From a virus: a DNA stretch of 31,319 bases. Both the position numbers and the translations under genes were made by a program. The stretch lies in the IMG/VR virus record IMGVR_UViG_3300042935_003511, positions 1 through 31,319 of that record; one strand, 5' to 3'. Below the pieces are notes generated by a model. That model was not told where the DNA came from. It saw only the letters and a list, made by a program, of their open reading frames with translations, and did not search any database. The number at the start of each line of letters is the position of its first letter. Positions within the stretch are counted from its first letter, which is position 1. Below are positions 1-31,319 of this stretch, piece after piece.

Positions 1-366
1 CAGCAGCTCGACCGGCGCCGATACCGTGGGCACCACAAACGACTCGATAGCGTTGCGGGCATCCTTGCGCTCATCGGTCTGGCCGCCGGTGTTAAACAGC
101 AACACCGAAACCCGAGGGTCAGCCGGGGCTTGAGTGACGATGGCATGCGCGCCTAGATACGGGTCTGCATTGGTGGTGCTGACGCCGGCAAACACCTTGC
201 GCAAGTTGATGCGGCCGATGGTGCGGTCGAGGCGCGAGATGTCCGGGAACAGGTTATTGATCTCGGCATCCACCACGGCTTGGCCGGTGGCACGCCCGCC
301 GCCATCTTCCTCATCGGTCAGGCGCTGGCTTTTTAGCAGTTTTACGTCGGCGACGCTGATGGTCAT
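1..366 (-). CDS. Phage tail/virion structural protein, N-terminal part (truncated by window edge)
   Basis: The first 122 codons of a left-reading gene; the C-terminus is beyond base 1. It begins MTISVADVKLLKSQRLTD and continues with an acidic, glycine-rich stretch and a region rich in DISRLDR/GRINLRK. I recall similar N-termini in virion proteins of Pseudomonas siphophage prophages but cannot name a function. It lies downstream of the tape measure and the 130-residue gene, where minor tail and tip proteins are encoded, so a tail-tip or baseplate role is inferred from position. The upstream bases hold a GGAAAG stretch that could serve as ribosome binding site, and a hairpin separates it from the previous gene. 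Confidence 0.6.
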   Translation of the reverse strand, partial: MTISVADVKLLKSQRLTDEEDGGGRATGQAVVDAEINNLFPDISRLDRTIGRINLRKVFAGVSTTNADPYLGAHAIVTQAPADPRVSVLLFNTGGQTDERKDARNAIESFVVPTVSAPVELL

Positions 367-385
367 CGGGCTTTCCTTTGGGCGT

Positions 386-409
386 AAAAAAACCCGCCGG
401 GGCGGGTTT
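386..409 (-). terminator. Intrinsic terminator-like hairpin in tail operon
   Basis: Stem AAACCCGC (390-397) pairs with GCGGGTTT (402-409) around a four-base loop. On the minus strand the stem is followed by seven T. It lies between the 130-residue gene and the truncated tail gene, inside the late operon, so it would have to be read through, plausibly by Q-modified polymerase. Confidence 0.65.
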
Positions 410-425
410 GGTTAAGGTGTGTGGA

Positions 426-818
426 TCAAGGCGCAGGCGGTGCCACGCTGATCAGGCGCAGGGTTACTTCATAAGGCTCATCCGGGGGCGGATTAACCAG
501 CCGGTGAATCTGCTTAGCCTCCAGCGGCGCACCGTTAGCCCGGTTGAAAATCACCGAGTGCTGGCGGCCATCCGGCAGGGTCAGCGCCATCACCAAGCCG
601 CGCTGATCACGCAACGCCTCGAGCTGGCGAACCACCGACAGCGGCGTCCATACCCCGCCATTGCTGGCCAGAGTGATCGGGCGGCCGTACACCTTGACGC
701 CCTCTTGCACGATCAACTTGCCGTTGAGTGAGCGTTCCTGCTCTTGAGCCACAGCGTCCCACTCGAACTCATCGGTCCATTCAAACTGGTCGTCTAGCTC
801 AATTGCTCCCAGCCACAT
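426..818 (-). CDS. Phage tail-module protein, function unknown (130 aa)
   Basis: A soluble, acidic 130-residue protein starting MWLGAIELDDQFEW. No signal peptide or membrane segment is visible. Its ATG overlaps the tape-measure stop as TGATG (820-816), and an AAGGAG site lies inside the end of the tape-measure gene, so it is translationally coupled to it. Small proteins at this position in siphophages are usually tail-tip or distal tail components. The sequence, with short beta-type segments (KVYGRPITLAS, GLVMALTLPDG) and a loop-rich middle, would fit but does not prove this. Function by position only. Confidence 0.7.
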   Translation of the reverse strand: MWLGAIELDDQFEWTDEFEWDAVAQEQERSLNGKLIVQEGVKVYGRPITLASNGGVWTPLSVVRQLEALRDQRGLVMALTLPDGRQHSVIFNRANGAPLEAKQIHRLVNPPPDEPYEVTLRLISVAPPAP

Positions 819-3800
819 CAGAGACTCCTTAATCCGGCGCTTTCCAGCACGCTGAGCAGGTTGGTTTTATCATCATCACTTTGCACGGCCACATCCACCG
901 CAGGGCCCTTGGCGGGCTGCAGGCGGATGATCTGTGCAGGCGCTTGGTTTGCTGCTGGCTGAGCAGACTTGGCGATGGCATTGGCAGCATCGACACGCTT
1001 TTGCTGTTCATCCTGCTGCCGCTTCTGGCCGGTTTCCGACTCGATCTGCCGTAGCGTGCGCATGGCCTGTTGCAGGTTTGCCACCGAGGTGGCGTCACCG
1101 CCCTTCTGCGCATCGGCAATCTGCCGCTGCAAGTCGGCACGGCGACTGGCGAACTTGCTGCGCTCCAACGCTTCGGTCTCACCACGCAGGCCCATCAGCT
1201 CTTCGCTCAAGCTGGCGAGGGTGGCTTTGCTGCCCTCTTGCAGCTGCTGCATTTTCTGCCGAGCGCCCTCGATTGCACCTTCCAGCGTGCGCAGGTCGGA
1301 GTCATTCAGCAGATTTAACGAGCTGCGTGCCGAGTTAGCACCGCTGACAAAATCCTCAATCCGAATGCTGCCTTTTTCGTAGCCTTCCATAAGCTGTTGT
1401 AGCGCGGCCTTTTGTTGCAGAAACTGCACTTGCAGCCCTTGGCTGCGCACAGCGGTGGTCGTCATCCACGTACCGAAGGCGGACATGCCCACGGTACTGG
1501 CGGCCGACTGCATCTGCCCAAGCGCTTCGGTGGCTTTCTCCAGTGAGGCTGTGGTTTCGTCGAGGCTGCCGGTGTCCAGGCTCATATCGACAGTGGACAT
1601 GCCTTGCAACTTGTCGAAGGCCTCCAGCGCCGCAGCGCTCATGTTTGCCAGCGGCTCACGGGCGCGAGTCAGCACCGCGCCAAAGAAGTCGCCCATGGCG
1701 GACATATCGCTCTTGGCGCTTTCGGCACCCTTGCGCCGCTCTTCCATGGCCTGCCCACTGGCGCGGCGCTCTTCTTCCATGCGCTTGCCGGACTCTTTGC
1801 GCAGCTCAGCGCTGGTCTTGATCGCCTCCCGGTCTGACTTGTTTTTGTCGTCTTGGCTTTTTTTGCCGGTATCGACTGCCGCCTTGAGTTCCTTATGACG
1901 CTCGCCGGATTTTTTCAGTTCCTCGTTGTATTGCGCCGCAGTGATCTTGCCGTCGCCGTACAGTTTGCGCAGGGCCGCCGTGATGTTGTTGAAGTCGACA
2001 TCGGTTTTGGCGTTGCTGATGGCAGTCTGAATTGACTTCAAGTCACCGAGTTTTTCCTCAAGGTCAGAGACCCCGTCGGCAGCACTACCAGCGGAACCGC
2101 CAAGATCTTTCAGCTTAGCGTTGAGCACGTTGGTGGCGTTGGCATAGTCCTCTTGGCTGATGCGGCCGTCTTGGTAAGCCTTGAGCAGCGCTGCCCGTAG
2201 ACCTTCAACTTGCTGCACAGACTTGGTTGAGTCGATCAACTGCATGGCGCTGGCCATGTCAGTGATGGCGGCCTTGCCCGTTGCTGCGGCATCGACCATC
2301 GCTTGTTTGGCGCGCTGGCGGTTGGCGATTTCCTCATCAGTGACAGCCTGATCAACGGCCCGACGCTCAGCAGCAGCATCTTTAACAATGGCGGTCTGCT
2401 GGCCGGTAGCAGCCTCGGTTGAATCGGTCATCTTGCCGTTGGCTGCATCCCAGGCAGCGTTGATGTCCTTGCCGTCCTGCTCAACCTGCGCCACAAGACC
2501 TTCGGTGATCCCAGCCATGACATCGCGAGCTTCCTTCACTGCGGCGCGCAGCTTATCGCCACCCAGCGCATCAGGAAGCTTATCCGCAACTATCGCGATG
2601 GCCCCAAGCACCTCACCAATCTTATTGGTGAACAGCCCTACAAAACCGGAAAGCCCTGCTGTAAGCCCATTGAACAGCGCGCGAAACGGCATCACGAACG
2701 CCGATACGCTGGTCGCCATTTCGTCAATTTTGCTGCCAAAGTTACTCAGCCAAGCGGTGCTGTCGTCCGTTAGCTTGTTGAAGTCGACGCCAACTAAGCG
2801 CTTGGTAAACTCTTCGACCTTGACCGCACCCTGAACAAAGGCATCGCTCAGAGCCTTGGCCAACTTATCCAGCCGGCCATCTTTGTCCATCTGGTCGATG
2901 GTGTCGGCGACGTCTTTGAGCTTGGTCTTAACGGCATCCATCGCGCCGCTTTTGGAGATGCGATCAAGGAAGTCTGACCAGGTATCCTTGAGGTTACTGA
3001 CCAGCCCGGTCAGCGTGCCCATGTTCGCGGCGGCCGCGCCATCGGCGCTTTTGCCCATCTCATCGATGAGCGCCTTGATCACGTCTTTGCCCAGCCGCCC
3101 CTCAGTGGCGAGCTTTTGCAGCTGTACGGTGTTCTTGCCCGTGACCTTCTCCAGCAGCCCCCAAACCGGCACGCCGCGCTCGATGAGCTGCAGAATCTCT
3201 TCGGTCTGTAACTTCTGCTTGGCAAAGGCTTGGCCGAGCGCCGACGACACGCCTTTGAGGCGTTCCATGCCGCCGCCCAGCTGCTCGTTTTTATCGACGA
3301 TGGCCTGCAAGCTGCCGTCCATTGGGTCGAGCCCGTAGGATTTGAGCAGCGCAAAGGCCTCGGTCACGTCCGCCACTTCCAGCGGCGTGGTTTTGGCAAA
3401 CTGTTTGATCCACGCCGTGGCCTGCTCGCCACCGGCAACGCTGCCCATCAGCGAGGCCATGCGCTTGTCGAGCAGCTCGAACTTGTCGCCGGTTTGCAGC
3501 ATCGAGTTGATGCCGTCGCGGACAAGGTTCAGGCCGCTCTGCACCAAGCCAAAGGCGGCATTGAGCGAGATGTAGGCGGCTGCAAACACCAGCACCTGCT
3601 TGGCGCCGGCCGACATGGTTTGGCGGGCGGACTCAAGCCGCGACGTGTGCTCGGCGGCCGTGCGCGCGGCTGCCGCCTGCTCACGCTGCAAGGCTTTAAG
3701 CTGCTCTGTGTTACCAGCCAGCGCGGTCTTGGCCTTGTCGACCTCGGCGGCGAGACGCTTTTCTTCATCGGCTAGGTTGTTGGTATCGATGCCGGCCGCT

Positions 3801-4180
3801 TTGGCGGCCTTTTCCTGCGCGCGCAACTTGTCCTGTAGATCGTCCAGCGCCTTTTGCGCACGCCGCGACTCGCGCTCGGCGTCTTTCAGCGACTGCTGCA
3901 GGCCCGCCGATTCCGGCGCGGCGGTGAGTGCGTCGCGCAACTCCTTGATCTGCAGATCCGTCTGTACCAGCGAGCGCTCAGCCTGAGTGGCGGCGCGCTG
4001 GGCACTTTCCAAACCCTTGACCAGCCCTCGCGCATCCTTGGCCGAGTCGAGCGCAGCGCCCAACGCATCGGCTTCTTGACGCACACCCTCAAGGGCTTCG
4101 GCACTCTTCTTGGCCTCTGGCGACAATTCGTCTTTGCCGCGCAGCACGAACTGGATCAAGCGCTCTTTGATGCCGGCCAT
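818..4180 (-). CDS. Tail tape measure protein (1120 aa)
   Basis: It sets tail length and threads the tail tube; probably ejected during DNA entry. Residues 20-190 are a long Ala/Glu/Lys coiled coil. A hydrophobic segment lies at about 194-218. The tape-measure N-terminal domain spans about 230-410 (contains ERGVPVWGLLEKVTGKN and MGTLTGLVSNLKDTWSDF). Hydrophobic stretches follow at about 490-535, the typical candidate for membrane penetration, and a second coiled coil covers about 770-825 and 980-1095. Three divergent copies of a helical repeat with Y-x-(D/K)-G-x-I occur near 645-693, 715-765 and 918-957. Start chosen at ATG 4180 because GGAGAA precedes it. It is the largest gene of the window, as expected for a siphophage. 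Confidence 0.93.
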   Translation of the reverse strand: MAGIKERLIQFVLRGKDELSPEAKKSAEALEGVRQEADALGAALDSAKDARGLVKGLESAQRAATQAERSLVQTDLQIKELRDALTAAPESAGLQQSLKDAERESRRAQKALDDLQDKLRAQEKAAKAAGIDTNNLADEEKRLAAEVDKAKTALAGNTEQLKALQREQAAAARTAAEHTSRLESARQTMSAGAKQVLVFAAAYISLNAAFGLVQSGLNLVRDGINSMLQTGDKFELLDKRMASLMGSVAGGEQATAWIKQFAKTTPLEVADVTEAFALLKSYGLDPMDGSLQAIVDKNEQLGGGMERLKGVSSALGQAFAKQKLQTEEILQLIERGVPVWGLLEKVTGKNTVQLQKLATEGRLGKDVIKALIDEMGKSADGAAAANMGTLTGLVSNLKDTWSDFLDRISKSGAMDAVKTKLKDVADTIDQMDKDGRLDKLAKALSDAFVQGAVKVEEFTKRLVGVDFNKLTDDSTAWLSNFGSKIDEMATSVSAFVMPFRALFNGLTAGLSGFVGLFTNKIGEVLGAIAIVADKLPDALGGDKLRAAVKEARDVMAGITEGLVAQVEQDGKDINAAWDAANGKMTDSTEAATGQQTAIVKDAAAERRAVDQAVTDEEIANRQRAKQAMVDAAATGKAAITDMASAMQLIDSTKSVQQVEGLRAALLKAYQDGRISQEDYANATNVLNAKLKDLGGSAGSAADGVSDLEEKLGDLKSIQTAISNAKTDVDFNNITAALRKLYGDGKITAAQYNEELKKSGERHKELKAAVDTGKKSQDDKNKSDREAIKTSAELRKESGKRMEEERRASGQAMEERRKGAESAKSDMSAMGDFFGAVLTRAREPLANMSAAALEAFDKLQGMSTVDMSLDTGSLDETTASLEKATEALGQMQSAASTVGMSAFGTWMTTTAVRSQGLQVQFLQQKAALQQLMEGYEKGSIRIEDFVSGANSARSSLNLLNDSDLRTLEGAIEGARQKMQQLQEGSKATLASLSEELMGLRGETEALERSKFASRRADLQRQIADAQKGGDATSVANLQQAMRTLRQIESETGQKRQQDEQQKRVDAANAIAKSAQPAANQAPAQIIRLQPAKGPAVDVAVQSDDDKTNLLSVLESAGLRSL

Positions 4181-4197
4181 TACTTTTCTCCAGGTAT

Positions 4198-4219
4198 AAA
4201 AAAACCCGCCGGAGCGGGT
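4198..4219 (-). terminator. Intrinsic terminator between zinc-ribbon gene and tape measure
   Basis: Stem ACCCGC (4204-4209) and GCGGGT (4214-4219), loop CGGA, followed on the minus strand by seven T. It sits directly downstream of the zinc-ribbon gene, as expected for an independently transcribed moron. Its stem core is nearly the same as that of the hairpin at 386-409. Confidence 0.65.
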
Positions 4220-4242
4220 GTTTTAAAGGTGTTCTTTTTCTT

Positions 4243-4752
4243 TCAGCTGCCTAGCTCACGCTGGGCCCTAGGTGAGCTTTTCGGGATCAGCCCGGGGGTT
4301 TGGCAAACACAGCAGGCCTGCTTAGCTGAGGCCAAACGCCAGATGCTGTAGATCAGACCAGGCACTAAGAAAAACAGCCAAAGCACCAACTCGATCCAGA
4401 TAGAGCCCGGTACATGGCGCTTCCCGTTATTTACCGAGCCGCAGGACGGGCAATAGAGTTTGCCGTATGCGCGGGTAGCGCGGCCTACTTCAACAGCCTG
4501 CCGAGCGCCGTCCAGACCTTGCTTGAGTTGACCAGCAGCCGGAGTGACAAAGTCAACAGCTGAGCGCAGTGTCGAGTCCACCTTTGCGGCGATATCCCCA
4601 AGCGTCAGTGACTGACCAGTGGTCTTGGCGGCTGTCTCTTTGCGCAGCTTCAAAGCCACCGCTTTTTCATAGTAAGCCCCACATTCCGGACATCGCATTG
4701 GTTCACCAAACTCGGTTTGCAGCGCTTCATAGTCACAACTTGGACATTGCAC
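4243..4752 (-). CDS. Double zinc-ribbon membrane protein (169 aa), probable moron
   Basis: Unrecognised protein with a clear layout. An N-terminal zinc ribbon has Cys3-x2-Cys6 and Cys21-x2-Cys24. A helical linker rich in Ala and Val follows (about 30-95). A second cysteine pair is Cys101-x2-Cys104, then a strongly hydrophobic single transmembrane segment at about 117-138, and a last cluster Cys147/148/150. The second ribbon is thus split by the membrane segment, which is unusual. The only in-frame start is GTG at 4752, preceded by GAGGGA. It has no counterpart among standard tail genes, sits where tail chaperones normally are, diverges from the next gene and is followed by its own terminator. 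Location at the inner membrane is inferred. Confidence 0.7.
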   Translation of the reverse strand: MQCPSCDYEALQTEFGEPMRCPECGAYYEKAVALKLRKETAAKTTGQSLTLGDIAAKVDSTLRSAVDFVTPAAGQLKQGLDGARQAVEVGRATRAYGKLYCPSCGSVNNGKRHVPGSIWIELVLWLFFLVPGLIYSIWRLASAKQACCVCQTPGLIPKSSPRAQRELGS

Positions 4753-4901
4753 TGGGCATCCCTCACTTACGAATAAGGCAGGGAATCTACCACCGCCACT
4801 CCGGCTCCGAAACCCGGCAGATACCCAAGGTAGCGCCCAATTGCCGGGGGCCGCTAAGATCGAACACCTAAACCCAGATAAATACCCACCAAGGAACGGC
4901 C

Positions 4902-5519
4902 ATGCCAGATCCGGCAGACATAATCGCCACGCTGCATATTCGCTATCAGCGCGGCCCAGATGAGACGACAGAGCGTGATGTGTCGGTTACGAACTTCGAC
5001 CCGTTCACGATATCCGGTCATTGCCACCTGCGTGATCAATACCGGAGTTTCCGCATTTTCGACATCCGCGAGTGCTACGACTCTGCGACTGGCGAAGTTG
5101 TAGAGAAAGAGAATCTGCCCACATATCTGTATGCGCTATACCAGCAGACAAGCAGATACACGCTTGAGCGCCTGATGACGCCCGAATTCCCAGTTCTGGA
5201 CATACTGGTGTTCATTGCCAAGGCCGATGGCCAAATGAGGGCCGCTGAACGCAAGGTCATGGCCGCAGCCTGCAAGGTGTTCACGCATGACCTGCGAATA
5301 ACGGAGTCACAAGCCAGCGACGCCATCAACCGCACCGCCACACTGAGCCTGCACAGCTTCAAGATCGCAGTCGGCCGCATCAACAAACTGAGCGACGAGT
5401 CGGTGAAGCGCAAACTACTCGCTGCCAGTCGCACCATTATTGGCACGCAGAAGAACGTAACCCCAGGGGAGCAAGAAGCGCTCGACTACATGGCCAAGCG
5501 CTTCGCTAAATCTGAATAG
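4902..5519 (+). CDS. WYL-like/TerB-like two-domain protein (205 aa), right-reading moron
   Basis: It runs against the surrounding late genes. Residues 11-60 resemble a WYL-type sensor fold: a strand with ERDVSVTNFD, then CHLRDQYRSFRIFDI, the usual LR-x4-R-x-FRI pattern. Residues 95-200 resemble TerB-like helical domains, with LVFIAKADGQMRAAERKVM matching the acidic A-x-ADG-x(5)-E signature. WYL domains often bind ligands or nucleic acid in regulators; TerB-like domains occur in tellurite/phage-resistance clusters. What this protein does is not known. ATG 4902 follows AAGGAACGG. It probably has its own promoter in 4753-4901 and could be expressed in the lysogen. The antisense reading frame is judged spurious. 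Confidence 0.75.
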   Translation: MPDPADIIATLHIRYQRGPDETTERDVSVTNFDPFTISGHCHLRDQYRSFRIFDIRECYDSATGEVVEKENLPTYLYALYQQTSRYTLERLMTPEFPVLDILVFIAKADGQMRAAERKVMAAACKVFTHDLRITESQASDAINRTATLSLHSFKIAVGRINKLSDESVKRKLLAASRTIIGTQKNVTPGEQEALDYMAKRFAKSE

Positions 5520-5541
5520 TGGCCATCCTTGGCCAGCAGCA

Positions 5542-6294
5542 TTAAGCCGCTTTGTTAACCATCTTCATTTCGCAGAACTTCGACAAGTCGGAGCTAAGCA
5601 CCAACGGGTCAGCCAGCAACTCGGCACTGGCATCCAGCTTCAAGTATTCCTGCCCGAACACTTTCAGTTCAGAGAGCAAGCCTAGCTTGGCGCGGCGTGG
5701 GCGCAGGCTGAACGGCTCGCCGGACTGGGCATCGTTGAGGCCGGCAATGTAGAACTCCAGCTCCACTTGGCTGCCGTTGAGCAACTGCAAGGCGCTGGCC
5801 GCCAGCTTGGTGTAAGTGGCCTTGATGCCGGCGGCGGTGATGCCGCTGGCGGCAGTCACGAGGATGCCGTGCGGCGACAACAGGTAGTCGGTGCCAGCAA
5901 CCAGGGCCACGTCGCCCGCCGTTTTAATCACCGGCGCAACAGTCAAATCTGGCAAGTTTTTGAAGGGAATCAGCTCGCCCTCAACACCGGCACAGGCCAG
6001 CACTTCGTTTACGATCGCGCCGGCTGCTACGGCCACCACGGTCGAGCGGGTGACGCGCGCCACGTTGGTAGCGGTGAGGTCGTACATGCCAATTTTGGCA
6101 GTTACATCGCTAACCACCTCACGGATATTGCGGTTGCCGCCGCCGCCTCGGTAGTTTTTCAGCTTGCTGACGTCACTGGAAAAGCTGATGTCGAAGCTGT
6201 CGCAGTTGCCGATATCCAGCAGCGGATCATTGGATTGATAGGCGCGGGCGTAGATGATGCCCTCGCCCGCAAAAGAACGGTCAATCTGAGCCAT
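5542..6294 (-). CDS. Major tail tube protein (250 aa)
   Basis: It forms the hexameric rings of the flexible tail tube. The call rests on length, position after the tail terminator and before the tape measure, and a beta-rich sequence with features common in siphophage tube proteins: an N-terminal MAQIDRSFAGEGIIYAR, a glycine loop YRGGGGNRNIREV, and a C-terminal strand-rich part (QVELEFYIAGLNDAQSGEPFSL). An upstream in-frame start at 6333 exists, but the ATG at 6294 is chosen because GAGGAGA stands eight bases before it and the extra residues look random. It is followed by a 22-base convergent gap with the WYL/TerB gene, holding an inverted repeat TGGCCA-N4-TGGCCA. Confidence 0.8.
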   Translation of the reverse strand: MAQIDRSFAGEGIIYARAYQSNDPLLDIGNCDSFDISFSSDVSKLKNYRGGGGNRNIREVVSDVTAKIGMYDLTATNVARVTRSTVVAVAAGAIVNEVLACAGVEGELIPFKNLPDLTVAPVIKTAGDVALVAGTDYLLSPHGILVTAASGITAAGIKATYTKLAASALQLLNGSQVELEFYIAGLNDAQSGEPFSLRPRRAKLGLLSELKVFGQEYLKLDASAELLADPLVLSSDLSKFCEMKMVNKAA

Positions 6295-6399
6295 GTAAGC
6301 TCTCCTCGGATTTGAGTTAATCCGGGGAGGCATGGCGAGCAGTGAGGCCGTTTGGCGTGACTGATCAGCGTGCCCGGTGGGTCGGGATGATGGTGTGGA

Positions 6400-6504
6400 T
6401 TAATCGGGCTGGGCTTGCTCTTTGAGCCAGCTTTCCCAAGCGGTGCAGGCACCCTTAGCGAGACGCAACAGCGCCTCATGCAGCTTGCGGGTCGACGGCT
6501 TCAT
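6400..6504 (-). CDS. 34-residue phage peptide
   Basis: A very short gene of 34 codons, MKPSTRKLHEALLRLAKGAC and on to a KEQAQPD end. Its ATG overlaps the stop of the 58-residue gene as ATGA (6504-6501), so it is coupled to it. It is helical and basic at the N-terminus with a single amphipathic segment. I recall similar short peptides ending KEQAQPD between tail terminator and tail tube in Pseudomonas prophages; that is memory, not a search. Role unknown; a tail-assembly accessory role would be a guess. Confidence 0.6.
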   Translation of the reverse strand: MKPSTRKLHEALLRLAKGACTAWESWLKEQAQPD

Positions 6505-6677
6505 TGCTTGGCCACCTCGGCCTTGGGCTTTGTCTCTGCCTTGTCGGCAGCGATAAAACCGTTGGCTTTGGCGTGAGCGGCCACGGCGCGACTGACCTCG
6601 TGCGGGCCCACTGGGTAGTGGGTAACATCCGGGCCGTGGCCGTAGTTAAACGGCTCGGCGACGCTGATTTTTTGCAT
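6501..6677 (-). CDS. Small phage protein, tail region (58 aa)
   Basis: A 58-residue soluble protein beginning MQKISVAEPFNYGHGPDV and ending with a Lys/Glu/Ala tail. A longer in-frame reading begins at 6752, but ATG 6677 is preferred: GGAG lies nine bases before it and the longer form would run into the preceding gene. It lies 20 bases after the tail terminator candidate and overlaps the 34-residue gene at its stop. Proteins with N-terminal hydrophobic-aromatic segments and a charged tail of this size are common between connector and tail tube genes; function unknown. Confidence 0.65.
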   Translation of the reverse strand: MQKISVAEPFNYGHGPDVTHYPVGPHEVSRAVAAHAKANGFIAADKAETKPKAEVAKQ

Positions 6678-6697
6678 GGCGATGGCTCCGTTACCGC

Positions 6698-7132
6698 TCA
6701 CTTGAGCGGTTGCAGGTAAGTGATTTGCAGCGGCATGACGTGGCAGGCCCAACGCCGACCTTCACCGGGCGGCATTGGGGTCTCGGTCTGAAACACAGTG
6801 AGTTGCACGCCTTGCTGTGTTATCCCAGCCTTGACGCCTGCGAGCGCGACCTTGATGCCAAGCCTTGCGCGGCGCAGCACAGGCGCAAACCCACGCTGCT
6901 TGGTGACGGCGGTAATGTTCAGGGTGACGCGTTCGCGCACACTGCTCGGCGACACTCGTTCAACCTGCTCGGTCTGCCCCGGCTGAATGACGATAAAGTC
7001 ATCCGGCAGGGTTTCGTCCTCACTGTCGAGCACGCGCAACACGCTGTCTTCGAGTACCTCGCCACCAAAATCAGCCGCCGCCAGCCGCGCGATCAGCTCC
7101 GCAACGATGGCGGATTGCATGTCGATAAGCAT
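6698..7132 (-). CDS. Tail terminator-like / tail completion protein (144 aa)
   Basis: Probable gpU/gp37-like protein that caps the tail tube at its head-proximal end. Visible features: an N-terminal helix MQSAIVAELIARLAAADFGG, then alternating strands and helices including VTLNITAVTKQRGFAPVLRRARLGIKVAL, and a C-terminal strand ending HVMPLQITYLQPLK. This is the usual pattern for tail terminators, which begin with a helix and end with a beta strand after a PxP loop (here TPMPPGEG). Its place between the head-completion gene and the tail tube fits. ATG 7132 has GAGG upstream; a second ATG lies four codons in. Assignment by fold pattern and order, not by a catalytic motif. Confidence 0.6.
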   Translation of the reverse strand: MLIDMQSAIVAELIARLAAADFGGEVLEDSVLRVLDSEDETLPDDFIVIQPGQTEQVERVSPSSVRERVTLNITAVTKQRGFAPVLRRARLGIKVALAGVKAGITQQGVQLTVFQTETPMPPGEGRRWACHVMPLQITYLQPLK

Positions 7133-7146
7133 GTTCTAACCTCGGG

Positions 7147-7482
7147 TCAGGGCACGACGAAGAAGGTGATCAGGTGGCCGTCATCGGCGGCAATGCCGTC
7201 GATGTGCCAAGTCTTGCCATCGGAGCCCCAGCCTTGCGGATCAAGGCGAAAGGCCCCCTTGCGGTCAAACGGCTGCAGCAAGTGACGCTGAACGGTGATG
7301 GTCACCGCCTTATCCAGCATGCCGCTGAGCACATCGAGGCGCTCGACTTCCTTGTCGAGGATGATGCTCAGGCCACTGGCCAGAACAGTACCGACACCCG
7401 CCAGGTAGTCACCACTACCATCGCTGAGGCTGGCCATGATTGCAGCATCCATACTGGCCAAGGCTTTGCCGAAGCCAGCCAT
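7147..7482 (-). CDS. Head-tail connector / head completion protein (111 aa)
   Basis: Its position directly after the major capsid gene is that of lambda FII-type completion proteins. The N-terminal half is helical (MAGFGKALASMDAAIMASLSDG), the C-terminal half beta-rich with a Trp-Gly-rich loop (DPQGWGSDGKTWHIDGIAADDG) and a final strand HLITFFVVP. Such proteins bind the portal ring and provide the tail docking surface. ATG 7482 lies two bases after the capsid stop; no strong ribosome site is visible, so it may depend on coupling to capsid translation. Confidence 0.6.
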   Translation of the reverse strand: MAGFGKALASMDAAIMASLSDGSGDYLAGVGTVLASGLSIILDKEVERLDVLSGMLDKAVTITVQRHLLQPFDRKGAFRLDPQGWGSDGKTWHIDGIAADDGHLITFFVVP

Positions 7483-7484
7483 GG

Positions 7485-8471
7485 TTAACGGGTCAGTTTG
7501 ATGTTGCCGCGCGGGCGAGTGCCCATGTGCAACGGATTCGACTGTGCCTCACCAGCGACACCCTTATCGAACGGCATACGCTCCAGCTTGCCGTAATAAG
7601 GCACGCCCAAGGTGTTGACCGTTTCCATGTAGTTGGCCGGAGCGAACACGGTTTTGAACAGGCCCGGCACACCTTCTGGCACCAGATAGGCATCGTCATC
7701 ACCAACGAACGGCACGCCAGCGAGCTTGCCACGGTAGCGAATCCAGAGCACGCCAGCGAATTCGAAACCTTGCCGGCGATCACCGCGCAGCGATGCTGCA
7801 GCTTCGTGATTGAGGTAGGTTTCCTTGACCGAGTCAGACGAGATCAGGTCAGCCCAGAAGTTTTTGCCACACCAGGCAATCGCACCGGTACCCGTGGCAT
7901 TACCCAGGGCATCCTCTTGCATGTCCAGTGCTTCGCCGGCGCGAACACTGACATCCACGGTGGCGAAGTCCATCTTCAGCTTCTGCTGCTTGATGCCAAA
8001 CTGGTGAAAGAGATCAACCAGAAGACTGCCGTCCTTGTCGAGAATCTGACCTTTGATCGCACCAATTCGCTGGTACTCGTGAGTCAAGTCGAGCTGTAGA
8101 CGGGTTTTGTTCAAGCGCGCATTGACGACATCCTGCACCCCCTGCAACTCAGTGCGACTGCCGAAGGCTCGAATGCCCTGAATCTCATCGGCCAGAATGC
8201 TAAAGGTTTGCGGCAGGTGAACGCAGTTAAAGGGGATCAGTTGACGCTTGCTGCCGATGACCGTTTGGCCTGGTGCGCCACGTGGGGCCGCCGCTACCAG
8301 TTCAAGTACGTCGCCGTCCTTTTCGATCTGCTGGGTGACAGTGGTGCTGCCCTCTTCGGTGAACAGCCCCGATGCGGCGATCTGCCCAGGGATTTGGTGC
8401 TCTTCGTTGATGGTAGCGAGTAGCGAGGTGACGCTAAACGCGTCGTCTTCAAAAATGGAAATCTCGGCCAT
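7485..8471 (-). CDS. Major capsid protein, lambda gpE family (328 aa)
   Basis: Forms the icosahedral shell. The whole length (328, lambda gpE is 341) and sequence match the phage major capsid protein E family: an N-terminal FSVTSLLATINEEHQIPGQI, central QLIPFNCVHLPQTFSILADE, and C-terminal VPEGVPGLFKTVFAPANYME followed by a conserved TRPRG near the end. It has no long N-terminal scaffold (delta) domain, so scaffolding is probably provided by the C-terminal part of the protease gene. ATG 8471 follows AGGAG. A hairpin (8492-8513) stands just upstream, between it and the decoration gene. Confidence 0.9.
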   Translation of the reverse strand: MAEISIFEDDAFSVTSLLATINEEHQIPGQIAASGLFTEEGSTTVTQQIEKDGDVLELVAAAPRGAPGQTVIGSKRQLIPFNCVHLPQTFSILADEIQGIRAFGSRTELQGVQDVVNARLNKTRLQLDLTHEYQRIGAIKGQILDKDGSLLVDLFHQFGIKQQKLKMDFATVDVSVRAGEALDMQEDALGNATGTGAIAWCGKNFWADLISSDSVKETYLNHEAAASLRGDRRQGFEFAGVLWIRYRGKLAGVPFVGDDDAYLVPEGVPGLFKTVFAPANYMETVNTLGVPYYGKLERMPFDKGVAGEAQSNPLHMGTRPRGNIKLTR

Positions 8472-8491
8472 GGTGGGCTCCTAGAAATGAC

Positions 8492-8513
8492 AAACCCCGC
8501 AATGGCGGGGTTT
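8492..8513 (-). terminator. Strong hairpin upstream of capsid gene
   Basis: A perfect nine-base stem, AAACCCCGC and GCGGGGTTT, with a four-base loop. The minus-strand T-run after it is short, so it may be a weak terminator or a processing/stability element that sets capsid mRNA level. Same stem core as the hairpins at 15968-15990 and 22559-22584. Confidence 0.5.
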
Positions 8514-8541
8514 AGGGTGTCAGGGGTTGAGGGGCAGTGGC

Positions 8542-9177
8542 TCAGGCTCGAATGACAATACCGAGGGCAGCCAAGTCGACTTCGCCAGCAGCATCCAAGC
8601 CGCTCAGCAGGCGCTCGATCACTTCGGCATCGCGCACTACGGCCACGGCGCGAATATCGTTGGTTGTCGCGTCGATAGGTGCGAACAGGATGCCGCTGGC
8701 GGCACGGCGGCCATCGTTGGCACCATCATCATCGTAAGGGGCCCACTCGCCGAGGTTGGCATTCACGGCAATGGTGAAGCCATCATTGACGGCGAAGTCG
8801 ACAGCACCGTCCGCCAGGGTGAAGGTCAAGCCGCCGCCCGTGAACGCGACACCTACGGTGCCGGTACCCACTTCGCGACCCGTCGGGTCAACCAGCGAAT
8901 ACGCACCGCCGTTGGCCACTGCCGCCGTGATGGCCAGCACATAGGTGCCGGTAACAGCTGGGCTGCCAACGACTAAAGCCCCCAAGACACCGTTACCCAC
9001 GTTGCCCGCTTTGGCGGTGGGCACTGCGGCGTTGGCGCTGGTGATCTTGGCGATCAGTGTGCCGGCGGCGACTTTGCCGTTGCCGGCGCTGATGATGACT
9101 TCTTCGCGGCTGCGTGTGCCGCTGGCCTCCGAAAGGAGGAACTCACCGGCGTGTACGCCTTCAATCTTGATGCTCAT
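8542..9177 (-). CDS. Head decoration protein, lambda gpD-like, with insertion (211 aa)
   Basis: It stabilises the expanded capsid at three-fold positions. The N-terminus (GEFLLSEASGTRSREEVII, residues 11-29) and C-terminus (YDDDGANDGRRAASGILFAP then ATTNDIRAVAVVRDAEV) fit the HDPD family, which is usually 110-140 residues. Between them, about residues 55-138, sits an extra Gly/Ala/Val-rich beta segment. Similar insertions occur in other phage decoration proteins and are probably exposed on the capsid surface. ATG 9177 overlaps the protease stop as ATGA and has AAGGAG upstream, so it is translationally coupled. Confidence 0.85.
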   Translation of the reverse strand: MSIKIEGVHAGEFLLSEASGTRSREEVIISAGNGKVAAGTLIAKITSANAAVPTAKAGNVGNGVLGALVVGSPAVTGTYVLAITAAVANGGAYSLVDPTGREVGTGTVGVAFTGGGLTFTLADGAVDFAVNDGFTIAVNANLGEWAPYDDDGANDGRRAASGILFAPIDATTNDIRAVAVVRDAEVIERLLSGLDAAGEVDLAALGIVIRA

Positions 9178-10358
9178 TTATGCGCTCCTTTCGAGGCGTT
9201 TGGTTTGCGGCTGGCATAGATTGCGCCAGGGTCTGCGGCTTTGCTGGCGACCACCGGGAGGTGGTCATCCAACGGGGGTTTGTTGTCGAGCTCGACTTTG
9301 CTGCTGTTGGTTACCACTTTGTCGAATAGCTTGAGCCGGGCTGCATCGGCGTCTAGGCCATCGGTGATCAGCTGTGTGGCCTCCCCCGGCAACTTGGCCA
9401 GCACACACAAGTCGCGCACTGCCTTGGCGCGTACCAGTTGCGCGGTGACAGCTTCCTGACTTTTCAGGCCGCTAGCCTTGATCAGGATCGCCGCAACATT
9501 ACCCAAGCCTGCGGCCTGACAGTCGGCGGTGAGTTGCTCAGCAAGGGCCACTGGATCTACAAGCGGCTCAGTCGGATCAGGTTCGGGAGTTGGATCCGGC
9601 TCTGGGGTGGCAATGGCCAGCAAGTCACGGGCTGCCTGCGGGGTGTTGCGATAACGGTTGAGGATCTTGCCGTGGACGCAGTTGCTGACCTGCGGCAGGC
9701 TGCCGGCCAGCACTTCGTCCACGAAGCCGAGTTCCTTGGCCTCGCTTGGCGTGAGCCAGGTCTCGGCGTCAATTAGGCGCCGCAACTCAGCCTCATCAAT
9801 GGTCAGCGGCCGGCGCTGGTAACTGGCAACGATGCCCTCCAGCGCCTTATCCATCATGTCCGCCATCTTTCGCAGCTCATCGCTGCCACCGGCCATGAAC
9901 GTCCACGGGTTGTGGATCATGAACAGGGCATTGTCGGCCATTTCTACCCGGTGAGCGCCACAGGCGGCCACGCTGCCAGAGCTGAAACAGGCACCAACGA
10001 TGCGCGAAGTAGCCCGCTCGCCCAGCGCAGTTAATGCGTTATGGATGGCGATGCCGTCAAAGAGGTCGCCACCGATGGTGTCGAAATACACCACCACCGG
10101 GGATACGCCGTCATCCTTGGACTTGAGGTCGCGAATGAAGTCGCCTGAGGTGATCCCCCAGTAGCCGATCTCGCCGTAGATGTAGACCTCAATGGTCTTT
10201 TGCTCAGCCTCACCGACCGCACGAATGCTGTACCAGTGCTCGTTCTGCAGATCCGGACCACCGGCCTTGTTCATGATCCGGGGCTGGGCAAGGGTACAAA
10301 CGCCCAGACCAGCCATGGCAACGGCTAGGGCGAGCCGGAAGTTTTGCTTGAGGGTCAT
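9174..10358 (-). CDS. ClpP-like (S14) head maturation protease fused to scaffold-like tail (394 aa)
   Basis: Cleaves capsid assembly proteins during prohead maturation. The protease spans about 40-220: a VVVYFDTIGGDLFDGIAIHN strand, then GACFSSGS with Ser126 as likely nucleophile, His149 in MIHNPW, and an acidic Asp197/Glu199 before WLTPSEAKELGFVDEV. A Pro/Glu/Asp linker at 247-260 leads to a C-terminal helical region (about 265-394) that resembles a scaffold, often fused to such proteases. Residues 1-24 are hydrophobic and end in LGVC, like a signal peptide or lipobox, which is odd for a cytoplasmic phage enzyme. ATG 10358 overlaps the portal stop (ATGA) and has GAGGAAG upstream, so this start is favoured. 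Confidence 0.88.
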   Translation of the reverse strand: MTLKQNFRLALAVAMAGLGVCTLAQPRIMNKAGGPDLQNEHWYSIRAVGEAEQKTIEVYIYGEIGYWGITSGDFIRDLKSKDDGVSPVVVYFDTIGGDLFDGIAIHNALTALGERATSRIVGACFSSGSVAACGAHRVEMADNALFMIHNPWTFMAGGSDELRKMADMMDKALEGIVASYQRRPLTIDEAELRRLIDAETWLTPSEAKELGFVDEVLAGSLPQVSNCVHGKILNRYRNTPQAARDLLAIATPEPDPTPEPDPTEPLVDPVALAEQLTADCQAAGLGNVAAILIKASGLKSQEAVTAQLVRAKAVRDLCVLAKLPGEATQLITDGLDADAARLKLFDKVVTNSSKVELDNKPPLDDHLPVVASKAADPGAIYASRKPNASKGAHK

Positions 10359-11803
10359 TGGTCTTCCTCTTTATCTACCACCTGAATCGCTGTGGCTGTG
10401 GTGTAGTGGAGCCCGAGCTTTTCGGCGCGGGCGTTGTCTTGGGCGTTTTCAGCATCGATTTGCTCGGCGTCATAACCAGTGCGCAGCACGTGCTCACTGC
10501 GGCTGTTAAGGCCGCCGTTGATTTCTTTCAGCTTGCCTTCAACGTCCTGAACCGGATGGATGTAAGCCCAGCCCTGCGGTACCCAGCGCGTGCGCAAGTA
10601 GTCGCGGCGGCGGGCGCTGTAGTCCGCCAGCGCGATGGCACCGGAGAGCACCGCCGTGTCGAGCCACGCGGCACGAACAGGACGGCAGAGCTGAAACACG
10701 TACACGCCAAACTGCAGCTGCTCGATGCGGCGGCGAAAATCGTTAAGCAGCACACGCAACACCCGGTCGCTGATGTTGCCCATGTCGCCCGTCAGCAATT
10801 CATAGGGCAGCCCTACGCCTGCTGCGGCGGCATGTAGCTGCTGTCGCATGAAGTCGACATAGGTGTTGCCGGCGTCTGGCGGGTCGGAGAATTTGACCTC
10901 TTCGCCTTCCATCAGCTCTTGCATGCTGCCGGGCTCAAGCCCTACCAGCGGCGCACCATCGGTGTCCGCTTTGATGGGCTGCCCGGTTAATGGATCGAGC
11001 GCTTGCGGACCCTCGCCGGCCGGTTTGGTGATGAAGCCCGCGAACAGGTTGGAGACCTCTTGCCGGAACAGCACCGCGTCGTCGTAGTTATCCAACGATT
11101 TGAGCCGCAGCAGCACCGGGGCCAAGCGTGGAACACCACGCAGTTGGCCGCCCTCAGTCGGCTCAAAGATGTGCAACACCTCGCTGGCCGCTATCCGGTG
11201 CAGGGCGTTGTAGCTGTAACTGTTGGCTAGCGCATCGCCGGGGTGCGTGGCGTACATCCAGTAAGCAACGCGCTGGCCGATGCCGTTGAACTCAATGCCG
11301 GCGCGGACGATATTGCCGGCGCGAGTCTTAAAGTTTTTATCTAGTGGCACGTACTCAGCCGCGAGCAGTTGAAGCTGCAACGGGACGGCGTAACCGTCCT
11401 CACGCTTGCGGTAGCGAAGCCGCACGAAACACTCGCCGCTCTCCTCCACCATGCGCGAGATCAGTGCTTGTTGACCGTAGAAGTCGGTCAGGCCATCGGC
11501 GTCTGATTCATCCGTCCAGTCTTCCCAAAGCCTGCGAAGGGCGCTGCGAATCGGCGCATCTTCGATCATCGCGCGCGGCGTAATGCCGGTACCGATGATG
11601 CTACTGACGCGTTTATCAATGGCGTTGTAGGCATAGGGGTCGTTGCGTACCGCTGCCCGTGAGCGTTTGCGCAAAGCGGGCAACGCCGGCAAGGCGATGG
11701 TATTAAGCGCGCCCTCGGGGGCATCCCAATCGGCAGCGCGCCGACCAGTACCGGCCCCCTCATAGCTCGCGCGGATTCTTTTTGGCGTTGTAGTGCGTGC
11801 CAT
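10355..11803 (-). CDS. Portal protein, lambda gpB family (482 aa)
   Basis: The dodecameric DNA gate at the capsid vertex. Length and sequence match the lambda-type portal family: ARNDPYAYNAIDKRVSSIIGTGI-like stem start, GECFVRLRYRKR, HIFEPTEGGQLRGVPRLAPV, and the LPYELLTGDMGNISDRVLRVLLNDFRRRI stretch that is highly conserved. C-terminal end is acidic. Its ATG overlaps the gpW-like stop (TGATG). It lies between the joining protein and the protease, the standard order. Confidence 0.92.
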   Translation of the reverse strand: MARTTTPKRIRASYEGAGTGRRAADWDAPEGALNTIALPALPALRKRSRAAVRNDPYAYNAIDKRVSSIIGTGITPRAMIEDAPIRSALRRLWEDWTDESDADGLTDFYGQQALISRMVEESGECFVRLRYRKREDGYAVPLQLQLLAAEYVPLDKNFKTRAGNIVRAGIEFNGIGQRVAYWMYATHPGDALANSYSYNALHRIAASEVLHIFEPTEGGQLRGVPRLAPVLLRLKSLDNYDDAVLFRQEVSNLFAGFITKPAGEGPQALDPLTGQPIKADTDGAPLVGLEPGSMQELMEGEEVKFSDPPDAGNTYVDFMRQQLHAAAAGVGLPYELLTGDMGNISDRVLRVLLNDFRRRIEQLQFGVYVFQLCRPVRAAWLDTAVLSGAIALADYSARRRDYLRTRWVPQGWAYIHPVQDVEGKLKEINGGLNSRSEHVLRTGYDAEQIDAENAQDNARAEKLGLHYTTATAIQVVDKEEDQ

Positions 11804-12027
11804 CAGACCCCCTTGCCGCGACTGTAGAGCCGGGTGATGCGCGGACGCTTCGACTCGGCTGCAATTTCTTGGGAGGCCTGTTTAACGTACTGATCTTCGA
11901 GCATCCGAAGGCTGGCCAGTTGTGCGCGATCCAGTTGCCTATCACCCTTGCGAACCGATTGCCCGTTTTCGAGGATGTCTTTAATCGACGCCCGGACTTC
12001 AGCCAGGCGCTGTTGGGCGCTACTCAT
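11803..12027 (-). CDS. gpW-like head-tail joining protein (74 aa)
   Basis: A small helical protein with the family pattern of gpW: an N-terminal helix (AQQRLAEVRASIKDILENGQ), a SVRKGDRQLDRA turn and a second helix (LASLRMLEDQYVKQASQEIA). Lambda gpW is 68 residues and sits inside the portal-proximal connector. Here, as in lambda, it lies between terminase large subunit and portal. Its TGA overlaps the portal ATG. No alternative family recognised. Confidence 0.8.
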   Translation of the reverse strand: MSSAQQRLAEVRASIKDILENGQSVRKGDRQLDRAQLASLRMLEDQYVKQASQEIAAESKRPRITRLYSRGKGV

Positions 12028-12044
12028 GCAGGGCTCGCTTGGCG

Positions 12045-14009
12045 TTATCGCCGGTTCAGGTAGCCGCTGCTCGAGGAGCGCCGGCGGGAAGTGGGTACGG
12101 CAGGGGCTGGCGATGGCTGACGGGACGCTGGTACAGGATCATCGGCGACGACTGACGACGCAGCGAGATCGGCAAACAAGTTGCCCTGCGATACCGCCGC
12201 GCGCAGCTTCGACCACTCCGCCTCTTTGTAACGATGCAGGCCGAGGTACTGAGCCATGGCTTGGTTGTAAACCAGCAAGTCCAACGCCTCGTTGCGATCA
12301 GCTTTGCCCTTCACCCACTCGATACGCTTGTGCCCCTTCACGTAGCGGGCAATCTTTCGTTCTGCGACCGCCTGCTCGTAAAAATCTGCCGGCAGGTCGT
12401 TGGAGAAATGCAGCGCACCAGGGCCTTCGTTCAACGGGTAACGGTTGTAGATCCAGTCTTTAGCGGTGTCGGTACCGACCATCCAGAGTTCGGCACCGTG
12501 CTTCTCGGTCGTGCCCTTCCAGGTAACGTCCACGCGAGATGGACGCTGGGCGATCACCGGGCGGCCAGACTTGCTGGCACCCTTCACCGCAAAGACGTTA
12601 CGCCAGCGGCGCAGCCGGCAGAACTGATACACCTCATCGGTGTGGTGTCCGCCGGAGTCAACGGCTGTCGCGCAGATAGCCATCTCGACGCCGGACGTAT
12701 GCCGGTACCGAGCCTTTAGTATTTCGTCCAGGGCCAGCCAGGTGCGCTCATCAGAGGGATCACCCATGATGACCTGGTGATCAACAGCCCAGCGCTCCAA
12801 GCCTTCACCCCAGCCGATCACCAGCAGCTCCAGACGGTTGTGCTGGGTGTCCACCGCTGCGGTAAGAATCAGCACACCAGTGGGCGCGGTACCGAGGCGG
12901 TAATCTTCGGCACGCGCCTGTAGTTCGCTGGCCTTGGTCATCTCTTGGGCGCTGTCCCAAAGGCGCGCCAAGCGGGTGTTGTAGAACACCTGCATGGGCT
13001 CAAGGTCGCCTTTGTCCTGCGCTCTTTTGGCTTTGTCGTGTTGTTTGGCTAAGCCCAACCAGCTGACCCAGCCGAGCGGCGCATTGAGCGCGTTCAGGTA
13101 GAAGCCGACTGTTTCGCCATCACCTTCGGCATGGGCGCGCCATTCACCGGCGGCGAGCATTGCGCCCTTGTGGTGTTCATCAATCAAGCAGCCGCACTCA
13201 GGGTTCGCGCAGAGGTATTGCACGCAGCTGTAGTCATCGGTGTACTTGAGGTTTTCCCACTCCAGCACCTGCATCTCGCGGCAATGCGGGCAAGGCACGT
13301 AGTAGTGGCGCTGGTCGCTCTCCGCGAAGAGGTCGGCGATCCGCGAAGCGCCCTTGATAGTCGGCGAGCTGGAAAAGTAAATCTTGGCGTTGCGGCCAAA
13401 CGTCGAGGTACGGGTTTCCGCCAGTTCGATGGGGTCGCCTTCGTTGTCGACGTCCACATCCCAACGATCGACTTCATCGCCGTAAACAAAACGCGCCGCC
13501 AGCTCGGCCAAGTTGGCCGCAGAGCCTGCGGTGGTCGCGTACAGGGTGCCACCCTCAAACTCTTTGGTGTCCATGGTGTTGCGGGCATCGCGTGAGCGGG
13601 CCTTTGCAACCCTTTCGCGCAGCACGGGCGTGGCGTCGATGGTGTGACCGATACGCGCCGAGACACGCTTGGCCAAGCCGAGCGTGGGCAACAGCATCAG
13701 GATGTTCGACGGTGCCATGTGGATGCAGCCGCCGATCCAGTTGAGGGCGATCTGCGTCTTCATCAGCTGCGAGGCCACCATGGTGACCACGCGCTTGCAT
13801 GGGTGAGCCGGTGACAAACAACGCATCGGCTCGCGAGCGTAGGGCGTGCGATCGGTCCGATAGGGGCCAGGCTCAGCAGCACCGGACTCACGCGGGATGC
13901 GCATGTACTCATCAGCCCACTGATCGATCCATAACTCAGGATCAGGGCGCAAGCCGCGCATATATGCCGCCCGGTACGTGGCGGTACCGTCAGCATATGA
14001 TTCGGGCAT
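12045..14009 (-). CDS. terL: Terminase large subunit, GpA family (654 aa)
   Basis: ATP-driven DNA packaging motor and nuclease. Numbering from ATG 14009: a degenerate Walker A SQLMKT at 80-85, FVYGDEVDRWD with the acidic Walker B pair Asp178-Glu179, and a C-terminal nuclease domain with acidic residues in LTAAVDTQHNRLELLVIGWG and ICATAVDSGGHHTDEVYQF. Zinc-ribbon-like CPHC and CANPEC occur in the middle, as often in this family. The longer reading frame starts at 14120 but overlaps TerS and adds unrelated residues, so ATG 14009, five bases after the TerS stop, is chosen; its ribosome site is weak, suggesting coupling. Residues after about 610 are a low-complexity Pro/Ser/Arg tail. Confidence 0.92.
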   Translation of the reverse strand: MPESYADGTATYRAAYMRGLRPDPELWIDQWADEYMRIPRESGAAEPGPYRTDRTPYAREPMRCLSPAHPCKRVVTMVASQLMKTQIALNWIGGCIHMAPSNILMLLPTLGLAKRVSARIGHTIDATPVLRERVAKARSRDARNTMDTKEFEGGTLYATTAGSAANLAELAARFVYGDEVDRWDVDVDNEGDPIELAETRTSTFGRNAKIYFSSSPTIKGASRIADLFAESDQRHYYVPCPHCREMQVLEWENLKYTDDYSCVQYLCANPECGCLIDEHHKGAMLAAGEWRAHAEGDGETVGFYLNALNAPLGWVSWLGLAKQHDKAKRAQDKGDLEPMQVFYNTRLARLWDSAQEMTKASELQARAEDYRLGTAPTGVLILTAAVDTQHNRLELLVIGWGEGLERWAVDHQVIMGDPSDERTWLALDEILKARYRHTSGVEMAICATAVDSGGHHTDEVYQFCRLRRWRNVFAVKGASKSGRPVIAQRPSRVDVTWKGTTEKHGAELWMVGTDTAKDWIYNRYPLNEGPGALHFSNDLPADFYEQAVAERKIARYVKGHKRIEWVKGKADRNEALDLLVYNQAMAQYLGLHRYKEAEWSKLRAAVSQGNLFADLAASSVVADDPVPASRQPSPAPAVPTSRRRSSSSGYLNRR

Positions 14010-14014
14010 GGTTG

Positions 14015-14584
14015 TCAGTTCGTTGGTTTGAGTGCGTTTTCCAGATCCGAGGCGCTGACCCGTTCGGCATCCTCCAATACACGGCGAATACCGGCAGTAA
14101 GGTGGCGCTCGACCTCCCATGAATCGCTCAAGGCCGCCAGCTCTGGGCTGATCTGCTTGGGCAACCCGAGCAACAAGTCACGAAGCATGCGGCCAGTTGC
14201 AAAGGCCGCATGCTCAACCGCTGGAACTTCAGCCAGCTGGCCGTGGCCCTTCCTAAATTCATCTTCGGCAAGCAGGGACAGATAGTGCTCGCGATGCGCC
14301 CGAGCTTTCTGGAAGTCCGGCGCGCCCGGTATTGGCGGCGCAGTAAGTGGTGCGCCTGATTTGACGTGCACAGTGACGCCGCGTTCGATGCGCTCACGCT
14401 CATGCCGATCAGAAACCCCCGTCTTACTGGGGTCAGCCGTCGCGCCGAGTAGCTCATCGGTAGCGGCAACATCAACCTTGCCATCGCCGGTGATCACCAG
14501 ACGGCCCTGCTTAGCCAGCTTGGAGACATAAGGCCGCGACCAACCACGTGCAGCCGCGAATTCAGACTTGCTGAGTTCATTCAT
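14015..14584 (-). CDS. terS: Terminase small subunit, Nu1-like (189 aa)
   Basis: DNA recognition subunit of the packaging enzyme. The N-terminus is a winged-helix/HTH (LSKSEFAAARGWSRPYVSKLAKQGRL, about 4-29) as in lambda Nu1 and phage HTH terminases. A linker, then a helical C-terminal region (about 87-185, with HREHYLSLLAEDEFRKGHGQL) that would contact TerL. Length 189 against 181 for Nu1. ATG 14584 has AGGTGA upstream. It is followed directly by TerL and preceded by a cos-like region, the lambda order. Confidence 0.85.
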   Translation of the reverse strand: MNELSKSEFAAARGWSRPYVSKLAKQGRLVITGDGKVDVAATDELLGATADPSKTGVSDRHERERIERGVTVHVKSGAPLTAPPIPGAPDFQKARAHREHYLSLLAEDEFRKGHGQLAEVPAVEHAAFATGRMLRDLLLGLPKQISPELAALSDSWEVERHLTAGIRRVLEDAERVSASDLENALKPTN

Positions 14585-14766
14585 TTACATCACCTGTTAA
14601 CCGTTTAACTGCTGCGGTTAACCAGTTCACCGCTGTTAACTAACTTCACAACCCAGCCGCTAACAAAGAAACGTGGCCCGAATTACCCTTGTCGGTTTAA
14701 ACGCCCCAGGGGCCCCTGACCGGCATGGGATGTAGCACGCCAGTCACCCAAGGTGGCGACGGCGGT
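14585..14766. other. Candidate cos region upstream of terS
   Basis: A 182-base gap without genes. It holds three GTTAAC sites (14596, 14617, 14635; spacing 21 and 18 bases), matching CTGTTAACCG, CGGTTAACCA and CTGTTAACTA, next to the terS start, and a 12-base perfect palindrome CAGGGGCCCCTG at 14707-14718 farther out. Reading along the minus strand, the order palindrome, repeats, terS is that of lambda cosN, cosB, nu1. The repeats are proposed TerS sites and the palindrome the nick site. Inference from layout; not proved. Confidence 0.45.
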
Positions 14767-15537
14767 CTAGGCAGAGGGTCTGCGCTTGAAGTTGGCAGGC
14801 AGGTTGCCAGTCAAGGCATCAGTGATGGCTTTGTCGATGTTGGCTTCGAGGTTGGCGTCAGCCACTCGCTCCACCACGCCATGGAAGTCCAGGCGGCTCC
14901 GGTACTGCGGATGCTTAACGAACGCCAACACCATCACCACCGTCTTGCCTCGACGTTCGGCTATGCCGATAGGCGTCTTGCCCCGGCGCATAACGAAGAA
15001 GGCCGCAGCGTGCCCCTTGCGAACCGAGCGCGACTTGTCCGAGGCGTTGGCCGTATAACCTGATGTGCCCTCGGCCGCCGACAAGCCCGAGAGGATCTGC
15101 ATCATCTGCCCGCGCCCGAGGTTGCCGTAGGCATCCAGCCTGGCCCCAGCAGCAGGGACGATGAACATGCCGGCAGGCAGGATGTTCTTGGCTCGAAGCA
15201 AGGTCTCGCTCTTCTTCTCGACCCGCGCACCGCCGAACACCTGCGGTGCCACCAAGTCTTCAGGGGCCATGCCTTTGGTGGCTCCGGACTTCTCGTCCTT
15301 GACCCACACGGCGGCGGCCAGTGTCTTGGGCGTTGCATTCAACACCCGCACCGCGTTCAACGTGAATGGTGTGGGCCGGTCGAATACATTGGTCATCTCA
15401 ACAGTGAGTGCTAGTCGTGCCTGGTTGGCTGTGTGGTTCAGTGCATCGGCCAAAGCACGGCCCGGCAGATCGCCAGTCAGCTGACCTAATACAACCAGCG
15501 CCTCGCCAAATCCACTGGCATCAATGCGGGCTTTCAC
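14767..15537 (-). CDS. Phage virion-type protein of unknown function (256 aa)
   Basis: Starts with GTG at 15537 (GTGA overlap with the holin stop), so it is coupled to the holin. A helical N-terminus (ALADALNHTANQARLALTVEMTNVFDRPTPFTLNAV) is followed by beta-rich and Gly/Ala segments, and a basic C-terminus. The FDRPTPFTLNAV region is like that of minor tail or virion proteins of Pseudomonas phages, usually called hypothetical. Its place between holin and terminase, at the right end of a lambda-type linear genome, is odd for a tail component. Role unassigned; the pattern might also suit a virion-associated connector. Confidence 0.6.
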   Translation of the reverse strand: MKARIDASGFGEALVVLGQLTGDLPGRALADALNHTANQARLALTVEMTNVFDRPTPFTLNAVRVLNATPKTLAAAVWVKDEKSGATKGMAPEDLVAPQVFGGARVEKKSETLLRAKNILPAGMFIVPAAGARLDAYGNLGRGQMMQILSGLSAAEGTSGYTANASDKSRSVRKGHAAAFFVMRRGKTPIGIAERRGKTVVMVLAFVKHPQYRSRLDFHGVVERVADANLEANIDKAITDALTGNLPANFKRRPSA

Positions 15538-15881
15538 GGCTGCTTGTCCGGCCCCGGCACTTCACACACGCCAGCCTTCTTGGCCAGCCAGCGCTCGTAC
15601 AGGCCGCTGGCAACATCGGCGCCGAGGCACGCGACCACGCTACCCAAGGCAGCAGCAGCCGAAAGGCTCGAACCCCACGCCGTGGCGAACAACACTGTGG
15701 CGATGCCGAACATGGCCGAGGCACCGAAGCGCAGCAGTACGCGCTTGATCAGCACACCGACCGCCATGCCGGCCGCATCAGCCCGCCACATCTCACCGGT
15801 CAGGCCGGCCAGTGCGACAAGGATCAGTAGCCACGTTGGAAGGTCGGCCAGCGATTGCTGTACCTGCTGCTCAGTCGACAT
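15534..15881 (-). CDS. Holin, LydA / superfamily III-like (115 aa)
   Basis: Small membrane protein that opens the inner membrane at lysis. Residues 15-29 (PTWLLILVALAGLTGEMWRA start) form a first hydrophobic segment, followed by about 52-68 and 72-92, giving three membrane segments; the C-terminus is short and charged. The PTWLLILVALAG/TGEMWRADAAG block is characteristic of LydA-type phage holins in Pseudomonas prophages. ATG 15881 is chosen over an upstream in-frame start because GGAGG lies six bases before it. No endolysin is next to it; lysozyme must lie outside the window or be separated. Confidence 0.82.
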   Translation of the reverse strand: MSTEQQVQQSLADLPTWLLILVALAGLTGEMWRADAAGMAVGVLIKRVLLRFGASAMFGIATVLFATAWGSSLSAAAALGSVVACLGADVASGLYERWLAKKAGVCEVPGPDKQP

Positions 15882-16188
15882 GCATGGCCTCCAAGGCACC
15901 AAATAAAAAAACCCGCTGACGCGCGAGCAAGGCTGCCGGCCTCAGCAAAGGCCAGCAGCAGGAATAGAAAACCCCGCCGAAGCGGGGTTTGGGGTGACCG
16001 GTGCGGGGGACCGGTCGAGAGCACCAGCACAGTGCGGGGTGGTTACTGCAGACGCAGCTATAAAACCTGCCCACCTTGTACCCCTTGACATGCAATGGCG
16101 GCAACGGGGGAAAAACGCCAGTTCCTTTCGTGCCCGCTTCGCCGCCTTTCGTGCCCGCTTCGCGACAAGTCGGCCAGACAAACGGTCA
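15882..16188. other. Q-to-lysis intergenic region with hairpins (candidate late control region)
   Basis: About 307 bases without a confident gene. Seen: a hairpin AAACCCCGC/GCGGGGTTT at 15968-15990; a second, GACCGGT-N7-ACCGGTC at 15996-16016; and a 19-base direct repeat CCTTTCGTGCCCGCTTCGC at 16124 and 16145. In lambda this position, downstream of Q, holds the late promoter and its early terminator. No convincing promoter was found by eye. Confidence 0.5.
15968..15990 (-). terminator. Hairpin downstream of Q-like gene (tR'-like candidate)
   Basis: AAACCCCGC and GCGGGGTTT with a CGAA-type loop; on the minus strand it is followed by TTTTCTATT, a weak U-tract. Same stem core as the hairpins at 8492-8513 and 22559-22584. 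It could be the site where unmodified late transcripts stop until Q acts; inference from position. Confidence 0.45.
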
Positions 16189-16761
16189 TCACGCCGCGCC
16201 ATCTTTTGAGGCCAGCAGCGCACGGCCATACGCCTTACCTGCCATCCGCCGCCGCTTAACAGCCGCCACCGACTCACGCTCAGCGGCCTTTGCCTTCTTC
16301 AACCGCGCTTGGCCAGCCGCATAAGCTGGCACCGCCTGTTCAGCAAGTACTCGCGCCGCCACCACACCCGGCAACCCAGCCGCCAACTCAACATGCAACT
16401 CATCCACCCGCGTGCGGTAAGTGCGCACCGACACCGCCAGCAGCCGGCACTGCTCGGCCACCTGCAACCGAGGGTGCTCGGCATAGCGCAGGCCCGCCAA
16501 CCGCCACAACACCCGCCCACGCGAGCCAAGCCCCAGTGGTTCATCCTTGGCCATCGCCAGCAGCGCCGCATCCACCGCCGCCGTGGCCCGAGTCATCACC
16601 ACCGCGCACTCAACCGTTGATAGGCAGCGCGAACCGCCAGTGCCGCCGCCCGGCGCGTCATCACTCATTGCTGCCAGTGGTGAACGGATGCTCACGTCCA
16701 AGCGCGGGCTGACTACCTCTGCGCCCCAGGCTAACAGCAGGGTTTCCATGGCTTCGATCAT
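16189..16761 (-). CDS. Q-like late antiterminator (190 aa)
   Basis: Likely activates the late operon by antitermination. From ATG 16761: an N-terminal helix EAMETLLLAWGAEVVSPRLD, a variable Gly-rich loop (about 33-46), a helical core MTRATAAVDAALLAMAKDEP, and an HTH-like segment at about 98-120 (LQVAEQCRLLAVSVRTYRTRVDELHVEL) typical of Q-type proteins of Pseudomonas phages. The C-terminal 40 residues are basic. The longer frame start at 16794 lacks a ribosome site; ATG 16761 follows GGGGGTG and overlaps the previous ORF's stop. Position, last before the lysis genes, agrees. No direct proof of antitermination. Confidence 0.68.
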   Translation of the reverse strand: MIEAMETLLLAWGAEVVSPRLDVSIRSPLAAMSDDAPGGGTGGSRCLSTVECAVVMTRATAAVDAALLAMAKDEPLGLGSRGRVLWRLAGLRYAEHPRLQVAEQCRLLAVSVRTYRTRVDELHVELAAGLPGVVAARVLAEQAVPAYAAGQARLKKAKAAERESVAAVKRRRMAGKAYGRALLASKDGAA

Positions 16762-17081
16762 GCTGCACCCCCAACCCGACACAAAACAGGCCAACCCAAC
16801 ACAAACCCAACACAGCTAAAACCCTTTAAAAACAATGCTTTGACGTTATTTGTGTTGAGTGTGTTGGGTTTGTTGGGTTTTTCAGCCCTCGCATAAGAAA
16901 AAAACAATGTGCTTAAAACTGCTGCAATAAATAACACGCATGCGCGCACGCGAGCGCAAACCCAACACACCCAACACACCGCCCGCAAAGCCGCGCAGTC
17001 ATTGGCCTTAACCTGTGTTGGGTAGCCAAAACCAACCCAACACATACCCAACACACCCAACACACTTTTGGCCGTAGTCAT
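16758..17081 (-). CDS. Coupled ORF carrying the CCCAACACA array (107 aa)
   Basis: This reading frame begins at ATG 17081, overlapping the helicase stop (ATGA), and ends at 16758, overlapping the Q-like ATG (ATGA). Coupling at both ends suggests it is translated. Yet its sequence (VLGVLGMCWVGFG, AVCWVCWVCARV, then a hydrophobic VLFIAAVLSTLFFSYARA) is largely dictated by the DNA repeat, and it resembles no family I know. Either a membrane peptide that tolerates the repeats, or a frame kept open to join helicase and Q translation. A non-coding iteron region is the alternative. Confidence 0.4.
   Translation of the reverse strand: MTTAKSVLGVLGMCWVGFGYPTQVKANDCAALRAVCWVCWVCARVRACVLFIAAVLSTLFFSYARAEKPNKPNTLNTNNVKALFLKGFSCVGFVLGWPVLCRVGGAA
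16795..17064. repeat. Iteron-like array, nine perfect CCCAACACA (candidate replication origin)
   Basis: Perfect copies on the plus strand start at 16795, 16806, 16961, 16970, 17036, 17047 and 17056, and inverted copies TGTGTTGGG at 16860 and 17014. One-mismatch inverted copies lie at 16851 and 16869. Pitch is 9 or 11 bases within clusters. A-rich stretches at 16815-16850 and 16889-16935 separate clusters. An array of short repeats plus AT-rich DNA next to the helicase and primase genes is the layout of a phage replication origin. Origin function is inference. Confidence 0.6.
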
Positions 17082-18736
17082 GCTGCATACCCTCTAACGT
17101 GATCCCACGCATCCACATGCCAGCCCGCCAACCGCGCCTTCGCCCGCCATGCCTCAACCATCTGGCCAAGCGCCGGCGCCTTCAAAGATGGGGGCTGGGA
17201 AGACAGCGGGTCGTCCGGGAAGAAGAACACCCCAAACCGCCGGTTGTTACCATCCGTCCAAGGGATCGATTTAGTTTTCTCAACCTCGGCATTGATGAAC
17301 AAACTGAATTTGGTATGGCTCATCGCGTGCTCTTTATTGCGCTGGCACCACTCCAAGAACAACGCATACAGATCGCTCGACAAACACGCCCCCCACAGCT
17401 CATTGCCCAGCTCGCTAAAGCGCCACTGCGTCAAAAAGGTCTGCCAACCGGCTCGGCTCAACGCCACCAGTCGCTCACGGGCAGCAGTAGAAGGTGGTCG
17501 CGTGCGCTGGTCAAAATCGCCCAAGTCAATCGCCAGCAGCCACGCATACAGCGCCGCCACCCCGCCAGTCTCACGCTCACGGCCAATGGCCTTCTGCCGC
17601 ACCTCAGGCAACGTCGCCTCGGGCCACATCACCAACATCCGCCGATCGCTCTCAGAGATCGGCCACGGCAGAATCTCGTTCGAGAGAAACACCGCATTCA
17701 TGTGGTTGCTCTCTTCCCAACCGTTGATGAACTTACTCTCCATCCGCACCGTCTTGCCGGTGATCAGATGCTTGATCTTGCCCACTTGGTTGTAACGCTG
17801 ATCGCGTGACACCACTTCCTCGAACACCGCCCACAACTTGCCGCTCTGCCAAGCGTTGAAGTTCGACTCAAGCTGCGTCTGCCCAACCGTTGCCGCGTAC
17901 TGGCCGTACAGCATCCCCATCACATCAGAAAACAACAGGCTTTTGCCCGAGCCTTCCATGATCGAGTGCATCAGCACCGCCGTGTCCATTTTCGCGCCCA
18001 GGTGCTGCAACGGGTACGCCATCCACTTGAGCAACCATGCGCATGACGCCTCATCGTGATTGCACAAAAACGAGATCAGCCAGCGCAAGTTCTCGCACGC
18101 CGCATCGTCGCGCAGCGGCTCAAGCGGCAAACCCTCAAACGTGTTGATGTAATCCGCACCGCGTCGCATGGTTGGGTCGAACACAATATTGTTTACATCC
18201 ACCACCTGCCGCTCGGCATTGTTCAGCCACAGCGCATAAGCATCGCCCAGCGCCATTTTCACCGCGCCCTCGGGCACACGACGCTTCTTTTGCTTATCCC
18301 AAACGTCCTTGGTGCCATCGATATACACATAGCGCTCAAGCGGCGGCATACCGAGTGCGCCGCCCTTCTTGCCCGCCATGCGCCGGGCTTGATCAAGGTC
18401 ACGCACCCATTCAGCCGTCACCACGCGCTTGCCGACGTTATCCAGCCACTCTTTGGCCAGCGCCTTACCAACGCGCAGCTCAAACGCCGACTTCTTCATC
18501 GTCGCCGCACGGTCGATATCCCAAACGTTCGTCGTGCCCTCAACCAGCGAATAACGCCGCAGCACCTGATCGCTGGTCAACGCCTCCCCCGCCCCCCCGT
18601 TAGCTGCAGGTGCCGCCTGCAGCGCGGGCTCCACAACCGATGGGGCACGGGGAAGCTCAGCCAACAACACCGCCGTCAACTGCTGCGCTACCGCCTCAAC
18701 ACCCCACGATGCTTGCAAATCATTCCAATCAGCCAT
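17078..18736 (-). CDS. SF3-type replicative helicase (D5/DUF5906-like, 552 aa)
   Basis: Probable phage replication helicase, loading at the origin. Visible motifs: Walker A MEGSGKS (about 260-266), acidic Walker B in KLWAVFEEVVS (303-308), a sensor AVFLSNE with Asn353, and SDRRM (363-367) as possible arginine finger. These are the motif order of superfamily 3 helicases as in primase-helicases of phages and plasmids. The N-terminal 200 residues have no recognised domain and may bind DNA. TAATG joins it to the primase stop; ATGA joins its end to the next ORF. Function confident at family level. Confidence 0.85.
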   Translation of the reverse strand: MADWNDLQASWGVEAVAQQLTAVLLAELPRAPSVVEPALQAAPAANGGAGEALTSDQVLRRYSLVEGTTNVWDIDRAATMKKSAFELRVGKALAKEWLDNVGKRVVTAEWVRDLDQARRMAGKKGGALGMPPLERYVYIDGTKDVWDKQKKRRVPEGAVKMALGDAYALWLNNAERQVVDVNNIVFDPTMRRGADYINTFEGLPLEPLRDDAACENLRWLISFLCNHDEASCAWLLKWMAYPLQHLGAKMDTAVLMHSIMEGSGKSLLFSDVMGMLYGQYAATVGQTQLESNFNAWQSGKLWAVFEEVVSRDQRYNQVGKIKHLITGKTVRMESKFINGWEESNHMNAVFLSNEILPWPISESDRRMLVMWPEATLPEVRQKAIGRERETGGVAALYAWLLAIDLGDFDQRTRPPSTAARERLVALSRAGWQTFLTQWRFSELGNELWGACLSSDLYALFLEWCQRNKEHAMSHTKFSLFINAEVEKTKSIPWTDGNNRRFGVFFFPDDPLSSQPPSLKAPALGQMVEAWRAKARLAGWHVDAWDHVRGYAA

Positions 18737-19773
18737 TACGCAGCCTCCCCAGGTATTACCGGGAACACCGCCACACCGCCAACCGCCAGCGCCGCAGCCT
18801 CAGCTTTGGTGCGGCCCGGGTTGCCCGGTTTGGTTGGGTCATCATCACCGGCAATCACCATGCGGATCTGCGGGTGCAATTCACGCAAGGTGCGCGCCAC
18901 CGGTAGCAGGTTGCCAGAGTCGATCGCCACACCCGTTGGCTCGCCCAACGCTGCGTGCACGCTGGCCGCTGTCGCGTAGCCCTCAGCAATAAACAGGGCT
19001 CGCGCTGTCGGCATATCGCCGATCAAATGAAAACAGCCGCTCTTGCGGCCGTACTTGGGGAACAACTTGGTGCCCTGCTCATTGATCGCCTGCAGGCTCC
19101 ACAGCTTGCCCGCCGCATCGCGCAGCGGCACCGCCACACTGCCGGCCTTGAACATCAAAAACGAATGCGAGTCCGGCCGAGGCTTGGGCAGGTTATTAAA
19201 AAACGACTTCACCTCACTGCCCGCCCACACATCACAGCGCTGGCGAGCATCATCAATGCTCAGCACCACGGTGTACGTGAAGAAGCCAACGCCAAAACCC
19301 TGCACGCCCTTGCGGGTTAAGTAGGCGCTATCGCCCGTCAGCTTGCAGTGCTTATCCCAAATCAACTGGCAGGCCACCGCCACCGCCTCACGCATTACCG
19401 CAAGCTTCGCCTCATCGGCCTCAACCTCGGCTTGGCGGGCCACCCGGCGCGCCTCAGCCTCGGCATTCAACCGGCGCTTTTCCTCGACGGTAATCGGCTC
19501 GCGGCGTGGGGCCCAGCCATTGGCTTTAGCCAAGTTAACCAACCGGCCCGCGCCGCTACCACCCTTGCGGCAGCTCTTCCAGACCGACTTCGCAGCAGCG
19601 GCATCAAACGACTTATCGTTCTTACTCCAGTCGAGCCAGTCATCAAACCCTGCCTCGCCAAACTCAGATTTAACCCCCATGGCCACCGCCACCCAAGTGT
19701 CACGGTCATCGGCGGGGATGTAACTCAACAGCTCTTGCAGGTCAGCAACCGTCAGCGGCACGCGATCACTCAT
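18736..19773 (-). CDS. Phage DNA primase, PriCT-like plus Toprim (345 aa)
   Basis: Synthesises RNA primers for phage replication. Numbering from ATG 19773: residues 6-80 match the PriCT-type primase C-terminal domain (DLQELLSYIPADDRDTWVAVAMGV, then VWKSCRKGG). A charged helical linker (95-130) leads to a Toprim core with Glu264 in IAEGYATA and Asp310-312 in IAGDDD. The zinc-ribbon part of classical DnaG is absent. Stop overlaps the helicase start. ATG 19773 is preferred to the longer frame because it overlaps the DksA-like stop as ATGA and has GGGAG upstream. The separate primase and helicase pair replaces lambda O and P. Confidence 0.83.
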   Translation of the reverse strand: MSDRVPLTVADLQELLSYIPADDRDTWVAVAMGVKSEFGEAGFDDWLDWSKNDKSFDAAAAKSVWKSCRKGGSGAGRLVNLAKANGWAPRREPITVEEKRRLNAEAEARRVARQAEVEADEAKLAVMREAVAVACQLIWDKHCKLTGDSAYLTRKGVQGFGVGFFTYTVVLSIDDARQRCDVWAGSEVKSFFNNLPKPRPDSHSFLMFKAGSVAVPLRDAAGKLWSLQAINEQGTKLFPKYGRKSGCFHLIGDMPTARALFIAEGYATAASVHAALGEPTGVAIDSGNLLPVARTLRELHPQIRMVIAGDDDPTKPGNPGRTKAEAAALAVGGVAVFPVIPGEAA

Positions 19774-19979
19774 ACACGCCGCTCCCGCAGCTGCTGGCAA
19801 TCAATACAGGTCTGGCAGCCCGGCACCGCAGCGCGGCGAGCCTCGGGGATATCAACCCCACAAGATTCGCACCACTCGGCGCTGGCGGCATGGCCAGCAG
19901 TCCGGCGCTGGTGTTGCGCGATCGACACTTGCAGCAGGTAGTCGGCGTGGTCGTTGGCGAGATCAATCAAATCAGACAT
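19770..19979 (-). CDS. TraR/DksA-type zinc finger protein (69 aa)
   Basis: A short protein of the TraR/DksA C4 zinc-finger group. Cys37-x2-Cys40, 17 residues, then Cys58-x2-Cys61 form the finger, with the usual ESCGVDIPEARRAAVPGCQTC pattern; Cys55 is extra. Such proteins bind the RNA polymerase secondary channel and alter promoter response. The long reading frame begins at 20204 in unrelated Arg/Trp-rich sequence, so the internal ATG 19979 is chosen; it overlaps the CII-like stop by eight bases. End overlaps the primase ATG. Confidence 0.82.
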   Translation of the reverse strand: MSDLIDLANDHADYLLQVSIAQHQRRTAGHAASAEWCESCGVDIPEARRAAVPGCQTCIDCQQLRERRV

Positions 19980-20457
19980 CGGCCGCGCCCTCCATCGCCT
20001 GCCGCGCGCCGGCCATGATGGCCAGCAGCTGCGACACCAGCGCAAACCCGTGCTGCTCCAAATCCTCAACCTCGTGCCGCTCCCAGCGGTTGTCCGCCAC
20101 GCCCTCGGCCAGGCTGAACACAAAGCCCGCCTCGCCGGCCGCCACCACCGCCAACGCCCGCATGGCTGCAGGCGTGTTGGGTACTGGCGCTGGCTGGTAG
20201 CCAATCAACCCATACATGCGCTCGAACCACTGGCGCACGGCGGGGCCGCGCACCAGCTCAAGCACGCGTTCAAAGTCGTTTACATGCAAATGATGGGCAG
20301 GGTATGAAACCGACAGACGCTTTTGAAACCCGTCATAAGGCTCGCCAAGGATGGCGCAAACCGCCGTTAAGCCACCGCGCGAATCGCGGCAATCTCGGTC
20401 TATGGCTTGCCCAAGGTTAAGAATGGGACCAGCGTCCCGAAGTGGATCTATGCGCAT
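19972..20457 (-). CDS. CII/CP76-like phage regulator (161 aa)
   Basis: Resembles phage CP76/CII-type regulators: a helical region with LTAVCAILGEPYDGFQKRLSVSYPAHHLHVNDFERVLELV, where the RLS...HHLHVNDF pattern fits the HTH of that family. The remaining C-terminal half is Ala/Val-rich and helical. In lambda, CII activates repressor establishment; here it sits after the Cro-like gene and before replication genes, the same place. ATG 20457 follows GGGGGATT. No membrane segment. Family call moderate; regulatory role inferred. Confidence 0.6.
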   Translation of the reverse strand: MRIDPLRDAGPILNLGQAIDRDCRDSRGGLTAVCAILGEPYDGFQKRLSVSYPAHHLHVNDFERVLELVRGPAVRQWFERMYGLIGYQPAPVPNTPAAMRALAVVAAGEAGFVFSLAEGVADNRWERHEVEDLEQHGFALVSQLLAIMAGARQAMEGAADV

Positions 20458-20849
20458 TGGTGTTAATCCCCCGCCAACGCCATAGCCACAGTACCGGGCA
20501 ATCCCCTATTCTATGGCTACGGCAGATGCCACCCCCTCCGTACGTGCTGTGCCTCAGGGGTGACGCTGTTGAGGTGTTGTAAGGCTTGGTAACCCTACTT
20601 CACCGGTCCGTCGGGGCCAGGGGCGTTTACTTTTGCGAGTAACCCTGGTTCCCGACCTCTATTGCGCCGGCCGCCATGGCGTCAGGCTTATTATTCTGGT
20701 GCCCCGTGCCGGCCCCGGTCTGCTGGTAGTGCTCCCGGTGCCGGCGCCCGCCGCCGTGGTTTTTAGTGCTGTGCCGCGGCGGGTTTGATGCGTGTGTTGC
20801 GTTTGCTAAACCCCGCGGTAGGGGGCCGGGCAAAATGCTGGGACCAAAC
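20458..20849. other. Gene-free gap between cro-like and CII-like genes
   Basis: About 390 bases. No reading frame is convincing: the minus frame at 20627-20833 starts with TTG, has no ribosome site and a low-complexity sequence. Seen instead are inverted repeats: GCCATAG (20479-20485) with CTATGGC (20511-20517), and CCGCGG-GGGTTT (about 20774-20786) with AAACCCCGCGG (20808-20818). A structured leader, antiterminator site or small RNA is possible; I cannot assign one. Confidence 0.4.
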
Positions 20850-21089
20850 TCAAGCTGCAGCCTTATTTGTTACCAGCTCAGGCCAGACCTGAGCCCAGTC
20901 GTCACGAAGATCAACTCGGCAAACTTTTCGATCCGTTACCAGCTCAAGAGCAGCAGCAACTTTTGCGCCCGCCGTCTTGTATCCATAGGCAATGGCCTGC
21001 AAGTAGGAGCGAGTACTCCCCGTCTTACTAATTTCATCGTCCGTAGCAACTCTAAGCCAGTCCAAGAGCTTCTGATTTCTTGGCCTCAT
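20850..21089 (-). CDS. YdaS/Cro-like DNA-binding protein (79 aa)
   Basis: First gene of the leftward arm and divergent from the repressor, the place of cro. The sequence MRPRNQKLLDWLRVATDDEISKTGSTRSYLQAIAYGYKTAG is an HTH of the YdaS/Cro type, and VCRVDLRDDWAQVWPEL at the end is the conserved tail of that family. It should bind operators in 21093-21195 and turn repressor synthesis down. Start ATG 21089 is preferred to the GTG three bases upstream because AAGGAG is seven bases before it. A YdaS-type toxin partner is not seen. Confidence 0.8.
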   Translation of the reverse strand: MRPRNQKLLDWLRVATDDEISKTGSTRSYLQAIAYGYKTAGAKVAAALELVTDRKVCRVDLRDDWAQVWPELVTNKAAA

Positions 21090-21092
21090 CAC

Positions 21093-21195
21093 GAGACTCC
21101 TTCGCTAATTCGCGGCCAGTATTTACCACTAGGTAAATAACAGTCAACCCCTTTTGGAAATTTACTAGCGCACACCAAAAGGTAATTATTCGGAT
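21093..21195. promoter_or_regulatory. Immunity operator/promoter region between cro-like gene and repressor
   Basis: An 18-base perfect palindrome ATTTACC-ACTA-GGTAAAT at 21121-21138 lies inside the leftward promoter candidate: minus-strand TTGACT (21147-21142), spacer 18, AATACT. A weaker site, ACC-AAAA-GGTAATT, ends at 21187 near the repressor start. For the repressor, TTTACT (21161-21166) and TAATTA (21183-21188) are possible elements. If so, transcription begins close to ATG 21196 and the mRNA is leaderless, as for lambda cI from PRM. Confidence 0.6.
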
Positions 21196-21888
21196 ATGGA
21201 CATGTACGAAATTCGACGCCGCAACTTGAACGCAATCCTTGAAGCCAAATTTAATGGCAACAAGGCCGCTTTAGCTTCATCTATTGACAGGCAACCGAGC
21301 TACATCTCCCGCTGCCTGATTACAGGAAACGCCCATCACAAGACTATCGGCGAGAAATTTGCACGTCATGTAGAGCAGTCACTTTCCCTGCCCGCCTGCG
21401 CCTTGGACGCCGAGCCGGGTATCGACTCCCCTTTACACATGTATTTGCTCGGGACACCTCTCGCCACACTTGAAGAAGGCCCTACTTTTTCTCGACCTTT
21501 TCGCCGCACAAAAATAGTAGGAACCGCTCAATTGGGCCCAGAAGGATATTGGGATGCGATCGCCACAACCGATGGCTGGCTAGACGTGCCCAGCAGCGAC
21601 CCGGACGCCTACTCGCTGCGCGTGCGAGGCGACTCGATGGCCCCGGCCATTCGCAGCGGCTGGGTGGTGTGGTGCGAGCCTAACCACGCACTAATCCCCA
21701 GCGAATACGTGATGGTGCGCCGCACTAACGGTGAGTGCATGGTTAAGGAACTGCTCTACGCCAACGCCGATGAAGTCAGCCTCATGGCAGTCAATGACGG
21801 CTACGGCCGCCTAACTATCCCGCGTGAAGACGTCGAGCAAATTCATCATGTGGGCGGCATCGTGCCACCAAGCAAGATCAAGTACTGA
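21196..21888 (+). CDS. CI-like repressor with S24 peptidase domain (230 aa)
   Basis: Maintains lysogeny and is inactivated by self-cleavage after DNA damage. Residues 1-65 form an HTH (NLNAILEAKFNGNKAALASSIDRQPSYIS). The C-terminal S24 domain has Ser147 in RVRGDSMAP and Lys184 in CMVKELL as catalytic pair, about 37 residues apart as expected. The usual Ala-Gly cleavage site is not obvious; a GTAQLGPEGYW segment at 109-119 is in the right area. No good ribosome site is seen before ATG 21196; a second Met is at codon 3. Next gene follows after six bases. Confidence 0.9.
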   Translation: MDMYEIRRRNLNAILEAKFNGNKAALASSIDRQPSYISRCLITGNAHHKTIGEKFARHVEQSLSLPACALDAEPGIDSPLHMYLLGTPLATLEEGPTFSRPFRRTKIVGTAQLGPEGYWDAIATTDGWLDVPSSDPDAYSLRVRGDSMAPAIRSGWVVWCEPNHALIPSEYVMVRRTNGECMVKELLYANADEVSLMAVNDGYGRLTIPREDVEQIHHVGGIVPPSKIKY

Positions 21889-21894
21889 GGCCAT

Positions 21895-22194
21895 ATGAGC
21901 ATAGAGACCCCACCGAACTCGGGCGAAGCGGTTCGGAAACTAACAACCGCGCAAGTGCAAGCCGCCGTCACTGCAATGGGGCATGACACACCATGCGCAA
22001 CCTGCCACTCCCCTGACTGGATTTTAGCCACCATAAACGACACACCGACCATTCTAAATCTCACCGTGGTTAACGCACCTGGCATGGCGCAATGGTGCTT
22101 TAACATGACGTGCCGCCAGTGCGGCTCGATGAAACTCATCGCCGCTGCCTACGTTGAAATGCACGTTACAAAAGAGGCTCAATCCGATGTCTGA
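21895..22194 (+). CDS. Small zinc-ribbon-like protein cotranscribed with repressor (99 aa)
   Basis: Unrecognised. A helix (LTTAQVQAAVTAMG) precedes a ribbon with Cys34-x2-Cys37 and Cys73-x2-Cys76, thirty-five residues apart, enclosing a beta segment (DTPTILNLTVVNA). It starts six bases after the repressor stop and overlaps the next gene by eight bases, so it is likely expressed in lysogens. Genes here in other phages often give immunity to other phages, but no such function can be read from the sequence. Confidence 0.65.
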   Translation: MSIETPPNSGEAVRKLTTAQVQAAVTAMGHDTPCATCHSPDWILATINDTPTILNLTVVNAPGMAQWCFNMTCRQCGSMKLIAAAYVEMHVTKEAQSDV

Positions 22195-22540
22195 CAACGT
22201 AGCGCTGTTCCCAGATATCCACCCTGATAGCGGTAAACGTGACAATCGGGGCGGCGGAGACAATAATGGGTCAGGCACACCGCCGGGAGGAAGTAACGTG
22301 GAAGCTAGGGTCGCAACGCTTGAGAAGCTATCGACAGATATTCAACTCAGGATGGTTCGGATTGAGACCCGCCTTGAGTCGGTAGAGTCGAATATGGCCA
22401 CTCACAGCGATATAGCTAACCTCAAAACCGATATGGCAAACCATCAGACAAGCCTCATTAAGTGGTTTATCGCAACATCCTTCGCCATGACAGGCGTCGC
22501 AACCACAATAGCGTTTGGCCTCGCACGGCTACTGAAGTAA
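22187..22540 (+). CDS. Coiled-coil membrane protein cotranscribed with repressor (117 aa)
   Basis: Unrecognised in detail; resembles XhlA-like small phage membrane proteins. A Gly/Asn/Asp-rich disordered N-terminus (residues 1-37) is followed by a heptad coiled coil (about 38-90, VATLEKLSTDIQLRMVRIETRLESVESNM) and a C-terminal transmembrane helix (about 92-112) with a basic end. ATG 22187 is chosen over the upstream frame start because GAGG lies about ten bases before it. It ends the repressor operon. A tail-anchored topology is expected. Lysogenic-conversion or exclusion functions would be possible; not shown. Confidence 0.65.
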   Translation: MSDNVALFPDIHPDSGKRDNRGGGDNNGSGTPPGGSNVEARVATLEKLSTDIQLRMVRIETRLESVESNMATHSDIANLKTDMANHQTSLIKWFIATSFAMTGVATTIAFGLARLLK

Positions 22541-22558
22541 CGCCACACACGCCCACCG

Positions 22559-22584
22559 AACCCCGCCACCGAGCGGGGTTTTTT
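22559..22584 (+). terminator. Terminator of the repressor operon
   Basis: AACCCCGC (22559-22566) and GCGGGGTT (22573-22580) pair around CACCGA, followed by TTTT. It lies 19 bases after the coiled-coil gene and before the second operator region, so it separates the lysogenic operon from the rightward early operon. Confidence 0.8.
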
Positions 22585-22601
22585 ATACCCATAAAAAATA
22601 A

Positions 22602-22683
22602 ATTTACCCGAAGGTGTTGATCTTTATATTTACCATCAGGTAAATTCAATCCGTACCCATTACCACGGTTACGGAGCGATCCC
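22602..22683 (+). promoter_or_regulatory. Rightward early promoter with repressor operators
   Basis: The palindrome ATTTACC-ATCA-GGTAAAT at 22628-22645 has the same arms as the leftward operator at 21121-21138. A half site ATTTACC-CGAA-GGT starts at 22602. Promoter candidate: TTGATC (22617-22622), spacer 18, TAAATT, with the operator covering the -10 area. It leads the operon of 22684-28689. A lambda pL/oL equivalent, by inference. Confidence 0.65.
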
Positions 22684-22869
22684 ATGAGAGCACAGCACAG
22701 CAACACCCCCTGCAAGGTGTTCATTCACCCAGCAGTGAGCAACCCCAACCGCATCTTCGAAGTGCGCCGCTTGGCGCGTGATGGCGACTGCGAGTTTAAA
22801 ACTGCGACCCGCGCACTGACCCACCGTCCGGCCACACAAGGCCCATGGGACGGAGGGAGCGCAGCATGA
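22684..22869 (+). CDS. Small early protein (61 aa)
   Basis: First gene of the rightward arm. Basic, about 61 residues, with KVFIHPAVSNPNRIFEVRRLARDGD as its main ordered part and Arg-rich C-terminus; no motif recognised. ATG 22684 has GGAG upstream. Its TGA overlaps the next ATG (ATGA). Confidence 0.6.
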   Translation: MRAQHSNTPCKVFIHPAVSNPNRIFEVRRLARDGDCEFKTATRALTHRPATQGPWDGGSAA

Positions 22870-23192
22870 ACGAAGCCATCGAACTTCTGCTGCTACAGAT
22901 CGCCACCATGTGCCTGCACATCACCGCAAAAGGCCAATTCCTTGCGGATTGTGACCTTACCGCCCATACCACCACGGTATACGTCTGCATCCGCAAGCCT
23001 GATAGCGACTTCACCTCCAGCGAGAGCATTAAAGCAGGGGTAATACTGCGCATAGATGCCCCATACGACCTACAGCGCCGGGACTGGCAGCCACCAGACG
23101 AACAGCAAGCACAGTGCGAGCGGGAGCTACAGGCCGTTATCAATCAGCTGCAGCCCTACCTGCACACCGAACAGCTGGAGGCCGCAGCATGA
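22866..23192 (+). CDS. Early phage protein of unknown function (108 aa)
   Basis: Starts MNEAIELLLLQIATMCLHIT, a hydrophobic helix, then a beta-rich segment (TTTVYVCIRKPDSDF, AGVILRIDAPYD) and a Gln/Glu-rich C-terminal helix. Not recognised. The upstream frame start at 22845 is rejected in favour of ATG 22866, which has GGGAG and overlaps the previous stop. Stop overlaps the kinase ATG. Confidence 0.6.
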   Translation: MNEAIELLLLQIATMCLHITAKGQFLADCDLTAHTTTVYVCIRKPDSDFTSSESIKAGVILRIDAPYDLQRRDWQPPDEQQAQCERELQAVINQLQPYLHTEQLEAAA

Positions 23193-23767
23193 AACAGATC
23201 CTTATCGGCCTGCACGGCCTCGCCCGCACCGGCAAAGACACCGCGGCTAACTACCTCGCCAGCCAATACGCCTTTATTGCCTACGCCTTTGCTGCACCGC
23301 TTAAAACGGCCCTGCAGTTGATGTTCAACCTGACCGAAGAGCAGCTCAACGGCGCACTCAAAGAAGTACCACTGGCCAACATCGGCAAATCCCCGCGTGA
23401 GCTGATGCAACTACTCGGCACCGAGTGGGGCCGCCACCTGGTACACAACGACCTATGGCTGCTGCTGGCCCGCCAGCACCTCGACGCCGCGCTGGAGTTC
23501 AACAACGAATGGCTGCAGGGCTTTGTTATCAGCGACGTGCGCTTTGAGAATGAGGCCACGTGGATTCGCGCCCAAGGCGGCACCGTGCTGCACCTGCTGC
23601 GCCCAGACGCTGCGGCGGTAAACCCGCACATCAGCGAGGCCGGCGTTGCTATTCACGATAACGACTTTGTTATCCATAACGACGCCGATCTGCCGCACCT
23701 CTATGCCCAGCTGGATCACATGATGCTGATCCTCACGCGCCGCCAAGCCTTGCGCTCAGCAGCCTGA
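23189..23767 (+). CDS. Deoxynucleoside monophosphate kinase (192 aa)
   Basis: Phosphorylates dNMPs (T4 gp1-like), raising dNTP supply for phage DNA. From ATG 23189: LIGLHGLARTGKDTAA gives the P-loop G10-x4-G-K-D-T typical of this family, followed by ALKTALQLMFNLTEEQL-like segment and LGTEWGRHLVHNDLWLL and VISDVRFENEATWIR, all familiar family blocks. Length 192 is normal. The longer frame to 23114 overlaps the previous gene and is rejected. ATGA overlap gives coupling. Confidence 0.85.
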   Translation: MKQILIGLHGLARTGKDTAANYLASQYAFIAYAFAAPLKTALQLMFNLTEEQLNGALKEVPLANIGKSPRELMQLLGTEWGRHLVHNDLWLLLARQHLDAALEFNNEWLQGFVISDVRFENEATWIRAQGGTVLHLLRPDAAAVNPHISEAGVAIHDNDFVIHNDADLPHLYAQLDHMMLILTRRQALRSAA

Positions 23768-23778
23768 GGCCAGCCGCC

Positions 23779-24054
23779 ATGAACCGCACCCTTACCCAAG
23801 CTGCCGCCGTGCTCGGCCTTAAGCCAACCGCGCTGCGCCAAAAGCTGCGCAACCTCGGCGTGCTAACTCAAATGGGCGAGCTGGCCTGCAAGCATCGCGA
23901 TAAAGGCCATCTGTACACCGACACCCGCAGCCGCTGGAACTCGAATATCCGCACCTACAGCCACTACGCCGTAGTGATGGTAACGGAACAGGGCATGGGC
24001 TGGCTGGCACAGCAACTGGGCATCAACGTAACCCAAAAGGACGCAGCAGCATGA
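23779..24054 (+). CDS. KilAC-domain protein, stand-alone (91 aa)
   Basis: The sequence LTQAAAVLGLKPTALRQKLRNLGVL is the HTH of the KilA-C domain found at the C-terminus of phage antirepressors, followed by a short beta part with YAVVMVTEQGMGWLAQQL. Only this domain is present; the usual N-terminal Bro or Ant domain is missing, so its partner and target are open. It starts eleven bases after the kinase stop and overlaps the next gene by ATGA. A small DNA-binding protein. Confidence 0.75.
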   Translation: MNRTLTQAAAVLGLKPTALRQKLRNLGVLTQMGELACKHRDKGHLYTDTRSRWNSNIRTYSHYAVVMVTEQGMGWLAQQLGINVTQKDAAA

Positions 24055-24443
24055 AGCCGACCGCCGCCCAACACGCCATCGGCGCGCTCAAACTGGTCAG
24101 CCTGCACCTCGACCACCCAACGGTCATCGCCCGCGACGTAGTGCGCGCCGCCAGCACCGAGGCCATCGAGCGCCTGCAGGCGCAAACCCCCGGCCAAGTG
24201 GCCGACCTTGGCCCGCTGTACTGCGCGCTGCTGGCCGTAACACCACGCGGCCACCTGCCGCACGTAACCCTCACGCTCACCCCGGCCACGCCATTTGGCG
24301 CGGTAATCACCGACGCCCACGGCAACGTGGTGGCCCGGCAAATCGGCAAAACCATCGACGGCCTTGCCCAGCTAATAGCCGCCAGCTTCCCGGTGGGGCG
24401 CGGGGAGCCACACAACACGGGAGGCCTGCGTGACAACGCTTGA
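24051..24443 (+). CDS. Early phage protein of unknown function (130 aa)
   Basis: A soluble mixed protein: N-terminal helix AAQHAIGALKLVSLHLDH, helices to about 60, then strands (HLPHVTLTLTPATPFGAVITDAHGNVVARQIG). No family recognised. ATG overlaps the KilAC stop. Its end overlaps the PrtN-like start by 14 bases. Confidence 0.6.
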   Translation: MKPTAAQHAIGALKLVSLHLDHPTVIARDVVRAASTEAIERLQAQTPGQVADLGPLYCALLAVTPRGHLPHVTLTLTPATPFGAVITDAHGNVVARQIGKTIDGLAQLIAASFPVGRGEPHNTGGLRDNA

Positions 24444-24675
24444 ACAACTGCGCCGCCATTACCCGGCTAACTACATCACGGTGGAAACGCTACTGGCCGA
24501 CCACCTGAAGCACATCGGCTCAATGAAGCACCTGCGCCGCAAGATCACCGCCAAACACATCGACATCAAGATTCAACCGCTCGACCCCAGCTCCAAACGC
24601 GGCACTTGGATCATTTATTTAAACGACCTTGCCGACTGGCTTAACCGCCAAGAAGCAGCCGCAAAAGCGGCATAA
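24430..24675 (+). CDS. PrtN-like pyocin activator protein (81 aa)
   Basis: Resembles PrtN, the activator of pyocin genes in Pseudomonas: an HTH with YITVETLLADHLKHI, MKHLRRKITAKHIDIKIQPL, and a C-terminal part with GTWIIYLNDLADWLN that fits the family end. Full-length PrtN is about 90-110 residues, so this is a short member. Start GTG 24430 has GGGAGG six bases before it. Presence in a prophage at a tailocin locus is noted; whether it acts on host pyocin genes or on its own is unknown. Confidence 0.7.
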   Translation: MTTLEQLRRHYPANYITVETLLADHLKHIGSMKHLRRKITAKHIDIKIQPLDPSSKRGTWIIYLNDLADWLNRQEAAAKAA

Positions 24676-24705
24676 CCCGGCCCTACCACGGCCACCACCA
24701 GCAAG

Positions 24706-24721
24706 AGAGGCACAGCACATG
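24706..24721 (+). repeat. Repeated translation-start leader, copy 1
   Basis: AGAGGCACAGCACATG, ending with the start codon of the gene at 24719; identical to 25986-26001. Confidence 0.7.
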
Positions 24722-25066
24722 AAAGCAACCGATACCAACGAGTTCTTGAACTCACTCAACGCTGGCGTGTTCGCCCAGCAAGTAGGCCACGCGCTGTCCG
24801 ATGTCGCCGGCGGCGTGATCGACCACGGCAAAGTTGGCCAGGTCACGCTCACCTTCAAGCTAAAGCAAATCGGCCAGAGCAATCAGGTCGCCGTCAGCCA
24901 CACCTTGGATTACGTGCAACCCACCAAGCGCGGCAAAAAACGCGAAGACACCACCCTCGACACGCCGCTGTACGTCACCCCGAACGGCCTTGAACTGTTC
25001 CAGAGCAACCCGACGGATCAGCTCTTCAAGCGTGAAGACACCCCCGTCAATGCTCGCGAAGTTTAA
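24719..25066 (+). CDS. Phage protein preceding DUF2303 (115 aa)
   Basis: Unassigned. A helix (TNEFLNSLNAGVFAQQVGHALSDVAGGVIDHG), then beta strands (GQVTLTFKLKQIGQSNQVAVSHTLDYV) and a charged, coil-like end (PTKRGKKREDTTLDT). ATG 24719 has the AGAGG leader. It stands directly before the DUF2303 gene, a common pair in proteobacterial prophages as I recall, so a shared role with it is likely. The frame upstream to 24629 is rejected since it runs through the previous gene. Confidence 0.65.
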   Translation: MKATDTNEFLNSLNAGVFAQQVGHALSDVAGGVIDHGKVGQVTLTFKLKQIGQSNQVAVSHTLDYVQPTKRGKKREDTTLDTPLYVTPNGLELFQSNPTDQLFKREDTPVNAREV

Positions 25067-25122
25067 GCGCGCCCTTACCCACACCGCAGCTAACGCTCAA
25101 TCAATAAACCAAGGAAGCACCC

Positions 25123-25935
25123 ATGTTCAGCAAAGACACCCTGCAACTGATCATCGCCCAAGCCATCGCCGCCAGCGGCGCACCAGAGACCAACACGCCA
25201 TTGGCGTTGCTACCCGGCGACGTCAAGCTGGTGAGCCTTGAGCAATACGAGGCTGGCCGCTCACGCTTTCGTGGCGCCCTGAGCACCAACAGCCTGCATG
25301 ACTTCGCCGACTACGTAATTGGCCGCAATGGGCCAGCAGCCAAAGGCTTTGTTGATCAAGACGCCATGAGCTGTCGCGTGTTTTTCAACCTCGGCGACGA
25401 GCTAGTGCCCGGCCACGCCGACGACACCGCCACCCTGCAGCTGAAGCCGACTGCCGCCTACAAAGCCCTGCGCGCTCTCGCCGGTGAACCGCAAACCCAG
25501 AAAGAACTGGCCGAGTGGATGGAAGACTGGCACCCGCAGCTGACCGCCACCGATAGCGAAGACAAAACACTGACCATCGTTCAAGCCATCGCCGCCGTGC
25601 GCAACATCACCATCAAGGCCAGTGCCGAGCGCAATCACGCCGAGGGTAACTTCAGCAACAACCGTAGCTCGATGGATGCGATCGAAGCTGCCAGCCAAGA
25701 CACCCTCCCTGCCGCACTGCACTTCAACATCGTGCCTTATGACGGGCTGGCCGTGCGGGTGTTCACCCTGCGCCTGAGCGTACTGACCGGCGCCGAAAAA
25801 CCCACCCTCAAACCTCGCTGGGTCGGTGAAGAGCAGCAGCGCGAAGAGATCGCCCAAGAGTTCAAAGGCGTACTGGCCAAAGAAGTCGGCGGCTCTGCAA
25901 TCCTGACGCTGGGTAACTTCAACCCAGGCAACTAA
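25123..25935 (+). CDS. DUF2303 (YfdQ-like) family protein (270 aa)
   Basis: Matches the DUF2303 family (E. coli YfdQ) by length and by patterns such as LVSLEQYEAGRSRFRGALST, TNSLHDFADYV, NLGDELVPGHADDTATLQLKPTAAYKAL and FTLRLSVLTGAEKPTLKPRWVGEEQ. Function in the family is unknown; often found in recombination or early modules. ATG 25123 follows AAGGAAG. It is the longest of the mid early arm. Confidence 0.85.
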   Translation: MFSKDTLQLIIAQAIAASGAPETNTPLALLPGDVKLVSLEQYEAGRSRFRGALSTNSLHDFADYVIGRNGPAAKGFVDQDAMSCRVFFNLGDELVPGHADDTATLQLKPTAAYKALRALAGEPQTQKELAEWMEDWHPQLTATDSEDKTLTIVQAIAAVRNITIKASAERNHAEGNFSNNRSSMDAIEAASQDTLPAALHFNIVPYDGLAVRVFTLRLSVLTGAEKPTLKPRWVGEEQQREEIAQEFKGVLAKEVGGSAILTLGNFNPGN

Positions 25936-25985
25936 CCACCACCCACACCCTGCCGCCGCACTACCACTCGCGGCGGCAGGCTTAC

Positions 25986-26001
25986 AGAGGCACAGCACAT
26001 G
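25986..26001 (+). repeat. Repeated translation-start leader, copy 2
   Basis: AGAGGCACAGCACATG, identical to 24706-24721, ending with the ATG of the P-loop membrane gene. Confidence 0.7.
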
Positions 26002-26745
26002 CAAGCACACATCCTGAACATCTTGGCGCTAATCGCCATCTTCGCCGTCATCGGCCTGCTCTACTGGGGCGGCTACATGTCCGGCCGCAAAGATGGCACC
26101 GCCGAAGGCCATGCAACAGGCCACAGCGCGGGCAAGTCAGCAGGGTTTGCCGAAGCCAACGCGCGCGTTCGCCAATACCGCGACGACGCCGAGCAACTCA
26201 AAAGCCTGCGCGAGATCGAGCGGCGCGAGCACCGCACCGCCCTTGAAGCCATCATGCTCGACTGCGATCAGCGCATCTGCCTATTCGCCCGCCGCGCTAA
26301 CCCCTTCACCGCCGACGACCAAGCCGTACTGCTCGCCATTTCCAGCAAGTTACAGCTCGCCGCCACCACCTTCGACGGCCTACGCGCCGACGACCACGCC
26401 CGCTTCGCCCGCACCCTGCAGCAGAACGCACTCAACATGGTTGAGCGTCTGCGAGTCTCACTGAATGCCGCTAAACCGGCCGAGCTGCCCACCAGCAACC
26501 GCAGCGTGCTGGTCTACGGCCCTATGGCCTGCGGCAAAACCCGCAACGCCCAAGCCATCGCCGCAGCGCTAGGTCTGACAGATATTCGAGACGAGTGGCA
26601 CCCAGACATCTCGCTACCGCGTATCAATACCTTGGCGCTTACCAACAGCGCCGCCCCCTTTGGCCTACCGCCGCACATCCGAGTCATGAGTTTCGAGGAA
26701 GCCATGCGCCTAGTCGATGGGGAAAGCCTGGAGACCGCAGCATGA
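25999..26745 (+). CDS. Membrane-anchored P-loop protein (248 aa)
   Basis: Unrecognised. Residues 5-23 are one transmembrane helix near the N-terminus, then a Gly/His/Ala-rich stretch (AEGHATGHSAGKSAGFAE), coiled helical middle (about 55-155), and a C-terminal P-loop V-Y-GPMACGKT (174-181) with a DEW at 198-200 as a possible acidic site. The nucleotide-binding part is only about 75 residues, much shorter than a full AAA or kinase fold. It is coupled to the HD gene by ATGA. ATG 25999 has the AGAGG leader. It may be a fusion of two phage modules; function unknown. Confidence 0.7.
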   Translation: MQAHILNILALIAIFAVIGLLYWGGYMSGRKDGTAEGHATGHSAGKSAGFAEANARVRQYRDDAEQLKSLREIERREHRTALEAIMLDCDQRICLFARRANPFTADDQAVLLAISSKLQLAATTFDGLRADDHARFARTLQQNALNMVERLRVSLNAAKPAELPTSNRSVLVYGPMACGKTRNAQAIAAALGLTDIRDEWHPDISLPRINTLALTNSAAPFGLPPHIRVMSFEEAMRLVDGESLETAA

Positions 26746-27287
26746 GCTGGATACTCACCCTAACCGGCAAGCGCTTCGAGCTGCTGGCACCCACCGCCGC
26801 CATGATCGACCCAATGGACATCGCCCACAGCCTTGCCCACCAGTGCCGCTTCAACGGCCACACCCGTGGCTTTTACTCGGTCGCCCAGCACTGCTGCATC
26901 GTCGCCGATCTGGTACCGGCCGAGCACCAACTGGCCGCACTGCTGCATGACGCCACCGAAGCCTATGTCGGTGATCTAGTGCGCCCGCTCAAGCAACTAG
27001 TGCCCGCCTTCGCCGACATCGAGCAGCGCGTGTGGCTGGCCATCTGCGAACAGTTCGACCTTGAGCCAGAACTGCCACCCTGCGTACACGACGCCGACCT
27101 AATTGCGCTGGCCACCGAACGCCGCGACCTAATGCCAAACCATCCGGACGCATGGCCATGCCTCGCCGGCACCCAACCCATGACCACCATTATCCAACCA
27201 TGGGGCACCACTCAGGCTACCGTGAATTACTTCCATCGGCTGATGCAGCTGCTCAGCACCACGCACCGGCAGAGGGTGGCGGCATGA
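26742..27287 (+). CDS. HD-domain phosphohydrolase, YfbR-like (181 aa)
   Basis: Likely hydrolyses nucleoside monophosphates. From ATG 26742: GHTRGFYSVAQHCCIVADLV gives the conserved N-terminal block with His50, ALLHDATEAYVGDLVRPLK has the HD pair His69-Asp70, and VHDADLIALATERRDL carries the later acidic residue. This order is typical of metal-dependent HD enzymes such as YfbR, which act on dNMPs. The kinase at 23189 would use the same compounds. Stop overlaps the excisionase ATG. Confidence 0.83.
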   Translation: MSWILTLTGKRFELLAPTAAMIDPMDIAHSLAHQCRFNGHTRGFYSVAQHCCIVADLVPAEHQLAALLHDATEAYVGDLVRPLKQLVPAFADIEQRVWLAICEQFDLEPELPPCVHDADLIALATERRDLMPNHPDAWPCLAGTQPMTTIIQPWGTTQATVNYFHRLMQLLSTTHRQRVAA

Positions 27288-27481
27288 GCCTTCCTCGCTG
27301 GGTGCTAATTAAGCGGGCAGCCGAACTGACTGGCTATAGCGAAGAGGCCCTACGGCACAAGACCAAAAACGGCACTTGGCCGCAGGGTCGGATCTGGCGT
27401 AAAGCCAGCGACGGCCGGATATTTATCAACATTGAGGAGGTCGACAAATGGGTCGAGAACGCCCCCCAGCATGCGGCTTAG
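27284..27481 (+). CDS. xis: Excisionase (65 aa)
   Basis: Winged HTH of the phage excisionase type: WVLIKRAAELTGYSEEALRHKTKNGTWPQGRIWRK then the [16 protein letters not shown] wing. It directs the integrase to excision. ATG 27284 overlaps the HD stop and its end overlaps the integrase start by 34 bases; both are normal for xis-int pairs. The longer frame to 27152 is not used. Confidence 0.88.
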   Translation: MSLPRWVLIKRAAELTGYSEEALRHKTKNGTWPQGRIWRKASDGRIFINIEEVDKWVENAPQHAA

Positions 27482-28689
27482 AGGCCGAACTGGAGAAACA
27501 TAAAGGCGTAGAGATCCACGGCAGCAACCTGCGCATTACATTCATGTGGCGCAGGCGCCGATGTCGCGAGTCACTTGGTCTCCCCATCACCAAAGCCAAC
27601 ATCAAGCACGCAGCCCAACTCAGGGCTGCGATTTTGCATGAGATCAAGCTGAGTACATTTGACTATGCCCGCCACTTCCCAGACTCCAAGCACGCTGGCA
27701 ATTACAGCAACACCAAAGACGAACGGTTGCACGCCCTGCTCGAGCGCTACAAACCTCTGAAGGCCGTGGACATCACCGCCGAAACCGAGCGGCGATACGG
27801 CTGGGCGCTCGGCATCTGCGTTGAACTGCTCGGCAAAGATCGGCTGGCCAGCCTGCTGCTACCCGAGGACATCCAGAAACTACGGGTGGAATTGATTGAG
27901 GAGCGCGCGACATCGACCGCCAACCATTACCTCGCCACGCTGGCCGGGTTTCTTGGCTGGTGTGAAAGCAACGGCTACTGCAAAGCAGGGCTAGCCGCCG
28001 CCTGTACACGCTTTGAGATGAGCGATGCAGAACCCGACCCACTGACACAGGCCGACTTCAAGCTACTTATTGAGAAAGGATGCCTGCACCCTATGGACTC
28101 GGCCGCCGTCACGCTAGCCGTATACACAGGGCTGCGCCCCGGTGAGTTGTGCGCGATCGCACGTGAAGACATCGACCTCGAAGCCGGGCTGCTCAGAATC
28201 ACCCGCGCCATTACCGGCAGCAATACATTCAAGCTCCCAAAAACCGGCAAGCCCCGCACCATCATGCTGCTGCCGCCTGCCCTTGAGGCCTGTAAAATCC
28301 TATTGGCCATCTCCGCAGGCATACCTAGCCAAACAATTACCATCTACCTCAACCGGCACCAGACCAAGCAAGAAACGGTCACCCCCCTGCTTTCACCCAG
28401 CATTCAAGCACGCAGAAAGACGGTGAACCCATGGTTTGCGCCAACCGCCTGGAACACCAAGTGGGCAAACATCCAGCGCCGTGCCGAAATCCGCCCACGC
28501 CGCCCGTACCAAACCCGCCACACCTATGCCTGCTGGTGCCTAACGGCCCGTGGTAATCTTGCTTTTATCTCCAAGCAGATGGGACACAAAGACTTCACCA
28601 TGCTGGTCCAGGTGTACGCAAAGTGGATGGACGACGAGTCCCCAGATGAGCTGTTACACATCTGGAACGGCATGCAAAAACTAAAGTGA
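27448..28689 (+). CDS. int: Tyrosine integrase (413 aa)
   Basis: Integrates and excises the phage. An N-terminal arm-binding domain (residues about 20-70, with [24 protein letters not shown]), a central SAM-like helical part (85-185), and the catalytic domain: Arg230 in [12 protein letters not shown], Lys265 in LPKTGKPR, Arg357 in YQTRHTYA with His358, His380 in QMGHKDF and Tyr390 in VYAKWMDD. The first histidine of the usual HxxR is Tyr/Gln here, as in many phage integrases. ATG 27448 follows GAGGAGG. The stop is 50 bases before mutS. Confidence 0.93.
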
Positions 28690-28739
28690 AACGCCCCAAT
28701 ACTGCCCCACAACTTCTAACAAATCGCGCTAAGTACCTG
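28690..28739. other. Candidate attachment site region between int and mutS
   Basis: Fifty bases with no gene. The phage-host junction must lie here or just inside either gene. There is no clear promoter, and no strong ribosome site for mutS (only CTAAGTACCTG before ATG). The core sequence cannot be identified without the other end. Confidence 0.5.
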
Positions 28740-31319
28740 ATGAATATAGCAATTCAAGATTTAAGCTCACACACTCCCATGATGCAACAGTACTGGAAGC
28801 TGAAAAGTCAGCACCCTGAGTTGCTAATGTTTTATCGCATGGGCGACTTCTACGAGATCTTTTACGAAGACGCCAAGCGGGCCGCCAAGTTATTGGACAT
28901 AACCCTGACTTCACGCGGCCAGTCTGCCGGCCAGGCGATTCCGATGTGCGGCATTCCTTATCACGCCGCCGAAGGTTACCTGGCCAAGTTGGTTAAGCTC
29001 GGCGAGTCGGTGGTGATTTGCGAGCAAATCGGCGATCCGGCCACCAGCAAAGGCCCGGTTGAACGGCAAGTGGCGCGCATCGTCACTCCCGGCACCGTCA
29101 GCGATGAAGCGCTGCTCGATGAGCGTCGCGATAACCTGATCGCCGCCGTGCTCGGCGATGAACGTCTGTTTGGCTTAGCGGTGCTGGACATCACCAGCGG
29201 CAACTTCAGCGTGTTGGAAATTCCCGGCTGGGAGAATCTACTCGCCGAACTGGAACGCCTAAACCCGGTGGAACTGTTAATCCCCGATGACTGGCCGCAG
29301 GGTTTGCCGGCGGAAAAGCGTCGCGGTGTACGCCGCCGAGCACCTTGGGATTTTGAACGCGATTCGGCGCTGAAAAACCTCTGCCAACAGTTTGCTACCC
29401 AAGACCTGAAGGGCTTCGGCTGTGAGAACCTGACTTTGGCCATAGGTGCGGCCGGCTGTTTGCTCGGCTACGCCAAAGAAACCCAGCGTACCGCCCTGCC
29501 GCACCTGCGCAAACTGCACCATGAACGTCTCGACGATACGGTGATTCTGGATGGCGCCAGTCGGCGCAACTTGGAGCTCGATACCAACCTCGCGGGCGGG
29601 CGGGAGAACACCCTGCAATCGGTAGTTGATCGCTGCCAAACCAGCATGGGCAGTCGTATGCTGACCCGCTGGCTAAATCGACCGCTACGCGACTTGCAAA
29701 TATTGCAAGCGCGGCAAGAGTCGATCGCCTGCCTGCTCGAAGCCTATCGCTTTGAAACGCTGCAGCCACAGCTAAAAGAGATTGGCGATCTGGAGCGGAT
29801 TCTGGCCCGGATCGGTTTGCGCAATGCCCGCCCGCGCGACCTCGCCCGCCTGCGTGATGCGCTGGCAGCCTTGCCATTATTACAGCAAGCGCTGAGCAGC
29901 TTAGACACGCCGCATTTGCAGGCATTGGCACGCACCATCAGCACTTACCCGGAGCTGGCCTCACTCTTGGCCAGCGCCATCAATGACAATCCCCCGGCGA
30001 TTATTCGCGACGGTGGCGTGCTACGAACCGGCTACGACGCCGAACTCGACGAGTATCAAGCGCTGAGTGAAAACGCCGGGCAATTTTTGATCGACCTTGA
30101 GGCGCGCGAGAAAGCCCGTACCGGGCTCGCTAACTTAAAAGTCGGCTACAACCGGGTGCACGGCTATTTTATCGAGTTGCCCAGCAAACAGGCCGAGTCG
30201 GCACCGGCCGACTATATCCGCCGGCAAACCCTGAAAGGCGCCGAGCGCTTTATCACCCCCGAATTAAAAGCCTTTGAAGATAAAGCCCTGTCGGCCAAGA
30301 GCCGCGCATTAGCGCGGGAGAAACAACTGTATGACGAATTACTGGAATTACTGATTGGCCATCTCGGCAGCCTGCAAGACAGCGCCGCCGCCTTGGCTGA
30401 GTTGGATGTCCTGAGCAATTTGGCCGAGCGCGCCCTGACGCTGGACCTTAACCGCCCACGCTTTGTCGATGAACCCTGCATGCGCATTCAGCAAGGCCGC
30501 CATCCAGTGGTTGAGCAAGTGCTGAGCACACCCTTTGTGGCCAACGATTTGGCTCTCGATGACGCCACCCGCATGCTGATCATTACTGGGCCGAACATGG
30601 GCGGTAAATCCACCTATATGCGCCAAACCGCTTTGATCGTGTTGTTGGCACATATCGGCAGCTTCGTCCCGGCCGCCAGTTGCGAGCTGTCGCTGGTCGA
30701 CCGTATCTTCACCCGTATTGGCTCCAGCGATGACCTCGCCGGCGGGCGCTCGACCTTTATGGTCGAGATGAGCGAAACCGCCAACATTCTGCACAACGCC
30801 AGCGAGCGCAGCCTGGTGTTGATGGACGAAGTGGGGCGTGGCACGAGCACCTTCGACGGCCTGTCGCTGGCCTGGGCGGCCGCCGAGCAATTGGCTAAGT
30901 TGCGTGCCTACACGTTGTTCGCCACCCACTACTTCGAGCTGACGGTACTGCCGGAAAGCGAGCCGCTGGTGGCCAACGTGCACTTAAACGCCACCGAACA
31001 TAACGAGCGGATTATCTTCCTTCACCATGTGCTGCCCGGGCCTGCTAGCCAGAGCTACGGCTTAGCGGTGGCGCAGCTGGCAGGAGTGCCGGGGCCGGTG
31101 ATTCTGCGCGCCCGCGAGCATTTGGCACGCTTGGAAACCAGCAGCCTGCCCCATGAGATGGCGCAGCAGCACAAAGACACGCCGGCCAAGCCACAACAAA
31201 GTGATCTTTTTTCCAGCCTGCCGCATCCGATTCTGGAGGAGTTATCTAAGCTCAACCCGGATGATATGAGCCCACGCCGCGCGCTGGACTTGTTATACGC
31301 ATGGAAGACACGGATCTAA
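28740..31319 (+). CDS. mutS: DNA mismatch repair protein MutS (859 aa)
   Basis: Recognises mismatches and recruits MutL. Full length, ending in TAA at the last base. From ATG 28740: mismatch-contact Phe37-x-Glu39 in MGDFYEIF, ATPase Walker [11 protein letters not shown] with Lys623, Walker B-type [19 protein letters not shown], and FATHYFEL. Length is near that of P. aeruginosa MutS (855). The sequence is very close to Pseudomonas MutS throughout. An in-frame GTG at 28686 would add 18 residues (unrelated to other MutS) and overlaps the integrase stop as GTGA; the ATG is chosen by homology. The N-terminal [10 protein letters not shown] differs from most Pseudomonas but the HTPMMQQY follows normally. 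Confidence 0.97.

What the first reader, a model, noticed from the sequence alone, without database searches (positions are those of the whole stretch)
4198..5541. Divergent zinc-ribbon membrane protein and WYL/TerB-like protein in place of tail-assembly chaperones
Between tail tube (ends 5542) and tape measure (starts 4180) one expects two overlapping G/GT-type chaperone genes with a frameshift. None is there. Instead, a minus-strand zinc-ribbon protein with one membrane segment and a plus-strand WYL-like plus TerB-like protein diverge from a 149-base gap, with a terminator behind the first. WYL and TerB domains recur in phage-defence and stress loci, so the pair could be a lysogen-expressed system, for example excluding other phages. 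The two may work together: a membrane part and a sensor part. The function is inference.
Basis: partly seen in the sequence, partly recalled or inferred. Interest (0 to 1): 0.75.

Follow-up and report, generated by a model that had tools for sequence, protein, structure and literature searches.

The report
Insulated accessory-gene slot in Pseudomonas prophages
Two extra genes sit in a swap-in slot between two tail genes of a dormant Pseudomonas virus; the slot looks built for genes switched on while the virus is dormant, probably to keep rival viruses out, but the two genes travel independently rather than as one machine.

Summary
Between the tail tube (5542-6333) and the tape measure (818-4180) lie a zinc-ribbon membrane protein (4243-4752, -) and a WYL+TerB-like protein (4902-5519, +), diverging from a 149-bp gap. 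They do not stand "in place of" chaperones. Cargo-free relatives run tube to tape measure in about 70 bp with no chaperone, and phages that do have a chaperone carry the same WYL-TerB gene between tube and chaperone. The site is a moron slot bounded by two backbone elements: a repeat behind the tube and a terminator before the tape measure that is also present without cargo. Late-strand cargoes are unrelated to each other (zinc-ribbon, DUF4124, DUF6694 lipoprotein, DUF2939, T4-Imm-type superinfection immunity), yet 27 of 28 share an extended -10-like promoter (0.3 expected; 1 of 269 structural genes). The window's copy is at 4784-4792. Elsewhere WYL-TerB follows phage repressors or arc/ant genes. 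This supports lysogen expression. A fixed "membrane part + sensor part" pair is not supported: each gene occurs without the other, at chance co-occurrence. Best reading: two independent, purifying-selected morons, the first probably an inner-membrane exclusion protein and the second a nucleic-acid-sensing protein. Function is inferred.

The parts
4243..4752 (-). Zinc-ribbon membrane protein gene (169 aa, GTG start), late-strand moron
   Evidence: ORF; closest full-length relative L064/L065 (about 57-64%) alone in the same slot without WYL-TerB
4663..4752 (-). N-terminal zinc ribbon MQCPSC...RCPECGAYYEK, the part shared by the zinc-ribbon morons with different C-termini
4288..4461 (-). C-terminal module: two CxxC knuckles (C101/C104, C147/C150) around one hydrophobic stretch; model suggests a re-entrant helix pair, low confidence (mean pLDDT 60)
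   Evidence: invariant cysteines in A3; AF2
4759..4765 (-). Ribosome-binding site (GTGAGGGA) of the zinc-ribbon gene
   Evidence: sequence
4784..4792 (-). Extended -10-like element TGGTAGATT, 40 nt upstream of the zinc-ribbon start; only exact copy in the window
   Evidence: 27/28 cargo genes, 0.3/28 in shuffles, 1/269 structural late genes; held-out 5/5
4753..4901 (.). 149-bp divergent intergenic region; block CCAATTGC..G..GC.GCTAAGATC conserved with L006 upstream of WYL-TerB
4902..5519 (+). WYL + TerB-like protein gene (205 aa), no HTH, no membrane segment
4926..5081 (+). WYL-like beta barrel (residues 9-60), motif GHCHLR..RSFRI
   Evidence: AF2; Foldseek: CapW, PafBC, BrxR, DriD
5106..5507 (+). 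TerB-like helical bundle (residues 69-202), IAKADGQMRAAER motif
   Evidence: Pfam TerB E 2e-4, 2h5n fold match
4197..4219 (-). Intrinsic terminator ACCCGCTCCGGCGGGT plus T-run just before the tape measure; backbone element, present in cargo-free relatives
5520..5535 (.). Inverted repeat TGGCCATCCTTGGCCA behind the tail tube; backbone element marking the other edge of the slot
5542..6333 (-). Major tail tube protein (phrog_807)
818..4180 (-). Tape measure protein (TMP_3)

Best explanation
[quoted passage not shown] Shown by sequence: the slot has constant edges; its late-strand cargo is swapped between phages but keeps a common promoter-like element; its opposite-strand cargo ends about 25 nt behind the tube; both window genes are under purifying selection. 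Inferred: the zinc-ribbon protein is transcribed from its own promoter in the lysogen, stopped before the tape measure by the backbone terminator, sits in the inner membrane by its C-terminal hydrophobic zinc module, and interferes with DNA entry of superinfecting siphophages, probably in step with the neighbouring tape measure with which it is inherited. Inferred: the WYL-TerB protein is a separate lysogen-expressed protein whose WYL barrel binds a nucleic acid or nucleotide (as in CapW, DriD and PafBC) and whose TerB bundle passes the signal on, in immunity or prophage control.
For: Slot: cargo-free Haddon, LPPA36 and L080 with about 70 bp between tube and tape measure; different cargo in Turba (ricin-type lectin) and OQ658367 (DUF6694 lipoprotein). 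Edges. Promoter element: 27/28 vs 0.3 in shuffles and 1/269 structural genes; held-out 5/5; single exact copy in the window. Cargo families fit exclusion: Imm_superinfect + SHOCT in L093 (E 3e-18), lipoproteins, secreted DUF4124, membrane DUF2939 and bPH. [quoted passage not shown] the TP-J34 exclusion lipoprotein acts through the tape measure (PMC10883804). WYL-TerB: same position in phages with unrelated or distant tails (L013-L018, L028, L033), behind repressors in L055-L057; folds like defence/DNA-damage WYL regulators.
Against: No expression or phage-challenge data. No exclusion family covers the window's own zinc-ribbon protein, and its model is poor (pLDDT 60). The promoter motif was defined after looking at the sequences, and upstream regions may share descent; no -35 is recognisable. 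In the WYL barrel the third residue of the CapW Arg/Phe/Arg patch is Asp54 in the window's clade, so ligand binding may differ. Some slot cargo (ricin-type lectin, DUF4124) could serve host traits rather than exclusion.
Confidence: 0.5

Rival explanations
1. One reading: the zinc-ribbon membrane protein and the WYL-TerB sensor are two parts of one anti-phage system.
For: They are neighbours here and in L006, L015, L018, L028; zinc-ribbon morons are in about 11 of 20 WYL-TerB slots. In L055 a zinc-ribbon membrane protein lies directly downstream of WYL-TerB in the same direction.
Against: Each occurs alone in the same slot, co-occurring at chance level (1 of 32 slots, 1.1 expected); L064 has the closest relative of this zinc-ribbon protein without any WYL-TerB. 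Partners share only about 40 residues.
Confidence: 0.12
2. WYL-TerB is a regulator of prophage induction or repressor stability, sensing single-stranded DNA or nucleotides made during DNA damage, not a defence effector.
For: Adjacent to CI/S24-type repressors (L056), HTH regulators (L055, L057), Arc-type repressors and Ant antirepressors (L007-L009, L013-L017, L021, L033). WYL barrels of CapW, DriD and PafBC serve damage or immunity sensing (PMC9122588). Some members are fused to a HIRAN domain (E 4e-11).
Against: It has no DNA-binding domain of its own. In the window, L006, L015, L018, L019 and L028 no repressor or antirepressor is next to it; BstA shows that repressor-linked genes can be defence genes (PMC8585504).
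Confidence: 0.25
3. Lysogenic-conversion cargo for the host (envelope stress, surface properties) with no role against phages.
For: Slot cargo includes DUF4124, DUF6694 and ricin-type lectin proteins without known anti-phage role; chromosomal WYL-TerB relatives exist that look to lie outside prophages (L099, L100, L102).
Against: An Imm_superinfect protein uses the same slot and the same promoter element; the slot lies next to the tape measure, the target of known exclusion proteins.
Confidence: 0.2
4. A Tab/anti-Tab-like pair: the opposite-strand gene blocks tail assembly of invaders from its own promoter and the late-strand gene is the late counter-defence.
For: Same geometry as JBD26 tab (opposite strand, own promoter) and anti-tab (late strand); Tab targets the tape measure (PMC10884400).
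Against: The late-strand gene has its own promoter element and no tight association with WYL-TerB. Sequence relation to Tab was not tested directly; Tab is described as 83 residues without known domains.
Confidence: 0.04
5. The genes replace the G/GT tail-assembly chaperones in virion assembly.
For: Position between tube and tape measure only.
Against: Cargo-free relatives have neither; WYL-TerB is on the opposite strand; in L015, L016, L028, L033 and L053 a chaperone-like gene (phrog_1442/phrog_7608) coexists with it.
Confidence: 0.01

Closest known systems
HK97 gp15-type superinfection-exclusion morons next to the tape measure
   Same: Moron beside the tail genes of a siphophage; predicted inner-membrane protein; inherited with tube and tape-measure genes.
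   Different: Sequence relation to gp15 not tested directly; no family match links them; exclusion not shown here.
T4 Imm-type superinfection immunity proteins (Pfam Imm_superinfect)
   Same: A member with SHOCT occupies this very slot with the same promoter-like element in L093.
   Different: The window's zinc-ribbon protein does not match Imm_superinfect; it has two pairs of CxxC motifs and only a weak, sub-cut-off similarity to Pmp3.
CapW/BrxR/DriD/PafBC WYL-domain regulators
   Same: WYL Sm-like barrel with the conserved R-x-F stretch; closest PDB folds.
   Different: No HTH and no WCX domain; a TerB-like bundle instead; third Arg of the putative ligand patch is Asp54 in the window's clade.
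BstA prophage defence
   Same: Some WYL-TerB genes lie directly downstream of the prophage repressor, as bstA does.
   Different: Different protein; no aba-like self-immunity element was looked for; the window copy is not at the repressor.
Tab/anti-Tab of JBD26
   Same: Opposite-strand moron with its own promoter inside the late operon of a Pseudomonas phage.
   Different: Different insertion point (between terminase genes), different proteins, no obligate partner here.
P22 immI-like arc/ant modules
   Same: Arc-like and Ant (Bro-N) genes share the slot with WYL-TerB in L007-L009, L013-L017, L021, L033.
   Different: Absent from the window's slot.

Membership tests
Phage moron (accessory gene with own expression signals in a late operon) | Absent from otherwise syntenic relatives | tested here: met
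   Haddon, LPPA36, L080: tube to tape measure in about 70 bp
Phage moron (accessory gene with own expression signals in a late operon) | Own promoter | tested here: inconclusive
   Zinc-ribbon gene: extended -10-like element as in 27/28 cargo genes, sequence evidence only and no -35. For WYL-TerB only a conserved upstream block with L006
Phage moron (accessory gene with own expression signals in a late operon) | Own terminator | tested here: inconclusive
   A terminator follows the zinc-ribbon gene but is a backbone element also present without cargo
Phage moron (accessory gene with own expression signals in a late operon) | Transcribed in the lysogen | not testable with these tools
   needs RNA-seq
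Tail-assembly chaperones G/GT | Two overlapping frames with programmed frameshift between tube and tape measure | tested here: not met
WYL-domain protein | WYL Sm-like barrel with conserved R-x-F motif | tested here: met
   model, folds; L031 passes the Pfam cut-off, the window copy alone does not
CapW/BrxR-type WYL transcription factor | N-terminal HTH and C-terminal WCX domain | tested here: not met
   barrel starts at residue 9 and is followed by helices
TerB family | TerB helical domain above curated score | tested here: inconclusive
   22.0 bits against 24.4; 2h5n fold match
Superinfection-exclusion protein (HK97 gp15, Imm, SieA type) | Inner-membrane protein that blocks superinfecting phage DNA entry | not testable with these tools
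   Hydrophobic stretch present; activity untested; no match to Imm_superinfect for the window protein
Known anti-phage defence system | Match to a catalogued defence model | tested here: not met
   PADLOC: only weak matches, WYL E about 1e-3

The most novel reading that the evidence does not exclude
The slot is a polymorphic prophage-exclusion locus: a constant N-terminal zinc ribbon docks interchangeable membrane modules, all expressed in lysogens from one shared promoter type and in some members shielded from late read-through by a hairpin over the ribosome-binding site, with WYL-TerB (in some phages fused to HIRAN or other N-terminal domains) as a second, DNA-end-sensing line of immunity.
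Probability: 0.2. Interest if true: 0.72.

Novelty: new variant of a known kind. Interest (0 to 1): 0.52.

Why it matters
It turns an isolated oddity into a defined moron slot with readable edges and a promoter signature, so the lysogenic accessory genes of a large group of Pseudomonas prophages can be listed from sequence. Several cargo families (zinc-ribbon, DUF4124, DUF6694, WYL-TerB) have no known function, and a known superinfection-immunity family sits among them, which gives a direct hypothesis to test for all.

Tried and rejected
Chaperone replacement: rejected by cargo-free relatives and by phages with chaperones beside the cargo. Functional pair: not supported by co-occurrence. Terminator as part of the moron: rejected, it is backbone. 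Read-through insulation by an RBS hairpin: clear in L081, L033, L090 and L001, but not significant for the window (p 0.44) and only a modest excess over the set (mean best stem score 6.8 vs 5.5), so not claimed for the window. Consensus sigma-70 scan found no promoter. Named phages: only a weak WYL match in Acetobacter phiAP1, none for the zinc-ribbon protein; plasmids none for WYL-TerB. AlphaFold of the zinc-ribbon protein too poor for a fold search. In a genus sample reached through a Pseudomonas locus, only 6 of 399 genomes have a full-length WYL-TerB match; most other hits cover only the WYL part and look like ordinary WYL regulators.

Full report
WHAT IS THERE. The window is a lambda-like temperate siphophage of Pseudomonas (the closest named relatives are P. 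aeruginosa phages): S24-type repressor at 21196-21888, tyrosine integrase at 27448-28689, and a head-tail operon on the minus strand. Between the tail tube (5542-6333, phrog_807) and the tape measure (818-4180, TMP_3) lie a 169-aa zinc-ribbon membrane protein (4243-4752, -) and a 205-aa WYL+TerB-like protein (4902-5519, +), diverging from 149 bp.

NOT A CHAPERONE REPLACEMENT. In the closest P. aeruginosa phages (Haddon, LPPA36) and in L080 the tube is followed by the tape measure after about 70 bp, with no chaperone. In other phages that carry WYL-TerB behind an unrelated or distant tail tube (L015, L016, L028, L033, L053), a chaperone-type gene (phrog_1442, or phrog_7608 which weakly overlaps it) is present between the cargo and the tape measure. 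The cargo site is therefore "behind the tube", whatever the tail type.

THE SLOT. Its edges are a TGGCCA-A-GGATGGCCA-type repeat directly behind the tube stop (window 5520-5535) and the terminator ACCCGC..GCGGGTTTTTTT before the tape measure (window 4197-4219). Cargo in the late direction includes zinc-ribbon proteins with a conserved first 30-40 residues and quite different C-termini (DUF2939, bPH, coiled-coil, lone membrane segments), DUF4124 secreted proteins, DUF6694 lipoproteins, a ricin-type lectin (Turba) and an Imm_superinfect+SHOCT protein (L093, E 3e-18). Cargo in the opposite direction includes WYL-TerB, an XRE-type regulator (L071), an unassigned 218-aa protein (L069, L070) and a membrane protein (L068); in L066, L068-L071, L074, L078 and L085-L087 these genes end about 24-26 nt behind the tube.

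A SHARED PROMOTER-LIKE ELEMENT. Upstream regions of 28 late-direction cargo genes contain [TG]GNTANA[TG]T at -31 to -44 in 27 cases, against 0.3 in dinucleotide shuffles and 1 of 269 upstream regions of structural late genes from the same loci. The motif was chosen after inspection, so five DUF4124/DUF6694 cargoes not used to define it were checked: 5/5 have it (L001, L071, L072, L095, L096), while the ricin-lectin gene and a few other extra genes in the slot (L072, L095) lack it. The window has one exact copy of the commonest form, TGGTAGATT at 4784-4792, and it lies in front of the zinc-ribbon gene. In some members the pyrimidine stretch after it pairs with the GGGAGGGA ribosome-binding site, a possible block on translation of late read-through RNA; this is strong in L081, L033, L090 and L001, but not significant in the window.

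THE WYL-TerB FAMILY. Scans found 16-24 viral contigs and 14 genome contigs, mostly Pseudomonas prophages with the gene antisense right behind the tube, plus Burkholderiales, Chlorobiaceae and other forms with an N-terminal membrane segment. Several forms follow a repressor-like gene directly: L056 behind an S24 repressor, L055 and L057 behind HTH regulators. Others share the slot with Arc-like and Ant genes. Some are fused to HIRAN (E 4e-11), others have long N-terminal extensions that look BRCT-like to the eye but gave no Pfam match. The AlphaFold model (pLDDT 90) shows a five-strand barrel and a helical bundle; the best PDB folds are CapW, PafBC, BrxR and DriD for the barrel and 2h5n for the bundle. 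WYL domains fused to TerB and to BRCT have been noted before as probable ligand sensors in defence (Makarova 2014, PMC4012209). Of the putative ligand residues Arg/Phe/Arg in CapW (PMC9122588), the window keeps R48 and F50, but the third is Asp54 in its clade.

ARE THEY A PAIR? No firm support. In 32 readable slots anchored on the tube, WYL-TerB is in 5, the zinc-ribbon family in 7, both in 1 (1.1 expected). The closest relative of the window's zinc-ribbon protein (L064) is alone in its slot. WYL-TerB relatives at 75% identity (L007-L009) have Ant and Arc genes instead.

FUNCTION. Shown: slot, edges, shared promoter-like element, independent assortment, purifying selection. Inferred: lysogen expression; inner-membrane exclusion by the zinc-ribbon protein; nucleic-acid sensing by WYL-TerB. 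The exclusion idea rests on a known immunity family using the same slot and promoter, on the kind of proteins found there, and on precedents in which exclusion proteins act through the tape measure (HK97 gp15, TP-J34; PMC10883804; SNIPE, PMC13190303). Regulation of induction by WYL-TerB is the main rival for that gene.

NOVELTY. Morons beside the tape measure and WYL domains in defence are known. The searches of named phages, plasmids and the open-access papers held here gave no description of this slot, its promoter signature or the phage WYL-TerB family. I rate it a new variant of a known kind.

Noticed in passing
window 28686-31319: The right end of the window is a mutS gene (MutS domains I-V), probably the host's; its likely start (28740) is about 50 bp behind the integrase stop (28689). 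The prophage would then sit just upstream of mutS, the mutS-cinA hot spot known in P. fluorescens (PMC2647930), with integrase reading towards mutS.
   Followed up: partly
L081:6780-6830, L033, L090, L001: Perfect or near-perfect hairpins pairing the ribosome-binding site of the slot gene with the stretch just after the -10-like element; would mask translation in read-through but not in locally started RNA.
   Followed up: partly
L099, L100, L102: Chromosomal WYL-TerB relatives, about 29% identical to the window copy; an ArsC-like gene and what look like dapD/dapC-type genes flank them by eye, apparently outside any prophage.
   Followed up: partly
L013-L017:5356-6615: WYL-TerB fused to an N-terminal membrane segment and a HIRAN domain (tested on L016).
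   Followed up: partly
L020:3708-5048 and L036:4708-6048: A transposase gene (ISL3-like by eye) has landed in the same slot.
   Followed up: no
L080, L003, L004: A strong terminator between tube and tape measure is present even with no cargo, so it may tune tape-measure expression in the late operon.
   Followed up: no

Follow-up and report, generated by a model that had tools for sequence, protein, structure and literature searches.

Behind the CI-like repressor of an IMG/VR virus record lies a two-gene module that is real and recurrent; its first gene is inherited together with the N-terminal peptide encoded by its second gene, and independently of the remainder of that second gene. The window analysed here is the whole 31,319-base IMG/VR virus record IMGVR_UViG_3300042935_003511, whose lysogeny region lies on the plus strand. 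By position and plan the module is of the prophage two-component kind, and no sequence link to known members of that kind was found. In our preferred explanation, in which we place about as much belief as doubt, the pair is lysogenic cargo in which a small head protein docks on the N-terminal peptide of an exchangeable membrane stalk, most likely protecting the lysogen.

Organization of the repressor unit

The CI-like repressor (21196-21888, plus strand) carries an S24 peptidase domain (Peptidase_S24, 1e-14; PHROG 4, 1e-19) and is 44% identical to the CI of phage PS-1. Divergent from it, on the minus strand, is a small Cro-like regulator (20853-21092; PHROG 10248, 8e-7; PHROG 35, transcriptional repressor, 3e-4). 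Six nucleotides after the repressor stop, gene 1 runs on the plus strand from an ATG at 21895 to a stop at 22194 and encodes a small zinc-ribbon-like protein of 99 aa with two Cys pairs, CATC and CRQC. Gene 2 overlaps it by 8 nt and extends on the same strand from an ATG at 22187 to a stop at 22540 (117 aa). Shine-Dalgarno-like sequences can be read ahead of both starts, GAGG at 21887-21890 for gene 1 and AGAGG at 22173-22177 for gene 2. The unit is closed on the plus strand by an intrinsic terminator, a hairpin at 22558-22581 followed by a T run. The folding energy of the hairpin is -15.8 kcal/mol, shuffled sequences average -9.24 (SD 2.23), and 1 of 200 shuffles does as well; the hairpin was absent from a simple hairpin scan and was picked up by a looser one. 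The preliminary description had reported a four-Cys protein and a coiled-coil membrane protein behind the repressor, with a short gap, an overlap and a terminator, and every detail open to checking proved correct. Judging from this layout, the repressor, gene 1 and gene 2 would share one transcript.

Two operator-like palindromes stand either side of the three-gene unit: TTTACCACTAGGTAAA at 21122-21137, between the cro-like gene and the repressor, and TTTACCATCAGGTAAA at 22629-22644, ahead of the rightward operon. Both match TTTACCNNNNGGTAAA perfectly and are the only perfect TTTACC-N4-GGTAAA copies in the window; with up to two mismatches, TTTACCNNNNGGTAAA occurs three times in the window against 0.48 expected, and 1 of 100 shuffles had as many. 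The two palindromes are probably the operators of the repressor. In phage lambda, cI, rexA and rexB lie between operators, and the window resembles that immunity region in having three genes between two operator-like sites. Past the second palindrome, the rightward operon opens with a gene for a 61-aa protein (22684-22866; PHROG 35204, 9e-11) and contains a deoxynucleoside monophosphate kinase gene (23189-23764; PF21448, 8e-30).

Families, architecture and distribution of the two proteins

The preliminary description could name a family for neither gene, and profile searches agree with it: the best families are PHROG 4293 for gene 1 and PHROG 6136 for gene 2, both sequence clusters of unknown function, and neither protein has a convincing Pfam, NCBIfam or PADLOC match. 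PHROG 4293 was matched by 12 of 12 gene 1 homologues at 0.01 (best 5.7e-8; window member 0.0092). The Pfam and NCBIfam searches gave only scattered zinc-ribbon models among the homologues, and in PADLOC-DB 2.0.0 four models were each matched by one of the 12 members (best 0.0048), which we took for chance Cys-rich matches. An AlphaFold2 model of gene 1 (pLDDT 87) has two helices, a beta ribbon with the four Cys and a C-terminal helix; the strands span residues 42-44, 53-58, 61-73 and 79-83, and two CxxC knuckles sit on the ribbon. Cys 34, 37, 73 and 76 are invariant across 15 sequences, and together with the predicted ribbon they point to a putative zinc site. Among solved structures, Foldseek gave no relative of gene 1 at E < 0.001, and the best VIA-align Z, 2.9 (NrdR and RNA polymerase ribbons), was rejected as too weak to be evidence of kinship. 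The top viral model, A0A0H5ARH7 (E 0.0095), has 87 aa, the same length as the gene 1 protein of PS-1.

Gene 2 proteins consist, in order, of an N-terminal peptide, a Gly-rich and usually Pro-containing linker, a coiled coil and a membrane helix. All 11 members scanned match PHROG 6136 (best 1.3e-31; window 2.7e-14), and likewise PHROG 3556 and PHROG 6324; the PADLOC-DB 2.0.0 comparison gave one unconvincing match (1 of 11 members, 0.03). Helices are predicted at residues 36-69 and 73-115 with low confidence (pLDDT 58), and the first third is disordered. The most hydrophobic stretch, residues 94-112, has a mean Kyte-Doolittle value of 1.58, is rich in small residues and leaves five residues after it; no second hydrophobic stretch was seen by eye. 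In 39 of 39 gene 2 homologues the best hydrophobic stretch exceeds 1.4 and lies within 21 residues of the C-terminus. A likeness to CCDC90-like proteins (PF07798), which also combine a coiled coil with a C-terminal membrane helix, was rejected at 17.4 bits against a gathering cut-off of 33.5 bits. A natural fusion of genes 1 and 2 was looked for by way of PHROG 3556, which spans 276 positions; the matches, in 11 of 149 genomes, fell in the gene 2 part or ran across a stop codon, and we claim no fusion.

The same topology is found in XhlA and coiled-coil holin-like proteins, which are lysis-time genes, and the holin family PHROG 689 is matched by 8 of 11 gene 2 homologues (best 1.3e-6); a role as a lysis accessory nevertheless merits hardly any credence, since gene 2 lies in the repressor unit and not in a lysis or late operon, families of no assigned function match better, and Pfam XhlA appears for 3 of 11 homologues at an unconvincing best E of 0.012, with no match for the window protein.

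The gene pair recurs mainly behind repressors of Pseudomonas prophages. Searches with the window genes gave no matches by tblastn against isolated phages or in single-sequence scans of IMG/VR; relatives surfaced only by way of the repressor, which led to Pseudomonas phage PS-1 and to P. aeruginosa plasmid record CP137442, both with the same pair behind their repressors. The four-Cys gene of the plasmid (2567-2902 of locus L007) is missing from the PLSDB gene table. Profile scans then yielded two partly coinciding sets of viral-contig loci, 14 and 18 in number, together with 3 loci from genome contigs. We curated 39 loci by hand, including the gene 2 starts: all have the homologous genes in this order, and the two genes range from overlapping by 23 nt to lying 1 nt apart (overlaps of 1 to 17 nt in ten loci measured), and a terminator-like hairpin follows in 35. 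An S24-type repressor lies within 1000 nt upstream of 27 of the 39 pairs, and one of the other 12 has it at 1008 nt; the link with lysogeny is thus not absolute. Nine pairs were compared for dN/dS. The five closest gave values under 0.3 for gene 1 and gene 2 alike; in the remaining four, dS was saturated or undefined, or the genes were too dissimilar to be assessed.

PHROG 6136 was found at 1e-6 in 20 of 249 Pseudomonas genomes, and gene 1 in 10 of 199 genomes in one search and in 13 of 298 in another. A phylum-wide draw gave any gene 2 match in 10 of 398 genomes, two of which share the plan: L134 has a helical head behind an S24-type repressor, and in L136 the head is of the four-Cys type and follows a reading frame, missed by the repressor profile, that we take for a repressor by position only. 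Weak gene 2 matches in 102 of 398 genomes were rejected as a count of modules, many being solitary chromosomal genes. Few isolated phages carry relatives: PS-1, three Enterobacter phages (a short gene 2 match) and D14O (gene 1). A literature search by title and abstract opening, with subscription journals mostly outside its coverage, returned no description of this pair.

Several loci depart from the common plan. Four pairs of helical head and stalk (L046, L071, L075, L078) occupy a chromosomal place that has no repressor; two of them match at 92% along 8 kb of surrounding sequence, and porin-like and aminotransferase-like genes adjoin by eye. Such repressor-less copies are maintained on chromosomes, at dN/dS values below 0.3. 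Solitary gene 2 relatives, with no partner seen, adjoin a sensor-kinase gene in Pseudomonas chromosomes (L052, L053, L056, L058 and L085, and further L089-L093 and L098-L103), and others stand beside different genes. In L073, L074 and L077, beside a GGDEF-like gene, the coiled coil of the gene 2 relative is extended by VDKRFDA-type heptad repeats. A gene of about 79 aa lies between repressor and head in L041 (849-1085), L051 (818-1054) and L067 (812-1051, in reverse-complement coordinates); it belongs to PHROG 6388 in the first two, looks alike by eye in the third, and is a possible third module member. In L011/L012 and L022/L025, near-identical gene pairs follow repressors with exchanged DNA-binding halves, so that immunity specificity swaps separately from the pair.

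Co-inheritance of heads and peptides

Three unrelated gene 1 families precede one family of stalks. By head, the 39 curated pairs comprise 25 four-Cys proteins, 10 short helical proteins and 4 of PHROG 28590 (three were scanned and all match). To compare the parts, 36 pairs were used, L078, L071 and L105 being left out as near copies. Gene 1 similarity correlates with similarity of the N-terminal ~23 residues of gene 2 (r 0.697, 0 of 5000 permutations) and hardly with that of the coiled coil (r 0.063, 420 of 5000) or the membrane tail (r 0.019, 1488 of 5000), while coiled coil and tail co-vary with each other (r 0.594); the pairs share ancestry, and these permutation figures, like the Fisher figures, serve as guides. 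Within the four-Cys pairs alone (n = 24) the coefficients are 0.590 for the peptide, 0.083 for the coil and 0.017 for the tail. Helical-head pairs (n = 8) do not show a clean separation of head and stalk, for within that group head similarity follows the tail (0.611, 33 of 5000) and the coil (0.414) as well.

Adjacency was controlled in 21 pairs with a gap of less than 100 nt between repressor and gene 1. The last 30 residues of the repressor do not follow the neighbouring gene 1 (r 0.086, 583 of 5000), whereas residues 1-30 of gene 1 do follow the peptide (r 0.640, 0 of 5000), even though no other part of gene 1 lies farther from it. A regional comparison of module pairs shows that relatedness changes at or just before the linker. 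In L010 and L020, for example, 95 of 102 residues are common after the linker and 7 of 16 aligned residues before it, and the heads are unlike. In the window, the first ~23 codons of gene 2 (22187-22255, plus strand), which by this co-variation are proposed to encode a partner-specific docking peptide, are followed by the Gly/Pro linker at 22256-22300, an approximate cassette boundary placed from the regional identities of eight module pairs.

A second sign of pairing is a peptide Trp, in most cases with a basic residue next to it on the C-terminal side, which accompanies a longer Cys-to-Trp spacing at the first Cys knuckle of gene 1. The association is 8/9 against 0/14 in a first set and 5/5 against 1/11 in a second, L105 and L034 being left out of the table; it was first noticed in the 25 four-Cys pairs, and the spacing rule took its present form once both sets were known, so the second set is no blind test of it. 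The pairs that follow it include L174 and L177, whose membrane protein is of another kind; L067 is the one counterexample.

A search that started from gene 1 gave 25 matches, of which 8 had already been read from the gene 2 side and the other 17 were read (two of these, L172 and L179, had also been read from that side). In 16 of the 17 loci the next gene overlaps and encodes a membrane helix; L160 has no partner. By eye, seven of these 16 partners are stalks of the window kind, seven are of a second kind, whose coiled coil starts near a conserved 'DITREEF'-like stretch, and two are of a third kind, in which the membrane helix comes first and the coil after it. An S24-type repressor lies upstream in 10 of the 17. 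Behind the repressor of phage D14O stand a four-Cys head and a stalk of the second kind.

The earlier proposal of a two-part system tied to the repressor gains support from the conserved order, overlap and terminator, and from the way gene 1 and the gene 2 peptide are inherited together. Co-inheritance could also stem in part from recombination at the conserved linker instead of binding; a recombination hot spot there is compatible with the data, and docking is what we infer from them. The counterexample L067 and the partnerless gene 1 of L160 speak against the preferred explanation.

Possible roles of the pair

Under the preferred explanation, the two genes would ride as cargo in an immunity region of the lambda type. 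In the lysogen they would be expressed from the transcript of the repressor, with its operators on both sides and the terminator shutting them off from the rightward operon. Gene 2 would stand in the inner membrane as an oligomeric coiled-coil stalk, its N-terminus facing the cytoplasm. Gene 1 would be a small recognition domain in the cytoplasm; by docking on the ~23 N-terminal residues of gene 2 it would be presented at the membrane. Head and matching peptide would make up one exchangeable cassette and the stalk another, with several unrelated heads combined with at least three kinds of stalk. The job of the pair would most likely be protection of the lysogen against other phages, by exclusion at the membrane or by recognition of a product of infection. 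A fast-changing head on a generic membrane stalk, placed in the immunity region, suggests conflict with other phages. The preliminary description had guessed at superinfection exclusion or toxicity from position; we predict, as the most likely function, superinfection exclusion or abortive infection. Against the preferred explanation stand the PADLOC searches, which gave no convincing match, and the 12 curated pairs whose upstream 1000 nt hold no repressor.

By description and not by sequence, the pair resembles Butters gp30/gp31, Sbash gp30/gp31 and CarolAnn gp43/gp44, two-component prophage defences of mycobacterial and Gordonia phages that combine one soluble protein with one membrane protein. 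For these pairs, the excerpts of the sources consulted do not mention what is seen here, the exchange of heads on a common stalk. The exclusion genes of Fc02 were set aside, as they lie upstream of the repressor in another phage (PMC9936078, in part).

The main rival is a Rex-like abortive infection, in which gene 1 would sense an infecting phage and open or oligomerise gene 2, whose membrane helix would depolarise the cell; we consider this unlikely, and membership of RexAB is not claimed. Prophage P1 of P. putida has, behind CI, a soluble protein and a membrane protein that act as a membrane-damaging effector system (PMC12894663, in part). Lambda rexAB and P1 rexAB occupy the same place as our pair, in a lysogenic unit behind a CI-like repressor (directly behind it in the window, within 1000 nt in the 27 homologous pairs), and the division into soluble sensor and membrane effector would be as in RexAB (same excerpts of PMC12894663). 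The small residues of the membrane helix and the holin PHROG matches would fit as well. However, P. putida RexB has four membrane helices according to those excerpts (PMC12894663), whereas gene 2, with its single hydrophobic stretch at 94-112 of 117 aa, has one apparent helix and is not polytopic. Moreover, the head shows no co-variation with the membrane part, for which unrelated kinds are substituted, one of them with its helix preceding the coil; such free exchange favours an anchor over a gated pore. No RexA-like family was among the profile matches of gene 1, and the fold search gave only weak zinc ribbons, RexA itself being outside the comparison. With no sequence link found, the module differs from RexAB in its 99-aa four-Cys gene 1, its one-helix gene 2 and its cassette-swapped partners. 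In P1, PP_3897 and PP_3898 lie between the CI-like repressor and rexAB, and deletion of each left the plating of phages 7B and 9A unchanged, as given in the consulted part of the report (PMC12894663); if these two genes are module members, the defence reading is weaker for phages 7B and 9A, which would count against a general defence role.

Sequestration, or a toxin-antitoxin arrangement, would make gene 1 a toxic or antiviral effector silenced at the membrane by gene 2, as has been suggested for Butters gp30/gp31, and we find it distinctly improbable. Effector/antidote-type pairs usually combine a disordered peptide that binds a small folded domain with overlapping genes and partner swapping, and the proposed peptide-domain plan, the gene overlap and the exchange of partners in the present pair would be of this sort. 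In the precedent, the membrane protein gp31 of Butters is proposed to hold the cytosolic effector gp30 (PMC12894663 and PMC7542560, both in part). The profile searches (Pfam, NCBIfam, PADLOC) convincingly matched no toxin family, however; three unrelated gene 1 families would all need to be toxic, and solitary gene 2 relatives exist on chromosomes.

Those solitary relatives, where they adjoin sensor kinases, and the chromosomal pairs without a repressor instead speak for a host-modifying pair outside phage defence, for example in membrane-localised regulation or lysogenic conversion, that is also kept on chromosomes. We see only a slim chance of this, as the place behind the repressor in most loci and the rapid change of heads resemble conflict and not housekeeping.

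Returning to a protective cargo with docked heads, a further and bolder step can be put forward tentatively, with more doubt than belief: a plug-and-socket immunity, in which at least three unrelated heads would be matched with at least three kinds of stalk through partner-specific docking peptides, and new anti-phage specificities would arise by exchange of cassettes at the Gly/Pro linker. The pairing and the peptide code do not feature in the descriptions of PHROG 4293 and PHROG 6136. Genes expressed beside the repressor contribute importantly to the phage resistance that prophages confer, and for many of them a function has yet to be assigned; in the present case two orphan genes become a testable system through their position, their constant plan of two proteins and a pairing code that can be read. 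The apparent joint swapping of head and peptide suggests a mix-and-match device by which a dormant phage guards its host cell.
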